Below the pieces are notes generated by a model, which worked only from the letters and a program-made list of their open reading frames with translations, searched no databases and was not told where the DNA came from. Source: an uncultured Thermanaerothrix sp. (GTDB taxonomy: Bacteria; Chloroflexota; Anaerolineae; Anaerolineales; Anaerolineaceae). Taken from it: 64,000 nucleotides of DNA. The stretch covers positions 124,001 through 188,000 of the forward strand of contig NZ_CALIMF010000012.1 of the NCBI RefSeq assembly GCF_938028735.1, in the 5' to 3' direction. How positions within the stretch are numbered: position 1 is the first letter of the stretch; every line of letters starts with the position of its first letter. Positions 1 through 64,000 of this stretch are shown one piece after another. Both the position numbers and the translations under genes were made by a program.

Positions 1-1
1 A

Positions 2-304
2 ATGAGCGTAACCCCGTTGCCTACCCTCGCTCCGTCCCCAACTCCTTCGGTGACCGTTACCCCTGAGCCGACACCTGTTTGGGCGAGAGTGTCGGCAAAT
101 ATAGGAGGAGGGGCTTTTGTACGGGAAGAGCCGGATGGCCGGGTGCTGACTTCACTGCTCAATGATACTCTGGTGCAGGTGATCTCTGACCCTGCTCAAG
201 GACGGGGAGGGGTCTTGTGGGTTAAGGTGCGGACTCAGCAAGGGGTTGAGGGGTGGATGGTACAGGCGTTGTTAGTAACCGCCACCCCAATGCCTGGATG
301 GTAA
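2..304 (+). CDS. C-terminal part of an SH3-domain (SH3b) surface protein, 5' partial
   Basis: The frame is open from the window edge, so the true start probably lies upstream and the first Met is not reliable. What remains is a Pro/Thr-rich low-complexity linker (about residues 1-26), then a small beta-rich domain of about 65 residues (ARVSANIGGGAFVREEP ... GVEGWMVQALL). The pattern of a starting strand, a VREEP turn, a V.V..D segment and a closing G..GWM strand fits bacterial SH3 domains, which usually bind cell-wall or other extracellular targets. The Pro/Thr linker is typical of surface proteins in Chloroflexota. It ends about 40 bp before the phosphohexomutase gene. The missing N-terminus may hold the signal or membrane anchor. 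Confidence 0.6.
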   Translation: MSVTPLPTLAPSPTPSVTVTPEPTPVWARVSANIGGGAFVREEPDGRVLTSLLNDTLVQVISDPAQGRGGVLWVKVRTQQGVEGWMVQALLVTATPMPGW

Positions 305-343
305 TCAGCAAACACACTTTGACATCTGGAGAGGCAAAGAACG

Positions 344-1804
344 ATGACGATACATTTCGGTACTGATGGTTGGCGGGCAGTTATCTCAGACACATTTACG
401 TTCCATAACTTGCGCCTGGTGACTCAGGCTATAGCAGATGCCGTAGCCTCAGATCAGTGGTTGAACGGCCTGGGAGAAGGGATTAAAGTGGATCCGAAAA
501 CCATGGTGGTTGGGTTTGATACGCGCTTTCTCTCGGATCGCTTTGCTCAGGAAGTTGCCCGTGTGCTAGCAGCCAATGGATTCACTGTTTACCTTAGTCA
601 GGCCGATGCCCCGACCCCGGCCATTTCTTACGCTGTGCGTCATCTGGGTGCTATTGGGGGAGTAATGATCACGGCTTCTCATAATGCCCCCCGGTACAAT
701 GGGGTTAAACTCAAAGCCGCATTTGGCGGATCGGCATCCCCAGAGCAGTGCCGCCGGGTTGAGATTTACTTAAACGATAACGAGGCGCAGGGGCGGGGGC
801 CTAACCTAATGGACTACGAGCAGGCACGCCAACTCAAACTGATACAGCGTTTTAACCCCATTCCTGCTTATGGGGAGCATTTGCGCCGTTTGATTGATTT
901 TGACGTCATTGCTGAGAATCCTCTGCGGATTGTGGTGGATTCGATGTATGGCTCCGGGCGCGGGGTCATTCGCAGTCTGCTTCAGGGAACCGGCTGCGAA
1001 GTGTACGAGATTCGGGGTGAGATGAACCCCGGGTTTGGGGGTGTGCATCCGGAACCGATTGCACGGTATTTAGGCGCCCTAGCAGGGGCCATTAGCACCG
1101 GGGCAGGCAACTTCGGCTTGGCAACCGATGGGGATGCGGATCGCATCGGAGCGATGGACGAACGAGGCAACTTTGTAGATCCGCATAAGATCATGGCGCT
1201 GGCGCTGCGCTATCTTGTGGAAAAACGAGGTTTGCATGGCGCAGTGGTGCGCACCGTTTCCACCACACGTATGGTTGATCGTCTGGCGGCACGTTACGGT
1301 TTGCCTCTTTATGAGACGCCAGTGGGCTTCAATCACATTGCCGACTATATGCTACGGGAAGACGTGCTCATTGGAGGCGAGGAGTCGGGCGGTATCTCCT
1401 TTAAGGGCCACATTCCCGAAGGTGATGGGATCCTGATGGGACTGTTGATTGTAGAAATGGTGGCTGAGTCAGGGGGTACATTAATGGAGTTGGTGGAAAG
1501 CCTGCTCCAGGAGGTAGGCCCGGCCCATTATGAACGCAGGGATATGCGCCTGCGTCACCCAGTCTCTAAGGAGAAGATGACAGCGCGACTTAAGGACGAG
1601 GCCCCGGCGCAAATCGGTGGGGAATCAGTTGTCCAGGTCAGCACGCTAGATGGTGTGAAATATATCCTGGCCGATGATTCGTGGTTATTGATTCGTCCTT
1701 CCGGAACCGAGCCGGTATTGCGCGTTTATGCTGAGGGCCGCTCACCAGAAATGGTGCGTGCCTTGCTCGCCTTCGGTGAACAAATTGCCGATCAGGTAGC
1801 ATAG
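344..1804 (+). CDS. Phosphoglucomutase/phosphomannomutase family protein (alpha-D-phosphohexomutase)
   Basis: Interconverts hexose 1- and 6-phosphates through a phosphoserine enzyme, in the cytoplasm. All four family signatures are visible: an N-terminal FGTDGWRA, the active-site serine loop MITASHNAP, the metal loop ATDGDADRIG, the sugar-binding loop GGEESGG, and the C-terminal phosphate-binding RPSGTEP. At 486 residues it has the usual length. The start is supported by GGAGAGG upstream of ATG 344. Sugar specificity (glucose, mannose or glucosamine) cannot be fixed from the motifs; the GEESGG loop fits phosphoglucomutase activity. It is followed by a hairpin terminator shared with the convergent gene on the other strand. 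Confidence 0.92.
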   Translation: MTIHFGTDGWRAVISDTFTFHNLRLVTQAIADAVASDQWLNGLGEGIKVDPKTMVVGFDTRFLSDRFAQEVARVLAANGFTVYLSQADAPTPAISYAVRHLGAIGGVMITASHNAPRYNGVKLKAAFGGSASPEQCRRVEIYLNDNEAQGRGPNLMDYEQARQLKLIQRFNPIPAYGEHLRRLIDFDVIAENPLRIVVDSMYGSGRGVIRSLLQGTGCEVYEIRGEMNPGFGGVHPEPIARYLGALAGAISTGAGNFGLATDGDADRIGAMDERGNFVDPHKIMALALRYLVEKRGLHGAVVRTVSTTRMVDRLAARYGLPLYETPVGFNHIADYMLREDVLIGGEESGGISFKGHIPEGDGILMGLLIVEMVAESGGTLMELVESLLQEVGPAHYERRDMRLRHPVSKEKMTARLKDEAPAQIGGESVVQVSTLDGVKYILADDSWLLIRPSGTEPVLRVYAEGRSPEMVRALLAFGEQIADQVA

Positions 1805-1828
1805 GACCAACCTAAGCCAGGGGTTATG

Positions 1829-1866
1829 CAAAGGCAGGGGCAAGCAATGGCCCCTACCTTTTTAGG
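1829..1866. terminator. Bidirectional hairpin terminator between convergent genes
   Basis: An inverted repeat AAAGGCAGGGGC / GCCCCTACCTTTT (one internal mismatch, 8-nt loop) is flanked by T-runs on the plus strand and A-runs that read as T on the minus strand. It lies between the end of the phosphohexomutase (plus) and the end of the LPTTG protein (minus), so it can serve both. Confidence 0.7.
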
Positions 1867-1912
1867 TTAACCGCGGGGGTGCAAAAAGGAGATGGAGGAT
1901 GCACGCTGAGAG

Positions 1913-2545
1913 TTAGCGTGTAGCCGAAAAACGCAGGCGGCGGGTGATCATAATCACCAGGATAAGGAAAGCGGCTAAACCCAGCAAGCCTGGTAATCCA
2001 ACTTCATCCGCAAAGCCGGTAGTCGGCAAGGCCGTGCTGGTTGGAGTGGGGCCCACAGCCTGGGGGGTACCGGTAGCGGCTTTGGCCACCTGGGTCAGAA
2101 AAGCAGCCACCGTGGCGGTGCGTGCCATGTTTTCCGGTGAGAGAGTATTTGTGGGTACCGGCGTTGCGGTGGGAACGATGATTACCGGCGTTGCGGCGGT
2201 AGTAGGAGTGGGTTGGGCCAGCAGAGTTTGTTGCAAGGCAAATGCCTGCGAGGTTTGGGTGGCTTGCATAGCAATAACGGTGTTCTGAGCGTTGATTTGA
2301 GCCGCTTCTTGCTGTAATCGGGCACGATTCTGGTTGGCTGAGACCAGGGCAAAAACGATCAGGGCAATGATCGCCAGTACGAAGATGCCTCCGATGATCC
2401 CGGCAGCGATCAAAAAGTTGCGATTGGGCCCTGGGCTACCCGCTTCGGGTTCCGGTTCAATGGGTTCTTCAAAGGGGTTCTCAGCGCCGGTGCTTCCCTG
2501 AGGGGAGCCTTGCTCTTCATCATCAAAATTGCTACGGAAGTCCAT
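1913..2545 (-). CDS. Two-span membrane protein with C-terminal LPTTG sorting-signal-like tail
   Basis: Function not recognised. The 210-residue protein has an acidic, Pro-rich N-terminus (about 1-42), a hydrophobic helix (about 44-68), a Gln/Ala-rich helical stretch, a long Thr/Pro-rich linker, then LPTTG (about residue 175), a second hydrophobic segment and an RRLRFSATR tail. LPxTG plus hydrophobic stretch plus basic tail is the classic sortase signal. Here the N-terminus has an acidic leader before its helix instead of a normal signal peptide, so the helix would act as a signal anchor. AGGAGAGGTGAACC precedes ATG 2545. It is the last gene of the minus-strand operon that begins near 9981. 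No sortase gene is in the window, so anchoring is inferred. Confidence 0.7.
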   Translation of the reverse strand: MDFRSNFDDEEQGSPQGSTGAENPFEEPIEPEPEAGSPGPNRNFLIAAGIIGGIFVLAIIALIVFALVSANQNRARLQQEAAQINAQNTVIAMQATQTSQAFALQQTLLAQPTPTTAATPVIIVPTATPVPTNTLSPENMARTATVAAFLTQVAKAATGTPQAVGPTPTSTALPTTGFADEVGLPGLLGLAAFLILVIMITRRLRFSATR

Positions 2546-2573
2546 GGTTCACCTCTCCTTGGTTTAAGACTTA

Positions 2574-3620
2574 TTAGGCGATGATTTCCAAATTAAATAA
2601 GGGCACCGTGACCCTTTGGGCATTCTCCAGTTCGATCTCAGCTGCTGGCAGACGTTGCCCGCTACGCTGGAGCCAACTGCTGTGGGGTTGGATCACTTTA
2701 CCAATACTTCCTGCATAAGGTGGGAGTACCAGACGAACTGTTTGCCCAACGGTGATTTCAACAGCCTCTTCGGGGGCCTTACCCGCGGCGGGTAACGGAA
2801 TCACAATTTCTGGTTTCTCACTCAACCTTGGATTCCAAAACGCCTGAAGATAGGCTTCGCGTTTTTGATTGGTGGTCAACAATTGAAAAGCCAGATGATT
2901 GATCGGAATATGTCCCACACCTTCAAGCAAGATGACGGGTAGGTTGAGACTAGCTACCAGTGGAAGCAGGGGGGCCGAAACACTACCCAGGATGATCCCC
3001 CGTACAGGGATCTCCGCAGCCATCTTAAGGGCCTCGGGTTGATGACAAACGCCACCTACGATCACGCTGCCTCGTAAGGTCAGGTCTAAAGCCTCGGGTT
3101 TTAGAGGAGCATCAGGTGTTTCGGCCAGCACGGTGAGTACCCCGTTATTACTCTGTTGGTTTCCCCAGGCTCCCTGGATCAGAGCCCCATGGGTTTCTAT
3201 GATAGCGCCCCGCTCAGGGAAAACCTCGGCAACCCTGCCGGGTAGTCCAGCCAAAAGGCGATGGGGCTGCGAAACAACCTCGAGAAGAATCTGGCCTTTA
3301 TAGATAGCCACTATCCGTCCAGACGTAGGGGCCCGTAACAGGCGTGAAAAGAGACCGCGGGTTTGAGCCAGGATATCTCCTTTTTCAACTTGTTCTCCTA
3401 CCCGCCGTTCAATCAGGCGCTCGGCATCGCTGACGCGCTGCACCCCTAAGGCTCTGCGCACGTCCAGCAGTAGGTGTTGGCCTGGGACAGGGGCTTCAGC
3501 GATGACATCGGTAGCCTCCACTGTCTGACCAGAACGCACTAGCACACGCCCCTTTTCGGTGAGCATGCGTAGACGGCGCAGATGAGTCAGAGGGAGGATG
3601 TGGTGAGCAGGTAACATCAT
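2574..3620 (-). CDS. Lipoyl/barrel-sandwich-like and KOW-like domain protein, unknown function
   Basis: No family recognised with certainty. The N-terminal third has two stretches that read like barrel-sandwich (biotinyl/lipoyl-type) hairpins: VRSGQTVEATDVIAEAPVPG and VGEQVEKGDILAQ followed by LRAPTSGRIVAIYKG. No modified-lysine motif (MKM or DKA) is seen. The middle is an alpha/beta stretch with GSVIVGGVCHQPEALK and GIILGSV. The C-terminus has a KOW-like turn, VRLVLPPYAGSIGKVI. No signal peptide or membrane segment is apparent. It lies 47 bp downstream of the GlmL-like ATPase in the same operon, which suggests the two act together. Confidence 0.6.
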   Translation of the reverse strand: MMLPAHHILPLTHLRRLRMLTEKGRVLVRSGQTVEATDVIAEAPVPGQHLLLDVRRALGVQRVSDAERLIERRVGEQVEKGDILAQTRGLFSRLLRAPTSGRIVAIYKGQILLEVVSQPHRLLAGLPGRVAEVFPERGAIIETHGALIQGAWGNQQSNNGVLTVLAETPDAPLKPEALDLTLRGSVIVGGVCHQPEALKMAAEIPVRGIILGSVSAPLLPLVASLNLPVILLEGVGHIPINHLAFQLLTTNQKREAYLQAFWNPRLSEKPEIVIPLPAAGKAPEEAVEITVGQTVRLVLPPYAGSIGKVIQPHSSWLQRSGQRLPAAEIELENAQRVTVPLFNLEIIA

Positions 3621-3667
3621 AGGCTTCTCAGGTTATTTTCTAAACCATGCAAGGTTTGTGCCAGTCC

Positions 3668-5386
3668 TCAACCACCAAGAGTGGCTATCCAGCGTTTGAG
3701 CAAATCGCGGCGGCGGGCTGAGTCGGTGGGGAGCGTTATAGGCCGTCCACGCGCGTCAATGACCGCTCCGAGTAGCCCGCCCGTTACTTTGAAACTACGG
3801 GCTGTGTCTTTACCGGTGGGGGTCAGACGCAGAGGGCGAAGGGGTTGCAGGTGCAGGCGCGCTCGTTGCCCATTGGGGATCGGCAGTGGCACCAAAGTCC
3901 CCTGACGCACTTCCACGCTCGATGTTTCACCACTTTCTAGCTCGTAGCGTACTTTGAGAATAGGTGTACCGTATCGCACCGAGCTAAGTGGGGCGATGAC
4001 GGTGCCAAGGTTGACCAAAGCATTGCTTTCAAGCACCTGGACAACAAGGGTGGGGTTCAACGGAGCAATGGCGCCCAGGGCAGTCAGCAAGCCGTAAGGG
4101 TCGAGGATAAAGGTCGTAACACCAATAGGTTGGAGTCCATCAAGGAGCATGAGCAAGGATTGGGCAGGGGAAGCGGCCTGTGTGAGGGCATAACCACTGA
4201 CTAGGATGGGTTCGAACCCGTACAACCCTTCGTCAGGCGCCACGCGGTTTGCCACCTGGGCGAGTATCTGACGTAGCATGGCCTGCTCAATGGCCTGGTA
4301 CTCCAGTGAGGTTGGGACGGCAGTTGGGTACAGTGTTCGATGCCATAAATAGTCCCTCACCGCCTCATTGGGCACGTGCATGGGGAGCCAACGGGTGATG
4401 CTTTCCAGTGGACTTTGTTCGAGTGCGGCCGCTAGCCCGAAGCCAGAGCCTATGGGGATCGCCTGCGTTGTAAGAGTTCCACTGCGTGCCATTGCAATCC
4501 CGGTTGTAGCTGAGCCCAAATCAATGCCAAGGACTCCTAGGGGAGGGTTTGTAATTTTCTCAAGAAACTGGACCATGCGCCCAAAGGCTCGCAGACTGGG
4601 CTGAGGAGTGATGGCACTAATCGTGCTGTAAGATTGCAATCCGCCGATCTGATGCGAGCGGCGCAGGTAGACAATCTCGGAGAGTACCTCCTGAGCCGGC
4701 ATCAGATTCTCCCGGTCAATGTCGGGACGAAGATTAGGGACTGTGCGTGGACGCACATATGGCTCAAGGCGATCACACACTTGTTTGGTGATGGCCGAGT
4801 TACCAGCATAAAGAACTTCTGGGCGGCTTTCAGCAGTCATGAGTTGGAGAGCCAACGTCAGTAAATCTACAATCTTGGCTATTGATCGCGTGGCTCCCTG
4901 ATCAGTGCCCCCAGCGATCAGGATTAGGTCCGGGCGAGCCCGCAGGATGGCATCAATTTGGGCCTCTGGTTTACGGCGGTCATTGAGGCTGATTTGCTCT
5001 ACAATCTGACAATAAGTTGATTCCAGAACTTTGCGGGCACTGGCTAGTGAGACTTCCTCTAGCAGCCCCATAGCCACCACGCGCAGGGGCTGACCAGCCG
5101 AGAAGGTTAGCACAAAACGGTCCACCCCCGATCCATCTTCTTGTGTGGGGAGGAGCAGATGTGCTTCTTCCATGAGGCGCCGCCCGGTAATCTCTTCCAG
5201 GCGGGTGAGAGTCTGAAAGATGCTCTCGCTGATGTCGAAAAAAGGTGCGCCAACTGTGGTGCTGACCTGCGTGGCGGCAATCATACGGTATCGTTCTTCT
5301 ACCACATCGAAGAGCAATGCGCGTGTGAACACGCTCCCAATATCAACAGCAAGGACCGATTCGGCTTCAATGATAGAGGAACTCAT
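3668..5386 (-). CDS. GlmL/MutL-type ASKHA ATPase
   Basis: Resembles the glutamate-mutase accessory protein family (GlmL, also called MutL), an actin/hexokinase-fold ATPase family. Two nucleotide-binding signatures are present: VLAVDIGSVFTRALLFDV at the N-terminus and GVLGIDLGSATTGIAMA near residue 290. A PDLILIAGGTDQGA segment typical of the family lies between them, and RPDIDRENLMPAQ matches the central region. At 572 residues it is longer than classic GlmL, with an extra C-terminal beta-rich part (about 440-572). Family members are usually linked to B12-dependent mutases, but no mutase subunit is nearby. It is instead embedded among membrane proteins of unknown role, so the mutase function should not be assumed. 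Confidence 0.75.
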   Translation of the reverse strand: MSSSIIEAESVLAVDIGSVFTRALLFDVVEERYRMIAATQVSTTVGAPFFDISESIFQTLTRLEEITGRRLMEEAHLLLPTQEDGSGVDRFVLTFSAGQPLRVVAMGLLEEVSLASARKVLESTYCQIVEQISLNDRRKPEAQIDAILRARPDLILIAGGTDQGATRSIAKIVDLLTLALQLMTAESRPEVLYAGNSAITKQVCDRLEPYVRPRTVPNLRPDIDRENLMPAQEVLSEIVYLRRSHQIGGLQSYSTISAITPQPSLRAFGRMVQFLEKITNPPLGVLGIDLGSATTGIAMARSGTLTTQAIPIGSGFGLAAALEQSPLESITRWLPMHVPNEAVRDYLWHRTLYPTAVPTSLEYQAIEQAMLRQILAQVANRVAPDEGLYGFEPILVSGYALTQAASPAQSLLMLLDGLQPIGVTTFILDPYGLLTALGAIAPLNPTLVVQVLESNALVNLGTVIAPLSSVRYGTPILKVRYELESGETSSVEVRQGTLVPLPIPNGQRARLHLQPLRPLRLTPTGKDTARSFKVTGGLLGAVIDARGRPITLPTDSARRRDLLKRWIATLGG

Positions 5387-5397
5387 AGGCTAGTGTC

Positions 5398-6054
5398 TCA
5401 AGGTACTAGAGTGTTGATAAATTGGAGCACAAAATCCAACCGCCCAATAAGCACAGTCAGAGAGGCCAAAATGACGCCCGCAAAGAAGGCTCCCAGGGTG
5501 ATGGCAATGAACCCCTGCCCAATTCTGGCTATCCATTCGACCCAAGCGGGACGAACGATACCTTTGCCGGGTTCGCGGCGACCGGTGAATTGAAAGTAAA
5601 GCAATGTCGTGATGGCACCAAAGAGTAGCACCATTCCAGTAATCCAACCGCTGGAGACACTTTGAGGGAATGTAAAGGAGAGACCCGCTGCGCGCACCTG
5701 GGTAAATAGAGTGCCAAAGAGAGCTCCGTTGATAATCACCGCTGCTCCCACTCCAACCAGGAAGGCCATAGGCAGACTGCCCAGGAATGACAATCTGGGT
5801 GATAGTCGGGTTAGTAAAAGCAGGCTTAGCAGAAGCGGGATTGCCATTACACCTGAAGCGGTGCTGGGATTGACTAGAGGAGTGATCAAACGCGGGAAGA
5901 TAACCTGATCAATGAGGACCACGGCCAAATAACCAGCCGAAATGCCAACGAATGTATAGAGAGCAATGCGGAAGAGCGGGTTATCCCCAATGGCATAGGA
6001 GAGTATGGCCAGGGTGAGGACAAAAGCGATCAGGCTCCACAAAGTATCTGTCAT
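5398..6054 (-). CDS. Integral membrane protein, about six spans, unknown function
   Basis: 218 residues, almost all hydrophobic segments with short loops, ending in LDFVLQFINTLVP. No catalytic motif or transporter signature was found. The start is supported by GAGGCGCT before ATG 6054, just after the stop of the LPxWL-repeat gene, indicating translational coupling. It is followed closely by the GlmL-like gene. It may anchor or pair with the neighbouring membrane proteins; the role is unknown. Confidence 0.75.
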   Translation of the reverse strand: MTDTLWSLIAFVLTLAILSYAIGDNPLFRIALYTFVGISAGYLAVVLIDQVIFPRLITPLVNPSTASGVMAIPLLLSLLLLTRLSPRLSFLGSLPMAFLVGVGAAVIINGALFGTLFTQVRAAGLSFTFPQSVSSGWITGMVLLFGAITTLLYFQFTGRREPGKGIVRPAWVEWIARIGQGFIAITLGAFFAGVILASLTVLIGRLDFVLQFINTLVP

Positions 6055-6060
6055 AGCGCC

Positions 6061-8355
6061 TCAGCGTTTGGGGTGGGCTTTTTGGGCCTGTAGAAGGGCT
6101 TGGGTGGCTCCTAGCAGGGCTCCCAACAGAATCAACAAGGTGATCGTGAGACTGCCCCACTGATAAGCGCTCCAAAGCGCCAGGTTTTCACTTCCGACTT
6201 TGGGGGTCAGGCGAATATACAAGATGCTTCCTAACAGGCCGGTCAGCACGCCATTTACCTGACCTGACTGCACGTAGGGGATAAGGTAGGGGGCTGCTTG
6301 GGCACTGGAAATTATCAAAAAGGGACGTTCGGGGAAAGAGGGGCGCATTTGCTCGATCCACCCGCGGGCGCGTTCTCCGCTATCGGTGATCAGAAGGATA
6401 GCATCAAAATCCTGCAGGGAATCAACTCCAATCAGGGGTTGCGTGTCCCATGCGGACTGTCCTTCCAAGGTGGTGGCTATTCCCAGCCGGGGTTGGTACG
6501 CGAACGCGGCTAATCCGGCGGTTTCGCCAGCCAGATATCCTAGGTGAACGCTCTGATCAGCAAGCGCGTAATTAGGCACTTGTTGCGCGGCCTCCTGTGC
6601 TATGGAAAGCCCTAGGATAGGGGCGCTGGATTGTAGCGGGAGAAACACTAGGCGAGCGTTCTGGCGCATCAGGTCGCTTAGGGCATTGACAGCAGAGATG
6701 CGAATTTCGGGCAGAAAACCAGCGTCTATATCCAATCCCACTAGCACACGCGGGTTGGCCTGTTGGGTGGAGAGATTGTTAAGGGTTGTCGTAAAGGCCA
6801 CCACCTCTGCCGGGAATAATGCTGGGAGATCGCTTAGAGGTGTAGCCGACATCAACCCTGCTATCAGGATGGCGAAGAGTAGCACGGTGATGATGAATCG
6901 TAAAATTGGACTGGGGGCTGTAACCAGTTTTTGTGAACGGATGGGAACAGGGGTGCTCTCGGCAGTGACCAGGCTTTCAAGAAGAGCTACATAGGCGCGT
7001 TGCTTCTCACTCACACTAAGGCGAACAGCATGAATAGGGGGGCGCGAATAGCGCAGTGCCTCAGGCTCACCTGGTAGTACCCCTGGGAAACCGGCTAATG
7101 GTCCACTGGTTTCAATCCGAGTGTCCTCTTCTGGTGTTTGAGGTGGTGCAGGCGCGACGGCTTCAACCGGTCGCATAGCCTCCAACCACTCTGGCAACTG
7201 GGTGGTTGGGATGGCGCTCCCCTCGGTCTCCTCAGCAGGGGATCCTTCCTCAGCTAGCCATTCGGGCAATTCACTCTCAATAAATGGGGGGACAATCGTT
7301 TCCGGTGAGGGAGCGGTTTCGGTAACACCCTCTTCAATAAAAACAGGAACTTGGTTGGAAAGATCTTCGCCTTCCAGAGTCTCTTCAACCTGGAGGCGAT
7401 CCAGCCAGGCGGCATAGTCATCTTCGCTGAAGGCAGGGATCGCTTCTGGCACTTCCTCAGGGGTTTCGCTGGTGGTTATAAGATCGGCAAATTGGGCTAT
7501 TTCTTCTGATGACGAGGGGGATTTAAGAGCACTTGATGATTGATCACCTAGAAGAGAGGACGGGGTTTCTTCGAACCAGGCAGTGATATCCTCGGGGATT
7601 TCTGTAAAGGGCGAAATGGTCTCTGGCGATGGAGTGCTTGCTTTATCTGCCTTAACTTCCTGAGCAATGGCCTCAGATACTGGTGGTTCTGCTTCTTTTT
7701 CCTCTTCTGAAGGTGTGCGTAAATCGTCGGGCCACTCGGGCAGAATCTCTTCTGTAAAGGGCTCGGATTTAGGGGCAAAAGAGGTAGGAATGGACTCATC
7801 CCTCGCTGAAAAGGGCTTCTGGGCTAGAGAGCCTTCTTGCTCTCGGAGTGTTTTTAGCCACTCCGGCAGCTCCTCCTCGCTCAGGCTGGATGAAGACGTG
7901 TTTTCAGTAGCATGGGACGTTTCTTCGGTTATCTCCTCGCCCTCGAACCCCCTCGTCCATCCAGAGAGGTCCCCTTGTTCAGGCGGCTCAGGCGGTGTGA
8001 AGAGGTCAGCCTGGGCTGCTTCTTCATCTCCCGCGGTGGGTAGCTTTTCTTCTGGATCGGGTGCTAAGAAGGGCTCTTCACTGCTGATAGCTTGAATCTC
8101 TTCACGGAGGTCTGCGGTTTTACTTTCCTGACGAAGGGAAAGCAGCCAGTCAGGCAATTCTTCCTCTGGCGATTCGGCTAGTGGTGGGATCAGGGGGCCG
8201 GCTTCTTTTAGCCAATCCGGGAGATCTATTTCCGAGTTTGCGGGACTTTCAACCCCAGAGGTTGCCTCAGGGTGAAGAGGCGCATGGCACCACTGGCAGT
8301 ATTCATTCTCACTGGGATTTGAAGAACCGCATTGGGGACAAACAACGGTGCTCAT
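6061..8355 (-). CDS. Zinc-ribbon membrane protein with LPxWL tandem motifs
   Basis: 764 residues, family not recognised. The N-terminus is a zinc ribbon with Cys 6, 9, 20 and 23 (CPQCG ... CQWC). Residues about 40-400 are acidic and low-complexity, carrying spaced short motifs: LPDWLKEAG, LPDWLLSLR, LPEWLKTLR, LPEWPDDLR, YAAWLDRLQ, LPEWLAEEG and LPEWLEAMR, plus looser W-containing copies. A hydrophobic helix follows (ILRFIITVLLFAILIAGL), then an alpha/beta domain of about 200 residues and a final helix near the C-terminus (ITLLILLGALLGATQALL). The topology suggests a cytoplasmic ribbon and repeat arm with a domain outside the membrane. The repeats look like docking sites for a partner that recognises Trp-Leu. 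It sits mid-operon. Confidence 0.75.
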   Translation of the reverse strand: MSTVVCPQCGSSNPSENEYCQWCHAPLHPEATSGVESPANSEIDLPDWLKEAGPLIPPLAESPEEELPDWLLSLRQESKTADLREEIQAISSEEPFLAPDPEEKLPTAGDEEAAQADLFTPPEPPEQGDLSGWTRGFEGEEITEETSHATENTSSSSLSEEELPEWLKTLREQEGSLAQKPFSARDESIPTSFAPKSEPFTEEILPEWPDDLRTPSEEEKEAEPPVSEAIAQEVKADKASTPSPETISPFTEIPEDITAWFEETPSSLLGDQSSSALKSPSSSEEIAQFADLITTSETPEEVPEAIPAFSEDDYAAWLDRLQVEETLEGEDLSNQVPVFIEEGVTETAPSPETIVPPFIESELPEWLAEEGSPAEETEGSAIPTTQLPEWLEAMRPVEAVAPAPPQTPEEDTRIETSGPLAGFPGVLPGEPEALRYSRPPIHAVRLSVSEKQRAYVALLESLVTAESTPVPIRSQKLVTAPSPILRFIITVLLFAILIAGLMSATPLSDLPALFPAEVVAFTTTLNNLSTQQANPRVLVGLDIDAGFLPEIRISAVNALSDLMRQNARLVFLPLQSSAPILGLSIAQEAAQQVPNYALADQSVHLGYLAGETAGLAAFAYQPRLGIATTLEGQSAWDTQPLIGVDSLQDFDAILLITDSGERARGWIEQMRPSFPERPFLIISSAQAAPYLIPYVQSGQVNGVLTGLLGSILYIRLTPKVGSENLALWSAYQWGSLTITLLILLGALLGATQALLQAQKAHPKR

Positions 8356-8363
8356 AGGGCATT

Positions 8364-8981
8364 TTACTCGCTATATGGACGATCCATGCCAAGCAGAACG
8401 CGTAATCCAGTTAGCACGCTTCCCAGGGCAATTCCAAGAAGAATGCCGCGGGCACCTGCTGCCGGCAGGATGTTCAAGGCAGCCAGGACTTCTTTAATTA
8501 CCTGTGAGGTACCACTGGTCAGGAAAACCCCACTGCCTGCTAGCAGAAACACGATGGTGCTGGCTAGGAAGATTCCGCTCATCCAAGAACGGCGCAGGGC
8601 AAACAACCGCACTGCACTGACCACGAAAGTGATGGTAAGTAAGCCTACCAGACTGGCTTCGACCGGGAGTTGTATCGACATGATGAGAGGGCGTACGCGT
8701 TCATCGGTTGGGCCAAAGAGCAAACCCAGTGCTGCGGTGAGGATAAAGCCGAGTATGAAGAACAGGCTATAGTAATCGCGTTCCCGGGAGGAACTGATTT
8801 TGCGCCAATGGGCTTTGAATAGATTGAGAATAGCAACTAGACCAGCAACGGCTGCCAGGATGATTGACCAGTCTAAAAAGAGCCTACGGATAGGATCAAG
8901 CACTGGTAAGGGCAGGAGATAACCCAGCAGGACAATTAATCCAACCCCAATGGCGATAGCGGTTGCTACAGGAGATCTCAT
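8364..8981 (-). CDS. Integral membrane protein, about six spans, unknown function
   Basis: About 205 residues from ATG 8981, which overlaps the stop of the upstream gene as ATGA; the GTG at 8987 in the ORF track is less likely. It consists of hydrophobic helices with short basic loops (for example FKAHWRKISSSRERDYYS). No signature of a known transporter or enzyme. Its coupling to the DUF6754-like gene suggests that the two proteins are made together and probably form a complex. Confidence 0.72.
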   Translation of the reverse strand: MRSPVATAIAIGVGLIVLLGYLLPLPVLDPIRRLFLDWSIILAAVAGLVAILNLFKAHWRKISSSRERDYYSLFFILGFILTAALGLLFGPTDERVRPLIMSIQLPVEASLVGLLTITFVVSAVRLFALRRSWMSGIFLASTIVFLLAGSGVFLTSGTSQVIKEVLAALNILPAAGARGILLGIALGSVLTGLRVLLGMDRPYSE

Positions 8982-9730
8982 AACCACCCAAATACTCCTA
9001 GCACAGCACTAAGGACTAGCGCAATAACGGTGCCCCAGCGTAGCAAGTCCTGTACGCGCAGACTGGCCACATGAGCCGGACTGGTTTGCAAGTAGGCCGG
9101 AATAGCAAATAGCTCTTCGCCGATCAGGGGCTGTTTTGTGGTAGCGAAAAGCACGGCCTGAGCACTTAGGGAGTCACTAGCCGCCAGTGTGAAGGCATTG
9201 TTGCGAACGGCGGCTTCACAGAGCAGACCGATCTCCAGGCCGTAATGCCCAACTATTAGATGGGCTGACACATTTTCGTCATAAGCGATGGGTAGCATCC
9301 CCGCTGCATAGGAGAGGGGGGTAACCCCTGTCAATCGTCCGCGTTGAGGGTCATAGAGATCCAGAGCGTTGTTCAGGCGGTAAACTGCCCGCAATGTGCT
9401 TTGGCTAAGTAAGGTCAGACTGCCCTCGCCGCTGGTAGCCAATGGTGGCCGGTCACTAACAGAACTAATCGCAGTGATCCGTTCAAGTGCTTGCAATCCG
9501 ACGAGCGCAGAGGCACTGGTGGGTTGGGTGATACCTGCATGTCCTAAGGTGAGGTGTAAGCGGGTGCCCTCTTCGACGGAAAGACCAAGCACCCGAACTA
9601 ATTCCGAAAAAGCCGGGATCGGGCGTAAGCCCCAGCGTGAGCGGCGTTTAGGGGGCAAAGCCAAGAAGAAGAGCAGACCTGCACTGATCAAGATGATGAC
9701 GAGCGCCAAGATGGATAAGAATATACTCAT
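8978..9730 (-). CDS. DUF6754-like membrane protein
   Basis: 250 residues with one hydrophobic helix at each end (about 3-25 and 232-249) and a globular middle. Segments such as LRLTLG-like HLTLGHAGIT, SEGSLTLLSQSTLRAVYR and AAVRNNAFTLAASDSL resemble a family of Chloroflexota and archaeal membrane proteins that I recall as DUF6754; this assignment is from memory. ATG 9730 overlaps the stop of the 84-residue upstream gene (ATGA), and its own stop overlaps the next start, so three genes are translationally coupled. Function unknown. Confidence 0.65.
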   Translation of the reverse strand: MSIFLSILALVIILISAGLLFFLALPPKRRSRWGLRPIPAFSELVRVLGLSVEEGTRLHLTLGHAGITQPTSASALVGLQALERITAISSVSDRPPLATSGEGSLTLLSQSTLRAVYRLNNALDLYDPQRGRLTGVTPLSYAAGMLPIAYDENVSAHLIVGHYGLEIGLLCEAAVRNNAFTLAASDSLSAQAVLFATTKQPLIGEELFAIPAYLQTSPAHVASLRVQDLLRWGTVIALVLSAVLGVFGWL

Positions 9731-9981
9731 TGGCGGGATTCCTCGAGTAGGAGGTTGATGAACTCACGGTGGGCAGTTTCATCTTCCAGCACGCGCAAGA
9801 TGGCTTGCCATTGTGAGGAGGTAGATGGGGTGGTAAAGAGGGGAAGACTTCCATAGAGGAACTGGGCGACTAGCCACCGAAACGGCCCCAATGCCTCCAG
9901 TAGTACTGCTAATGGCTGTGCCAGCCCCCAGCGCTGGAGATTGTCTGCCCAGGCAACCCAAGGATGGGGCTCATTTACCAT
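9727..9981 (-). CDS. Small protein (84 aa) at the head of the membrane/ASKHA operon
   Basis: Function not recognised. Tryptophan-rich, mildly hydrophobic and helical (HPWVAWADNLQRW, PFRWLVAQFLYG), ending with an acidic helix (RVLEDETAHREFINLLLEE). It is the first gene of the minus-strand run. Its stop overlaps the next start as ATGA, supporting it as a real gene. The start codon lies only 7 nt after an extended -10 box, so the transcript is probably leaderless. Confidence 0.65.
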   Translation of the reverse strand: MVNEPHPWVAWADNLQRWGLAQPLAVLLEALGPFRWLVAQFLYGSLPLFTTPSTSSQWQAILRVLEDETAHREFINLLLEESRQ

Positions 9982-9988
9982 GTCATTC

Positions 9989-9997
9989 AGTATAGCA
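9989..9997 (-). promoter_or_regulatory. Extended -10 promoter (TGC-TATACT), probable leaderless start
   Basis: On the minus strand TTTTGTGCTATACT gives an extended -10 element. Only 7 nt separate it from the ATG at 9981, so transcription should begin at or within a base or two of the start codon. The same 14-base string occurs at 44490-44503 ahead of the histidine kinase. Confidence 0.6.
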
Positions 9998-10043
9998 CAA
10001 AATATTAGATGACATAGCCTATTCGTTGCTTTTATCTCGGAGC

Positions 10044-10781
10044 CTAAAGAGGCCTCCAGAGGATTTGCCCTTTACAATTTTGATAGTAATGGCGCAATTC
10101 GCGGTTTAGGGCAGCAAAATCGGGCCAGAAGGTGCTCAACTGGGAGCGATAGCAGGCGATGGCCTCGACCCAGGCCTCAAGCGCTTCTGCAGGAAGTTCT
10201 AAGGGATAAGGACCGTGAGTGGAAACAGGGCGCATGCTCTCATTACAGTTACGTAGGGCGTAGGGGAAGTCAGCATAGTACCACAGTGCGGGGTGACCCA
10301 ACCCCTCGGCGGCGGCACGAGTCAGGTGATGGTCAATATGTCCTCCCAGACCCAGAGGACAAACTAGGATAGAGGGGCCCGATAAAGCTGTTGTGAGCCA
10401 TTCACGCACTGTGGCAACCCAGAGGCGCTCTGATGCAGGGAGGGTGGGCTGAAAAAGATCTTCATCGCTATTTACAATGGGGTGATTGTGCTGGGGATCA
10501 CGCCGGTAAATGCAATCAGGGAGGGGAAAGTGACGGGGAATAGCACCCACGCGTGCACAGGCTTCTAGGTCCTCCTGACGGCGTGCGGCGATGGCATTGA
10601 GGCTGGTTTGCCAGCGCTGATGAAGTTGCTGCGCATAAGCGGAGAGGGGTTCTTCAGGAGGGTCTCCGGCGCAAAGCGTCCAGATCTCCACCTCTGTTCC
10701 TTCTCGGGTTTGATACCAAATCCATCCCCCGCATGAGAAGATGGCATCATCAAGATGGGGGGAAAGATAAATCCAGCGCAT
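10044..10781 (-). CDS. PIG-L family deacetylase (LmbE-like)
   Basis: Zn2+-dependent de-N-acetylase family acting on N-acetylglucosaminyl or similar amides. The metal motif is intact: SPHLDDAIFSCGG near the N-terminus (His-x-Asp-Asp) and GGHIDHHLTR (the second His pair) near residue 140. 245 residues is a normal length. GAGG precedes ATG 10781 by 5 nt, and an extended -10 (TGATAAAAT, minus strand, 10804-10812) lies upstream. The physiological substrate cannot be deduced; bacterial members include MshB- and BshB-type thiol-pathway enzymes as well as antibiotic-tailoring enzymes, and no such pathway is nearby. Confidence 0.9.
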   Translation of the reverse strand: MRWIYLSPHLDDAIFSCGGWIWYQTREGTEVEIWTLCAGDPPEEPLSAYAQQLHQRWQTSLNAIAARRQEDLEACARVGAIPRHFPLPDCIYRRDPQHNHPIVNSDEDLFQPTLPASERLWVATVREWLTTALSGPSILVCPLGLGGHIDHHLTRAAAEGLGHPALWYYADFPYALRNCNESMRPVSTHGPYPLELPAEALEAWVEAIACYRSQLSTFWPDFAALNRELRHYYQNCKGQILWRPL

Positions 10782-10803
10782 TGCTGCCTCTAAGCCGCGA
10801 AAA

Positions 10804-10840
10804 ATTTTATCATAACCATTTGGGGGCTAGTAGGTATAAT
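10804..10840. promoter_or_regulatory. Divergent promoter region
   Basis: Between the divergent PIG-L and small-protein genes. Minus strand: extended -10 TGATAAAAT at 10804-10812. Plus strand: a perfect TATAAT at 10835-10840. No good -35 is evident for either. Confidence 0.5.
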
Positions 10841-10858
10841 ATATTGTAAGGAGTGATC

Positions 10859-11164
10859 ATGAGTATTTGGAATCTTCTGTCCCGAAAGCCTTTCCCGCGA
10901 GAGCGGCGGTCGGAGGTAGAGCGTCTGATCGAAGAACTGATTCAAATTGGACAGCGCGAGGACTTCCTCTCCGAACGCCCAGGCGGCTCATTCAATGCTC
11001 AGTGTAGGCATCGGCGCGCTTGTGAAATTGGTGCTCAATTGCACACCATTGGGGGCATTGCTCTGATGGAGTATGTAGTTAAGCGAGTGCATAAGCGCCT
11101 TGGGGCCACGCTAGCCACCCATTTGTCATATGCCTGGACGGATATTGGCGGGTGGGTGCCGTAA
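10859..11164 (+). CDS. Conserved-looking small protein, unknown function
   Basis: 101 residues from ATG 10859, chosen over the GTG at 10853 because AAGGAG at 10848-10853 sits 5 nt before it. Basic N-terminus (RKPFPRERRSEVERLIEEL) followed by a helical region with QCRHRRACEIGAQLHTIGGIALMEYVVKRV. The composition suggests a soluble helical protein. No motif with a known activity. It stands alone between the PIG-L gene and the Mn2+ riboswitch; whether it shares in metal homeostasis is not shown. Confidence 0.7.
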   Translation: MSIWNLLSRKPFPRERRSEVERLIEELIQIGQREDFLSERPGGSFNAQCRHRRACEIGAQLHTIGGIALMEYVVKRVHKRLGATLATHLSYAWTDIGGWVP

Positions 11165-11167
11165 GTC

Positions 11168-11195
11168 TTGACGAATTTGTGAAGCGGATTAAACT
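11168..11195 (+). promoter_or_regulatory. Promoter for the riboswitch-controlled P-type ATPase
   Basis: TTGACG (11168-11173), 16-bp spacer, TAAACT (11190-11195). The predicted transcript begins near 11202, immediately before the riboswitch aptamer. Confidence 0.55.
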
Positions 11196-11200
11196 AGAAA

Positions 11201-11300
11201 GACATTGGGGAGTAGCTGCCCAAACTACGGGGCGGGTTATCGTCAGGACGAAGCTTCGGCTTCCGGTAGCCCGCGCAATCAGCGAGACCATCACCAATTG
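11201..11300 (+). promoter_or_regulatory. yybP-ykoY-type Mn2+ riboswitch aptamer
   Basis: The two conserved halves of the yybP-ykoY aptamer are visible: GGGGAGTAGC at 11207-11216 and AGCGAGACC at 11281-11289. Between them are ATCGTCAGGACGA and a GGCTTCCGG-type arm. The family senses Mn2+ and commonly controls Mn2+ exporters, including P-type ATPases. The 3' conserved strand (GAGACCATC) also forms the left arm of the terminator at 11286-11318, so aptamer and terminator exclude each other. Metal binding would favour read-through into the ATPase gene. Confidence 0.88.
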
Positions 11301-11318
11301 GCGGGATGGTCTTTTTTT
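11286..11318 (+). terminator. Riboswitch expression-platform terminator
   Basis: Stem GACCATC (11286-11292) / GATGGTC (11305-11311) with a 12-nt loop, followed directly by seven T. Its left arm overlaps the conserved 3' strand of the Mn2+ aptamer, the expected arrangement for metal-induced antitermination. Confidence 0.85.
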
Positions 11319-11351
11319 GTTTGAATTCGTTTATCATGGGAGAGGATGTAT

Positions 11352-14135
11352 ATGGAAGAAAAGCCCTGGTATCAATTGTCGTCTCTTGAGGTTGCCAAGC
11401 AGCTAGAAACTGACTTGCGAAACGGTTTGAGCCATGAAGAAGCTCAGCGCCGCCTCGGCGAAGTAGGGCCCAATGAACTGGTGGAGCGGGGATTAAAAAG
11501 CCCATGGCGCATCCTGTGGGAGCAACTCACTGGCATCATGGTGGTCATTCTGATTATCTCGGCTATCGTCTCGGCCCTTTTGCACGAATACACCGATGCC
11601 CTAGTCATTTTGGTGATTGTTGTGCTCAATGCGCTTTTGGGGTTCTCACAAGAGTATCAAGCCGAGAAGGCCATGGCAGCCCTCAAAAAGATGGCCGTAC
11701 CAAAGGTTAAAGTGCGCCGTGCGGGGCATCTCATCGAAATCTCGGCACGTGAGTTAGTGCCCGGAGATCTCATTCAATTGGAGGCAGGGGACGCTGTGCC
11801 TGCCGATGCCCGACTCATTGAAGCGGTAAATCTACGCGTCCAAGAGGCAGTCCTGACTGGGGAGTCAGAACCGGTGGAAAAGCATGCCGAACCCATTTCT
11901 GCCGAGCATCTCCCGGTGGCCGATCAACGGAACATGATCTTTATGGGGACTGTGGTGACCTATGGACGGGGGATGGCCATTGTAGTGAGTACGGGTATGC
12001 GCACTGAACTGGGCAAAATTGCGGACATGATCCAGTCGGTAGGGCAGGAACCCACTCCGTTGCAGAAGCGCTTGGAGCAACTAGGACGAGGATTGGCCGT
12101 AGCTGCTTTAGGGATTGTGGCTATCGTGTTTGCCTTTGGGGTGCTACGCGGCGAGTCAGTTCGGGTAATGTTTCAGACGGCCATCAGTATGGCAGTAGCG
12201 GCTGTACCGGAGGGCTTGCCAGCAGTAGTTACTATTGCGCTGGCGCTAGGGGCTCAGCGAATGCTCAAGCGTAATGCCCTGATCCGCAAATTACCTGCTG
12301 TGGAAACACTGGGCTCGGTTACGGTGATTTGTTCAGACAAAACCGGCACCTTGACTGAGAATCGGATGACAGTTACAGTGATTGATGTGGCAGGTCATCG
12401 GATTGATTTTCAAGAGGAGGTTAACTATTATCAGCCGCAATCGGACTCAGTTTCGCTGCCACTGGTGACGACTCGCTCTTCGGTAGCTTTGATGTTGATA
12501 GGGGGGGCGTTGTGCAACGATGCCACCCTTGAACCGGCTGAAGAAGGCGGGCGGCATGGTTTCGCCGCTGTTGGCGATCCAACCGAGGGGGCGCTGGTAA
12601 TTGCGGCGGCACAGGCGGGTTTGCTCAAGCAAACTCTGGAAAGCTTCATGCCTCGCGTGCGAGAATGGCCGTTTGACTCCGAGCGGAAGCGCATGAGCAC
12701 TTTGCATCGGGTGGATTGGCAAAAGGAATGGCCATCAGAACTGAGCGCACTTGAAGAGCCGTTGGCCTCACTTTGGGAAAAACCCGTAGATTACCTTATG
12801 CTTACCAAGGGGGCAGTTGATTCTTTGCTTGAGGTATGTGATTGGGTCTGGGTGGATCATCAAGTCAAGCCCCTAGATGCCGGTTGGCGGGAGCGAATTG
12901 TCCGCGCCAATGACACGATGGCTCAGAGCGGGATGCGTGTTTTGGGAGTGGCCTTTCGTCCAGTGTGGGAGGAATCTGGAAAAGACCAGGTGAGCGAACT
13001 TGAGGAGTCACAGTTGATCTTTGTGGGCATGTTTGGAATGATTGATCCGGCGCGCCCTGAGGTCTTTCAGGCTGTTCAGGTAGCCAAAACAGCTGGAATT
13101 CGCCCTGTCATGATTACAGGTGATCACCCCCTTACTGCCTTGCATATCGCACGCGCCTTGCGCATCGCTGAAGATGGGCGCGTGATGACCGGTCAGGAAC
13201 TAGCGCAGCTTTCTGTGGCCGAACTCGAACAGCAGGTTGAAGAGATACCGGTGTTTGCGCGGGTTTCACCTGAACACAAGCTCAAAATTGTGGAGGCGCT
13301 GCAGAATCGTGGGCATATTGTTGCCATGACTGGCGACGGTGTCAATGATGCACCAGCGCTCAAGAAGGCGGATATCGGTGTTGCAATGGGCATTACGGGT
13401 ACGGATGTCTCTAAAGAAGCTGCGGATATGGTATTGCTTGATGACAATTTTGCTACCATTGTTGCCGCTGTTGAGGAAGGGCGCCGGATCTACGATAACA
13501 TTCGCAAATTTATCAAATACACACTTACCTCTAACGCAGGTGAAATCTTGGTCATGCTTCTGGGACCGTTTGCGGGGCTCTCTCTGCCCCTCACCCCTCT
13601 GCAAATTTTGTGGATTAACCTAGTGACCGATGGGCTACCTGGCCTGGCATTAACCGTCGAACCGGCCGAGCGCGATATTATGCGCCGCAAACCCTTCTCT
13701 CCCAAAGAGAATATCTTCGGGCGTGGTCTGGCTTTGAGTGTGCTCTTGGTTGGAATTGAGATGGGTCTTACTTCCTTGCTGGCCGGATTATGGGCGCTCC
13801 ACACAGGTCGCACCGAATCCTGGCAGACGATGATATTCACCACGTTAACTCTGGCTCAGATGGGAAACGTTCTGGCTATCCGTTCAGACCGTGATCCACT
13901 TATGCGTTTGGGACTATTTTCTAACCCACTGCTGCTTGCTTCGGTGGTGTTGACCTTTGCGCTACAAATGGCTGTGATTTATGTGCCATTCCTGCAAGCG
14001 ATTTTCCGCACGCATCCCTTGCCTCTAGTGGATTTGCTGGTCAGTTTAGCCTTTAGTAGTGTCGTCTTTTTGAGCATTGAAGCGTTAAAATGGGTGCGGT
14101 TGTCACGCGAGAAAGCCATCAATCTATCTGCTTGA
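11352..14135 (+). CDS. P-type IIA cation ATPase (Ca2+/Mn2+ exporter type)
   Basis: ATP-driven cation pump in the plasma membrane. In order it shows an N-terminal cation-ATPase segment ([13 protein letters not shown]), the actuator loop LTGES, the M4 cation site VPEGLPAVV, the phosphorylated aspartate in [10 protein letters not shown] (about residue 329), the hinge [18 protein letters not shown], and the M6 site NLVTDGLPG, a SERCA/PMR1-like pattern. ATG 11352 is preferred to 11346 because GGAGAGG lies 6 nt upstream of it but touches the first ATG. The yybP-ykoY riboswitch in the leader makes Mn2+ efflux the likely task, as for the YoaB-type pumps under the same riboswitch; Ca2+ transport is possible. 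lysA follows after 14 bp. Confidence 0.93.
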
Positions 14136-14149
14136 GGGAGAGGCCCCAC

Positions 14150-15457
14150 ATGTTATGGGAATGGTCGCTGCTCCCGCTCACAGCGGAGTGGGGAAGGGAG
14201 GGGTTGCAGATAGGGGGGTGTTCGGTGCCTGACTTGGTGAGGGCATACGGCACCCCTCTTTATCTCTACGATGCCGTTACCCTTCGCACCCAGGTGCAAA
14301 CCCTGGAGGAATTGCTTCGTGAGCATTACCCTGGGGAAGGATTGATCACATATGCCGCCAAGGCGTATTTCTCCCCAGCGCTGGCGCGTAGATTGGTGGC
14401 TTTAGGGCTCGGTGTGGACGTGGTTAGTTTAGGTGAGTTTCGTTTGGCCCTACGAGCCGGTTTCCCGCCCACGCATATTCACTTGCATGGTAACAATAAG
14501 ACGCTGGAGGAGATCGCTTTGGCATTGGAGATGGGAATTCAGGCTATTGTAGTGGATAGCCTGGATGAACTGGAATGGATTGAAACCATTGCGCAGGAGC
14601 GGGGCCAGGTGGCGCGTATCTGGTTGCGTATTACGCCCGGCATTGCGACCCATACCCATCCTCACATCCAGACCGCCCATGCACAGAGTAAATTTGGCCT
14701 TTACGTAGAGACAGGAGATGCGGCTTTAGCAATCCATAAAGCCCGGCACAGCCCTTGGCTGGATCTGCGGGGTCTCCATACCCATTTGGGTTCTCAGATC
14801 CATGATACCGAGCCCTATCAGAGAGCAATTGAGGCCCTGTTTGCTTTAGCCGAGCAGACCGATTATTTGCCCGAAGAGTTTAGCCCAGGGGGTGGGTGGG
14901 GAGTGCGTTATCAGCCCGAAGATCCGCCGGACAATCCGTTGCCCTGGGTGCGAGCTATAAGCGAAAGCGTCACTGCAGCCTGCAAGCGCCGCCACTGGCC
15001 GTTGCCGCGGTTGGTGATTGAACCAGGGCGCTGGTTAGTTGCTCGGGCAGGTGTGGCCATTTACCAGGTAGGCGCCCAGAAGCGCGCGGCAGATGGGCGG
15101 CATATCATAGCAGTGGATGGGGGGATGGCCGACAATCCACGGGTGGCGCTATATGGAGCGCGCTATGTAGCCCTGCCGTTGGGATACGAAAGTTATGAGG
15201 GCGATCTTTTACCTAGCCGGGTGGTTGGGCGTTTTTGTGAGTCGGGGGATGTCTTGATCGAAGAAATTGATCTGCCTCCACTTCAGCGTGGAGATCTCTT
15301 GGTGATACCCGTTGCTGGTGCCTATCACTTGAGCATGGCGTCAAATTACAATCTAGCCCCTCGCCCAGCGGCACTCTGGTTGGAAGACGGGCGGGCTGAA
15401 CTTCTGCAGCCCCGTGAGGACCCGCTGGCGTCATTGTGGTGGGGCGATGAGCCGTGA
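14150..15457 (+). CDS. lysA: Diaminopimelate decarboxylase
   Basis: PLP enzyme that decarboxylates meso-diaminopimelate to L-lysine. Fold-type III motifs are present: the PLP lysine in TYAAKAYFSPAL, HLHGNNKT, HLGSQI, the glycine loop PGGGWGVRY, EPGRWLVARAG, and the substrate cysteine region CESGDVL, with AVDGGMADNPRVALYGARY matching LysA. 435 residues from ATG 14150, which has GAGGGAGAGG upstream; the ORF-track start at 14090 would overlap the ATPase. A related arginine or ornithine decarboxylase is less likely given the DGGM and CESGD motifs. The link with the metal pump upstream looks like simple co-transcription. Confidence 0.88.
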   Translation: MLWEWSLLPLTAEWGREGLQIGGCSVPDLVRAYGTPLYLYDAVTLRTQVQTLEELLREHYPGEGLITYAAKAYFSPALARRLVALGLGVDVVSLGEFRLALRAGFPPTHIHLHGNNKTLEEIALALEMGIQAIVVDSLDELEWIETIAQERGQVARIWLRITPGIATHTHPHIQTAHAQSKFGLYVETGDAALAIHKARHSPWLDLRGLHTHLGSQIHDTEPYQRAIEALFALAEQTDYLPEEFSPGGGWGVRYQPEDPPDNPLPWVRAISESVTAACKRRHWPLPRLVIEPGRWLVARAGVAIYQVGAQKRAADGRHIIAVDGGMADNPRVALYGARYVALPLGYESYEGDLLPSRVVGRFCESGDVLIEEIDLPPLQRGDLLVIPVAGAYHLSMASNYNLAPRPAALWLEDGRAELLQPREDPLASLWWGDEP

Positions 15458-15512
15458 TCAGAGTGGTGGGAAGTCTCACCCCCCACCACTCTCAGATCAT
15501 TTGGGGGTTGGG

Positions 15513-18101
15513 CTAGCACTCGCTATAGCCGCAGGCGTAGCACTTCCGGCAGCCTTCTTCATTCACTACCGCTGCCTGTCCGCATTCTGGGCACAGGTCT
15601 CCAAATTCCAGCAAAGGCTGATGGTTGGACACGAGGGGCTCCGTCTCTGGCGTGGGGGTGGACAAAACAGCGGGCGTGCCACCGCTGGCTTGCGCCCTAA
15701 GGCGTTCTTCGCGCTGTTGCAGATATTCATCCAGGATTTGCCCCACGCCATCGGGCAGGGAGCGGACACGATTAGGGCCAAAGCCCAGTGAGCGTCCTCC
15801 GCCGATGCCTAATAATTGATCGGCGGCTTCACGCAAGCGCCGTGCCGGCTCAATTGGCGAGGCCAGGCGCAAGATGTAAGAGAGAAGTCGTCCAATCGCC
15901 TCGGAGACGGCAGCGGTGTCAGAACCGGCTTTGGCTGTGTTGACGAAGACTTCGAAGGGCTGTGCCTCTCCGTTCTCGTTGATGGTGATAAACGCTTTGC
16001 CAAGGGGTGTTTGAATAGAGTAGGTGAAGCCAGGTAGGTAGCGCGGGCGGGGCTTCTTGAGATCGTGCCAGATGGGCAATTGTTGAGGGGGTTCGGCGCG
16101 TGGGGCGGCTTCGGCTTGCTTCTTCTTCTCAGCAGTAGCCAGCGTTTCTAGGACAACTTTCTCGCGTGAGCCTGTGACGTAAACGGTCAGGCCTTTGCAA
16201 CCTAGCTTCCAGGCCAACATATAGGCTGTGGCAACGTCTTCTTCGGTAGCATGCTCAGGAAAGTTGATGGTTTTTGAGATGGAGTTATCCACGAAGGCCT
16301 GTAAGGTGGCTTGCATCCGTACGTGCTCCTCCGCCGTAATATCGGAAGCCACAACGAAAACGTTGCGGATATGTTCGGGTACGTCTGGGATATGCTGGCA
16401 GGTGCCCTCTTTTAGCACACGTTCAAAGATTTCGCGGCGCTTTTCCTCTGGAATCCCCGCCTTGCGCAGGGCTTCTTCAAAGCGGGGGCTGGCATAAGTC
16501 AATTGCAAGTCTTTACCATTATCGTTGACGTGGCGAATGTACGCCAGCGCAAAGACCGGTTCACAGCCGTAACCCTCACAGCCGGCTACAGTGGCAATAG
16601 TACCGGTAGGGGCGATGGTGGTTTGGGCCGCATTACGAATGCCATGTTGCCGGATGCCCTCCACCACTTCGTTCCAATCCAGGGGAGGGCGCCCCCAATC
16701 GCGTTGGTAAGGCACTAGTGGCTGAGGTGGGGTCCAAGTCAGGTTTTCTGGATCATAAATGCTGCCCTTAATGGCCGGGAAAGGCCCGCGTTGACGTGCC
16801 AGTTCAATGCTCGTCTTCATGGCATGGAAGCGGATGAACTCCATGACCTGAGCGGCAAATTCTTGACCCTCTTCTGAGCCATACCGCACGCCAACGTGAT
16901 ACATTAGGTCCGCCAATCCCATAATACCTAGCCCGATGCGGCGTGCGCGGTGGGCGGATTCCTTAAGCTGGGGCACGGCGGGAACATAAGCATTAGCCTC
17001 AACCACATCGTCCAGAAAACGCGTGGCGGTGATAACAGATTGGCGCAGGGCCTCCCAATCCACCGAGCCATTGGGACCACAATGCTCGTTCAGATTGACA
17101 GAGCCCAGACAGCAGTTTTCATAAGGGCCAAGCCACTGCTCGCCACAGGGATTGGTTGCCTCTAGCGGGTAGAGATGAGGCACCGGATTGGAACGATTGG
17201 CAGTATCCAGGAATAACACCCCAGGTTCACCGTTGTGGTGGGCCTGTTTGACCATTTTGTTGAAAAGGTCCCGCGCCCGCACACGGCGGTACGTTACAAT
17301 CGGAACGCCTGCGGCTTCGAGTTGCTCCAATGTCCCTTTCACCTCGCGGTAGCGTGGAGAACGCACATCGGGGAACCGTAATTCCCATTCTTCATCGTTT
17401 TCAACCGCGCGCATAAAGGCATCGGTGATGCCTACGGAGATATTGAAATTGGTAATGGCGTTCTCATCTGTCTTGCAGGTGATGAATTCCTCAATATCTG
17501 GGTGATCCACCCGCAATACACCCATGTTGGCGCCCCGACGGGTACCTCCTTGAGCAATCTCGCCAAAGGCATGATCATAGACGCGTAGGAAGCCCACAGG
17601 CCCGGTCGCCTGGCCGGCAGAAGATTTCACCAACGCACCTTTGGGGCGTAGCCGTGAGAATGAGAAGCCGTTTCCGCCTCCAGTTTGCTGGATGAGCGCA
17701 GCATTACGGAGGGTTTGGAAGATTCCATCGGGTTCACGCCCCATATCATCGCTAATGGGTAGGACAAAACAAGCAGCCAGTTGTCCCAGGGGGGTGCCGG
17801 CACCAGTGAAGGTGGGGGAGTTGGGGAAGAACTTCTTTGAAGTCAGCAGAAGGTAGAACTCGCGCGCCGATTGCATGACATCGCCACCCCAATTCTCTTC
17901 CACTTTGGCGACATGGTAAGCCACACGCCAAAACATTTCTTCCACGCTCTCGACGGGCTGCCCGTCTTCTCCTCGACGGACATAGCGCCGAATGAGCACC
18001 TGACGAGCGTTCTCCGTGAGGTGCACGGGAGGTAAATCAGCGGGCAGGGGTGGGGTGGGTAAGAGACCGTTTTTGGTGGGGGTGTGATTCTTGGTTGCCA
18101 T
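15513..18101 (-). CDS. nrdJ: Adenosylcobalamin-dependent (class II) ribonucleoside-diphosphate reductase
   Basis: Makes deoxyribonucleotides using a radical generated from adenosylcobalamin, without oxygen. Characteristic parts are an N-terminal ATP-cone-free start with [15 protein letters not shown], the first redox cysteine in [12 protein letters not shown], the active-site [22 protein letters not shown] region with the radical-site cysteine, [18 protein letters not shown], and a C-terminal zinc-ribbon-like redox tail CPECG...[12 protein letters not shown]. 862 residues is normal for the long NrdJ form. AAGGAG precedes ATG 18101 by 5 nt. It lies 11 bp after nrdR in one operon. It requires cobalamin; no B12 genes are in the window. 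Confidence 0.95.
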
Positions 18102-18112
18102 GAGAACTCCTT

Positions 18113-18562
18113 TTATCCTTCTAAAAGTCGGTCAATCTCTTCACGAATGGCTCTCAAGTCGTTAAGGTTAAGATAGACAATAGCATAGCGGATATAAGCG
18201 ATCTGGTCCAAGTCTTTTAGCCCGGCGATGACCATGTCGCCAATTACGCGGGAGGGTACTTCCGCTCGTCCCATCTGCTGGAGGGACGATTCGATTTCAC
18301 CAACCAGACGCTCAATCTCGGCTGCTGAAACAGGGCGCTTAGCGCAAGCAATACGGATTCCCCGCATCAGTTTTTCGCGGTCAAATTCTTCCCGTGTGCC
18401 ATCTTTCTTGACCACCAGGGGAGTGGCCAGGATGGGACGCTCATAAGTGCTAAAACGCTGGTGGCACTTTTCGCACTCGCGGCGGCGGCGAATTCCGCCG
18501 CGCTGGTCGTGGGTAGTATCGAGAACCCGGGTGTATTCGTTATGGCAATAGGGACAACGCAA
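18113..18562 (-). CDS. nrdR: Transcriptional repressor of ribonucleotide reductase genes
   Basis: Zinc-finger/ATP-cone regulator that represses nrd genes when dNTP levels are high. The finger is [16 protein letters not shown] ... [12 protein letters not shown], followed by the basic RRRREC segment and an ATP-cone domain ([19 protein letters not shown] to the C-terminus). 149 residues is the usual length. The start is a TTG codon with GGAGG 9 nt upstream; the MRCPYC N-terminus is invariant in the family and fixes it. It is first in the nrdR-nrdJ operon, so it probably controls itself together with nrdJ. Confidence 0.95.
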
Positions 18563-18758
18563 GGATGAATACCTCCGAAAGCATCTTGATGAAAAGGCGC
18601 TAGTGAGGCATTAGCCGAGTGCAGACATAAATTGTGCATCCACCAGGTTTTACTCACCACCCTTGAAGACTAGGCCCTGAGTAAACCCAGGCCAGCACTC
18701 TAGCAAATGAGACCCCCTATATGTGGGGGTTCTCGATTAACGTTGCCGTACATTTGCT
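18563..18758 (-). promoter_or_regulatory. Structured leader of nrdR-nrdJ
   Basis: About 196 nt between the predicted start site and nrdR. In plus-strand terms, the outer stem is AGCAAATG (18702-18709) with CATTTGCT (18751-18758), enclosing GAGACCCCC (18709-18717) with GGGGGTTCTC (18725-18734) around a TATATGT loop. A second hairpin pairs GGTTTTACTC (18646-18655) with GAGTAAACCC (18679-18688). The TATATGT core could also be an NrdR operator, but its match to the consensus is weak. I do not recognise the B12-box of cobalamin riboswitches. Confidence 0.5.
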
Positions 18759-18764
18759 GGTGTA

Positions 18765-18793
18765 ATTTTAGCACATCTTTTGAGGATATGCAA
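18765..18793 (-). promoter_or_regulatory. nrdR-nrdJ promoter
   Basis: On the minus strand TTGCAT (18793-18788), 17-bp spacer, TAAAAT (18770-18765) with a TGC extended -10. The predicted start, near 18758, coincides with the first base of the outer leader stem. Confidence 0.6.
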
Positions 18794-18929
18794 TATACTT
18801 TGGTCAACGCCAACCTTAAAATTCTGGGTTTCATGATGCACCAGATCTCGGGCGTTTATTTGGCATTAGGTAGATAGAATGCCTTGATCTTGCCCATAGG
18901 TGGGGGATGATAGGTTCTGTATAGAGAGG

Positions 18930-18970
18930 GGTAAAACAGAAGGGCTGCTCGCCGGAGGAACAAGCAGCCC
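18930..18970 (-). terminator. Probable terminator after ftsZ
   Basis: Perfect 8-bp stem GGGCTGCT (18942-18949) / AGCAGCCC (18963-18970), loop 13 nt, followed on the minus strand by TTCTGTTTT. It is about 150 bp downstream of ftsZ and would end the dcw transcript before nrdR. A second small hairpin (GGGTCT/AGACCC, 19017-19033) lies nearer ftsZ. I see no gene between 18800 and 19121. Confidence 0.6.
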
Positions 18971-19121
18971 CCAAAACAGAGGAGCGACTAATTGCCACAC
19001 AGGCGCACTGAGTTGAGGGTCTGGGTAAGACCCCTTCCTCAGGCCATTACCTTAGAGTAGTAGCATGATTTACAGCAAAAGATAATTCAAGCCGGCTTTA
19101 GGTTGCCACTCCAGCCAGGCA

Positions 19122-20273
19122 TTACCGCTGAATGCGCTTACGTAGAAACGCGGGCACGTTCAGATCCTCTGTGTTAATAACATGGGGTTGAAACTCCGTT
19201 GGCGAGGGTGGGGGTGTGGAAGGTCGAGGTTCAGGTCGGGTAGGGGTAGGGCGGGCGGGCACCTGACCTTCCTCAAGCCGGTTTGGGCGAGGTTCTATCA
19301 TTGGTGCACGCATTGCAGGGCGGTCAAACCCTGTGGCGATCACCGTAATGCGAATCTCATCACCCATGTTCGGGTCAATGACAGCACCGAAGATGAGATT
19401 GCAGTCGGGATGTGCAGTTTCCTTGATGATCGCCGCTGCCTGATTGACCTCGAAAAGGGTGAGGCCTGGACCACCGGTGATGTTGAATAGGATGCCCCGC
19501 GCCCCGTCAATGGTAATGTCGAGCAACTGGCTAGAGATTGCCTGCTCGGCAGCCACTCGGGCACGGTCTTCGCCAGAGGCACGCCCTACGGCCATCAGCG
19601 CTGCACCACCCTCAGACATGATGGCTTTGACATCGGCAAAGTCTAGGTTGATCAGGCCGGGTACGGTGATAAGTTCGGAGATTCCTTGGATGCCCTGACG
19701 CAAAACATCATCCGCAATGCGGAAAGCCTCAATGATGCCGATTTTCTTATCTACAATCTGCAACAGGCGATCGTTAGGGATGACAATCAGCGTGTCGGCG
19801 TGCTCTTTGAGTTTAGCAATACCAGCTTCGGCAGCCTGAGCGCGTTTACTACCCTCGAAGGCAAAGGGGCGGGTAACTACACCGATGGTAAGTGCGCCCA
19901 CCTCTTTAGCAATTTGGGCTACGACTGGCGCAGCGCCGGTACCAGTCCCGCCTCCTAACCCGGCGGTGACAAAGACCATATCGCTGCCCTTAAGGACGTT
20001 GTACAGTTCCTCAGCAGACTCCTCCGCAGCTTTGCGGCCCACTTCGGGATTTCCGCCCGCGCCGAGCCCCCGGGTGAGCTTATCACCAATGCGCACCCGA
20101 GTGGGGGCTTTAGAAAGCAACAAATCCTGGGCATCCGTGTTAACCGCAACGAACTCGATTCCAGTTAGTCCTTCTTCGATCATCCGGTCAACGGCGTTGC
20201 AACCACCGCCGCCAACCCCTATCACCTTGATGCGGGCAAAAGATTCGGGTACGGGATTGTTGATTGTGTCCAT
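19122..20273 (-). CDS. ftsZ: Cell division protein FtsZ
   Basis: Tubulin-like GTPase that forms the division ring. The GTP-binding elements are [15 protein letters not shown] at the N-terminus and the tubulin signature [10 protein letters not shown] at about residue 105; NTDAQDL and the T7-loop region ([12 protein letters not shown]) are intact. After the globular part there is a Pro-rich linker and the conserved C-terminal peptide [10 protein letters not shown], which binds FtsA and other partners. 383 residues is normal. GGAGG precedes the ATG. It is last in the dcw cluster, 70 bp after ftsA. Confidence 0.97.
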
Positions 20274-20343
20274 GGTTTTTTCCTCCGGTGACTTGATTTT
20301 AGCCTGTTAAGCGTAGGTATGTCGCTCCTTGGATCTACAGGTT

Positions 20344-21576
20344 TCAGGGTAAAAGACGTCGTAAAAAGTTCTTTAAGGTCTCAGAGTTGATGCCACCTCC
20401 TCGAAATAGGGTATGTTTGCGTGGGGTTGGGGTTGCTTCACTGAGCAGCAGTGCCCAGTGGAGCAGGCCAACGCTTGTGGAATAGGCGGGGGATTGCAAT
20501 TGATCGGTCAGGCCCACCAAGTTTTCGGGCTTAGCAACCCGTACCGGCAGGCCCAGCACTGAACTGGCAAGGTTGCGAATGCCCGGTAACAGCGCCGTTC
20601 CCCCCGTCAACACCATGCCGGCAGGCAGGAGTCCATCGTAGCCCGAGCGCTTGATCTCCTCCAACACAAAGAGGAAGATCTCTTCCACCCGCGCCTCGAT
20701 AATGTGAGCCAGTTCGCGTCGGCTGACCTGGACGGGGTACTCCTGCCCAAAAGTGCGCAGTGTCAAAATCTCCTCCTCACTTACCTCATTTTCAACAGCG
20801 TGACCGTACTGTTTTTTGACCTCTTCGGCTTGGGGCAGGGGGAGGCGTAAACCATGAGCGATATCTGAGGTGATATGATTGCCTCCTAACGCTAGTACCA
20901 TGGTGTGCCAGACGTCGCCATCTATGTAAATGGCTAAATCGGTTGTTCCTCCACCGATGTCGCACACCACAACCCCCATTTGTCGCTCGGTTTCCGTAAG
21001 CACCACTTCGCCTGAGGCCAGGGGATTAAGGACAAAATGAGACACTTGGACCCCTGCCGCTTCAACACATTGGCGAATGTTCTCTACCGTGGATTCAGCG
21101 GCGGTGATGATGTGGGCCTCAACCTCCAAACGGTAACCGTGCATGCCAATGGGGTTGCGAATACCGTCTTGTCCATCCACGACAAAACCCCGTTGGATCA
21201 CGTGAATGATTTGACGGTTGTGGGGGATGGCAATAGCCTGAGCTGAGTCGAGCGCTCGAGCAATATCTTCTTGGTCAATAACCCCGCCCGATATTCCTAC
21301 TACTCCCCGGCTGTTGACCGAGGCAACGTGAGAGCCGGCCAGGCTGACCAATGCAGAGGTAATTTCTAGCCCTGAGGTGCGTTGGGCCTTTTCGATTGAG
21401 CGGGCAATGGCAGTTGAGGCAGCTCCTAAATCTACCACTGCCCCCTTGCGGATCCCCTGGGATGGCTCAATGCCTACGCCGAGGATGCGTAAATTTCGCT
21501 CTCCCTCAACTCTTGCCACGAGGGTACAGACTTTGGTCGTGCCGATGTCAATTCCTACAACAATTGGTTCATCCAT
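20344..21576 (-). CDS. ftsA: Cell division protein FtsA
   Basis: Actin-like ATPase that tethers FtsZ to the membrane. Visible features are the phosphate-1 loop VVGIDIGTTKVCTLVA, the SHVASVNSRGVVGISG SHS2/1C segment, the phosphate-2 loop VVCDIGGGTTDLAIY, the adenosine motif GMVLTGGTALLPG, and a C-terminal amphipathic helix LKNFLRRLLP that would act as the membrane-targeting sequence. 410 residues. It lies between ftsQ and ftsZ as in most bacteria. Confidence 0.95.
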   Translation of the reverse strand: MDEPIVVGIDIGTTKVCTLVARVEGERNLRILGVGIEPSQGIRKGAVVDLGAASTAIARSIEKAQRTSGLEITSALVSLAGSHVASVNSRGVVGISGGVIDQEDIARALDSAQAIAIPHNRQIIHVIQRGFVVDGQDGIRNPIGMHGYRLEVEAHIITAAESTVENIRQCVEAAGVQVSHFVLNPLASGEVVLTETERQMGVVVCDIGGGTTDLAIYIDGDVWHTMVLALGGNHITSDIAHGLRLPLPQAEEVKKQYGHAVENEVSEEEILTLRTFGQEYPVQVSRRELAHIIEARVEEIFLFVLEEIKRSGYDGLLPAGMVLTGGTALLPGIRNLASSVLGLPVRVAKPENLVGLTDQLQSPAYSTSVGLLHWALLLSEATPTPRKHTLFRGGGINSETLKNFLRRLLP

Positions 21577-21594
21577 AGCCGTGCTCCAAAACCC

Positions 21595-22590
21595 TTACTT
21601 ATAGAAGGGGGCCTGCAGATATTCCAGGCTGATTACCTGGGGATGAAGGCCTCGCTGTTGGATTTGCGCGAGGATGATTTGATATAACTGCATTTTGGCC
21701 TCCAAGTCATCCAGGGTATTTCCGAGTAATACCTGCCAGCCATTGGGGTCCTGCCAGCCAAAGCCAATTTCACTATCGTAGACTAGGGGGGTCCCGGGTG
21801 AAAGACGCTGCCGCAAATTTAAAATAGCCTGTACAAATTGAGCATTTGTGCGTTTTCCCCACGCTTCGGGCGGATTAAGGGATGCGTTTGTACTGTTCAG
21901 ACCATCGGAATTCATCAGCGGCGGCAGGGCGTTTGCCGTAACCAGGGGGAGTTCTCCCGCTTCTCCGCGCGGGCGTAGGATGACGCCCTCGGGATCGAGC
22001 CAGTAAGTATCGCTGCCCACTTGCCAAGCCAGTGCAGGTTGACGCTCAACCGCTGTAAGAATTAGGCGGGCCGGGAAGAGTAAACGAATGCGGATATCTT
22101 TTAGTTCAGGGAACGCGGCTTCCAATTCCAACTTAAGTGTCTGGATGTCTAGTGCGACTGCCGGTTTGCCGGTAATTCCCAGCACAGCCTGAAGGTCAGC
22201 GGACGTGAGCCGCTGCAGGCCAACAGCCTCGATGCGTTGTACCTGGAATGTAGGGGAGTTGAATAACGTGTAGAGGATTAAGGCCATTAGGACTGCAATC
22301 ATTCCAGAGAGGAGACGCCAACCCGGGTTGACTAGAGGCATTGCAGGCATGCGCAGCTCAGCACCACTAACTCCTAGAGTAATATAGTATTGTCGGCGCA
22401 CCTTGGCAGTGGGCAGGGAGCGAGTGGGTGAAGACGCAGACGTAGCCATGCCTCGCGCGATGACCACAGGTCTGCGCTCGCGGCGGGCTACCGATTGCTT
22501 GGCACGCTGAACGCGTTTTTGGGTGGTTTGAGCGCGGCGCTGACGTACCAGATCGGCGCGGCTAGGCGTGGTCTTCTCCGTGCCCTTCAT
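21595..22590 (-). CDS. ftsQ: Cell division protein FtsQ/DivIB
   Basis: Bitopic divisome protein. A long basic cytoplasmic region (about 1-88, rich in Arg/Lys) leads to one membrane helix (GMIAVLMALILYTLF), then a POTRA domain (FQVQRIEAVGLQRLTSADL to AVERQPALAW) and the beta domain with DPEGVILRPRGEAGELPLVT. ATG 22590 overlaps the ddl stop, with GGAGG 5 nt upstream. Gene order ddl-ftsQ-ftsA is the standard dcw order. Sequence divergence is normal for this family; identity rests on architecture plus position. Confidence 0.9.
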   Translation of the reverse strand: MKGTEKTTPSRADLVRQRRAQTTQKRVQRAKQSVARRERRPVVIARGMATSASSPTRSLPTAKVRRQYYITLGVSGAELRMPAMPLVNPGWRLLSGMIAVLMALILYTLFNSPTFQVQRIEAVGLQRLTSADLQAVLGITGKPAVALDIQTLKLELEAAFPELKDIRIRLLFPARLILTAVERQPALAWQVGSDTYWLDPEGVILRPRGEAGELPLVTANALPPLMNSDGLNSTNASLNPPEAWGKRTNAQFVQAILNLRQRLSPGTPLVYDSEIGFGWQDPNGWQVLLGNTLDDLEAKMQLYQIILAQIQQRGLHPQVISLEYLQAPFYK

Positions 22591-23702
22591 CCCTCCCTCC
22601 GGTAGACGTATTGTGTCCGATCCCGTTCGGCCTTACGTTCGAGCGCTAACGTGATGAGGCGATCCAGTAGTTGAGAATAGGGCAATCCACTGGCTTCCCA
22701 CAATTTGGGGTACATGCTGATCTCAGTAAACCCTGGCAATGTGTTGATCTCACTGATGTACACCCTCTGCGTTTGGGGATCGAGTAGAAAGTCCACACGG
22801 GCCATGCCGGCGCAATCCACAGCCCGATAGGCTGCCACAGCCAGACGGCGGACTTCTTGGCTGAGGGTCTCTGGTAAGGGAGCGGGGATGAGCAATTGGG
22901 TGCCGCTGTTTAGATATTTTGAGGCATAAGAATAGAATTCTTCGTCTGGCACTACTTCCCCTGGGACAGAGGCGATAGGTTGTTCATTCCCCAAAACGCT
23001 GACCTCAATCTCGCGAGCCCGGTCAATGCCTCGTTCTATAAGGATGCGACGATCATAGCGCGCTGCTTCTTCTAGCCCTTCCACGAGTTCGGCACGATTG
23101 TGACATTTGGTAATCCCTACTGAGGAGCCCAAATTGACCGGCTTGGTGAAAAGTGGATAGGGAGCCAGAGCCTCAGCGGCTTCAATCACGTGGGTTCGAT
23201 CATTTTCAATCTCAGCCCGAGTAAAGACCAAATATTCAACCACTGGAAGATGGTGAGCCTGCATGATTTGTTTGAAGAGAGCTTTGTCCATGCCCAGCGC
23301 TGAGGCGGTTACCCCCGCCCCAACATAGGCTACCCCTGCCAGTTCCAGCAAACCTTGGAGGGTCCCATCTTCGCCAAAGGTGCCATGTAGCACTGGGAAA
23401 ACGACGTCCAGATCTGTGTAGGGTTTGAGCGCAATATGATCGCCCTGTATCTCGCGCACGTACAAATGCGGGTGACCCGGTTCGGGCAACAAGCATGCAC
23501 GCTTGAGGTGTTCGGTTTGGTGCCGTTCCAGTGCTTCCAGTACGTTCTCGCCGGTTACCCATTCTCCCTCTAGAGTGATGCCAATTTGGATTACATCGTA
23601 CTTTTGAGGATCGAGTGCCTGGAGCACCGAGCGTGCTGAGCGCAGGGAAACCTCGTGTTCACCTGATCTGCCACCGAAAATAACGCCAACCCGTTTCTTC
23701 AT
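22587..23702 (-). CDS. ddl: D-alanine--D-alanine ligase
   Basis: ATP-grasp ligase making the D-Ala-D-Ala end of the peptidoglycan stem peptide. Motifs: VIFGGRSGEHEVSLRSA (N-terminal domain), GTFGEDGTLQGLLE, KPVNLGSSVGI, and the metal site MARVDFLLD ... EINTLPGFT. The start was moved from 23795 to the ATG at 23702 (MKKRVGVIFGG), because the longer form overlaps murB, GAGG lies 7 nt upstream and this is the family N-terminus. 371 residues. It lies 10 bp after murB. Confidence 0.95.
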   Translation of the reverse strand: MKKRVGVIFGGRSGEHEVSLRSARSVLQALDPQKYDVIQIGITLEGEWVTGENVLEALERHQTEHLKRACLLPEPGHPHLYVREIQGDHIALKPYTDLDVVFPVLHGTFGEDGTLQGLLELAGVAYVGAGVTASALGMDKALFKQIMQAHHLPVVEYLVFTRAEIENDRTHVIEAAEALAPYPLFTKPVNLGSSVGITKCHNRAELVEGLEEAARYDRRILIERGIDRAREIEVSVLGNEQPIASVPGEVVPDEEFYSYASKYLNSGTQLLIPAPLPETLSQEVRRLAVAAYRAVDCAGMARVDFLLDPQTQRVYISEINTLPGFTEISMYPKLWEASGLPYSQLLDRLITLALERKAERDRTQYVYRREG

Positions 23703-23712
23703 CTCACTTCCT

Positions 23713-24696
23713 CTATTCATGGGAGGTTGTGCTTTCATCTTCCCAATCTCCAATCCGTTCGATCTCCAATTCCAGATGGAGGCCAAAGGTTTCAAAAACT
23801 TTCTGCCGCACCAAGCAAATCAGATGCCAGTAATCACTGGCTGTGGCGCCTTCGTAAGCAATGAAAAAGTTTGCATGGATTGGGCTGACCTCTACGCCAC
23901 CAACTCGAGTACCTTTCAGCCCAGCCTGTTCGATCAGCCGACCCGCGTAATTACCAGGTGGATTCTTGAAAACTGAACCCATGCTGGCGCCAGGGGGCTG
24001 TGTGCGCTTCCGATAGGCGATGAAAGCCTCCATTTGGGCCTGAACGTTCTCGCGTGTGTTTCTGCTTAGCCTCAATAGCCCACTCAAGATTACTGCCTCA
24101 CCAGGATGCTTCTTTAAGTAACTGGTGCGATAACCGTATTCCAGGCGCTCGCATGGCCAAATGGCTTTTCCATGTTCACGATGCAAGATTTCTGCCAGAA
24201 TCAAGGTTCCTGCCATGTCCTGCCCATGGGCACCGGCGTTCCCATAGATGGCCCCGCCAACCGTGCCGGGAATTGTGGCAGCCCATTCCAATCCGCTTAA
24301 CCCGTGGCGGGCGAGGGTGCGGGCGATAAGGCCCAGGCTGGCCCCCGACTCCGCCCACACGGTAGGGGGCTCCTGCTCGGTGTGGATATCAAAGCGCTGA
24401 GCCCGGTTGAGGATCACCACTTCGCGGACGCCTCGGTCGCTTATCAGCACATTGGCTCCGCTGCCCAGAATCACAAAGGGTACCTCAAGGTCCCAAAGAT
24501 GGCGTGCAGAAGTTTCCAGTTCTTCGGCGCTCTGCACGGTCAGCACGAAGTCACCCTTTCCCCCAACGCGGGCAGATGTGTAATTGGCTAGGGGAACATC
24601 TTGACGCAGTCGTTCACCGAATAGGCTACGCAGGTCGCGAATTTGTTCTTTGGATAACTGACGTGAGACCGGCATAAGCACCTTGTAGGACTTCAT
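23713..24696 (-). CDS. murB: UDP-N-acetylenolpyruvoylglucosamine reductase
   Basis: FAD enzyme that reduces enolpyruvyl-UDP-GlcNAc to UDP-MurNAc with NADPH. Motifs: YTSARVGGKGDFVL, FAD-binding GSGANVLISDRGV, IPGTVGGAIYGNAGAHG, YGYRTSYLK, the catalytic serine region SMGSVFKNP, and the C-terminal HANFF. 327 residues, type II-like. Its ATG overlaps the stop of the preceding 63-residue ORF (ATGA). Confidence 0.95.
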   Translation of the reverse strand: MKSYKVLMPVSRQLSKEQIRDLRSLFGERLRQDVPLANYTSARVGGKGDFVLTVQSAEELETSARHLWDLEVPFVILGSGANVLISDRGVREVVILNRAQRFDIHTEQEPPTVWAESGASLGLIARTLARHGLSGLEWAATIPGTVGGAIYGNAGAHGQDMAGTLILAEILHREHGKAIWPCERLEYGYRTSYLKKHPGEAVILSGLLRLSRNTRENVQAQMEAFIAYRKRTQPPGASMGSVFKNPPGNYAGRLIEQAGLKGTRVGGVEVSPIHANFFIAYEGATASDYWHLICLVRQKVFETFGLHLELEIERIGDWEDESTTSHE

Positions 24697-24884
24697 AAGG
24701 CTTTGATACAGGCGATCAACCGTTCAAGGATCTCCACTTGAAGGAGCTGTGAGGAGGTCTCTGAAACAGGGGGCGCCGTGTTAGAAAGGCTATTCTGGTG
24801 TGGCGTTAGTAACTCTCGCGCCTCGGTGGGGCGGGCAGAGATGGAGGAAGGGGGTTGAGATGAGTTAGAGGGTTGGGTGGACAT
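24693..24884 (-). CDS. Small hypothetical protein between murC and murB
   Basis: 63 residues from ATG 24884 (the longer ORF-track version runs antiparallel to nothing but overlaps murC in another frame and is not needed). GAGG lies 7 nt upstream. It overlaps the murC end by 20 bp and the murB start by ATGA, the layout of a translated operon member. The first 45 residues are Ser/Pro/Thr-rich and probably disordered; the end is a hydrophobic helix (SQLLQVEILERLIACIKAL). No known family; it may be a small partner of the Mur enzymes or only a coupling ORF. Confidence 0.5.
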   Translation of the reverse strand: MSTQPSNSSQPPSSISARPTEARELLTPHQNSLSNTAPPVSETSSQLLQVEILERLIACIKAL

Positions 24885-26274
24885 GGGGATCCTCACTTTC
24901 TGAGCGCCATTCTTGCAAGAGGCGATAACCAACCTGGTTGGCATCGCCAGCTGAGAGAATGATGACCACATCGCCGCTCTGAAGGTGGTTTTGTAGATAA
25001 TGTGTGACCGAGTCCAGGCTTGCGATAAAGCGGGCATTCGCATGGTTCATGGCTTGGACAACTTGAGCGGCAGAAAAACTCTGATCGGTTTCACGGGCAG
25101 CGTAAACTTCAGTAACGATCACATTATCTGCTTCTGAAAAGGCATGGGCAAAATCATTGAGCAGGGCTTGGGTGCGGGAATACGTATGCGGCTGCCATAC
25201 CGCCCAGAGGCGCCGCCGCGGGTAACGAGAGCGGGCAGCGACGAGAGTGGCGCGGATTTCGCTGGGGTGATGCGCATAGTCATCAATCACAACGATGCCT
25301 CTTGCTTCACCCAATACCTCAAATCGTCGGGCTGTACCTTTATATTTGCTTAGGGCATCGGCAAATGCTTGGGTATCTATGCCCAGACGATGGGCAACAG
25401 CCAGAGCTGCCAGGGCATTGAGTAGGTTGTGTCTCCCTGGCACCTGGAGCGAGACACGGGCCAGCATCTGGGAGTCACCTCTTGAAGGGACAAAGATGGC
25501 TTCAAACGTCAGACCACCTTCCGTGTTGAGGCGTTCTGCAACTGCCTGATACTCGGCTGGCTGAGAGCCATATGTCCAGACGGGTAAGCCTTGGGTCTTC
25601 ATTGCGTTTGCCAGGCGAGCCGTCCCAGTGTTTTCGGCGCAAGCCACCAGGCTTCCCCCTGGGCGCAAGCGCCGGGCAAATGCCTCAAAGGCTGTATAGT
25701 AGGTCTCAGGAGAGGGATAGCAATCCGGGTGGTCGTGCTCAATATTGGTAATCACAATCATGTCTGGGTTCAGCCCGAGGAACATATGGTCATACTCATC
25801 CGCTTCGATGACAAAATGGGGGCCCTGACCGGCATGCGCATTGGTAAATAGACCGTGAATGACACTCCCCACAATGTATGAAGGGTCGAGTCCCAGTTGC
25901 GTTAGTCCCCAGGCAATCATCGCTGTGGTGGTGGTTTTACCATGCGTCCCGGCTACGGCAATGGCGGTATGATTTTCCATTAGGCGCGCTAGAAGCTCTT
26001 CACGCTTCAGAATGGGAATACCTTGGCTTTGAGCCGCCTGCACTTCTGGGTTGTCCAGCGGCACGGCGGATGAGCGCACCACAACATCTGCACCTTGGAT
26101 GTGATCGGGGTGATGACCAATGTGAATGAAGGCTCCGGAATTTGCTAACTGCTCAGTAACCGTAGAGGCCACGCGATCCGAGCCGCTAACGGTATAACCA
26201 CGTTCCAGCAGGAAACGGGCGATGGCCGAAAGGCCGCTTCCACCAATGCCGATGAAATGCACGTGCTTCATCAT
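24865..26274 (-). CDS. murC: UDP-N-acetylmuramate--L-alanine ligase
   Basis: Adds the first stem-peptide residue to UDP-MurNAc. Motifs: HFIGIGGSGLSAIARFL (UDP-binding), the P-loop AVAGTHGKTTTTAMIA near residue 110, FVIEADEYD, and the C-terminal VIDDYAHHPSEI. 469 residues, normal. Start ATG 26274 overlaps the stop of the CvpA-like gene (TGATG). Confidence 0.96.
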   Translation of the reverse strand: MMKHVHFIGIGGSGLSAIARFLLERGYTVSGSDRVASTVTEQLANSGAFIHIGHHPDHIQGADVVVRSSAVPLDNPEVQAAQSQGIPILKREELLARLMENHTAIAVAGTHGKTTTTAMIAWGLTQLGLDPSYIVGSVIHGLFTNAHAGQGPHFVIEADEYDHMFLGLNPDMIVITNIEHDHPDCYPSPETYYTAFEAFARRLRPGGSLVACAENTGTARLANAMKTQGLPVWTYGSQPAEYQAVAERLNTEGGLTFEAIFVPSRGDSQMLARVSLQVPGRHNLLNALAALAVAHRLGIDTQAFADALSKYKGTARRFEVLGEARGIVVIDDYAHHPSEIRATLVAARSRYPRRRLWAVWQPHTYSRTQALLNDFAHAFSEADNVIVTEVYAARETDQSFSAAQVVQAMNHANARFIASLDSVTHYLQNHLQSGDVVIILSAGDANQVGYRLLQEWRSESEDPHVHPTL

Positions 26275-26813
26275 CAGATAAACACCACCAACACAAACAC
26301 AAAGGCTAGAGCAACAGCAATGTAGATGATGGGCGGATTCAGTAATGCCGGAGGCAGGTAGCGGAGCATGCTTAGACTGGCCTGCCCAGTAGCGGTGTTG
26401 GGATCGGGGGGTAGAATGATGTTTAATGGGTAGTTTGCCATATGCATGTAATACCAGGCGGTGCCCCAGATTAAGTACCCATTGATAGCGCCGAAGAAGA
26501 AACCTAGCAGAATGTCTTGAAGATGTTCGCGGGCAAAACGCCCTGTAGCAGCGACTTTAGGGATATTGGGGGTCTGATACCCGAAAAACACCAGGGCGAT
26601 TAACAGGCTAACCCGCACCCAGAAGATATTGGCTGGCCCGGAGTTGTTCAGGATATCGCGGACAAAAGGGACAAAATTTTCCAAGACCGTGCTAATGAAA
26701 ATTGCCAATATCACGCTGAAGGACACGATAAGCTCCCTGGCCCATCCCCGCATTGCACCAATGAGGGCAAAGAGGATCACAAACATATAGAAGAAAACAT
26801 TTAGACTGATCAT
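26274..26813 (-). CDS. CvpA-like integral membrane protein
   Basis: 179 residues with about four to five membrane spans. The N-terminal span followed by RGWARELIVSFSVILAIFIS matches the start of CvpA-type proteins (a small helix, then RGxxxE). It sits between murG and murC with overlaps on both sides (ATGA with murG, TGATG with murC), so it is co-expressed with wall precursor genes. GGAGGACACGAA precedes its ATG. CvpA proteins have been linked to envelope integrity; a specific role here is unknown. Confidence 0.6.
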   Translation of the reverse strand: MISLNVFFYMFVILFALIGAMRGWARELIVSFSVILAIFISTVLENFVPFVRDILNNSGPANIFWVRVSLLIALVFFGYQTPNIPKVAATGRFAREHLQDILLGFFFGAINGYLIWGTAWYYMHMANYPLNIILPPDPNTATGQASLSMLRYLPPALLNPPIIYIAVALAFVFVLVVFI

Positions 26814-27928
26814 TTCGTGTCCTCCCGCTTGGGTATTTTTGCGGATCGGGCGGCTAGACCCCTAATCAGGTCGGCCAGGTGAGCCGCGGCGCCGGGGATG
26901 GCCAGAGTGCGCATTGCTTCTCCCATCTGATGCAAGCGTTGGGGGGTATTCAACAGTTCATGCAGGGTGGGCAGTAAGGTTTCTGCAAGGGTGTGGTCTG
27001 AGAGGGTTATGGCGGCACCGTGCTTGCTCAAGTAAGCCGCGTTGGTGTTCTGATAGCGCCAGGCGTAGGGATAAGGGACTAAAATGGCGGGTAAGCCAAA
27101 CAGGGGCAATTCGCCCAGGGTTGAGGCACCAGCGCGGCAAAGAATCAGGTCGGCAGCAGCAAAGGCAGCCCCTATGTCCTCGTGTAGGTAGGGGTGAGCA
27201 TGGTAGCGTAGTTGGAGGTTGGCGGGTAAAGAGGAAGTGCGTTGCTGAACCTCAGGCCAATCTATTAACCCCGTAAGATGAATCACCTGGGTCACGGTCA
27301 GAATGGTTTCCAGATTCATAAGCACAGCACGGTTGATCGAACGGGCCCCCTTGCTTCCTCCCATGACAAGCAAAACGGGATCTTCCATCTTCAACCCCAG
27401 CGTTTGCCGCGCTTGCTCACGCTGCCAACCCCGTAGCTCGGCACGGGTGGGATAACCGGTGACCACCACATGTTTCTGGGGCGGGAAGTAGTGGCGTGAC
27501 TCCGGGGTGGTTACGGCGATGATGTGGGCAAAGCGACTCATAAGTTTAAGTGCTAGTCCAGGTTCGATATCGGGTACATAAACCAGGCTGGGAATGAAGC
27601 GGCCGGCAATGGCCACGGGAACCCCAACATAGCCCCCAGTGAAGAGAAGGACATCAGGCTTATAGGTGCGGAGGATGTGGCGCGCTGCCAGGGTTCCACG
27701 TGCAAGCGAGACCAGGTTGCCCGGCAAGCGATGCCAGCCAACCCCGTGGACGCCAGCGGCAGGGATGGCCTGGAAGGGGATACGCGTACGCATTACCAAG
27801 TCGCGCTCCATGCCCCCCTCGCTCCCAACCCAGAGGATCGCCTCAGGTTCATTGCCCAGTGCCTGAAGGATGGCGAGGGCGGGATACACGCCGCCGCCGG
27901 TCCCCCCGGCGCAAACTAACAACCGCAC
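26810..27928 (-). CDS. murG: UDP-GlcNAc--lipid I GlcNAc transferase
   Basis: GT28 glycosyltransferase that converts lipid I to lipid II on the inner face of the membrane. Motifs: CAGGTGGGVYPALA, LLFTGGYVGVP, VMGGSKGARSINR, CRAGASTLGELPLFGLP, and QNTNAAYL. The first loop has Gly where most MurG have His (GGTGGH). The start is the GTG at 27928, since AGGAGG lies 6 nt upstream and it gives the family N-terminus; this still overlaps ftsW by 80 bp. 372 residues. Confidence 0.93.
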   Translation of the reverse strand: MRLLVCAGGTGGGVYPALAILQALGNEPEAILWVGSEGGMERDLVMRTRIPFQAIPAAGVHGVGWHRLPGNLVSLARGTLAARHILRTYKPDVLLFTGGYVGVPVAIAGRFIPSLVYVPDIEPGLALKLMSRFAHIIAVTTPESRHYFPPQKHVVVTGYPTRAELRGWQREQARQTLGLKMEDPVLLVMGGSKGARSINRAVLMNLETILTVTQVIHLTGLIDWPEVQQRTSSLPANLQLRYHAHPYLHEDIGAAFAAADLILCRAGASTLGELPLFGLPAILVPYPYAWRYQNTNAAYLSKHGAAITLSDHTLAETLLPTLHELLNTPQRLHQMGEAMRTLAIPGAAAHLADLIRGLAARSAKIPKREDTK

Positions 27929-29099
27929 CGTAGATCCTCCTTTCTGAGATTTCCTGCTCACGTGCAGAAACGCGCGCCACGCTCATCAACAGCCCAACAC
28001 CAGCCAAGGTGGTCACAAGACTGGAACCACCAATGCTAATGAAGGGAAGTACGTTCCCGGTGGCTGGTAAGAGGTTAAGCATGGCAAGGATGTTCATGAG
28101 TGCTTCCAGAGTGATCCAGAACGAAATCCCTGCCGCGATGAGGGCGCCGGCCATGTCGGGGGCATGTCGGGCGATCAGCAAACCCCGCCACAAAACGACC
28201 AGATAGGCAGTAATAAGGAGAAATGCACCTACCAGGCCGGTTTCTTCCACAATCACGGCAAAGATACTATCATGGTGTGGTAAAGGTAGGCTGGTGAGTT
28301 TGGTTGTTCCCTCGCCGATGCCAACCCCGAAAATACCGCCCCGCACAACGGCTTCCTGAGCCCGTTGGATGTGGTAGGATGCAGCTAACGGATCCTGTAA
28401 ACCGGCGATAAAATCGCGAATACGTGTTTGACCCGTAGATGAGAAAGAAGTCACAACAAAGGCTACTACACCGACAACGAGGATGATCAGAAGGATTTGG
28501 CGCAAATCCACTCCAGCCAGGAAGAAGAGCAATCCCCCAATGGCAAGGATGGTAAGAGCCGTGGAGATATCAGGCTCCAGGAGAATTAATCCCGAAACGA
28601 GTCCCAGAATAGTGATCAAGGGGAGAAGGCCAAAGGTAATCTTATTGAGTACCTCGCGCTTTGATTGTAACCAGACGGCTAGGTAAAGGATGGTTACCAG
28701 TTTCGCCAATTCTGCCGGTTGAATAGAGCCTCCCATTAAGGTGCGCCTGGAGTTGTTTAGGGTCTGCCCAAACAGCAACACCGCCAACAGTAAAATGATT
28801 GTCAGTCCCATCATCCAGAGGACAAATGGGTAGAAACGGCGGTAATCAAAGTACATCAGGACTGTTGCAATCACAGAGCCAACAATGGCCCACTTTATCT
28901 GATTGGTGAAGAAGTAAGAGACGCTCCGCCCCTGCGTGTGAGCAGCCGAGGGCATCCATGAGGCGGAATAGACCATCAGCAACCCAAAACCCAGTAAGAA
29001 CACTACAGCCAGGAAAAGTGGAATATCCAGGCTCAAGCGGAGTGGGCGTGGGCGGGCGATTGGTGATGTAGTGGGGTTTACGGTAGTTGCATCACCCAT
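27849..29099 (-). CDS. ftsW: SEDS peptidoglycan glycosyltransferase FtsW
   Basis: Polymerises lipid II during septation together with FtsI. About ten membrane spans. SEDS signatures: LLMVYSAS, GSIQPAELAKLVTILYLA, the extracellular QDPLAASYHIQRAQEAV loop, LPLPHHDSIFAVIVEETG and the final LPFISIGGSSLV. The short basic tail (RRGDRRRRVSRPRH) overlaps the murG coding region in another frame. 416 residues. Start overlaps the murD end by 22 bp. Its place in the dcw cluster favours FtsW over RodA. Confidence 0.94.
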   Translation of the reverse strand: MGDATTVNPTTSPIARPRPLRLSLDIPLFLAVVFLLGFGLLMVYSASWMPSAAHTQGRSVSYFFTNQIKWAIVGSVIATVLMYFDYRRFYPFVLWMMGLTIILLLAVLLFGQTLNNSRRTLMGGSIQPAELAKLVTILYLAVWLQSKREVLNKITFGLLPLITILGLVSGLILLEPDISTALTILAIGGLLFFLAGVDLRQILLIILVVGVVAFVVTSFSSTGQTRIRDFIAGLQDPLAASYHIQRAQEAVVRGGIFGVGIGEGTTKLTSLPLPHHDSIFAVIVEETGLVGAFLLITAYLVVLWRGLLIARHAPDMAGALIAAGISFWITLEALMNILAMLNLLPATGNVLPFISIGGSSLVTTLAGVGLLMSVARVSAREQEISERRIYGAVVSLRRGDRRRRVSRPRHPSGTGQ

Positions 29100-30469
29100 T
29101 GGCGGAAAGCCTCCCCTCGTGCTTCAAAATCTCGAAAAGCGTCAAAACTGGTGCAGCCCGGTGAGAGCAAAACTACATCCCCGGGCTCGGCCACACGGGC
29201 GGCGGCAAGAACGGCCTCCTCCAGTGTGGGGCAGTGTTCCAGTGTGTAAGGGCGTTGCCCAGATTGTTGCGGTCCCAATACTTGAAGAATCTTGGGGGCT
29301 GATTCACCAAAAACGATCACGTGATCCACTCGTTCGTGGATTAAGCGGGCCAGGTCCTCCCAGGGCAGATTTTTATCTCGACCGCCCAGGAGGAGCACCA
29401 GGGGCTCACTGAAAGCCCGGATGGCGGCCGCGGTGCGTTCAGGGGCGGTTGCAATGGAGTCGTTGTACCAGGATACCCCGCGCCACACCCGCACAAGTTC
29501 TAAACGATGGGGCACACCGGTAAACTCACGGATAACCGCACGTGCTACCTCTAGGGGCCACCCCATTGCCATCACAATTGCCAGAGCCGCCAAGACATTG
29601 GCGACATTATGCTCGCCGCGCAGACGAATTTCATGCCGGGAGAGCAGCAGATGGGCTGCTGTTCCATCCCACCAGCATAATTTTTCATCTTCGAGGTAGG
29701 TTCCAGTCTCACCCAGCGGCGGGTGATTGAACCCAAAGGTGATCAGGCGGCCGCGCACTTGATCCCGTAGTGCCCAAGCTCCACCATCCTCACGGTTGAG
29801 GATGGCTGTATCTGTCTTATGCTGGTGCTGGAGAATATTGGCTTTGGCTGCCTGATAGGCCTCAAATGTACCATGGCGGTCAAGATGGTTAGGAGTGATG
29901 TTTAAGATCGCGCCGATATTGGGAGAACGTGTCATCAGTTCCAGTTGAAAGGACGAGAGTTCCATAATGGCTATGTCGTGGGGTTGCATCTCATCCAGAT
30001 AAGTGATAAGAGGCGTGCCAATGTTGCCTCCCACCCAGGCGCGTTGCGGAGGCTGGAGGGCACGTTCGGCGATGCGACCAACCAATGTGGTGGTCGTGGT
30101 CTTACCGGCTGAGCCGGTGATGCCGATTACCGGACATGGCACGTGCTCAAGGAAGATCTGCGAGTCATTTGAGAGAGGAATGCGCCGTCGAATAGCCTCT
30201 TTAATGATGGGAAGGGTAAGTGGGACTCCGCCAGAGACACAGACCAGGTCGGTATGGTCAAGCAAGGCGGTAGGATGCCCACCCAAAACCCAGCGGATAT
30301 CTGGCAAGTCGGCCAGTGCCAGGCGTGCAGTTTCCATTTGCTCCGCCGGGCGCTGGTCGTTAAGCGTGATAAGGGCGCCACGGCTGGCGAGGAAGCGGGC
30401 CAGGGCCAGCCCCTGCCGCGCAGCTCCAATGATCAAAACGCGTTGACCTTGCCAGCGATTTTCTATCAT
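29078..30469 (-). CDS. murD: UDP-N-acetylmuramoylalanine--D-glutamate ligase
   Basis: Adds D-Glu to UDP-MurNAc-L-Ala. Motifs: VLIIGAARQGLALARFL, the P-loop VIGITGSAGKTTTTTLV, MELSSFQLE, ITPNHLDRHGTFEAY and LLGGRDKNLPW. Start moved from 30550 to ATG 30469 (MIENRWQGQRVL), which overlaps the mraY stop as ATGA. 463 residues. Confidence 0.96.
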   Translation of the reverse strand: MIENRWQGQRVLIIGAARQGLALARFLASRGALITLNDQRPAEQMETARLALADLPDIRWVLGGHPTALLDHTDLVCVSGGVPLTLPIIKEAIRRRIPLSNDSQIFLEHVPCPVIGITGSAGKTTTTTLVGRIAERALQPPQRAWVGGNIGTPLITYLDEMQPHDIAIMELSSFQLELMTRSPNIGAILNITPNHLDRHGTFEAYQAAKANILQHQHKTDTAILNREDGGAWALRDQVRGRLITFGFNHPPLGETGTYLEDEKLCWWDGTAAHLLLSRHEIRLRGEHNVANVLAALAIVMAMGWPLEVARAVIREFTGVPHRLELVRVWRGVSWYNDSIATAPERTAAAIRAFSEPLVLLLGGRDKNLPWEDLARLIHERVDHVIVFGESAPKILQVLGPQQSGQRPYTLEHCPTLEEAVLAAARVAEPGDVVLLSPGCTSFDAFRDFEARGEAFRQWVMQLP

Positions 30470-31458
30470 ACGAGAGCCAATGCTACACCAAACATTGCAA
30501 AGAGAAGACCAACGAGCCAAAAACGTTGCACGACCTGCGTTTCGCTCCATCCACCCAGTTCAAAGTGGTGATGAAGGGGGGCCATGCGAAATATACGCTT
30601 TCCACCTGTGGCTTTGAAGTAAGCCACTTGGATGACCACGCTAAGAGCTTCACTAACCGGGATGATTGCGATGATCGGGAGCAATAGCCACTGTCCGGTC
30701 ATAAGAGCCACTACGCCAAGTGTGGCGCCCAAGGAGAGGGAGCCAGTATCACCCATGAAAAGTTGAGCAGGGTGCACATTCCACCATAAAAAGCCAAAGA
30801 GGGCTCCCACCAAGGTAAAGCAGAAGCGTCCTAAAAAGACCTGTCCCTGAAGCAGGGCTATTCCTCCATAGGCTGCAAAGGCAGTGGCAGCGATTAGGCC
30901 GGCCAAGCCATCCAGACCATCCGTGAAGTTTACAGCATTGGAGGCGCCCACAATGATGAAAACAGCCAGAGGAATATACAAATTCCCCAGTGTGAGGGGT
31001 TCCTGAACGCCAGGCCAAAAAAGTTCGGGAACCTGGAGGAGGTACTTGAGGGCCAATGCCACGACCAGAGCCAGGCCGACTTGGAGCAAGAACTTGGTCC
31101 GGGCGCGCATGCCTAACCCGCGCCGCGGGCCACGAATTCCTTCCCAGTCGTCCACGGCTCCCAAGAGCGCAAAGGAGAGCATGACCAGGAGGGGGAGCAG
31201 AACCGAGCGCCCAAGGACGGTAACGCCGATCAGCGAAGCGGCATTTAGAAGTATTGTAACTAGGGCTACCGGCAGAATAATTAGGACACCTCCCATAGTG
31301 GGCGTGCCCATTTTGGTGAAGTGGCGGTCCGGTCCTTCCACACGAATTAGTTTGCCGATGCGAAAATGACGCAATACCCGCAGGAGAGGCGGCCCCCAGA
31401 TGACGGCCAGCATGAAACTCAATCCGCTTAAGGCAAGTGCTAGGGAGGTCTCTCTCAT
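30466..31458 (-). CDS. mraY: Phospho-N-acetylmuramoyl-pentapeptide transferase
   Basis: Membrane enzyme that forms lipid I from UDP-MurNAc-pentapeptide and undecaprenyl phosphate. About ten spans. Key motifs: RHFTKMGTPTMGGVLI, the Mg2+ site NAVNFTDGLDGLAG, FMGDTGSLSLG, and APLHHHFELGGWSE. 330 residues. Start overlaps the murF stop (ATGA). Confidence 0.97.
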   Translation of the reverse strand: MRETSLALALSGLSFMLAVIWGPPLLRVLRHFRIGKLIRVEGPDRHFTKMGTPTMGGVLIILPVALVTILLNAASLIGVTVLGRSVLLPLLVMLSFALLGAVDDWEGIRGPRRGLGMRARTKFLLQVGLALVVALALKYLLQVPELFWPGVQEPLTLGNLYIPLAVFIIVGASNAVNFTDGLDGLAGLIAATAFAAYGGIALLQGQVFLGRFCFTLVGALFGFLWWNVHPAQLFMGDTGSLSLGATLGVVALMTGQWLLLPIIAIIPVSEALSVVIQVAYFKATGGKRIFRMAPLHHHFELGGWSETQVVQRFWLVGLLFAMFGVALALV

Positions 31459-32879
31459 GCAGTTTCCTCCAATGCGGCTACGATGCGATCCATACGTAAA
31501 CCGTGCGATCCCTTCACCAGGACTACATCACCCTCCTTAAGTAAATGGCGCAGAACTTCTACGGCTTGGGAGACATCTTCCACATGCGTCACCTGTGCTG
31601 CAGGTAGCCCGGCCTTCACCGCTGCCTCGGCGATCGTGCGTGCGCGTGTTCCCAGTGTGACCAGATGATCGGCCACCTCTGCTGCGCGGAGGCCAACTAA
31701 GCGGTGGCCCTCGCTCTCGTACGGCCCGAGTTCCAGCATATCGCCTAGAACGGCAATTTTGCGCCCCTCGATCTCATTCAGCAGGTTCAGAGCTGCCAGC
31801 ATTGACTCAGGAGCCGCGTTATAAGAGTCATCCAGCACCAGTGCACCATTGGGTAGCCGTACGGCCACCAGGCGGAGTTGGTTGCGTGCTTGCTGCAATC
31901 CTTGGACGATCTCCTGCCATGAAAGGCCACACACCAGACCCGCAGCCGCCGCGCGCAAGGCGGTTTGTACGGCGTGACGCCCCAGCATTGGCACGCGTAG
32001 GTGCAGGATTTCGTGACCAAAATGAAGGCGGAATCGCAGTCCCTTCAACCCCTGGCTTTCAATTTCATCAGCCCACAGGTCGGCCTCAGGGTTCAACCCG
32101 TAGTAAAAAATGCGGGCATGGGTTTTATTGGCCATCCAGCGCACCCAAGGGTCATCGTAGTTGAGGATGGCAATTCCATTTGGAGCTGGCGGGAGGGCCT
32201 GAACCAGCTCGGATTTTCCACGTGCAATGGCTTCTTGTGAACCCGCTCGTTCTGCGTGGACTGTTCCGATATTAGTGATAATTCCAATCTGGGGTTGGGC
32301 AAGTTCACAAAGGAAAGCAATCTCCCCTGGCACATAGAAGCCCATCTCCAACACAACACACTCATAACCCGCACCCAGTCGCAGTAGTGTTAAGGGTAAA
32401 CCAATCTCATTATTGAGGTTTCCTGGGTTCTTTAACGTGCGGTAACGCTGGCTCAGCACCTCTGCAACAACCTCCTTAGTGGTGGATTTTCCCACCGAGC
32501 CGGTGATACCAATAACGCGTGGCGAGAACTTGCGCCGCCAGAAGCGTGCAATCTCCTGAAGGGCACGTAGGGTATCGGACACCCGGATCATAAAAGGAGG
32601 GGTTGGGAGGGGAGTCTCAAGCTCTATAGATCCTGAGGTCAGGTCGAGGGCAGGACGCGGTACCGCTACTTCACGTTGCACAAATGCCAACAAAGCGCCT
32701 CGTTCGAATGCTTGCCCTACAAAGTCATGGCCGTCGGTGCGTTCACCCGGTAGCGCGAAGAACATCCCACCGGGGAGCACCTGACGTGAGTCAATGGCGG
32801 CCTCGCTTAGGGTCAGTGTTTCAGCAGAGGCGAGGCGTTTACCAGTGAGGGCTTCCAAAATATCACTCAGGGTGATCAT
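31455..32879 (-). CDS. murF: UDP-N-acetylmuramoyl-tripeptide--D-alanyl-D-alanine ligase
   Basis: Adds D-Ala-D-Ala to the tripeptide precursor. Motifs: the N-terminal IDSRQVLPGGMFFALPG, the P-loop VIGITGSVGKSTTKEV, NLNNEIGLPLTLL, LDDSYNAAPESM and VLGDMLELG. ATG 32879 is preferred over 32885 because AAGGA is 6 nt upstream of it. 474 residues. It directly follows ftsI; the murE gene that normally stands between them is absent. Confidence 0.95.
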   Translation of the reverse strand: MITLSDILEALTGKRLASAETLTLSEAAIDSRQVLPGGMFFALPGERTDGHDFVGQAFERGALLAFVQREVAVPRPALDLTSGSIELETPLPTPPFMIRVSDTLRALQEIARFWRRKFSPRVIGITGSVGKSTTKEVVAEVLSQRYRTLKNPGNLNNEIGLPLTLLRLGAGYECVVLEMGFYVPGEIAFLCELAQPQIGIITNIGTVHAERAGSQEAIARGKSELVQALPPAPNGIAILNYDDPWVRWMANKTHARIFYYGLNPEADLWADEIESQGLKGLRFRLHFGHEILHLRVPMLGRHAVQTALRAAAAGLVCGLSWQEIVQGLQQARNQLRLVAVRLPNGALVLDDSYNAAPESMLAALNLLNEIEGRKIAVLGDMLELGPYESEGHRLVGLRAAEVADHLVTLGTRARTIAEAAVKAGLPAAQVTHVEDVSQAVEVLRHLLKEGDVVLVKGSHGLRMDRIVAALEETA

Positions 32880-32888
32880 TTGCATTCC

Positions 32889-34709
32889 TTAAGGTTGCTT
32901 CATCTGCTGGCGAACTTCGTCGGGTGGAATACGCAGGATAGTGATCACTTGTTCCGCAACATCATGGAATACCGGCGCGGCGATGACAGAGGCCCAGGGG
33001 GAGGCAGCCGGTTTTTCCATCCAGATATAAACGATAAACCGTGGATCATCCACCGGTCCCCATCCAACAAACGAGGCATTGGTGAGCGGAGAAGTGTAGC
33101 CCTGAGCTGTAGGGATACTGGCCGTGCCGGTCTTGCCAGCTAGACGGTAGCCGGGCACAACCGCCGGAGAGGCTTCATTGACCAGCGCATTGGCTAGCAT
33201 CTCGCTAAGTGTTCGGGCAGTCTCGGCCTTGATTGGAGCGGTCATCAATTTGGGCGAGACTTCGATTTGCTGACCGTTGCGGATGTAGGCTTTGACAATA
33301 TGAGGGGCCATGATCTTGCCTTCATTGGCCACTGCTGAGATGGCTGCAACCATCTGGATGGGTGTCACCGAGACGCCCTGGCCAAAAGAGTTGGTCCCTA
33401 GATCCACCTCGTGCCAGTTCGTATCCCCAGGGCGGCGGAGGGGAAAGACGGCTTCGTAAGCCAAGTCTATGCCAGTGCGCCGGCCAATTCCAAAGGCTTC
33501 TAGGTATTGGTAAAAGCGTGTGGGACCCATCTGATCGGCTACCCAGGCCAGACACGCGTTGATGGAGTGCTGCATGCAGCCGGTCATGTCTTGCATTCCC
33601 CACACTGTGTACTCCCAGTTGTGGAGGGGAATTCCCCCAACAACGTAACTTCCTACATCCAGGAAGGTGGATTCTGGAGTGACAACCCCGCTATCCAACC
33701 CACCGGCCATCGTCAATACCTTAAAAACTGAACCGGGTTCATAGACCTGAGATATGGCTCGGTTGAAAGTTGGAATATCGATGATTTCCGGGTAGGTCCA
33801 GTAACGGTTGAGGTTATATCGGGGAGTGCTGGTCATTCCCAGAATCTCGCCATTGCGCGGGTTGGCTACGATGATCGTTACGGCCTCTGCGCCGCTGGTT
33901 TCACGGGCTTCATCAGCAATTTTCTCTATGGCGTGTTGGATCTCACGGTCAATGGTCAGAATCAGGCTGCTACCGGGAGGAATAGGTGGAAGATTATCAA
34001 TTTTGCGGGGATCCTTCGGCAAGCGCACTTGAATGGGGGTGCCAGCCAGCAGATTATCGTAGTATTCTTCAACTCCTAGGTGACCACCGCACCAATCCCC
34101 GTTTTCTTGACACCCAGCGACGTTTTCCGGGCGTTTGAGAAAGTTAACAAACCCCAGAACATTAGAGGCCAGATCATTTTCAGGGTAATAACGCATGGGA
34201 TGAGCCGACCAGTATAGCCCGGTCAGATTTAATGGGGTTCTGTTTTCCTTAGCAGTTTTGATCTTGTCCTCGAGCACGCGAATTTTCTGAGCAGGGACAA
34301 AGTCAGCGATGGTTACAAATTCAGCCTTACCCTTTTGATAGGGGGTTTCAGCGGCCAACTTGATTTCAGCGTAGCCAGGATTTTCCAAAATCTCCGAAAG
34401 GGTGCGGGCAATGCTCTCAGCGCTACGCGCACGCTGGACCTCATCTAGGGCCACGCCGACTTCGTAAACCTCCACATTTCCGGCCAGAAGGTTGCCCCAA
34501 CGATCAAAGATTTCCCCTCGTTCTGGGTAGAGCGTGCGGGTCTCGTAATTGTAGAGAGCTTCACCGATTTTGGGGAGTTCTTGGGCGCGGGCATCGCTTT
34601 GCAAACGGATGATTTGTATCAATGCGGCCACACTTAGGAGTGAAAAGATGATTCCTAGGAGATAAAACCGGGATAAAGAGATAGGAGGAGCTGACGGGGT
34701 GGTGTTCAT
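32889..34709 (-). CDS. ftsI: Septal peptidoglycan transpeptidase FtsI (class B PBP)
   Basis: Cross-links septal peptidoglycan. One N-terminal membrane helix (FYLLGIIFSLLSVAALIQII), a dimerisation/pedestal region, then the transpeptidase domain with YEPGSVFKVLT (active-site Ser in SVFK), HSINACLA (SxN) and AGKTGTASIP (KTG). No PASTA repeats. Start moved to ATG 34709 (MNTTPSAPP), which overlaps the ftsL stop and has GGGAGG 7 nt upstream. 606 residues. Confidence 0.95.
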   Translation of the reverse strand: MNTTPSAPPISLSRFYLLGIIFSLLSVAALIQIIRLQSDARAQELPKIGEALYNYETRTLYPERGEIFDRWGNLLAGNVEVYEVGVALDEVQRARSAESIARTLSEILENPGYAEIKLAAETPYQKGKAEFVTIADFVPAQKIRVLEDKIKTAKENRTPLNLTGLYWSAHPMRYYPENDLASNVLGFVNFLKRPENVAGCQENGDWCGGHLGVEEYYDNLLAGTPIQVRLPKDPRKIDNLPPIPPGSSLILTIDREIQHAIEKIADEARETSGAEAVTIIVANPRNGEILGMTSTPRYNLNRYWTYPEIIDIPTFNRAISQVYEPGSVFKVLTMAGGLDSGVVTPESTFLDVGSYVVGGIPLHNWEYTVWGMQDMTGCMQHSINACLAWVADQMGPTRFYQYLEAFGIGRRTGIDLAYEAVFPLRRPGDTNWHEVDLGTNSFGQGVSVTPIQMVAAISAVANEGKIMAPHIVKAYIRNGQQIEVSPKLMTAPIKAETARTLSEMLANALVNEASPAVVPGYRLAGKTGTASIPTAQGYTSPLTNASFVGWGPVDDPRFIVYIWMEKPAASPWASVIAAPVFHDVAEQVITILRIPPDEVRQQMKQP

Positions 34710-35215
34710 GGTTGAGCCTCCCTGACATTGATGCGGAGTTGCAGGATCTCTTCCAGTATCCAGTCCCATAGGGATTGCTTGTAGGCTGGCTTGATCAAGG
34801 GTTCAGGCTTTGAAGTAGGGGGTGGGGCCAGTTGTGCCTCCCTGCGCACCATGGAGGACTCCACTGGCACGTAGAGGGCTTGTGACATGTCTGCCGGTTG
34901 AAACCCCAAATCACGGGCGCGCTGAGCCATCACACTGGCCGAGGTCAGGCTAGCAAGTTCTGAGCGCAGACTAGCGATTTCCAGGGTTTGGGCTTCACGT
35001 GTGGCTTCCAGGTAAGTAATTTGATACCCCACTTCGGTGGCCTGCGCAGAGATGCTCAAGTAAATTCCAGCTACAAGAGCGATCAGAGCAAAAATTGCCA
35101 ATCCCAGGCCAATTCTTTTTACCTGGATGCGCCATGGGGATTCACGGTAAGCCTGAAAGAGAGTTCGGTCCATTGTTAGTTTCTGCCCAGTCATCCCGAA
35201 AGTTTGATCATTCAT
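34706..35215 (-). CDS. ftsL: FtsL/DivIC-like cell division protein
   Basis: Small bitopic divisome protein. Basic cytoplasmic end, one helix (LGLAIFALIALVAGIYLSI), then a coiled coil (EATREAQTLEIASLRSELASLTS) with the ARDLGFQPADMSQALYVPV tail typical of FtsL/septum-initiator proteins. Start taken as ATG 35215, which overlaps the rsmH stop (TAATG); 169 residues. The ORF-track extension upstream runs through rsmH. Identity rests on architecture and position between rsmH and ftsI. Confidence 0.85.
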   Translation of the reverse strand: MNDQTFGMTGQKLTMDRTLFQAYRESPWRIQVKRIGLGLAIFALIALVAGIYLSISAQATEVGYQITYLEATREAQTLEIASLRSELASLTSASVMAQRARDLGFQPADMSQALYVPVESSMVRREAQLAPPPTSKPEPLIKPAYKQSLWDWILEEILQLRINVREAQP

Positions 35216-36168
35216 TATGCAATACTCATGCCAAGTGCTATTTTTTCGGCTACCCGCAGGCGGGCGCTGCGTGCGCGGGGGTTGCTCCGAATCTCGTCTT
35301 CCTGGGGGGTGATAGGGTGACGGGTGATCTCGCGTAGGGTGGCCTGATGCCCACAGGTGCATTGGGGCTGTTGCGGCGGGCAGAGACATTGGGTGCTCTC
35401 GCGGCGGAAAAATTGCTTGACAATGCGATCTTCCAAAGAGTGGAAAGCGATCACCGCCAAGCGCCCACCGGGAGCCAAGGCGGTCACCGCCTGGGGAAGT
35501 GCTGCTTCCAGGCGTTCCAGTTCACGGTTAACGGCGATGCGTAGCGCCTGAAAGGTACGAGTTGCCGGATGGATCTCGTGGGGATAGCGCCCAACCGCGC
35601 GACGGATGACTTCGGCTAATTGACGGGTGGTGGAAAGGGGACGATTTTGGACAATGGCACGCGCGATTCGACGGGCGTATCGTTCTTCTCCGTATCGCCA
35701 AATCAAATCGGCCAGGGCGGTTTCTGAGAGCGTGTTGACCAAATCTGCCGCGGTAAGGGGATCGGCCGGATCAAATCGCATATCGAGGGGGCCTTCCTGA
35801 AGGAATGAGAAACCTCGCTCAGCCTGTTCCAATTGCATAGAAGAGACACCCAGATCAAATAGAATTCCGTTCACGCTCTCCCATCCTACAATGTGCAGTT
35901 GTGTCAGCAACGTATCGTAAGCAGCCTGGATCAAAGTGTAGCGGCCGGAGAAAATCGAAAGGCGCTGGCTTGCGAGTGCCAACGCCTGTGGGTCTCGATC
36001 CAGTCCCAGAAGTTGTCCTTCAGGTGAACTGGCTTCTAAAATGCCCCAGGCGTGTCCACCGGCCCCCACGGTTGCATCCACATACTTTCCTGGGCTGCGT
36101 GGCATTAAGGCGTTTATGACTTCTTGGTAAAGTACAGGTTGGTGTGGTGGCGAAACTGGCATGCTCAT
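35215..36168 (-). CDS. rsmH: 16S rRNA (cytosine1402-N4)-methyltransferase
   Basis: SAM-dependent methyltransferase (MraW). Motifs: HQPVLYQEVINAL, SAM-binding VDATVGAGGHAWGIL, GILFDLGVSSMQLEQAERGFSF, and IAFHSLEDRIVKQFF. A C-terminal Cys cluster (CLCPPQQPQCTCG) is present, as in several phyla. Start placed at ATG 36168 (MSMPVSPPHQPV), since the longer version overlaps mraZ; no clear Shine-Dalgarno was found. 317 residues. Confidence 0.95.
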   Translation of the reverse strand: MSMPVSPPHQPVLYQEVINALMPRSPGKYVDATVGAGGHAWGILEASSPEGQLLGLDRDPQALALASQRLSIFSGRYTLIQAAYDTLLTQLHIVGWESVNGILFDLGVSSMQLEQAERGFSFLQEGPLDMRFDPADPLTAADLVNTLSETALADLIWRYGEERYARRIARAIVQNRPLSTTRQLAEVIRRAVGRYPHEIHPATRTFQALRIAVNRELERLEAALPQAVTALAPGGRLAVIAFHSLEDRIVKQFFRRESTQCLCPPQQPQCTCGHQATLREITRHPITPQEDEIRSNPRARSARLRVAEKIALGMSIA

Positions 36169-36181
36169 TGGACTGGAGCGG

Positions 36182-36616
36182 CTATAACGAGAGTTCAAGC
36201 GAGGCGAAGCGTTGAGCGTTGGCTTCTGGGTCTTGGAGAAGTTGGCGTTGTTCTTCCCAACGCTCAAAGGGCCAGATTTCGAAATAGTCCCCCATTCCCA
36301 CTACCATTGCACGGGAGGAAATCTCGGCACTTTTGCGTAGCCACTGAGGGATTAGGATGCGCCCGACGCGATCGATTTCGACTCGTTCGGCGTGGGAGAA
36401 GAGGAGACGCTTGAGCAGGCGAGCATTAGGGTCGGTAAGATTCATGGCACGGGCGTGTTCGGAGAGGCGCATGAAGACCTCAGAGGGTAGCACCATCAGA
36501 TTCTGATCAAAACCCAATGTGATGTAGCCGTTCGACCCCAGCAGTTCCCGAAAACGCGCGGGTACCATGAGGCGACCCTTTTCATCTACGACGTGCTCAT
36601 GCTGGCCCAAGAACAT
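36182..36616 (-). CDS. mraZ: Transcriptional regulator MraZ
   Basis: Two SpoVT/AbrB-type beta domains that form a ring and bind repeats ahead of the dcw operon. Start at ATG 36616 (MFLGQHEHVVDEKGRLMVPARFR), the family N-terminus; the ORF-track extension is in the untranslated leader. The second domain has VEIDRVGRILIPQWLR. 144 residues. It is the first gene of the dcw operon and is expected to control it through the four repeats just upstream. Confidence 0.95.
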   Translation of the reverse strand: MFLGQHEHVVDEKGRLMVPARFRELLGSNGYITLGFDQNLMVLPSEVFMRLSEHARAMNLTDPNARLLKRLLFSHAERVEIDRVGRILIPQWLRKSAEISSRAMVVGMGDYFEIWPFERWEEQRQLLQDPEANAQRFASLELSL

Positions 36617-36661
36617 AAGTTCTACATCCTCTGAATATGGCGAGACGCCGGCTATCCGGCG

Positions 36662-36696
36662 TCCCACAATTTACCACTTGCCACCACTTTCTCCCA
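36662..36696 (-). promoter_or_regulatory. MraZ operator: four direct repeats, 10-bp period
   Basis: On the minus strand the order is TGGGA-gaaag-TGGTG-gcaag-TGGTA-aattg-TGGGA, at plus-strand positions 36692-36696, 36682-36686, 36672-36676 and 36662-36666. Exact 10-bp spacing places all boxes on one helix face. The family consensus is TGGGN with 5-bp spacers; here the two middle copies are TGGTN. The boxes begin right after the -10 element. Confidence 0.85.
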
Positions 36697-36697
36697 C

Positions 36698-36726
36698 AGT
36701 ATAGCCGATTTAAAGCAGTTTTGCAA
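36698..36726 (-). promoter_or_regulatory. dcw operon promoter (Pmra)
   Basis: On the minus strand TTGCAA (36726-36721), a 17-bp spacer, TATACT (36703-36698). The MraZ boxes start 1 bp downstream, so a bound MraZ ring would block initiation. Confidence 0.75.
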
Positions 36727-36778
36727 GCAACTTACACTTCTGTAATCTTAAAATTTCCTGAACGCGGCAAGATTGGGC

Positions 36779-37471
36779 TCATGAGAGGAAGTGAGGAGGT
36801 GGTAAGAGCGCTAGCAAGTGAACCGGCGAGGGAAGAATCAGGTCGGCACCTGCCCGACGGAGTTCACGCTCGTTGCCAAAGCCGCATAGGACTCCAACTG
36901 TCTGGGCGCCAGCTGCTCTGCCGGCCCGGATGTCCGGGGGTGTATCGCCGACCATCAGACACTGGTGGGGTTCAACTCCTATGGCGTTGGCGGCCCAGAT
37001 CAGAGGATCAGGGAAAGGCTTAGTGTGGGGCGTGGTTTGCGCGGTAACCACCACGCGGAAAAAGTGGCGTAATGTGTAGCGATCTAAAAAAGCAAGAGTC
37101 GTGGATTCGTCCCGTGCGCTGATAATAGCCAATGGGTAGTGATGGTAAAGGTTGTGGAGTAGGATAGGAACACCGGGGATCAGCCGAAAACGGGGAGGCG
37201 ATAGGGGATGTTTGATCCTCATCCGTTGGCTCATCCAATGCACCCATTGGTCCAAACCAAGACGATCCAGGGCTTCAAACAGCCAGTTTCCTGGGGTTTC
37301 ACCACTCATGATCAGCCATCGTGCTAACGCGTGGATCTGCCCCGGCGATAGAAAGAAGAGGAAGGGCCTTAGGCGATTTTCCAGCTCCTGGACCCATTCG
37401 TCATCGGTATCGCTCAGGGTGCCATCTATATCAAAGCAGATAGCGCGAATGCGCGAAAGATCGAGGGGCAT
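36779..37471 (-). CDS. HAD-superfamily hydrolase (phosphatase)
   Basis: HAD phosphatase with motif I FDIDGTLSD, motif II in AIISARDEST, the motif III lysine in TKPFPDP and motif IV MVGDTPPDIRAG. A helical cap domain lies between motif I and motif II (about 20-95), as in phosphoglycolate-phosphatase-like C1 enzymes. 230 residues. Substrate not known. It lies 5 bp after the metallopeptidase-like gene, so the two are probably cotranscribed. Confidence 0.88.
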   Translation of the reverse strand: MPLDLSRIRAICFDIDGTLSDTDDEWVQELENRLRPFLFFLSPGQIHALARWLIMSGETPGNWLFEALDRLGLDQWVHWMSQRMRIKHPLSPPRFRLIPGVPILLHNLYHHYPLAIISARDESTTLAFLDRYTLRHFFRVVVTAQTTPHTKPFPDPLIWAANAIGVEPHQCLMVGDTPPDIRAGRAAGAQTVGVLCGFGNERELRRAGADLILPSPVHLLALLPPPHFLS

Positions 37472-37476
37472 AGTGC

Positions 37477-38913
37477 TCAGGGCTGAGGGAGGGCTGACTG
37501 GAGAATTGCCTGCACACGGCCGACAGCCTCGGTCTCATTTCCAAAAAGCCATATTGTTTGGGCTCGGTCTTGGATGAGAATGCTTTGGCCTCCGGAGGAT
37601 ATCCCCCAGCGCGTCTCAGAAGTTGTCGTCAAGACCGGCGTTCCCCAACGCTTGCGTCCATATTGCTGAAAGGCGTTATAGAACTCTGTGGCCTCTTTCT
37701 CAGCATCCCATCGAATGTTGAGAAGCAGGAACAGGTCACCGCTTTGAGCATTGCGCCAAACTTGATAGGTATCTCCGCCCCAACCGGCAGCCGCTTTGGA
37801 GGCCACTTCGTCGGGTAAACGAAATTCCCTTAAATCAGCATAAGCCAGAAGGAGGTAGAGGTACCATTCGCCCACTTCTCCTTCATCAAATAGCGTGTAT
37901 TCCGGTAAGGCGGGGCTCAATTCAGGCAGGTTGACCTCTAGTGGAGCATCGCCAGGGTATTTTTCGGGGTGCAAAATTTGTTCTGTGGAAAGCGGAGGAT
38001 GCTCAAAGGCCGCATTGACTGCCGCCCAGCGTCCTTTCTGATAAAGGCTGAGCACGAAATCAAGCCCTTGGCGGTAAGGGAAGAGGAAATCTTGCTGCAG
38101 AAATTCAGGCGCCGCATCAAAGATGGGGCTCTGATAATTCTCATAAAACTGCTGAATTTGCTGGCGGTCTTCCGGGGTAGCCGCGTTGAGCAACCAGAAT
38201 TGCTCGGTAAGAGAGGCGTCTCCCTCAATGAGGGCTTGAACGGCAGCGCAATATTCACTTTGCAACTCGCAGGTTTCATCCTTGATACCCAGTCGGTTGC
38301 GGAAATCAAAGGTCTGATCCTGTAAGGCGTGAGTATATTCGTGGGCATAGGTGGAGCGTTGCGGGCCTAAAAAGGCTTCATCTTGAATGACGTACATGGT
38401 TTTGGCTTCATCGTCGTAGAACCCGGCAATCTGTTCGGTGTAAAGATCACGAAGCAAGGTGTAAAGGTCGTAGTTCTGAGGCAGTAACCCAAAGAGGGAA
38501 AGGGTGGTAACATCTTTGGCGACTTCCTGGGGGGTATAGTCTTTTAGAAAGTCATCAATGACTTTCTGGCGAAGTTGAGCCGTGGTAAGAAGTTCGCGAT
38601 GCACCGGGGAGGTGGGTTGCAACCCGCGAATACGGATCACTTGTTGCTCGATCTGATCCATTTGAGCGGCAATTTCTGGGGGCAAGGAAGTCTGTGCAGC
38701 AGATGCGCTTGTTGAAGTGGGTAAAAGGGAAGGGGGGCGCAGCGTGGAAACGCTACGAGTCGGGGTCGGCAACGGTGAGTCGGTTGTCCAAGCAACCGAC
38801 TGACCCACACTGCGAAGGACCATCCAACCTGTTAGAGTCAGGGCGCCAATTCCAAGACAAGCAATGAGAGCAATCACCAAGAGGGTTGATAAGATATGAC
38901 GATTGGAGGACAT
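37477..38913 (-). CDS. Membrane-anchored HEYTH metallopeptidase-like protein
   Basis: 478 residues. An N-terminal helix (about 9-33, LLVIALIACLGIGALTLTGWMVL) acts as a signal anchor, followed by a Ser/Thr/Pro-rich linker and an extracellular domain. Near residue 190 the segment YAHEYTHALQDQTFDF contains HExxH, the gluzincin-type zinc-binding and catalytic motif. A family name is not certain; similar putative metallopeptidases are common in Chloroflexota. The third metal ligand was not identified, so activity is inferred. The C-terminus has DTYQVWRNAQSGDLFLLLNIRWD. Upstream lies another secreted hydrolase-like gene. Confidence 0.75.
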   Translation of the reverse strand: MSSNRHILSTLLVIALIACLGIGALTLTGWMVLRSVGQSVAWTTDSPLPTPTRSVSTLRPPSLLPTSTSASAAQTSLPPEIAAQMDQIEQQVIRIRGLQPTSPVHRELLTTAQLRQKVIDDFLKDYTPQEVAKDVTTLSLFGLLPQNYDLYTLLRDLYTEQIAGFYDDEAKTMYVIQDEAFLGPQRSTYAHEYTHALQDQTFDFRNRLGIKDETCELQSEYCAAVQALIEGDASLTEQFWLLNAATPEDRQQIQQFYENYQSPIFDAAPEFLQQDFLFPYRQGLDFVLSLYQKGRWAAVNAAFEHPPLSTEQILHPEKYPGDAPLEVNLPELSPALPEYTLFDEGEVGEWYLYLLLAYADLREFRLPDEVASKAAAGWGGDTYQVWRNAQSGDLFLLLNIRWDAEKEATEFYNAFQQYGRKRWGTPVLTTTSETRWGISSGGQSILIQDRAQTIWLFGNETEAVGRVQAILQSALPQP

Positions 38914-38949
38914 GCTGACTGAGCCTATCTATTCCAGTTGGGTTGGGTT

Positions 38950-40224
38950 TTAATTCTGCTGTACAAAGCGCAAAGCGTATTCGGCATCCGGATAACCCGG
39001 ATGGGCCTTAAGGGCTTCTTCAAAAGAGGCAATTGCCTCATTCTTTTTTCCTTGCCGATAAAACCCCCATCCTCGCCAAAGCAGGGCTTCTTCAGAATTG
39101 GGGGTACGCTTAAGGGCATATTCGGTCAACGTCATTAGGTCATCAATTCGATGGGTGTGGAAATAGGCGAAAAAGGGACCAAACTGATATCGAAGCATGC
39201 GCTGAGGCAACCCAAGCATGCGCGCTTGATCGTAGGCTGCTGCGGCTTCGTTATACCGCTCGAAGTAAACTAGGTTGGTGCCGAGATTGAACCATGCAAA
39301 GGCATTCTCAGGCTGCTCTTGCGTTTCGCGCTGGGCAGTTTCGAGGGCGTGGCGGCGGTTTGTCGCTATGTCCCAATCTTCCCCCAAAAGCACCCGAAGC
39401 GTTTCCTCGCTTTCGGGGGGAAAGACCAGGAAATAAACACGATTGAAAGCCTGCCAGTTTTGGTCCAGCCCCGCGTAGGGGATTAGGCGATTCGGGCCAT
39501 AGAAGGAATCTTGAGCAATAAAGTAGCCTTCTCCATCGTCATATCCGGTCAACAGCAGGTAATGTCCGGCCCATCGGTCGTCATTGGGCCAGTAAGATTC
39601 TTCCATTAGGTATCCCTCTTCAATGACGACTGGAAACCCCGCTGCTAATATACGCTTGAGCAACGCAAGATCGCCCCCAACCCGAAACTCACTTCGCAAC
39701 CACCCCACATAATTACGCGTGAAATAAAGAAGTTCCTCGATATTGACGTTGCGGTCCTGCGGAATGGGTTTGATCACCACAGCGATGTCATTCTGATTGC
39801 CGTTCCAGCCGTAGAAACGCAGCAGCATGGCTAGAGTGGCTGGGCCACAGTTGTTGATGTCCTGTTTCTCATAGGGTGGAACAGGCAATTCAACTCGCCC
39901 TGGCAACGGAGTTGGGGTAGGAGTTGGAGATGGCAAAGAAACCAAAAGCGTAGGGGTTGGGTTAGACTGTGCCGAGGGAGAAGGATAGGGCGTGGGGGTT
40001 GTGCTGAGGACACGCACTCTGGGAGTAGGCAGGGGCTTGACTGGATCAACCATGCCACGAAGGTAAGTGGTGATGACCTCATAGCGCCATATCAGCCTTG
40101 AGCGCAAGGAAGGTGAAAGAAGGGTGAGGGTCAATAAGGCAGGCACAGCCACCAAGACGCCTAAAAGAAACCGTCCACCCCAGCGCAAAAGATGGGTATC
40201 GCTGTGTTTTCTGGTTCTCAGCAT
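38950..40224 (-). CDS. C39-like cysteine peptidase domain fused to TPR repeats
   Basis: 424 residues. N-terminal helix (GGRFLLGVLVAVPALLTLTLL), a Thr/Pro-rich linker (about 75-110), then a C39-like papain-fold domain with the active-site Cys in QDINNCGPATLAMLLRFYG, His in WAGHYLLLTGYDD and Asp in FIAQDSF. The last 130 residues are TPR-like repeats (AFAWFNLGTNLVYFERYNEAAAAYDQA; EALLWRGWGFYRQGKKNEAIASFEEAL). It is probably an extracellular peptidase with a TPR docking region; the substrate is unknown. The ATG follows an extended -10 by 7 nt, so the mRNA may be leaderless. Confidence 0.85.
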   Translation of the reverse strand: MLRTRKHSDTHLLRWGGRFLLGVLVAVPALLTLTLLSPSLRSRLIWRYEVITTYLRGMVDPVKPLPTPRVRVLSTTPTPYPSPSAQSNPTPTLLVSLPSPTPTPTPLPGRVELPVPPYEKQDINNCGPATLAMLLRFYGWNGNQNDIAVVIKPIPQDRNVNIEELLYFTRNYVGWLRSEFRVGGDLALLKRILAAGFPVVIEEGYLMEESYWPNDDRWAGHYLLLTGYDDGEGYFIAQDSFYGPNRLIPYAGLDQNWQAFNRVYFLVFPPESEETLRVLLGEDWDIATNRRHALETAQRETQEQPENAFAWFNLGTNLVYFERYNEAAAAYDQARMLGLPQRMLRYQFGPFFAYFHTHRIDDLMTLTEYALKRTPNSEEALLWRGWGFYRQGKKNEAIASFEEALKAHPGYPDAEYALRFVQQN

Positions 40225-40231
40225 GCAGGTG

Positions 40232-40240
40232 ATTCTATCA
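40232..40240 (-). promoter_or_regulatory. Extended -10 promoter (TGA-TAGAAT), probable leaderless start
   Basis: On the minus strand TGATAGAAT ends 7 nt before the ATG at 40224, the same spacing as at 9981. No -35 is evident. Confidence 0.5.
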
Positions 40241-40265
40241 CGATTCCAGGGAGGCCTTCAGATCG

Positions 40266-40330
40266 TGATATAATACATAAATGGTCTAATTTAGAGCACA
40301 TCGCGAGAAAGGACTAATCCTTGATATAAT
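40266..40330 (+). promoter_or_regulatory. Two tandem TGATATAAT extended -10 elements ahead of miaB
   Basis: TGATATAAT occurs at 40266-40274 and again at 40322-40330. The second ends 9 nt before the miaB ATG and would give a nearly leaderless mRNA; the first would include the AGGA Shine-Dalgarno. Confidence 0.5.
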
Positions 40331-40339
40331 CAGGATGTT

Positions 40340-41701
40340 ATGAAGTACTATATCTGGACCGAAGGCTGTCAGATGAATGTTGCCGATTCACAGCGGGTGG
40401 CGGTGGCACTGGAACACCTGGGGTATGAGCCTGCCTCTGCCGCTGAGGAAGCGGATGTTATCGTGCTTAATACCTGTGTAGTTCGTCAAAGTGCTGAGGA
40501 CAAAGCCTACGGACGCTTGAATGCGTTGCGTCCGCTTAAAAAACAGCGGCCTGAGGTGATAATCAACTTGATGGGGTGTTTGGTAGGGGTTAAGGGAAAT
40601 CCCAAAGTTGCCGAACGCTTTCCATTTGTAGACATCTTTTCACCACCTTCTGATCCACGCCCCCTTCTGGCTTACTTGAGCCAGCGTTTGGGTCACGACA
40701 TTGAGGTGGAAGAGACTATTCAACGCTTTGCGTGGATGGATGGAGAGTTGCCTTTACCCCAGGAGGAACGCGGGAGGGCCGTTTCTGCTTATATTCCTGT
40801 GGTCTATGGGTGCTCCCATGCGTGTACGTTTTGCATCATTCCTTACCGTCGGGGACCTGAGCGGAGTCGGCCACCTGAAGTGATCCTTGCAGAAGCCCGG
40901 GCGTTAGTGGCGCAAGGGGTGCGTGAGATTACCTTACTAGGGCAGATTGTGGATCGGTACGGTAAGGATGAGCCAGAATTTCCCACGTTGAGTGGTCTAT
41001 TGCGTCGTTTGCATCAAATTGAGGGGTTGGAGAGGATACGTTTTCTGACTTCACATCCTAACTGGATGACCGATGAACTGCTTGATACCGTGGCCGAATT
41101 GCCTAAGGTGATGCCCCATATTGAAGTACCGGTTCAAGCCGGGGATGATGAGGTATTGGCACGCATGCGTCGAGGGTATACCGCCGAGCAATATCGGCGG
41201 CTAGTCGAGCGAATCCGCGCGCGAATTCCGGGGGTGGCCATTGCGACCGATATCATTGTGGGGTTCCCGGGTGAAACGGAGGCCCAGTTCCAGCGTACTT
41301 ACGATTTGCTGGCTGAGTTGCGTCTCGATGTGGCTCATTTGGCGCGTTACTCCCCGCGTGAGGGCACTGTGGCAGCGCGGAAGATGCCGGATGATGTGCC
41401 TGAGGAAGAGAAATGGCGTCGTTTCCGCCTGCTAGAGGCATTGCAGGAACGCATTGCCAGCGAGATCAATCAGCAATATGTGGGCCGAGAGGTACTTGTC
41501 CTATTTGAGGAGAAAGTTCGTCAGCGCTGGAAAGGACGCACCGAAACCAACAAACTCGTTTTTGTGGAGAGCGAGGCGGATCTGCGCGGTCTGATTCTGC
41601 CTGTGCGTATTACTTGGGCAGGACCATGGTCGATGCTTGGGGAAGTCGTTCAACCTATTAATGCCTCGCGTGTTGCGGTAGAGATTTCCCAGCGCGCCTG
41701 A
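40340..41701 (+). CDS. miaB: tRNA-2-methylthio-N6-dimethylallyladenosine synthase
   Basis: Radical-SAM methylthiotransferase that modifies A37 of tRNAs. N-terminal MTTase domain with three cluster cysteines (TEGCQMN, NTCVVR, MGCLVG), then the radical-SAM CSHACTFC motif near residue 158, the GEITLLGQ-like ITLLGQIVDRYG and SHPNWM segments, DIIVGFPGETE, and a C-terminal TRAM domain (about 375-445). 453 residues. A related RimO or MtaB is less likely given GCQMN and length, but cannot be fully excluded. Confidence 0.92.
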   Translation: MKYYIWTEGCQMNVADSQRVAVALEHLGYEPASAAEEADVIVLNTCVVRQSAEDKAYGRLNALRPLKKQRPEVIINLMGCLVGVKGNPKVAERFPFVDIFSPPSDPRPLLAYLSQRLGHDIEVEETIQRFAWMDGELPLPQEERGRAVSAYIPVVYGCSHACTFCIIPYRRGPERSRPPEVILAEARALVAQGVREITLLGQIVDRYGKDEPEFPTLSGLLRRLHQIEGLERIRFLTSHPNWMTDELLDTVAELPKVMPHIEVPVQAGDDEVLARMRRGYTAEQYRRLVERIRARIPGVAIATDIIVGFPGETEAQFQRTYDLLAELRLDVAHLARYSPREGTVAARKMPDDVPEEEKWRRFRLLEALQERIASEINQQYVGREVLVLFEEKVRQRWKGRTETNKLVFVESEADLRGLILPVRITWAGPWSMLGEVVQPINASRVAVEISQRA

Positions 41702-41707
41702 ATCTCC

Positions 41708-42436
41708 ATGACTGACGCCCGGCATCCTTTGGTAGGCAAGGTCATCCTAGTAAGTGGGGCTGCACGTGGATTGGGACGTGTCCTAGCGTTGGCGCTGGCT
41801 CAAGCAGGGGCTGCTTTGGCTCTGCATGACTTGGCTCCCACCCACTTAGAGGAAACCTGTCAGCAAGTTCAAGCCCTTGGGGCGCCGGTAAAGCTGTATA
41901 TCGCTGATAGCGGCAAAGGCTTGCCAGCGCGAATGCTGATCACGGAGGTTCTGGAAGACTGGGGGCGTTTGGATGGGCTGATTAATAACCTGCATGTTCA
42001 TCCTGAAGCCAATCTTCTTAACCTCGACGAATGGGACTGGGAACGCACTCTGGAGATTAACCTGAGCGGCCCCTTCTTGTTGATGCAGAGTGCCATCTCG
42101 CCAATGGTGGCCGCTGGGGGCGGTGTAATCCTCAATCTTGTTGCTGAGATCATCCCCTCTGAAACAGGAAGGATAAACGCTGCTTTTGCGGCCAGTCAAT
42201 TTGGGTTGGCGGGCCTGACTCAGGCGACCGCTTATGAACTTCTATCTTATAATATTTTTAGTTGCGCGCTTGAGGTTGCTCCTCTGGTTGAGATTCTGGA
42301 CGAAGCCTTCTGGCTTGACGGTGAGGGGCAAAAGCGCATTACCTGGATGGTGCGTTGGATGGCACGTCAGGCAGAGGTGACCGCGGGGAGTTGGATAAGG
42401 CGCGTGGCATTTGAGGATTTGGTGAGGGGTGTATGA
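41708..42436 (+). CDS. SDR-fold protein lacking the catalytic triad
   Basis: Short-chain dehydrogenase/reductase fold of 242 residues. The cofactor-binding SGAARGLGRVLA (GxxxGxG) and INNLHVHPEANLL (NNxG region) are present. The catalytic residues appear to be lost: where SDRs have Ser, the sequence reads ILNLVAEI; where YxxxK is expected it reads AAFAASQFGLAGL, with Phe for Tyr and Gln for Lys. It probably binds NAD(P) but does not act as an oxidoreductase. Its stop overlaps the AAC(3)-like start (ATGA), so the two are translationally coupled. Confidence 0.8.
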   Translation: MTDARHPLVGKVILVSGAARGLGRVLALALAQAGAALALHDLAPTHLEETCQQVQALGAPVKLYIADSGKGLPARMLITEVLEDWGRLDGLINNLHVHPEANLLNLDEWDWERTLEINLSGPFLLMQSAISPMVAAGGGVILNLVAEIIPSETGRINAAFAASQFGLAGLTQATAYELLSYNIFSCALEVAPLVEILDEAFWLDGEGQKRITWMVRWMARQAEVTAGSWIRRVAFEDLVRGV

Positions 42437-43227
42437 TTGGCTTCCGTGAGGTGCTACGTGGGTTGCGGGCGCTTTCAATCGGGCAACAGCCGGTGATTGT
42501 GCACGCCTCACTCTCGGCGTTTGGACCCGTTCACGGTGGAGCAGAGACGGTTGTGGGGGCTTTGCTGGCCACTTTTCCGGGGGTGATGGCGCCTACGCAT
42601 ACCTACAAGACGATGCTCATCCCGGAGGAGGGGCCGCCGAACAACGCGATCACCTATGGTAGCGGGAGAGCCCAGAATGCCATGGCGGAATTCTTTACCT
42701 TGGACATGCCTGCTGACCCGTTGATGGGAATGATTCCCGAGACATTACGGCGGCACCCCCGAGCCAAGCGTTCAGGTCACCCCATCCTCTCTTTTGCGGG
42801 GGTAGGGGTTGAAGCGGCGCTCAATGCACAGACTCTAGAAGAGCCTCTGGCTCCGATTCGGGTGTTGATGGAAGAAGAGGGATGGGTTTTATTGTTAGGA
42901 GTCAATCATACGGTTAACACCAGCCTGCACCTGGCCGAACGTTTGGCCGGGCGTCGCCAATTTTTGCGCTGGGCGTTAACCCCGCAAGGGGTGGTCGCCT
43001 GTCCGAGTTTCCCCGGCTGCTCGTTAGGATTTGAGAAAGCCGAACCGTTGCTGCGTGCTCTCACGCGTGAAGTTCAGATTGGTAGTGCCATGGTGCGTGC
43101 TTTGCCTCTGGCGCCTATGATTGAGCGGATTACCGCTTACCTCCGTGAAGATCCAATGGCTCTGCTTTGTGATGACCCCTCTTGTGAGCGCTGCACAGCG
43201 ATCCGGGCTGAACTGGCGGCCGCCTAA
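42433..43227 (+). CDS. AAC(3)-family N-acetyltransferase-like protein
   Basis: Belongs to the aminoglycoside 3-N-acetyltransferase/YokD fold. Family landmarks: VIVHASLSAFGPVHGGAETVVGAL, MAPTHTYK, RHPRAKRSGHPILSFAGVG and LLLGVNHTVNTSLHLAE. 264 residues is typical. A C-terminal Cys motif (CDDPSCERC) could bind metal. Chromosomal members often have other acetyl-acceptors, so resistance is not implied. Coupled to the degenerate SDR by ATGA. Confidence 0.85.
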   Translation: MIGFREVLRGLRALSIGQQPVIVHASLSAFGPVHGGAETVVGALLATFPGVMAPTHTYKTMLIPEEGPPNNAITYGSGRAQNAMAEFFTLDMPADPLMGMIPETLRRHPRAKRSGHPILSFAGVGVEAALNAQTLEEPLAPIRVLMEEEGWVLLLGVNHTVNTSLHLAERLAGRRQFLRWALTPQGVVACPSFPGCSLGFEKAEPLLRALTREVQIGSAMVRALPLAPMIERITAYLREDPMALLCDDPSCERCTAIRAELAAA

Positions 43228-43237
43228 AGGCTGGCGC

Positions 43238-44401
43238 TTATGGCAAGTACTTAAGCCCGCTGCCGGTGTTCAAGAGAAGCACCTGTTCTTCAGGGTGCAC
43301 AAAGCCAGATTGCCGTAGATAAGGAAGCGCGGCAACAGTTGCGGCTCCCTCTGGAGAGGCAAAAATGCCCTCCAAGGAGGCCAATTTCCGCTGGGCATCG
43401 CGTATCTCTGTGTCACTGACGGCAATGGCCAGTCCTTGTGAGTCATAGAGCGCTCTGAGCACGAGGCGATCTCCGAAGGATTTAGGAACACGCAATCCCG
43501 AAGCCATGGTTTGAGCGCCTTCCCAGAATTCACAATGATCGGCATGAGCCCGAAAAGCACGTACAAAAGGTGCGCATCCCTGAGCCTGGACAGCCACCAG
43601 TCGGGGAGGGGTTGCTTTTTCCAGCCATCCCAGAGTCCTTAGCTCAAGATAGGCTTTCCAGATGCCTACCAAGCCGATCCCCCCTCCGGCCGGATAGATG
43701 ATGACGTCCGGAAAGCGCCATCCAAAGGACTGAGCAATTTCATAACCCATGGTTTTCTTACCTTCAAGCCGGTAAGGTTCCTTGAAAGTTGATATATCAT
43801 ACCAACCCTGTTCAATCCTAGCGGCGGCTTCCCGTGCCGCATCGCTGATCAGCCCCGTGACCAGAATAACCTCTGCTCCTGTAATGCGAGCTTCTTCTAC
43901 GTTAGCGCGCGGAGTATCGGAGGGCATCAACACACATGCTTTCAATCCTGCGCGGGCAGCATAAGCGGCCATAGCCCCCCCGGCGTTTCCGGCTGTCGGC
44001 ACCAGAACCTTTTGTAAGCCCAGTTCACGCACCTTGGAAAGGGCTACAGCCTGTCCTCGGGCCTTAAACGTTCCGGTGGGATTAATGGCCTCGTCCTTGA
44101 GATAAAGGTGGGGAAAGCCCATATACTCCCCCAAACGCGGTAGCGCTAGGGTGGGGGTGTCTCCTTCGCCTAGAGTGAATGCCCAACGCAGATCAAAAAC
44201 CGGGAGGAGTTCCCGCCATCGCCATAGACCTCGCGAGCGGTGGGCAATTTGTTCGCGATCGAGATGGCGCCGTCCTGCCTCAAGATCATAATGAGCCACC
44301 AGAGGCGCGCTGCATTGTGGGCAGAAGCGCTGAATCTCATGAGGTGAGAAGGATTGACCACATTCAGAGCAAGCCAAGTGAGTGAGAAGCGATGGGTTCA
44401 A
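43238..44401 (-). CDS. Threonine synthase-like PLP enzyme
   Basis: Fold-type II PLP enzyme, most similar to threonine synthase, which converts O-phosphohomoserine to threonine. An N-terminal zinc ribbon (CSECGQ ... CPQC) precedes TLGEGDTPTLALPRLG. The PLP lysine lies in NPTGTFKARGQA, the phosphate loop reads TAGNAGGAMAAYAARAG, and the second glycine loop is IIYPAGGGIGLVG. The start is uncertain: the ORF track uses TTG 44506, but TTG 44401 has GGAG 5 nt upstream and gives 387 residues. The TAGNAGG loop differs from the usual SSGN(T)A, so a related PLP lyase cannot be excluded. Confidence 0.75.
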   Translation of the reverse strand: MNPSLLTHLACSECGQSFSPHEIQRFCPQCSAPLVAHYDLEAGRRHLDREQIAHRSRGLWRWRELLPVFDLRWAFTLGEGDTPTLALPRLGEYMGFPHLYLKDEAINPTGTFKARGQAVALSKVRELGLQKVLVPTAGNAGGAMAAYAARAGLKACVLMPSDTPRANVEEARITGAEVILVTGLISDAAREAAARIEQGWYDISTFKEPYRLEGKKTMGYEIAQSFGWRFPDVIIYPAGGGIGLVGIWKAYLELRTLGWLEKATPPRLVAVQAQGCAPFVRAFRAHADHCEFWEGAQTMASGLRVPKSFGDRLVLRALYDSQGLAIAVSDTEIRDAQRKLASLEGIFASPEGAATVAALPYLRQSGFVHPEEQVLLLNTGSGLKYLP

Positions 44402-44489
44402 GGGAGCTCCAGCCGGCGATGTTTGCCATGGTGGGTTAGTAAAATGTAGCTTTTGGTATTGTAAAGAGTTTGAAATGGGGCAAATCTGG

Positions 44490-44503
44490 TTTTGTGCTAT
44501 ACT
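44490..44503 (+). promoter_or_regulatory. Extended -10 promoter for the histidine kinase
   Basis: TTTTGTGCTATACT: TGC extension plus TATACT (44498-44503). The same 14 bases occur on the minus strand at 9989-10002. It lies about 42 bp before ATG 44545. Confidence 0.5.
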
Positions 44504-44544
44504 CAAATAAATCCATTTGCATTATAAAGCGTATTTATCCTCTC

Positions 44545-46161
44545 ATGGGAGATAATTTCAACTTATCCCAAGGATATCGCTCGGTGGAGTCGGAGCAAGA
44601 GCGAGCTTCGTTTGAATTACTGTTGAGAATCAGCCGCGAGCTGGCATCTAGTCTGGATCTGGGAACCGTGCTGGCACGCGTTCTATTTCTTTCCACGCGT
44701 AATGTGGGAGCTGAGCGAGGTAGCCTGATCGCGTTAAGTGAGGAAGGCCAACCGGTTGAGGCGGCCATCGTCATTGAGAGTTCCATTTATCGGCCAACCG
44801 TGGCGGAAATGCGCGAGGTCCTGGAGCATGGGTTGGCTGGGTGGGTGGCGGAGCATCGTCAGGCGACGTTGGTCGAGGATACCTCCAGGGATGAACGCTG
44901 GGTAAGGCGGGCTGACGACCGTGAAGAAGCCAGCCGGCGCAAATCTGCTATTTGTGTTCCTTTGCTGGCGCAGGATCAACTGGTGGGTGTATTGACCTTG
45001 GTGCATGGTAAACCCGGCTTTTTTACTCCAGAACACTTGCGCCTGTTGCAGACCATTGCAGACCTAGCCGGTTTAGCAGTGCGAAATGCGCAACTCTATC
45101 ATTCCATGCAGATAGCACAACAACGCTACCGCGATTTGTTTGACGATAGCATTGATCCTATTTTGATCACCACTGTGGAAGGTGTGATTGTTGAGGCCAA
45201 TCGCCAAGCGGTGTTGAGCAGTGGTTACACTTTACCCCAGTTGGTGGGTCAGCCCCTGAGTATTTTTCATCAGGCCAATTGGGAAATGGTTCGAGAGCAG
45301 TGGGCAAAGGAAGACTGGTCCCATCCTATCACCTATCAAGGAACCGCCAAGCGTCAAGATGGAAGCGAATTTCCTGTTGAGGTGTATGTGCGTCGGGTAG
45401 TTTTGCAGGACAGGCCTTATTTGCAGTGGACGCTACGGGATATCACGGAACGTAAGGCGCTGGATGCCTTGCGCGAAGACTTGGCAGCCATGATCTATCA
45501 CGATTTGCGCTCTCCCTTGGCCAACATCATTTCCAGCCTGGATATCTTAAACACCTTGTTGCCTTTGGAAAACATGCCGGCTCTGCAACCGGTCTTTCAA
45601 ATCGCCATGCGCTCGGCAGATCGCTTGCAAAGGCTGATCGGTTCGCTGTTGGACATAAATCGTCTAGAAGCGGGTCAGCCCATCACCAATCGGAAGCCTA
45701 TTCATCCCCATGCCCTGATTCAAGAAGCGCATGAGGCGATACAACCCCTCCTGGAGAGCAAACAGCAGACCTTGGAATTTGAGCTGTCTTCCTCCTTGCC
45801 GGTTGTATGGGTGGATGGAGATATGATTCGGCGGGTTCTGATTAACTTGCTCGAAAATGCTATCAAATATACGCCAGTGGGTGGCATGTTGCGTTTAGGA
45901 GGCTCTGCCCAGGCGGACTATGTTCAGTTGTGGGTTCAAGACAACGGTCCCGGAATTGATCCGGCCTATCATGAAGTGATTTTCGAGAAGTTTAGCCGCG
46001 TTCAAGGGGAGCGCTACCCGCGTGGTCTGGGCTTGGGTTTGGCCTTTTGCCGGCTAGCCGTGCAAGCACATGGTGGTAAAATTTGGGTGGAAAGCGCGAC
46101 CGGGAAGGGAAGCCGATTTATCTTTACCCTCCCGGTTTACCGTGAAACCCAATCCACCTGA
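44545..46161 (+). CDS. GAF-PAS sensor histidine kinase
   Basis: Cytoplasmic sensor kinase without membrane segments. Order: GAF domain (about 20-190, with RGSLIALSEEG and LQTIADLAGLAVRNAQLY), PAS domain (about 195-315, RYRDLFDDSIDPILIT ... ITERKALDAL), HisKA with the phospho-acceptor H in MIYHDLRSPLANI, and HATPase_c with LINLLENAIKYTP (N box), DNGPGID (G1) and GLGLGLAFCRLA (G2). Start at ATG 44545 (MGDNFNLSQGY), which gives 538 residues; the ORF-track start at 44470 lies upstream of the -10 box. No response regulator is adjacent, so the partner is elsewhere. Confidence 0.92.
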   Translation: MGDNFNLSQGYRSVESEQERASFELLLRISRELASSLDLGTVLARVLFLSTRNVGAERGSLIALSEEGQPVEAAIVIESSIYRPTVAEMREVLEHGLAGWVAEHRQATLVEDTSRDERWVRRADDREEASRRKSAICVPLLAQDQLVGVLTLVHGKPGFFTPEHLRLLQTIADLAGLAVRNAQLYHSMQIAQQRYRDLFDDSIDPILITTVEGVIVEANRQAVLSSGYTLPQLVGQPLSIFHQANWEMVREQWAKEDWSHPITYQGTAKRQDGSEFPVEVYVRRVVLQDRPYLQWTLRDITERKALDALREDLAAMIYHDLRSPLANIISSLDILNTLLPLENMPALQPVFQIAMRSADRLQRLIGSLLDINRLEAGQPITNRKPIHPHALIQEAHEAIQPLLESKQQTLEFELSSSLPVVWVDGDMIRRVLINLLENAIKYTPVGGMLRLGGSAQADYVQLWVQDNGPGIDPAYHEVIFEKFSRVQGERYPRGLGLGLAFCRLAVQAHGGKIWVESATGKGSRFIFTLPVYRETQST

Positions 46162-46181
46162 GGCCAAACAAAGGGCAGGCT

Positions 46182-47042
46182 ATGCAGGAATTATTCCCAA
46201 ATTTACACATTGAGCAGGGATATCCGGGGGTTGTCCTGGGGGCTATCACCCTCTCCCATGGGCTGGTGCTGATTGATGCCCCCTTTCGTCCCGAGGATAT
46301 TCGTTCATGGCGGGCAGCCTTGGTCAATTTAGGGGGCGGTGTAGATCGTCTGCTGGTCAATTTGGATGCCCATATGGATCGCACCTTGGGTAGTCGGGCT
46401 ATGGATTGTACGGTCATTGCGCATGAGGGAGTGGTCTCGGCACTGCGCAATCGTCCATCCGCCCTCAAGTCCCAAGGTGTAGAAACTGGCGCGGAATGGG
46501 AGCTCTATGAAAATCTGGGCAATGTGCGCTGGTCGCCTCCTGAAATAACCTTCACTGAACATATGAAAATCTTCTGGAACGAGGCGCCCTTGGTTTTGGA
46601 ATACCATCCGGGCCCCTCGAATGGGGCCATCTGGGTCAACGTTTTGGAACATAAAACAGTGTTTGTTGGAGATGCTGTGGTTTACCCCCAACCTCCGTTT
46701 CTGGCTCAAGCGAACATTCCCGAATGGTTGCAGACTTTGGAGGTGCTAGCAACATCCGAATATCGAGATTATTTGATCATTGGTGGGCGTACCGGGCTGG
46801 TGACCCTGAAAGATGTGGAGCGGCAAGCAGAGTTTTTGCAGAAGGTCCTGAGCCGCCTGGAGAGTCTAGATACGGGGACTGCCCCGCTTGAGACACTTGT
46901 GGCGAATCTTGCACGGGAGTTATTGGGGGAGTTTGATGTTCCCCCTGAGCGCGCCATTCAGTATGAAAATCGCTTGAAGTACGGCTTGTGGCGTTACTAC
47001 GTGCGCCATTACCGTTCTTCTGAAGAAACGCTGGAAGACTGA
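46182..47042 (+). CDS. Metallo-beta-lactamase-fold protein with altered metal site
   Basis: 286 residues with the MBL fold: LVLIDAPFRPEDI, then the position of the HxHxDH motif, which here reads NLDAHMDRTLG, then a late acidic/His region (VFVGDAVV). The first His is Asp and the last His is Arg, so the usual two-metal site is incomplete. The protein may bind one metal, use different ligands or be inactive. 20 bp after the kinase gene and 14 bp before the asparaginase gene, so likely cotranscribed. Function not recognised. Confidence 0.72.
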   Translation: MQELFPNLHIEQGYPGVVLGAITLSHGLVLIDAPFRPEDIRSWRAALVNLGGGVDRLLVNLDAHMDRTLGSRAMDCTVIAHEGVVSALRNRPSALKSQGVETGAEWELYENLGNVRWSPPEITFTEHMKIFWNEAPLVLEYHPGPSNGAIWVNVLEHKTVFVGDAVVYPQPPFLAQANIPEWLQTLEVLATSEYRDYLIIGGRTGLVTLKDVERQAEFLQKVLSRLESLDTGTAPLETLVANLARELLGEFDVPPERAIQYENRLKYGLWRYYVRHYRSSEETLED

Positions 47043-47055
47043 AGGAGGTCATGGC

Positions 47056-48114
47056 ATGTCTGGATCGCCCTTCGTGCCCTTGGTCGAATTGACCCGAGGG
47101 CCCATCGTTGAGTCGGTACATCAAGGGGCTGTAGTTATCGTGAACTCCCACGGTCGTGTATTGGCTAGTCTTGGGGATCCTGCCCTGGTGATGCATCTGC
47201 GTTCCACCGCGAAACCTTTTCAATTACTGCCGTTAATCGAGCAAGGGGCTGTTGAGCGATTCGCGCTTACCCCAGAAGAGATTGCGGTGATGTGCGCTTC
47301 CCACTCTGGGACGGATGAGCATGTGGCGGTGATCACCCGCCTTCAAGCAAAGATGGGGGTTCATGAAGAAGAACTACAATGTGGGGTGCATCCCCCTTTG
47401 CATGAGGCCACCTGGCAGGCGATGATTCGGCGGGGGGAGTCCCCTACCCCTATTCGCCACAACTGTTCGGGCAAGCACACCAATATGCTGGCACAAGCGA
47501 TTCTGATGGGGGCTGATCGGCAGCACTACCTGGATCCTCAGCATCCAGTGCAGCAGCGCATTCTGCACACTCTGGCTGACATGTGCCGCATATCCCCTGA
47601 TGAAATTCGCGTTGGTGTGGACGGCTGTTCTGCGCCCGTTTTTGCGCTTCCCCTTTACAATGCTGCGTTGGGTTATGCCCGGCTATGTGACCCAACGGAT
47701 TTATCCCCCCGGCGAGCCCAGGCCTGCCGTACGATTACTTCGGCTATGGTGACGGTGCCGTTTATGGTGGCTGGCCCGGGGCGTTTTGATACCCTTGTAA
47801 TGGGCCTGGGCGAAGGCAAAATTATTGCTAAAGCCGGGGCGGAGGGGTATCAAGGCATGGGCATTATGCCGGGAGCCCTAGAGCCAGATAGCCCTGGACT
47901 TGGAATTGCTTTCAAGATCGCAGACGGTGATCCAGGTGGGCGGGCGCGGCCAGTGGTGGCCATTGAGATATTGCGCCAACTGGGTCTTCTGAGCGAGGCA
48001 CAGATAACAACCCACCTTGCCGATTTGGCCGCACGGCCCTTAAAGAATTGGCGCGGGTTGTATGTGGGCGAAATACGTCCGGTCTTTGAAATAAGGCTTT
48101 CTTCCTACTCATAA
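47056..48114 (+). CDS. L-asparaginase II family protein (Rhizobium ReAII type)
   Basis: Hydrolyses L-asparagine to aspartate and ammonia; unrelated in sequence to the E. coli type II enzyme despite the name. Motifs typical of this family: RSTAKPFQLLPL near residue 55, MCASHSG, HNCSGKHTNMLAQA and VGVDGCSAP. 352 residues, normal. GGAGGTCATGGC precedes ATG 47056. The nearby MBL protein is not an obvious partner. Confidence 0.88.
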   Translation: MSGSPFVPLVELTRGPIVESVHQGAVVIVNSHGRVLASLGDPALVMHLRSTAKPFQLLPLIEQGAVERFALTPEEIAVMCASHSGTDEHVAVITRLQAKMGVHEEELQCGVHPPLHEATWQAMIRRGESPTPIRHNCSGKHTNMLAQAILMGADRQHYLDPQHPVQQRILHTLADMCRISPDEIRVGVDGCSAPVFALPLYNAALGYARLCDPTDLSPRRAQACRTITSAMVTVPFMVAGPGRFDTLVMGLGEGKIIAKAGAEGYQGMGIMPGALEPDSPGLGIAFKIADGDPGGRARPVVAIEILRQLGLLSEAQITTHLADLAARPLKNWRGLYVGEIRPVFEIRLSSYS

Positions 48115-48140
48115 GTTTACAGGCGAGGTAGTAAGGAGTT

Positions 48141-48833
48141 GTGGAAGGACAATCAGATCCACATCTGGTTGCCAAAGCCAGGCAGGTCTATGAACGGCTG
48201 TTACAACGATTCGGTGAGCCGCGCTGGCACAGGCCGCTTTCGGCTCTGGAAGAATTGGTGTCCACCATTCTTTCCCAGAACACCAATGATCGCAATCGCG
48301 ATGTGGCTTTTGAACGCTTGAGGGCGCGTTTCCCGAGCTGGGAGGCTGTACGTGATGCCGATCCAGAAGCAGTTATTGAGGCCATTCGGCCAGCTGGCTT
48401 AGCCAATCAGAAGGGTCCGCGCATTCAGGCCGTGTTGCGTCAGATCACGGCTGAACAGGGATCGCTCGATCTTTCCTTCTTAGAGAAGATGTCTTCAGAA
48501 GAGGCGCGAGCCTGGTTGATGCGCTTCAATGGAGTGGGGCCAAAAACGGCTGCCATTGTGTTGCAGTTTGCTTTAGGAAAGCCTTCGTTTCCAGTCGACA
48601 CCCACATTTATCGGGTTAGCGGACGGTTGGGATTGCGCCCCGCCAAAATGAGCGTTGAGCAAGCCCATGTTCACTTGGCTACTCTCTTCCCCCCGGAAAC
48701 TTATGGAAGCGCTCACCTCAATCTTATTCGTTTGGGGCGAGAGATTTGCCTGGCGCGGAGTCCGCGTTGCTCCGAGTGCCCTCTAAACGATCTCTGCGAT
48801 GATTATCAGCGTCGTCTGAGGGATGAAACCTGA
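48141..48833 (+). CDS. Endonuclease III-like DNA glycosylase
   Basis: Base-excision repair glycosylase/AP lyase of the Nth family. Motifs: STILSQNTNDRNRD, the helix-hairpin-helix FNGVGPKTAAIVL with catalytic Lys, PVDTHIYRVSGRLG with catalytic Asp, and the 4Fe-4S loop C-x6-C-x2-C-x5-C (CLARSPRCSECPLNDLC) near the C-terminus. 230 residues. The start is GTG 48141; AAGGAG ends only 2 nt before it, unusually close, but no better start is present. A related MutY is ruled out by length. Confidence 0.88.
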   Translation: MEGQSDPHLVAKARQVYERLLQRFGEPRWHRPLSALEELVSTILSQNTNDRNRDVAFERLRARFPSWEAVRDADPEAVIEAIRPAGLANQKGPRIQAVLRQITAEQGSLDLSFLEKMSSEEARAWLMRFNGVGPKTAAIVLQFALGKPSFPVDTHIYRVSGRLGLRPAKMSVEQAHVHLATLFPPETYGSAHLNLIRLGREICLARSPRCSECPLNDLCDDYQRRLRDET

Positions 48834-48917
48834 GAATTTGGGTGGCCTTGCACCTCGTAGGGAAGGGGGCAAGCTTCAGAATTCACAAAATTGCCAGACA
48901 AATCAACCTTGTTTGGC

Positions 48918-48947
48918 TTGACAAGGGAATTGGCCCATCTATATAAT
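48918..48947 (+). promoter_or_regulatory. Strong sigma70-like promoter of the nucleoside cluster
   Basis: TTGACA (48918-48923), 18-bp spacer, TATAAT (48942-48947): both hexamers match the consensus exactly. It is the only full consensus promoter I see ahead of the 15-kb plus-strand gene run. Confidence 0.8.
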
Positions 48948-48954
48948 CAATGCA

Positions 48955-49109
48955 GTTTTTGGTTTAGAGGCTGTTCCCATCTCACCCCGAATACACAGAA
49001 AACAAGCACTCTCCCCTGCCCCGCGAGACTCTCTGACTCCTAAGTCATCCGTCCCTTGGACGGGTAGTTAGTTGGTTTGTTTCCCGATCATCCTATTCTG
49101 AGGCTCACA
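48955..49109 (+). promoter_or_regulatory. Leader of the nucleoside cluster with two small hairpins
   Basis: About 150 nt between the predicted start site and the first gene. TGACT-CCTA-AGTCA (49034-49047) and CCGTCC-CTT-GGACGG (49049-49063) stand one after the other. I do not recognise a known riboswitch class. The short stems lack a T-tract, so attenuation is speculative. Confidence 0.4.
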
Positions 49110-50066
49110 TTGGATTATTCGCCCCCAATCCCTCTCCTTATAGATACAGATGCCGGTGTAGATGATGCCGGTGCTCTGATGCTTGCCCTGGCCAGTCCTC
49201 GGGGACACCCGCTGGCCATCACAACGGTACATGGTAATGTTCCGGTCAGGCAGGCCACGCAGAACGTCAGCCTCGTTCTGGATGTGATGGGACGCGAGGT
49301 GCCCGTTTATGGAGGAGCCTCGCGTCCGCTTTTAGGGGCTCCCCTGGACGCTTCTGACATCATGGGGCCGGATGGACTGGGCGGGGTCACCGCCTGGATG
49401 CAACCCTCTATGCGTCAAACACGTTCCAGTATAGCGGCAGTTGCGCTGGTGCAGTGGTTAACCCATCAGCCAGAACCCATACGGACCCATTTGGTATCTT
49501 TGGGTCCACTGACTAACCTGGCATTGGCGCTCGCTTTGAAGCCTGACTTACCGCGGTATGTAGCGCGTCTGGTCATTATGGGAGGCACCTCTGAAGCGCG
49601 GGGGAATGCTTCAGCAGTAGCTGAGTTTAACTTCTTTGCTGATCCTGAAGCGGCGGCACGGGTTCTGGGAGCAGGATTCAAAGAGGTGTGGCTATTACCG
49701 TGGGAAACCTCGTTGCGTTATCCCATTGCTTGGGCAGAGTTTGATGCCTTGCTGCAATGTAAGAACCCGCGGACGCAATTTCTGCGAAACATTACTGGTT
49801 ACCTGCGCGAGCGTCTTCAACGCCTTGGGTTACCCGGGATTGTTTTACCCGATTTTCTGGCAATGCTAGTGGCTCTCTACCCTGAGTGTGTTCAGGAAAG
49901 TATCCCCGTGCACGCAAGTGTTGAGACGGAGGGGCGTTTAGGACGAGGCCTACTGGCCATTTCGTGGTTGCCAGGGGGGTCTGATCCGAATCTGTACCTT
50001 GTGACCCGGCTGGATTTGCAGATGGGTCTTGAGGTTCTGCGTGATTTGCTTATTGGTGGAAACTGA
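49110..50066 (+). CDS. Nucleoside hydrolase (IUNH family) 1
   Basis: Cleaves the N-glycosidic bond of nucleosides to base and ribose. N-terminal metal site LLIDTDAGVDDAGALMLA (DxDxGxDD), VSLGPLTNLALAL, and RLVIMGGTSEARGN. The catalytic His of the HxHDPLA motif is absent; the matching C-terminal segment reads GIVLPDFLAMLVAL. About 318 residues from TTG 49110 (GAGG 6 nt upstream); the ORF track uses TTG 49077, and no ATG is available. First gene of the nucleoside cluster. The base specificity is unknown. Confidence 0.85.
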   Translation: MDYSPPIPLLIDTDAGVDDAGALMLALASPRGHPLAITTVHGNVPVRQATQNVSLVLDVMGREVPVYGGASRPLLGAPLDASDIMGPDGLGGVTAWMQPSMRQTRSSIAAVALVQWLTHQPEPIRTHLVSLGPLTNLALALALKPDLPRYVARLVIMGGTSEARGNASAVAEFNFFADPEAAARVLGAGFKEVWLLPWETSLRYPIAWAEFDALLQCKNPRTQFLRNITGYLRERLQRLGLPGIVLPDFLAMLVALYPECVQESIPVHASVETEGRLGRGLLAISWLPGGSDPNLYLVTRLDLQMGLEVLRDLLIGGN

Positions 50067-50078
50067 AAGGAGGTGATC
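50066..50078 (+). promoter_or_regulatory. Perfect 13-nt anti-Shine-Dalgarno complement without a start codon
   Basis: AAAGGAGGTGATC matches the full complement of the usual 16S rRNA 3' end. It overlaps the nucleoside hydrolase stop, but no ATG, GTG or TTG lies at a usable distance. It may be a standby or pausing site before the BMP gene 80 nt downstream. Confidence 0.4.
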
Positions 50079-50157
50079 TCGAGGAATAAGAACCCGAAAA
50101 TTACTCTAAGAATTTAGATCTGGTTCGTTACTCAACTATTTCCAGGAGGTGGAGGTC

Positions 50158-51213
50158 ATGAAGTCAAAGGCTTTGGTCTTAGGATATGTGCTGGTGGTGC
50201 TGGCTCTGGTTTTAGCGGCCTGTGCACCCTCTCAGCAGGGTGTCACTCAGGCACCACCAACCGAGAAGAAACTCAAGGTGGTTAACCTGATCAACGGAGT
50301 GTTGGGAGATAAATCCTTCTTTGATTCGGCGAATCGTGGCATGGAAATGGCAAAGAAGGATTTTGGCATTGAGGTCAAAACTATTGAAGCGGGAATTGAC
50401 CCGGCCAAGTGGAAGCCGGCCCTCGAAGACGCAGCCGCCAATGAGGAGTATGACATCTTAATCGTGGGCACTTTCCAGATGTCGGAATTTCTCCAGGAAG
50501 TCGCCCCAAAGTATCCGGATAAGAAGTTTATCATTTACGATGTTTCGGTGGATTACAGCAAGTGTGATTGCAAGAATGTTTACTCGGTGACCTACAAACA
50601 AAACGAAGGCTCGTATCTGGCGGGACTGTATGCCGGATTGATGTCACAATCCAAGATTGTGGGTGCCATTGGAGGGCAAGATATCCCGGTCATCAATGAC
50701 TTCATTGTGGGTTACAAACAGGGCGCTAAAGACGCTGGCCTCTCGGAGCAGAATGTGATTGTGCAGTATGCGGGTGGCTGGAATGATCCAGCCAAGGGGA
50801 AAGAGATTGCCCTGGCTATGTACCAGCAAGGGGCAGATATTGTCTTCAATATTGCTGGCGGCACGGGGGTTGGCATCTTCCAGGCGGCTCAGGAGGTGAA
50901 CAAATATGCCATCGGGGTGGATTCGGATCAGGCATTGATTGTGGAAACCACCAACCCCGAGCAAGCCAAGCACATCCTTACCTCGATGATGAAGAATGTT
51001 GATAATAGCCTCTACCGCGCCATCAAACTACACTTGGAAGGCAAGTTGCCCTATGGGCAGGCCGAGGCGCTGGGTATCGCAGAAGGCGGCGTAGGTCTGG
51101 CTAAGAATAAGTATTATGACCAGTTCACACCTGCCGAGGTAAAGGCCAAAATCGATCAGGCTGAGAAAGACATCCTTGAAGGCAAGATTGTTGTGGATAC
51201 TGTCTTCAAATAG
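50158..51213 (+). CDS. BMP-family nucleoside-binding lipoprotein of an ABC importer
   Basis: Extracellular solute-binding protein (BmpA/PnrA/TmpC family; known members bind purine nucleosides or related ligands). The lipoprotein signal is MKSKALVLGYVLVVLALVLAAC with the lipidated Cys 22. The mature part shows VVNLINGVLGDKSFFDSANRGM, typical of the N-terminal lobe, then IGGQDIPVINDFIVGYKQGA and GVDSDQA. ATG 50158 is chosen over GTG 50149 because AGGAGG lies 8 nt upstream. 351 residues. It is the binding component of the importer encoded next, and separated from it by a strong hairpin. Confidence 0.92.
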   Translation: MKSKALVLGYVLVVLALVLAACAPSQQGVTQAPPTEKKLKVVNLINGVLGDKSFFDSANRGMEMAKKDFGIEVKTIEAGIDPAKWKPALEDAAANEEYDILIVGTFQMSEFLQEVAPKYPDKKFIIYDVSVDYSKCDCKNVYSVTYKQNEGSYLAGLYAGLMSQSKIVGAIGGQDIPVINDFIVGYKQGAKDAGLSEQNVIVQYAGGWNDPAKGKEIALAMYQQGADIVFNIAGGTGVGIFQAAQEVNKYAIGVDSDQALIVETTNPEQAKHILTSMMKNVDNSLYRAIKLHLEGKLPYGQAEALGIAEGGVGLAKNKYYDQFTPAEVKAKIDQAEKDILEGKIVVDTVFK

Positions 51214-51223
51214 GAGCGGTTTG

Positions 51224-51257
51224 ACAGGTGGGGACACATGTTCGTGTCCCCACCTGT
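51224..51257 (+). repeat. Perfect 14-bp inverted repeat between the binding protein and ATPase genes
   Basis: ACAGGTGGGGACAC / GTGTCCCCACCTGT with a 6-nt loop. There is no T-tract directly after, so it is unlikely to be an efficient intrinsic terminator. Such hairpins after binding-protein genes typically protect the upstream mRNA and reduce read-through, giving more binding protein than transporter. Confidence 0.85.
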
Positions 51258-51281
51258 TATGGAAGGGGCAGTGGAGGTGGC

Positions 51282-52826
51282 ATGGCGGTTCTGGTTGAGA
51301 TGGATCAAATTATCAAGATTTACCCGAATGGGGTGGTTGCCAACGATGGTGTAACTTTTTCGGTTGAGCGGGGGGAGATTCATGCACTGGTAGGAGAAAA
51401 TGGGGCAGGGAAAACTACTCTGATGAAAATTCTCTACGGTGAGGAGCGCCCAACCTCTGGGGTTATACGTGTCAATGGTAGGGCAGTGCACTTTCATTCA
51501 CCCCAGGATGCCATTCAATTGGGCATTGGGATGGTGCACCAGAATTTTATGCAGATTCCATCGCTCACTGTGGCCGAGAACGTGGTGCTGGGGAAAGAAC
51601 CAACCCGGCGCGGCCTTTTGGATCGCAAGGCGGCAATCCAGATTACGGAAGAGCTTTCACGCCAATATGGCTTGAAGGTGGATCCCGAAGCCACTATTGA
51701 GAGCGTTAATGTGGGGATGCGCCAGCGGGTAGAGATTCTCAAAATCCTGTATCGCGGGGCAGAGATTCTCATTTTGGATGAACCCACTGCTGTGCTAACA
51801 CCTCAAGAAACAATGGAATTATTTAAGTCCATTCGAACTCTAGTTAAGCAAGGTAAGACAGTGATTTTTATCACCCATAAGTTGCGCGAGGTCAAGGAAA
51901 TCTCAGATCGGGTGACAGTGATGCGAGGGGGCAAGGTAATGGGCACGCTTCCCACCCATGAGGCCACCCGCGAGGGGTTGGCTCGGATGATGGTGGGACG
52001 AGATGTCTTCCTGGAAGTTTCCAAGCCTCTGCGGGCACGAGGTGAAAAGGTTCTCGAGGTCCGTGATTTGACTTATGTGTCTGAAACGGGCCGCCAGGTG
52101 CTCCGTGGGGTTTCGTTCAGCGTATATGCGGGTGAAATCCTGGGGGTGGCGGGCGTAGAGGGCAATGGACAAACGGAACTGGTTGAGGTGCTAACCGGAT
52201 TACGGCCTGCCACCGGAGGCGAGGCCAGAGTGCTGGGAACCCCTATTCTGAATCGTAGTCCACGGGCTGTGCGGTTGGCTGGAGTTGCGCATATTCCTGA
52301 AGACCGGCTGACCAATGGTCTGGCCTTGACAGCCACGATTAATGAGAACTTGATCGTGGATCGCTACTTCCGCCCTCCGTTTCGGCGAGGGTGGTTTATT
52401 GACAATAAAGAAGTCAGGCAGCATGGACAGCAGTTGATTGAGAGGTTCGATATTCGCACGCCCGGGGGCGAGGTGCCTGTGGCTTCGCTTTCAGGGGGAA
52501 ACATGCAGAAGGTGATCCTGGCACGCGAGTTTTCCAGCCAACCCCAATTACTCATCGCAGCACAACCGACGCGTGGGGTGGATGTGGGAGCAACCGAGTT
52601 CATCCGTGAGCAATTGGTTGAACAACGCAACCGTGGCACGGCGGTCTTGCTGGTTTCAGCTGATCTGGCCGAGGTGATGAGTCTATCGGATCGCTTGGTT
52701 GTGATGTATGAAGGACAGATTACGGGCGTCTTTCCGGAGGCGGCAAAGGCGACGGAGGAAGAAATTGGTTATTACATGTTGGGGGTAAAACGGCAGTCCC
52801 CAGAGGAGATGGAGGCCTATCTATGA
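51282..52826 (+). CDS. ABC importer ATPase, two nucleotide-binding domains (nucleoside type)
   Basis: Energises nucleoside uptake. NBD1 has Walker A VGENGAGKTTLMKIL, signature VNVGMRQRVEILKILY and Walker B LILDEPTAVLT. NBD2 has a reduced Walker A (GVEGNGQTELVEVL, Gln for Lys), signature LSGGNMQKVILAREF and AAQPTRGVDVG, the usual pattern in RbsA/NupO-type dual ATPases. ATG 51282 (MAVLVEMDQI) has GGAGGTGGC upstream; the longer ORF runs through the hairpin. 514 residues. ATGA overlap with the next permease. Confidence 0.93.
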   Translation: MAVLVEMDQIIKIYPNGVVANDGVTFSVERGEIHALVGENGAGKTTLMKILYGEERPTSGVIRVNGRAVHFHSPQDAIQLGIGMVHQNFMQIPSLTVAENVVLGKEPTRRGLLDRKAAIQITEELSRQYGLKVDPEATIESVNVGMRQRVEILKILYRGAEILILDEPTAVLTPQETMELFKSIRTLVKQGKTVIFITHKLREVKEISDRVTVMRGGKVMGTLPTHEATREGLARMMVGRDVFLEVSKPLRARGEKVLEVRDLTYVSETGRQVLRGVSFSVYAGEILGVAGVEGNGQTELVEVLTGLRPATGGEARVLGTPILNRSPRAVRLAGVAHIPEDRLTNGLALTATINENLIVDRYFRPPFRRGWFIDNKEVRQHGQQLIERFDIRTPGGEVPVASLSGGNMQKVILAREFSSQPQLLIAAQPTRGVDVGATEFIREQLVEQRNRGTAVLLVSADLAEVMSLSDRLVVMYEGQITGVFPEAAKATEEEIGYYMLGVKRQSPEEMEAYL

Positions 52827-53947
52827 AACTATTGCGCAAGCCGGCCTTACGAGAGTTTTTGCGCATTTTGATTGCTGTCTCTGCGGCGTTGCTGCTCGGT
52901 TTCTTTATAACCTTGCTGGTTTCTAAACAGCCGCTTGAAGCCTATCGCGCTTTTTTACTCGGTCCGCTTTCCCGGTTTAATCGCTTTGGAGATTGGATTG
53001 AGGAGTCGATCACCTTGACTCTGGTGGGGTTAGCCGTTGCACTGGTCTTCAAATCCAAGCAATTTAGCCTGGGGGCTGAAGGCCAGATCTTATTGGGCGC
53101 TTTGGTCTCAGGTTCGATTGCTCTGTTCGTTCCCTTACCGGGTTATCTGCGGGTTCCATTAGCGCTTGTAGCCGCGATGGGGGTGGGCTTCCTATGGGGA
53201 TATCTCCCTGGCTATCTTAAGGCCCATTTGAACGCGAACGAAATCGTGTCCACCCTGATGTTGAACACTATTGCGTTGAAACTCTATGACTATTTTTTGA
53301 TTTTCCACATCAAACCACCCAATGCAGGTTATAACGCTTCGGCAACTTTTACCAAGGATGGGATTTTGCCTTCGTTCGTCCCGGCTTTACCTTTTTTGGC
53401 TGATTTGCGCGCGCGTTTTATGAGCCAGACGAATATTACAGTCATGTTGTATCTGACCATCTTGGCTGTTCTGGTGGCTTACTATCTCATGTATCGTACC
53501 CCCTTTGGTTATGAACTGCGCATGATTGGGGCCAACATTAAGTTTGCGCGTTACGGTGGTATTAATGTCAAACAGGCTATTATCCTGGCATTTGCGGTGA
53601 GTGGTGTTTTCGCTGGGTTGGCAGGCGCCCATCTCGCCATGGGCATTCACACCAAACTGATTCAAAACATATCGCTTGGGATTGGGTTTGAGGGCATTGT
53701 GGTGGCGCTGATGGCACGTAATAACCCGCTTTTCGTCCCACTCTCAGCGTTGGCATATGGGTATTTGCGAGCAGGAGCCGATATTATGGAGCGTAGTTCT
53801 GATGTCTCGCGCGAGATGGTCCTGGTCATTCAGGCATTAATCATCTTGTTGGTAACTGCTGAACAAGTGTTACCTGTCATCCAGCAACGCGTGGCGGCAC
53901 GTCGGGAAGCCCAGCCAGCAACATCTCTGGCAGAGGGAGGCCACTAA
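52823..53947 (+). CDS. ABC importer permease 1 (nucleoside type)
   Basis: Integral membrane subunit with about eight to ten spans. The family region SITLTLVGLAVALVFKSKQFSLGAEGQILLGAL is typical of the BmpB/NupP class of permeases of BMP-linked importers. 374 residues. Starts with ATGA overlap with the ATPase gene and ends 3 bp before permease 2. Together with permease 2 it forms the channel. Confidence 0.92.
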   Translation: MKLLRKPALREFLRILIAVSAALLLGFFITLLVSKQPLEAYRAFLLGPLSRFNRFGDWIEESITLTLVGLAVALVFKSKQFSLGAEGQILLGALVSGSIALFVPLPGYLRVPLALVAAMGVGFLWGYLPGYLKAHLNANEIVSTLMLNTIALKLYDYFLIFHIKPPNAGYNASATFTKDGILPSFVPALPFLADLRARFMSQTNITVMLYLTILAVLVAYYLMYRTPFGYELRMIGANIKFARYGGINVKQAIILAFAVSGVFAGLAGAHLAMGIHTKLIQNISLGIGFEGIVVALMARNNPLFVPLSALAYGYLRAGADIMERSSDVSREMVLVIQALIILLVTAEQVLPVIQQRVAARREAQPATSLAEGGH

Positions 53948-53950
53948 GCC

Positions 53951-54922
53951 ATGTGGGAACTTGTTCTCAAGGGAATCTTTAGCGCTTTGTTCGTTGCCAG
54001 TGTTTTACGCATCAGCACCCCTCTAATTCTGCCAGCGCTGGGTGGTTTGATTTCAGAGTTAAGTGGAGCCACCAATATTGCGCTAGAAGGCATCATGCTG
54101 GTAGCGGCTTTCACGGGAGTGGTTATCTCGGCTTTCACCCAGAACGTCTGGCTAGGGGTTATTGCCGGAATTCTCTCGGGGATGCTGGTGGCGGCTTTTC
54201 TGGCTTACTTTCATCTTTACCTTGGAGCCGATCTTATCCTCTCGGGTATTGCGATCAACATTATGGCCACAGGTGGCACAATTTTCTTGTTATATGTGCT
54301 GACCGGTGATAAGGGGAGTTCTTCGACACTGGCGAGCAAGGCGGTGCCCGTGATTAATATCCCACTCATCAAGGACATTCCGGTAGTGGGGACGATCCTG
54401 AGCGGGCACAACATTTTCACCTACTTGGCGTTCATTCTTACTTGGTTCGTTTCAATTTATCTGTATCGGACTCCCCAGGGAGTGCATTTACGAGCCGTGG
54501 GGGAAAATCCTGAAGCAGCGGCTTCGTTAGGGCTTAATGTTCGACGGATCCGGTTGGGGGCATTGTTGATGAGTGGGGTTTTGGCCTCTTTGGGGGGACT
54601 GAATCTTTCCATGGCTTACCTGACCCTGTTTCAACGTGAGATGACGGCAGGGCGAGGGTTTATTGCCTTGGCCGCGGTTTTTCTTGGCGGGCGGACCCCC
54701 TGGGGGACACTGATCGCCGCTATTTTGTTTGGCTTCTTTGACGCTCTTTCCAACCAGTTGGGGTCACTGGCAATCCCTTCGCAATGGGTGCAAATGATCC
54801 CTTATGCGGCGACTGTGCTTGCGTTGGTAGTATATTCCATTCGCCAGCGTGCACAGGCCGTTGAGCGGGCGCGCCGTTTTCAAGAGAAGCACTTGGCCGA
54901 GACCCGCGCTTTAGGAGATTGA
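53951..54922 (+). CDS. ABC importer permease 2 (nucleoside type)
   Basis: Second membrane subunit (BmpC/NupQ class), 323 residues, about eight to ten spans. LGGLISELSGATNIALEGIMLVAAFTG and LRAVGENPEAAASLGLNVRRIR are characteristic. The last segments show GRTPWGTLIAAILFGFFDAL. Its end abuts the ADP-ribosylglycohydrolase-like gene; the TGA at 54920-54922 lies inside that gene's leader. Confidence 0.92.
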   Translation: MWELVLKGIFSALFVASVLRISTPLILPALGGLISELSGATNIALEGIMLVAAFTGVVISAFTQNVWLGVIAGILSGMLVAAFLAYFHLYLGADLILSGIAINIMATGGTIFLLYVLTGDKGSSSTLASKAVPVINIPLIKDIPVVGTILSGHNIFTYLAFILTWFVSIYLYRTPQGVHLRAVGENPEAAASLGLNVRRIRLGALLMSGVLASLGGLNLSMAYLTLFQREMTAGRGFIALAAVFLGGRTPWGTLIAAILFGFFDALSNQLGSLAIPSQWVQMIPYAATVLALVVYSIRQRAQAVERARRFQEKHLAETRALGD

Positions 54923-54924
54923 TC

Positions 54925-55914
54925 ATGCTGAACAAAATTTTGGGTGGGCTTTATGGACAGGCGTTGGGAGATGCTTGGGGGATGCCGGCTCTGCTAACTC
55001 CAGAGGCCACTTGGGAGTATTTTGGGGGGTGGGTGGAGACTTTCATGCCTGCACCAGAGGATCACCCGGTTCATGCGGGTTTGCCGGCTGGGCGGGTGAC
55101 GGATGATACCGAACAGGCGTTTGCCCTAGCGCAGGCCATTCTCTCGGAGGGACGGGTTAGTGCGGAGGGGACTGCGCGGGCCTTGATGGCCTGGTATGAG
55201 CGAATTGGGGGGGATCGTTCCCCGTATGTGGGACCTTCGACCCGGCGGGCAATTCAAGCCTTAAAGCGGGGGGAGGATCTTTACCAAGTCGGGCGGTTTG
55301 GGGATACCAACGGCGCGGCGATGCGCGTTTCTCCGGTAGGGTTGATGCACCCGGGTGACTCCAAAGGAGCAATTGCCGATGCTTACTTATCCTGTATTCC
55401 CACCCATCACACGAATGTGGCGGTTTCGGGAGCCGCTGCAGTGGCTGCGGCCATTGCTACGGCGATGCGTTCGGAGGCGCGATTAGAGGACATTGTGGAG
55501 GTGGCCAAAGACGCAGCCATGGTGGGATTGAAAATGGGGCATGTCTGGATGGGGGCGTCCGTTGCCCGGCGTATTGACCTGGCGCTGGAGATCGTCCGCG
55601 GGCCCGGGGATGAACGAGAGCGTTTACAAGCACTTTATGATGTCGTCGGAGCAGGTTTGGCGATTACCGAAGCGGTGCCGGCGGCATTTGGGGTGTTGGT
55701 AATGGCTGAGGGCGACATTCATCGCACAGCCATGTATGGTGCGGCTCTTTCCGGTGATGCCGATACAGTGACCGCTATTGCCTGTGCGATTGCTGGTGCC
55801 TGGAGGGGGATTGAAGCCTTTGACCCAAAATGGTTGGAGCAACTGCGATTGGCTAACCCAGAACTGGATTTTGAGGCAGTTGCAGAGGAATTATATCAAT
55901 TAGTAACTCAATAA
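54925..55914 (+). CDS. ADP-ribosylglycohydrolase (DraG-like) family protein
   Basis: Mg2+-dependent family that cleaves ADP-ribose-protein bonds or ADP-ribosyl-type glycosides. Features: LGGLYGQALGDAWGMP, the metal segment GRVTDDTEQAFALAQ (TDDT), GDTNGAAMRVSPVG and SGDADTVTAIACAIAGAW (DxDT). 329 residues. ATG 54925 has AGGAG 7 nt upstream. Within this operon, an activity on a free nucleotide-derived N-glycoside seems more likely than protein de-ADP-ribosylation, but this is inference. Confidence 0.88.
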   Translation: MLNKILGGLYGQALGDAWGMPALLTPEATWEYFGGWVETFMPAPEDHPVHAGLPAGRVTDDTEQAFALAQAILSEGRVSAEGTARALMAWYERIGGDRSPYVGPSTRRAIQALKRGEDLYQVGRFGDTNGAAMRVSPVGLMHPGDSKGAIADAYLSCIPTHHTNVAVSGAAAVAAAIATAMRSEARLEDIVEVAKDAAMVGLKMGHVWMGASVARRIDLALEIVRGPGDERERLQALYDVVGAGLAITEAVPAAFGVLVMAEGDIHRTAMYGAALSGDADTVTAIACAIAGAWRGIEAFDPKWLEQLRLANPELDFEAVAEELYQLVTQ

Positions 55915-55936
55915 AGCGATTATTAGGAGATGCATC

Positions 55937-57265
55937 ATGCAAGCGTTGCTAATTGAGGGTTGTGACATCCTGACCGTCGAGAACGGCGCTGTACATTTCT
56001 CGCCTCGGCAGGATATTTTGATTGAGGGAGCCTATATCAAGGCCATTGAGCCAACAGGTTGTTTGCCCATCTCGAATGAAGTCGAGCGGCTTCCTGCTCA
56101 AGGGTTGTTGGCCATTCCGGGATTGATCAACACGCACGCCCATGTCCCAATGGTGCTCTTTCGAGGCCTGGCAGAGGATGTTACTATCGAGGCGTGGTTC
56201 AATGATTACATTTTTCCCCTTGAGTCCAACTTAACGTCCGAGGATGTTTACTGGGGAACACTGCTGGGACTGGCGGAGATGATCGAGGCCGGCGTTACTT
56301 ACGTTGCGGATCATTATTTCTTCATGGATGAGGTGGCTCAGGCCGTGAGTGAGGCGGGTCTCCGAGCTAACTTGGTCTGGGCTGTCTTTGGTCACGAAGG
56401 AGAGTCAAAACTGGCGCGGACGGTTCAATTTATACAGCGCTGGCAAGGAGCGGCTGAAGGACGAATTACCACTTGGCTGGGGCCACATGCGCCTTATACC
56501 ACGACGCCAGATTTTCTGCGACTTTGTGCTCACTACGCTCGCGATATGGGGGTAGGAATTCATATTCACGTTTCAGAGACGGCAGCCCAGGTTGCATATA
56601 GCCGCCAGCTTTACGGCAAGTCACCCATACGAGTGTTATTGGAAAGCAAAGTTTTGGAAGTCCCCACCCTTTTGGCGCATTGCCTCTATCCTGAGGAGGA
56701 GGATTACAAGATCCTGGCCGATCACCCCACTGGCATTGCGCACGCTCCCAAGACATATTTGAAACTGGGGATGGGTACAGCGCCAATATCTCGGTTCCGA
56801 AGCGCCGGTATTCCCGTGGGATTGGCCACAGATGGTGTAGTCAGCAATAACACTCTGGATATTTTGGAGCAAATGCGTCTGTTGGCCTTGACCCAAAAGG
56901 ACGCAGCACGTGATTCAACCGTGATGCCTATTGCCGAGGTTCTGGAGATTGCTTTTGAGGGCGGGGCAAGAGTGGTGCAACAGGCTGGGGCACTGGGTGC
57001 CCTCAAGCCGGGTTATTTGGCTGATGTTGCGCTCCTCCGCCAGGATCGTGCGGCCATGTTCCCACGCTACAATCCGGCGGCCAATCTCATCTACAGTGCC
57101 TCAGCGCAGGATGTGGACACGGTTATTTGCAACGGGCAAGTGCTCATGCGAGATCGCCGTCTGCTCACGTTGGATAAAACTAAGATCAAGGAAGAGGTTC
57201 AGAGACGCCTGGAGCGTCTGAGTCAGCGTGTGCCCGGACGGCGAATTGCTACTTATCCGGTATGA
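55937..57265 (+). CDS. Amidohydrolase, MTA/SAH-deaminase type
   Basis: Deaminates adenine-containing nucleosides (methylthioadenosine, S-adenosylhomocysteine or adenosine). The metal site begins GLINTHAHVPMVLFRGLAED, continues with IHVSETAAQV, LLAHC and LATDGVVSNNTLD. 442 residues fits MtaD-like enzymes. Other members of this amidohydrolase class act on guanine, so the substrate should be tested. AGGAG precedes the ATG. It lies between the ADP-ribosylglycohydrolase and the TrpF-like gene, suggesting deamination of an imported nucleoside. Confidence 0.88.
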   Translation: MQALLIEGCDILTVENGAVHFSPRQDILIEGAYIKAIEPTGCLPISNEVERLPAQGLLAIPGLINTHAHVPMVLFRGLAEDVTIEAWFNDYIFPLESNLTSEDVYWGTLLGLAEMIEAGVTYVADHYFFMDEVAQAVSEAGLRANLVWAVFGHEGESKLARTVQFIQRWQGAAEGRITTWLGPHAPYTTTPDFLRLCAHYARDMGVGIHIHVSETAAQVAYSRQLYGKSPIRVLLESKVLEVPTLLAHCLYPEEEDYKILADHPTGIAHAPKTYLKLGMGTAPISRFRSAGIPVGLATDGVVSNNTLDILEQMRLLALTQKDAARDSTVMPIAEVLEIAFEGGARVVQQAGALGALKPGYLADVALLRQDRAAMFPRYNPAANLIYSASAQDVDTVICNGQVLMRDRRLLTLDKTKIKEEVQRRLERLSQRVPGRRIATYPV

Positions 57266-57274
57266 GGAGGGGGG

Positions 57275-57958
57275 ATGATTATTCAGATTTATGCCTTCAC
57301 CCGCCTGGCGGACGCATTGGCGGCCGTGGATTTAGGGGTCAATCACGTTGGGTTTGTGGCTGGGCGCTATGGCCTGGTGTATGGGGAATTGGACTTTTCT
57401 GAAGCCCGCAGCCTGGTTGAGGGGTTGCCTGTGCATGCCGTAAGTGTGGCCCTTACCATGGCGACCGAGGTGGATGAAATTGTGCGCATGGCCTATGCGG
57501 TTAAGCCACACATTGTCCATATCTCGACCGATCCACTGGATGTGGACGAAACAGCCATGCGGACATTGAGACAGCGTCTTCCTGAAACAATTCGCCTGAT
57601 GAAAGCCATTCCAGTGGCAGGGGAGGAGAGCCTGGAATTGGCCCTTCGCTTTGCACCTTATAGTGATTTTCTCCTTTTAGATACCAAGATAAGAGGATTC
57701 CCCGGTGTAGGAGCGACGGGACACACCCATGATTGGCAACTAAGTCGTCGAGTCGTTGAAGCAGTAAATGTACCCGTCATTCTGGCGGGCGGCTTAAGTG
57801 CGGAAAATGTAGCTCAGGCCATTCAGCAAGTTCGACCCTACGGTGTGGACTCAAACACTCACACGAATCGCCCTGGGTCGCCTGTTGAAAAGGATCTGCA
57901 ACGCATTGCGGCGTTTGTACAGGCTGTGCGCCGGGCCATCCAGGAGGAGAGAGGGTGA
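57275..57958 (+). CDS. TrpF-like TIM barrel lacking the catalytic cysteine
   Basis: Resembles phosphoribosylanthranilate isomerase (Amadori rearrangement in Trp synthesis), 227 residues. The N-terminus reads IIQIYAFTRLADALAA where TrpF has KICGLTR, so the general-base Cys is Tyr. The Asp equivalent is kept (FLLLDTK). The closing region VILAGGLSAENVAQAI is typical, but the phosphate-loop motif reads GVDSNTHTN rather than GVDVSSGVE. No other trp gene is here and it sits in the nucleoside cluster, so another sugar-phosphate or nucleoside-derived isomerase is likely. GTGA overlap with the next kinase. Confidence 0.75.
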   Translation: MIIQIYAFTRLADALAAVDLGVNHVGFVAGRYGLVYGELDFSEARSLVEGLPVHAVSVALTMATEVDEIVRMAYAVKPHIVHISTDPLDVDETAMRTLRQRLPETIRLMKAIPVAGEESLELALRFAPYSDFLLLDTKIRGFPGVGATGHTHDWQLSRRVVEAVNVPVILAGGLSAENVAQAIQQVRPYGVDSNTHTNRPGSPVEKDLQRIAAFVQAVRRAIQEERG

Positions 57959-58992
57959 AGCATCCGCGGGTTGCTTTGCTGGGTGATCTCAACATTGATA
58001 CCTTGTTGACGATTTCCCGTTTTCCGCAACCCGGTTGGGATGGCCTTGCTGAAACGGCATCGGTGCAGATTGGTGGCACAGTGGTCAACACAGCGGTGGT
58101 GCTTCGGCGGTTGGGGGTTGATTGTGCATTACTGGGGAGTATTGGGCGGGATTTATGGGGAGATTATTTGTGTCAAGCCTTACAGCCCTTAGAGATCGAT
58201 CTCCGGGGAGTGGTGAAGCAACCGAGCTGCATGACTGGCTTGACGTTTATCGCAGTGACGCCTGATGGAGAGCGAACCATGTTCTCCTATCGTGGAGCGA
58301 ATACCGCTTTTGCACCACATCACTTGAATACAGAGGTGCTACGTTCAGCCGATCTCGTGCACCTCTCAGGTTATGCTTTGCTTGCTCCTCCGCAACGAGA
58401 AACCGCGTTTGCCGCGTTATCACAGGCAGAAGCGGTTTCTCTCCCCATATGCCTGGATAGCGGGTTACAACCCGTGATGGACGCCCCGGACGTCTTTGAA
58501 AGCGTTTTGTCTCGCGTTTCAGTGGGCATCCTGGGCATGGCGGAAGTAGCCTATCTTAGCGGATATCGGCATCCCGAAGAGGCTTTGGATTGGCTTTTGG
58601 GTTTAGGAATGACTTGGGCAGCGTTAAAGATGGGGTCTGAGGGGTGCTGGCTGGCTGATCATGAGCATCGCATTTACTTGCCCGCTTTTCCAGTCAATGT
58701 TCGGGATACCACAGGAGCGGGCGATTCCTTTACGGCGGGAGTCATTTGCGGATATGTGCATGGGCTGGGGCTTGCTCCGACTGCTGTACTGGCCAATGCC
58801 CTCGGGGCCTTGGCTACCCGTGTTTACGGAGCTGGCCTGGCTTTACCTGGTCCTGAGGTTCTATTCCCATACTTACAGGAGATTGCTCCATTAACCGATT
58901 GGCTCCCCTATGAGGGGGCCATAACCACTCTGAAACGTTTCCTCGTTTCTCTAGAAGATATCCTTCCAACCTCACAAGAGGGATGGTCATGA
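57955..58992 (+). CDS. PfkB-family sugar/nucleoside kinase 1
   Basis: 345 residues. Opening VALLGDLNIDTLLTI, glycine-rich IGGTVVNTAVVLRRLG, and the catalytic DTTGAGDSFTAGVICGY with intact GAGD. Phosphorylates a hydroxymethyl group, for example of ribose or a nucleoside. Starts at GTG 57955, overlapping the TrpF-like stop (GTGA), with GGAGG upstream. Ends by ATGA overlap with kinase 2. Confidence 0.88.
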   Translation: MKHPRVALLGDLNIDTLLTISRFPQPGWDGLAETASVQIGGTVVNTAVVLRRLGVDCALLGSIGRDLWGDYLCQALQPLEIDLRGVVKQPSCMTGLTFIAVTPDGERTMFSYRGANTAFAPHHLNTEVLRSADLVHLSGYALLAPPQRETAFAALSQAEAVSLPICLDSGLQPVMDAPDVFESVLSRVSVGILGMAEVAYLSGYRHPEEALDWLLGLGMTWAALKMGSEGCWLADHEHRIYLPAFPVNVRDTTGAGDSFTAGVICGYVHGLGLAPTAVLANALGALATRVYGAGLALPGPEVLFPYLQEIAPLTDWLPYEGAITTLKRFLVSLEDILPTSQEGWS

Positions 58993-59933
58993 CATTTCAA
59001 GTGGCGTCATTTGGTGATTTGGTAGTGGATATCGTCGCGGGTGTGCCAGCATTACCTGTTGAAGCAGCCCGAGATCAGTTGTTAGATTACGTTCGTATTG
59101 AACCGGGAGGAGCGGGCAACTTTCTCATCACCGGCCAGCGTTTGGGCATGCATATGCGAGCAGGCGGTGCCGTGGGAGAGGATGCGTTTGGCAGCATGGT
59201 GTTGCAAATTTTGCAGGAAGAAAGGGTGGATGTGTCTGCTGTTCACCGTTTGCCTGGAGGGACGACGACCACCGTAGTGGTTTTGGTGGACCGATTGGGG
59301 AACCATGTGTTTTTGGGGCGTAGCGGTGAGGGGCCTGAGGTACTGCTCGGCGCGTGGGTGAATGCTTTTCTCAAAGAGATCCGGGCATTACAAGTTTGGG
59401 GTTACACCTTTATGGAGAGACCCCTGGTGGAAAGCATGCTCCAACTGGTTGAGGTGGCTCACCAGCGCCAGATCCCGGTTTTTTTTGACCCGGGTCCCCA
59501 GTTACGGGCCTCTGCGGAGCGTTTAGAGCGTTTGCTGCGTTGTACGCGAGTGATTCTCCTGACCGAGGCCGAGATACCCCTGGTGACAGAGGGGCGCGTG
59601 GGTATAGAGGGTATTGAGGTGCTTTTGGAGCGTGGTCCTGGCGTGGTAGTGGTCAAGCAAGGAGTAAAAGGGTGTACGGTGTACACACGCACCGACATGG
59701 TTGTTGCGCCGGGATTTCCGGTATCTCTCCACGATACAACCGGCGCGGGTGATGCATTTGCCGCTGCCTTTATATACGGCTATCTGCAAGGATGGTCATT
59801 GCCCGATGTGGCCACTTTTGCCAATGCGACCGGGGCAGCCAAAGTGCAAAAGATCGGCTCGGGGCGGCAGGTGCCCACAGCGGATGAAATTCGCCAAGTG
59901 TTGCGCACTTTTCGAATAGATATTGATTTCTGA
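58989..59933 (+). CDS. PfkB-family sugar/nucleoside kinase 2
   Basis: 314 residues from ATG 58989, which overlaps kinase 1 (ATGA), with GAGGG 6 nt upstream. VASFGDLVVDIVAG, GGAGNFLITGQRLG, and catalytic DTTGAGDAFAAAFIYGY. Only distantly similar to kinase 1, so the two probably act on different substrates. Confidence 0.88.
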   Translation: MTFQVASFGDLVVDIVAGVPALPVEAARDQLLDYVRIEPGGAGNFLITGQRLGMHMRAGGAVGEDAFGSMVLQILQEERVDVSAVHRLPGGTTTTVVVLVDRLGNHVFLGRSGEGPEVLLGAWVNAFLKEIRALQVWGYTFMERPLVESMLQLVEVAHQRQIPVFFDPGPQLRASAERLERLLRCTRVILLTEAEIPLVTEGRVGIEGIEVLLERGPGVVVVKQGVKGCTVYTRTDMVVAPGFPVSLHDTTGAGDAFAAAFIYGYLQGWSLPDVATFANATGAAKVQKIGSGRQVPTADEIRQVLRTFRIDIDF

Positions 59934-59953
59934 TACGGAGGCTTTAACGAAAT

Positions 59954-60367
59954 ATGCTCAAGAGAGTGCAGGTTGAAACAACCGTACGAGAAGGCTTGAT
60001 CAATATTACCGAGGCAGTAAGGGAAGTGGTGCGCAAAAGCGGAATAGAGGAAGGCGTCTGCGTGCTTTATGTCCCCCACACTACGGCTGCCATTACGCTT
60101 AATTCCTGTCTGGACCCCGCTACACTTCAGGATTTGGTTGAGGAACTTCATCGCCTGGTTCCGACACGGGTAGATTTTCATCATACTTACGATACCCCTG
60201 CGGATGCAGCAGGCCATATCAAATCCACCCTCGTGGGACATAGTGTGACACTCTTGATCACGCAAGGCGACGTGGCTTTAGGGGGGTCGCAGAGCATCCT
60301 CTTTTTTGAGTTTGATGGGCCGCGTCAGCGTGAAGTGTGGGTGCGGGTGATTCGGGATACCGATTAG
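59954..60367 (+). CDS. YjbQ (UPF0047) family protein
   Basis: 137 residues, small beta-rich trimeric family. Characteristic parts: VLYVPHTTAAITLN, DAAGHIKSTLVGHSVTLLI, and SQSILFFEFDGPRQREVWV. Some members were reported to have weak thiamine-phosphate synthase activity, but the true role of the family is unsettled. Its place inside the nucleoside cluster, 20 bp after kinase 2 and 12 bp before nucleoside hydrolase 2, is notable. Confidence 0.9.
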   Translation: MLKRVQVETTVREGLINITEAVREVVRKSGIEEGVCVLYVPHTTAAITLNSCLDPATLQDLVEELHRLVPTRVDFHHTYDTPADAAGHIKSTLVGHSVTLLITQGDVALGGSQSILFFEFDGPRQREVWVRVIRDTD

Positions 60368-60379
60368 GGAGGCTTCCCC

Positions 60380-61348
60380 ATGGCTGAAAAGATCATTATT
60401 GATACTGATCCGGGGATTGACGATGCTATGGCTATCTTGTTGGCGCTTCGGTCACCGGAATTAGATGTGATAGGTCTGACCAGCGTTTTTGGCAACGCTA
60501 CCATCGAAGTGACCACCCAAAACGCTTTGCGGTTGGTTGAATTGGAAGGCCATTATGGTATTCCGGTGGCACGGGGGTGTGATCGCCCGCTGGTAGTCCC
60601 CCTTGGAGAGGTGGGCACTTACGTACATGGTGAGGATGGGTTAGGAAACACATTTCCCCCGCCTCCTAAAGGAAAACCCCTTTCCCTCCATGCGGCTCAA
60701 TTTATTCTTGAGGCATTAAGGCGTTTCCCCGGTGAGGTCACCCTGTTGGCACTCGGGCCGCTGACCAACCTGGCCCTGGCGGTGAGCTTGGATCGCGAAG
60801 CAGCTACCCTAGCACGGCGTGTGGTGATCATGGGAGGGGCTGCAGCGACGCGAGGCAATATCTCGCCTGTGGCCGAAGCCAATATTTACAATGATCCTCA
60901 CGCTGCGGCTATTGTCTTTGGGGCTGGTTGGCCTGTAACCATGGTGGGGTTAGACGTGACCACCCGTGTCGTCATGACACCGGAATACTGGGAGCGTTTG
61001 TATCAAGCAGGCAATCGGGTGACAGACTTTCTGCGCGCAATTACGCCTTTTTATCAGCGCTTTCATGATCAATTCTATGGGATGAAGGGGGCTACTCATA
61101 CCCATGATCCCACGGCAGTAGCCTATCTCCTGGCTCCTGAATGCTTTGAGGCGCCTGAGCTTTCGGTTTATGTCGAGACGCAAGGGCGGTGCATGGGACA
61201 AACGGTGGTGGATTGGTATGGTCAGTGGGAGGGTATGCCCCGAGTCAAAGTTTGTCTGGGGGTTGATGCTGAGGCAGTGCTTGACTTAATTTATGACCGG
61301 CTGACCAAACCGGCGGAGGATGTTGAAGATGAGACGCCTCTGGATTGA
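60380..61348 (+). CDS. Nucleoside hydrolase (IUNH family) 2
   Basis: 322 residues with a full set of motifs: IIDTDPGIDDAMAILLAL (metal site), LALGPLTNLALAV, VVIMGGAAATRGN and ATHTHDPTAVAYLLAPE, which carries the His-x-His-Asp catalytic segment missing in the other two copies. Normal active enzyme expected. The end overlaps the next gene by about 20 bp. Confidence 0.92.
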   Translation: MAEKIIIDTDPGIDDAMAILLALRSPELDVIGLTSVFGNATIEVTTQNALRLVELEGHYGIPVARGCDRPLVVPLGEVGTYVHGEDGLGNTFPPPPKGKPLSLHAAQFILEALRRFPGEVTLLALGPLTNLALAVSLDREAATLARRVVIMGGAAATRGNISPVAEANIYNDPHAAAIVFGAGWPVTMVGLDVTTRVVMTPEYWERLYQAGNRVTDFLRAITPFYQRFHDQFYGMKGATHTHDPTAVAYLLAPECFEAPELSVYVETQGRCMGQTVVDWYGQWEGMPRVKVCLGVDAEAVLDLIYDRLTKPAEDVEDETPLD

Positions 61349-62261
61349 TACTGATACCGCTTCAGATGATGCCGTGGCTATACTGATGGCTTTGTGCTGG
61401 CCCGATATCCGTGTCGAAGGTATCAGCATTGTCGCAGGTAACGTGCCAGTGCCATTAGGAAGTCGCAATGCCCGTTACACCGTTGAATTGTGTGGCGCAG
61501 ATACACCGGTCTACGAGGGGGCTACGCGTCCTCTCATGCGAGAGCCTGTCTGGGCCTACTTCTTTCATGGTACAGACGGCATGGGTGAAATGAACTATCC
61601 AGAACCCAAGCGCAATCCTGCCTCGCTTCATGGCGTCCTAGCCATAATTGAAACTCTGCGGCAATTTCCAGGGGAGATAACGTTGGTGACACTTGGTCCC
61701 CTGACCAATCTGGCGCTGGCGCTGCGCCTGGCGCCCGACATAGTATCACTGGTTGCCCATTGCTATATCATGGGCGGAGCCGCTGCGACTCTGGGAAACA
61801 TCACCCCTGCTGCCGAGTATAACATCTGGGTAGACCCAGAAGCCGCTAAGATAGTTTTTCATTCTGGGCTGCCTATAACAATGGTGGGGTGGGAACTATG
61901 CCGCGGAGAGGCCAATCTGAATGATGAGGACATGGCAGAGATTCGGGATTTGAAAAATCCAAAGGCAGATTTTGTGTTGGACTGCAATCGTCAGGCATTG
62001 CGGGCCAATCGCGAGTGGTTGCATGAACTTGGTTTGCCCTTACCCGATCCTGTGGCGATGACGGTAGCCTTAGATCCAGATGTTGTCACCCGCGCCTCCT
62101 CGCATTATGTAACGGTAGAAGTTGCCAGTGACCTGACACGTGGGATGACTGTTGTGGATGAGCGAGGAGTGCTCAATCAATCTCCCAACCTGCGGGTCGT
62201 ATGGGCAATTGATGTGCCGCGTTGGAAGCGGGATTTGTTGGCTGTGCTGCGTAAACAATGA
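61329..62261 (+). CDS. Nucleoside hydrolase (IUNH family) 3
   Basis: 310 residues from ATG 61329 (MRRLWIDTDTASDDA), with GGAGG 9 nt upstream; the ORF-track Met at 61320 overlaps that site. Metal motif WIDTDTASDDAVAILMAL is a known variant. LVTLGPLTNLALAL and YIMGGAAATLGN are present. As in copy 1, the C-terminal catalytic His segment is replaced, here by LPLPDPVAMTVALDP. Copies 1 and 3 probably form a subgroup with a different base preference from copy 2. Ends with a 4-bp overlap (ATGA) with kinase 3. Confidence 0.9.
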   Translation: MRRLWIDTDTASDDAVAILMALCWPDIRVEGISIVAGNVPVPLGSRNARYTVELCGADTPVYEGATRPLMREPVWAYFFHGTDGMGEMNYPEPKRNPASLHGVLAIIETLRQFPGEITLVTLGPLTNLALALRLAPDIVSLVAHCYIMGGAAATLGNITPAAEYNIWVDPEAAKIVFHSGLPITMVGWELCRGEANLNDEDMAEIRDLKNPKADFVLDCNRQALRANREWLHELGLPLPDPVAMTVALDPDVVTRASSHYVTVEVASDLTRGMTVVDERGVLNQSPNLRVVWAIDVPRWKRDLLAVLRKQ

Positions 62262-63187
62262 CTCAGACATTTGACTATGATGTGTTCTGCCTAGGTGGCG
62301 CAGCCGTGGACTGGATATTGCGCGTTCCCCGCCTGCCGCAGCCGGATGAGAAGTTGGTGGCCACCTTTGCAGGTCGGGTTGCAGGGGGATTGGTGGCCAA
62401 CACCGCTTGCGCAGCTGCGCGATTGGGCTTGCGAGTAGCCTGGAGCGGGTATGTGGGTGATGATGAGGGGGGTGAGATTTTGCGACGCGGTTTCGAGGAT
62501 TTTGGCGTTGAATTAGTGGGTCTGGAACCCTCTTCGATGACTTTGAGCGATTTTACGGTCATTCTCCTAGAGCCCTCGGGCCGTCGAACCATTCTCGTAG
62601 TAAGCCCAGAGCGGCGTCTGCCCCCTTTAACGGACGCAGTGATAAATACCATGGCGAAGGCACGCCTTGTTTATACCGTTCCGTGGACCGCTGATTGGAT
62701 CAGAGAAGTGGCCCGTATCTGCAAGCGGATTGGGGTTCCATTGGTGCTTGACATGGAGGCGAGTAACTTTGGTAGCCCCCTGGAGGATGAAAACGACCTC
62801 CTCTCGGCAGTATGTCTACTTTTTTGCCCCCAAGAATCCATGGAAAATCTTTCCATAGGAGAGGAGACGGCTTGGAATTTCATTCGAGCTGGGGTAGAGC
62901 AAGTGGTGATCACTCAGGGGGCAGAGGGGGCTACTGTGCTGACGCGGGATGGGAAATTTTCATCGCCTGCGTTCAAGGTACCGGTTGTAGACACGACCGG
63001 CGCGGGAGATTGCTTTCATGCTGCCTATATAGCTGCTTGGTTGTGGGGCTGGTCGCCTTTCCAGGCTGTGCGATTTGCCAGTGCTGCAGCAGCCCTCTCG
63101 GTTCAGCATCTGGGGGCACGAGGAGGATTCCCTACTCGGGAGAGAGTATTGGAATTCCTCTCGGAGCAAGGAGCGGCTTTGTGGTAG
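62258..63187 (+). CDS. PfkB-family sugar/nucleoside kinase 3
   Basis: 309 residues. VFCLGGAAVDWILRVPRLPQ, AGGLVANTACAAARLG, and catalytic VVDTTGAGDCFHAAYIAAW. Starts overlapping nucleoside hydrolase 3 (ATGA), so hydrolysis and phosphorylation are likely coupled. Substrate not known; ribose is possible. Confidence 0.88.
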   Translation: MTQTFDYDVFCLGGAAVDWILRVPRLPQPDEKLVATFAGRVAGGLVANTACAAARLGLRVAWSGYVGDDEGGEILRRGFEDFGVELVGLEPSSMTLSDFTVILLEPSGRRTILVVSPERRLPPLTDAVINTMAKARLVYTVPWTADWIREVARICKRIGVPLVLDMEASNFGSPLEDENDLLSAVCLLFCPQESMENLSIGEETAWNFIRAGVEQVVITQGAEGATVLTRDGKFSSPAFKVPVVDTTGAGDCFHAAYIAAWLWGWSPFQAVRFASAAAALSVQHLGARGGFPTRERVLEFLSEQGAALW

Positions 63188-64000
63188 ATTTTGTGGCTTT
63201 CAACCTTATTCTGGATGATATTGTCTTCCCGGATGGACGCACTGCCATGGGGGAATTGGGTGGAGGGGGGGCACAGACGGCATTTGGGATGCGGTTGTGG
63301 TCTGATTCGGTGGGGCTGGTAGCCAGCGTCGGACCTGATTTTCCCCCGGTTTGGTGGCAGTGGTTAGAGTCTTGGGGCATTGACTTGCAAGGTGTCAGGC
63401 GGGCTGAGCAGCCTTCCTTGCGGGCTTGGCAAGTGTTAGAGACCGATGGGCGTCGCACGCAGATCTGGCGCGTTTCGTCGGAGGCCCTGGCCACCCATCT
63501 GGGACGCCGTATGGAGTGGCTGCCCGCTACTTATCGCCAGGCACGGGGATTCCACTTGGGAGTTCACCCGCTGGAAGGAGGGGATGAGTTTGTGCAGAGT
63601 CTGCACGTGCTTGGAGGTGTTGTCAGCTTGGAGCCTTTCAAACCCGCTGAACACCTACCAACCCCCGAAGTGCTCAGGCATCTTGTCTCACAGGCAACAA
63701 TTTTTTCGCCGAATCTGGAAGAAGCTATCTCCCTGCTCGGGCCGGCGTCCCCGCCGATCCTTGTGCGTCAACTATTGGAAGCGGGGACTACGGTGGTAGC
63801 ATTGCGGTTGGGTGAGCACGGAGCTCTGCTTGCCCAGCGGGGACATAATGAATTGGTTCACATTCCTCCGGTCGAAGTAGAGGTGGTAGATCCTGTTGGA
63901 GCTGGCAATGCATTCTGTGGGGGTTTTTTAGTGGGTTGGGTGAAGACCGGGGATCTGGTTGAGGCTGGCCTACGGGGGGCGGTCTCTGCCTCGTTTTTAA
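63181..64000 (+). CDS. PfkB-like kinase with GAGN active-site motif, 3' partial
   Basis: Not in the ORF track because it runs off the window end. GTG 63181 is preceded by AAGGAG with a 7-nt spacer and overlaps the end of kinase 3. The translation begins MVDFVAFNLILDDIVFPDG and contains GELGGGGAQTAFGMRLW. The PfkB signature near the end reads VDPVGAGNAFCGGFLVGW: Asn replaces the catalytic-base Asp of GAGD. A GAGN variant exists in some eukaryotic PfkB-like proteins (Mak32-like, from memory). It is either a low-activity kinase, a binding protein or a subfamily with altered chemistry. Confidence 0.8.
   Translation, partial: MVDFVAFNLILDDIVFPDGRTAMGELGGGGAQTAFGMRLWSDSVGLVASVGPDFPPVWWQWLESWGIDLQGVRRAEQPSLRAWQVLETDGRRTQIWRVSSEALATHLGRRMEWLPATYRQARGFHLGVHPLEGGDEFVQSLHVLGGVVSLEPFKPAEHLPTPEVLRHLVSQATIFSPNLEEAISLLGPASPPILVRQLLEAGTTVVALRLGEHGALLAQRGHNELVHIPPVEVEVVDPVGAGNAFCGGFLVGWVKTGDLVEAGLRGAVSASFL

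Follow-up and report, generated by a model that had tools for sequence, protein, structure and literature searches.

A yybP-ykoY-class Mn2+ riboswitch ahead of a probable manganese-exporting P-type ATPase gene in Thermanaerothrix

The leader of a P-type ATPase gene in a 64-kb window (the whole stretch of DNA analysed here, 64,000 nucleotides) is very probably best explained as a transcriptional ON Mn2+ riboswitch that would drive expression of a Mn2+-exporting P2A ATPase. Ahead of the gene lie, in order, a promoter-like sequence, an aptamer, a hairpin followed by seven T residues, a Shine-Dalgarno-like sequence and the ATG at 11352. The aptamer, the terminator, the strand that the two have in common and the conservation of all of these among relatives are apparent from the nucleotide sequences. 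By sequence comparison, the window genome falls in the same genus as Thermanaerothrix daxensis (Chloroflexota, Anaerolineaceae): its ATPase protein is 92% identical to the T. daxensis counterpart, and that 92% copy is the one borne by G001, a genome listed under the same genus. The Thermanaerothrix isolate is a thermophile.

Class membership and anatomy of the aptamer

A sequence-only reading of the window had named the yybP-ykoY family and proposed, among its checks, a covariance-model search, with the lack of a hit counting as a refutation. A default Rfam scan of the window lists nothing, as the element scores 36.2 bits against RF00080 and the gathering score is 45 bits, which is a curated threshold and no biological feature. 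In a local scan the RF00080 match (11195-11349, plus strand) is significant (E 1.9e-8), and the element is the sole RF00080 match in the whole genome (E 3.0e-8). Applied at the Rfam default cut-off, which the element fails, the proposed refutation would have been misleading. In the same search, only two of the five well-known control genomes having a match passed that cut-off; among the relatives' genomes, it was exceeded in 0 of 61, and E ≤ 0.001 was reached in 4 of 61.

Assignment to the yybP-ykoY Mn2+ riboswitch class (RF00080), an established class whose target here is likewise of a known kind, is well supported because of a lineage-specific model, covariation and the recovery of distant members, and not because of the Rfam cut-off. 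Model R2, built from 14 relatives with the window and its genus left out, finds a single match in the window (11199-11291, 64.2 bits, E 8.4e-16). Both R2 and a 16-sequence model recover the mntP and alx switches of E. coli, neither of which had been used for training. Sixteen relatives, located ahead of orthologous ATPases or of other genes, were aligned; 86.7% of the cells of the named structure are paired, 19 of 28 pairs show two-sided changes, and the covariation score is 0.427 as against 0.213 for shuffles and at most 0.140 for slid alignments. Chance resemblance beside an ordinary terminator, in favour of which one could cite the score under the Rfam cut-off and the empty default scan, has a negligible probability and is refuted by the R2 E-value, the covariation and the synteny.

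The aptamer spans about 11204-11290. The two halves that the sequence-only reading had considered diagnostic are indeed in place, GGGGAGTAGC at 11207-11216, where it occurs once in the 64-kb window with both strands counted, and AGCGAGACC at 11281-11289. The former stretch (GGGGAGUAGC) holds the conserved L1 loop and the 5' strand of P1.2 and is invariant in the 16 sequences; the segment 11280-11290 holds the 3' strand of P1.2, GAGACC and the 3' strand of P1.1, and its GC.AGACC is likewise invariant in the 16. The window element thus has L1 GGGGAGUAG together with the 3' GAGACC/AAGACC strands that form P1.1 and P1.2, the latter helix being GCUG/CAGC by folding. The switch helix P1.1 pairs UGG (11206-11208) with CCA (11288-11290). 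Every P1.1 cell is paired in the 16 sequences, the outer pair being UA in 13 and CG in 3, and the outer position is paired in 65 of 66 wider relatives. In the window this helix comprises 3 bp only, the next position being U-U, and among relatives pairing is near chance past the first two outer pairs.

The P2 hairpin (CCC/GGG, 11219-11231) is indicated by folding and by two-sided changes among relatives. P3.1, L3 (UCAGGAC, 11243-11249) and P3.2 follow at 11232-11274, with paired cells of 95% for P3.1 and 97% for P3.2 and many two-sided changes in the 16 sequences; by folding, P3.1 has about 11 bp and P3.2 is GAAGC/GCUUC closed by a UUCG loop. Alignment to relatives puts a five-base linker (11275-11279) in the place of helix P4, which both Thermanaerothrix sequences (the window and T. 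daxensis) lack and almost all of the remaining 14 elements in the alignment have; short elements devoid of P4 also occur in other lineages. The four-way junction of the crystal structures (P1.2, P2, P3.1 and P4) is accordingly not found in the window element, and the sensing core is located elsewhere than P4.

That core bears upon the ligand, which the sequence-only reading had taken to be Mn2+. In known members of the class Mn2+ is contacted through the N7 of an adenosine, A41 in Lactococcus lactis and A48 in Xanthomonas oryzae (PMC9190785, PMC6754395). The L3 adenosine A11245 is invariant in the 16 relatives and, by its place in the L3 UCA, would correspond to A41/A48. Mn2+ is favoured by this invariance and by the Mn-export genes that sister switches precede. 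A related aptamer with a changed ligand, such as another divalent metal, could accommodate the restriction of conservation to the core and the fact that the pump family also carries Ca2+, but we consider it very improbable given that the Mn2+-contacting adenosine and L1/L3 are invariant and that sister elements lie upstream of MntP and TerC.

Promoter, terminator and proposed switching

A putative sigma-70-type promoter (TTGACG, 16 nt, TAAACT) lies at 11168-11195, identified in a scan with 9 of 12 matches as against 0.5 expected in shuffles. The predicted transcription start is near 11201-11204, such that transcription would begin a few bases ahead of the aptamer. The promoter of T. daxensis is nearly identical, and a -10-like hexamer is found upstream in 65 of 68 thinned relatives, its end falling most often 9-14 nt before GGGGAG.

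Folding predicts an intrinsic terminator hairpin at 11284-11318 (GAGACCAUC/GAUGGUCUU plus U7; -14.8 kcal/mol at 37 C), with arms GAGACCATC (11284-11292) and GATGGTCTT (11305-11313) and the T7 tract at 11312-11318. A simple terminator scan reported no terminator here, probably because the hairpin is bulged and has a long loop. The RNA from 11195 to 11318 folds 3.6 sd better than shuffles, the terminator pairs covary among relatives, and a comparable hairpin is present in 58 of 68 relatives. Its left arm overlaps the 3' strand of the aptamer (GAGACC), just as the sequence-only reading had described. Further support for this sharing comes from the base after GACC, which covaries with the base opposite it in P1.1 as well as with its partner in the terminator across 48 relatives with a readable terminator pair (T-A-T in 39, C-G-C in 5, A-T-A in 2 and T-G-C in 2). 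A base with two partners is the pattern expected of mutually exclusive antiterminator and terminator structures. In terms of layout, then, the window carries an expression platform that P1.1 would control, and the on-switch arrangement proposed earlier holds up.

In L. lactis, Mn2+ stabilises P1.1, the 3' strand of which otherwise joins the terminator (PMC11087558), and the switching mechanism has further precedents (PMC6754395, PMC9190785). By analogy, Mn2+-dependent read-through by antitermination is the best reading of the window element. At low Mn2+, CCAUC would quit the weak P1.1 and pair with GAUGG, forming the terminator and ending the transcript at 11312-11318. Mn2+ bound between L1 and L3, with A11245 as a contact, would dock the two legs of the aptamer; P1.1 would then hold, the terminator would fail, and read-through would allow the P2A ATPase to be made and Mn2+ to be exported. 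Energy models place the terminator state well below the state in which P1.1 is forced (-49.5 vs -36.4 kcal/mol), which is expected of any transcription ON switch without its ligand.

What counts against this overall explanation is a score beneath the Rfam curated cut-off, a 3-bp P1.1 with U-U next to it in the genus of a thermophilic isolate, the missing P4, and a pump that retains most SERCA Ca2+ ligands and may have Ca2+ as a main substrate. One could envisage a degenerate riboswitch in which the switch helix is not long enough to compete and what remains is a constitutive terminator or attenuator, and the short P1.1, the absent P4 and the strong preference of folding for the terminator would all fit. 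Yet a short P1.1 is the rule among relatives, the core positions are all intact, and T. daxensis retains both core and terminator despite changes elsewhere, and we regard degeneration as improbable.

The pump and its probable substrate

The gene thought to be regulated (11352-14135) encodes a P2A (Ca2+/Mn2+-type) P-type ATPase of 927 aa, as indicated by Pfam, NCBIfam-type models and structures. Its start is probably the ATG at 11352, behind the Shine-Dalgarno-like GGGAGAGG (11338-11345); a further in-frame ATG lies at 11346. The protein has the Cation_ATPase N, E1-E2, P and C domains (PF00689, PF00122, PF00690, PF13246 and PF00702), the DKTGT motif and the M4/M5/M6 ligand residues of P2A ATPases, and its closest solved structures are Listeria LMCA1 and SPCA1. 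Two neighbouring genes may be mentioned. Downstream, lysA (diaminopimelate decarboxylase, 14150-15457) begins about 15 bases past the ATPase stop on the same strand, with a lysA-like sequence at the equivalent place in T. daxensis, and it could share a transcript with the Mn2+-controlled ATPase. A 101-aa protein (10859-11164) is encoded just 5' of the riboswitch in the window, T. daxensis and genome G004 (94% identity in T. daxensis, 66% in G004), with zero Pfam or NCBIfam matches.

The sequence-only reading had also remarked that the protein sequence by itself does not reveal a Mn2+ pump, and we concur: the nearest database families are Ca2+-type and the Ca2+-site residues are mostly conserved. 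Neither the PMR1/SPCA-type Mn2+/Ca2+ equivalog TIGR01522 (735.6 vs a cut-off of 798.3 bits) nor the SERCA-type Ca2+ equivalog TIGR01116 (662.8 vs 703.4 bits) reaches its threshold. In alignment, the equivalents of SERCA E309, N768, E771, N796, T799 and D800 are conserved (M4, M5, M6), and the residue at the Glu908 position is Gln. Gln at this position was considered and rejected as a mark of Mn2+ pumps: it occurs in 29 of 38 switch-linked pumps and in 9 of 25 others, the remaining 9 of 38 switch-linked pumps have Glu, and the clade structure is strong. With the Ca2+-site residues largely retained and the E908 residue non-diagnostic, the substrate is best indicated by the regulator, and on that basis the pump probably exports Mn2+, which makes the earlier label of probable Mn2+ exporter a fair one. 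Ligand, direction of switching and pump substrate are all carried over from the riboswitch family.

The alternative that survives best accepts a genuine Mn2+ riboswitch but has the pump transport chiefly Ca2+, Mn2+ being a secondary substrate or signal. The Ca2+-type matches, both just below cut-off, and the retained SERCA ligand equivalents are compatible with it, and pneumococcal MgtA is called a Mn2+/Ca2+ transporter in the title of work cited in two papers (PMC9331361, PMC11434433). The window genome, however, contains two P2A ATPase paralogues with no riboswitch (L121 and L122); L121, with Glu at the position of E908 in place of the Gln of the window pump, is the better Ca2+ candidate. 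Mntp and Nramp have zero matches in this genome (88% complete); with Mntp unmatched, another Mn2+ exporter is needed. The genome also has one TerC gene, without a switch. On balance, a mainly Ca2+-transporting pump strikes us as a serious but unlikely possibility.

Relatives, targets and known systems

The element could be read at 72 related loci; at 58 of these a P2A ATPase gene lies no more than about 1.3 kb downstream, in most cases directly behind the element, and the genes downstream at the remaining loci include MntP, TerC, Na+/Ca2+-exchanger-like (Na_Ca_ex), Zn_peptidase_2, M48 and VTT-domain proteins. In a small number of cases a gene for an M50 peptidase, MpsC or a VTT protein separates the switch from the ATPase. 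Zn_peptidase_2-type genes stand behind Mn2+-riboswitch elements at L057 (by Pfam), L063 and L070 (by sequence likeness), and M48/HtpX-like genes at L059 (by Pfam) and as the second gene of L045 (by sequence likeness). At L062 the element is followed by an M50 gene and then the ATPase (by Pfam). VTT/DedA genes lie directly behind the switch at L106 and L117 and MpsC at L109, with the ATPase next in L109 and L117; the VTT and MpsC calls come from Pfam runs on L117 and L109. Among the papers searched, none connects manganese riboswitches with HtpX. In Vibrio vulnificus, yrbG is also under a Mn2+ riboswitch of the yybP-ykoY kind (PMC13274385).

Elements detected by the lineage model occur, in overlapping samples, in 44 of 101 genomes from the family, in 25 of 121 from the order and in 54 of 199 from the class. 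On the ATPase tree, the presence of the switch requires 9 label changes, 7 of them forced by well-supported branches, so the pairing of switch and pump arose or was lost repeatedly; a single origin is rejected, there being at least 7 gains or losses. A 2013 survey already counted yybP-ykoY among RNA motifs found in >75% of taxonomic groups, Chloroflexi being among the groups (PMC3766115), and the presence of the riboswitch in this phylum is therefore unsurprising.

The element is unusual mainly since the standard cut-off misses it and almost all tested relatives. At the default cut-off the Rfam model finds elements in 0 of 61 genomes, as against 44 of 101 genomes of that family for the lineage model (samples overlapping but not identical), and annotation relying on that cut-off will overlook the regulon. 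What is gained is a hypothesis on the substrate of a P2A ATPase that databases would label a calcium pump, from a group that has been little studied. The novelty is modest and lies in the lost P4, the brevity of the switch helix, the failure of the public model to see such elements and the metalloprotease genes found next to switches in other genomes. More broadly, and as a tentative proposal about which we are somewhat more doubtful than confident, the Anaerolineae may harbour a large Mn2+-riboswitch branch largely missed at the Rfam cut-off, in which P4 was lost several times to leave a switch that has a three-way junction and works in a thermophile through a switch helix of just 3 bp; the regulon of this branch would add membrane metalloproteases (Zn_peptidase_2, M48, M50) to Mn2+ exporters.

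Among known systems, L. lactis yoaB resembles the window element in L1 GGGGAGUAG, in the L3 UCA with its sensing adenosine, in the P1.1 3' strand common to the terminator, in the transcription ON layout and in its position upstream of a Mn2+-homeostasis gene (PMC9190785, PMC11087558); unlike yoaB, the window element lacks P4 (a three-way and not a four-way junction), has a P1.1 of 3 bp and scores under the Rfam cut-off. Rfam's RF02617 SSRC10 (Streptococcus sRNA 10) aligns at 37.3 bits with 11224-11318, covering the window aptamer's 3' half and the terminator, but is catalogued as an sRNA family; it is probably a terminated Mn2+-riboswitch leader. The two E. coli switches, of mntP and alx, recovered by Anaerolineae-only models, differ in controlling MntP and the TerC-family Alx and no ATPase. 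Streptococcus pneumoniae has a riboswitch-driven Mn2+-exporting P-type ATPase, MgtA (PMC9331361, PMC11434433), whose gene likewise stands behind a riboswitch of the same family; mgtA belongs to another phylum and has biochemistry behind it, whereas the window pump is known from its sequence.
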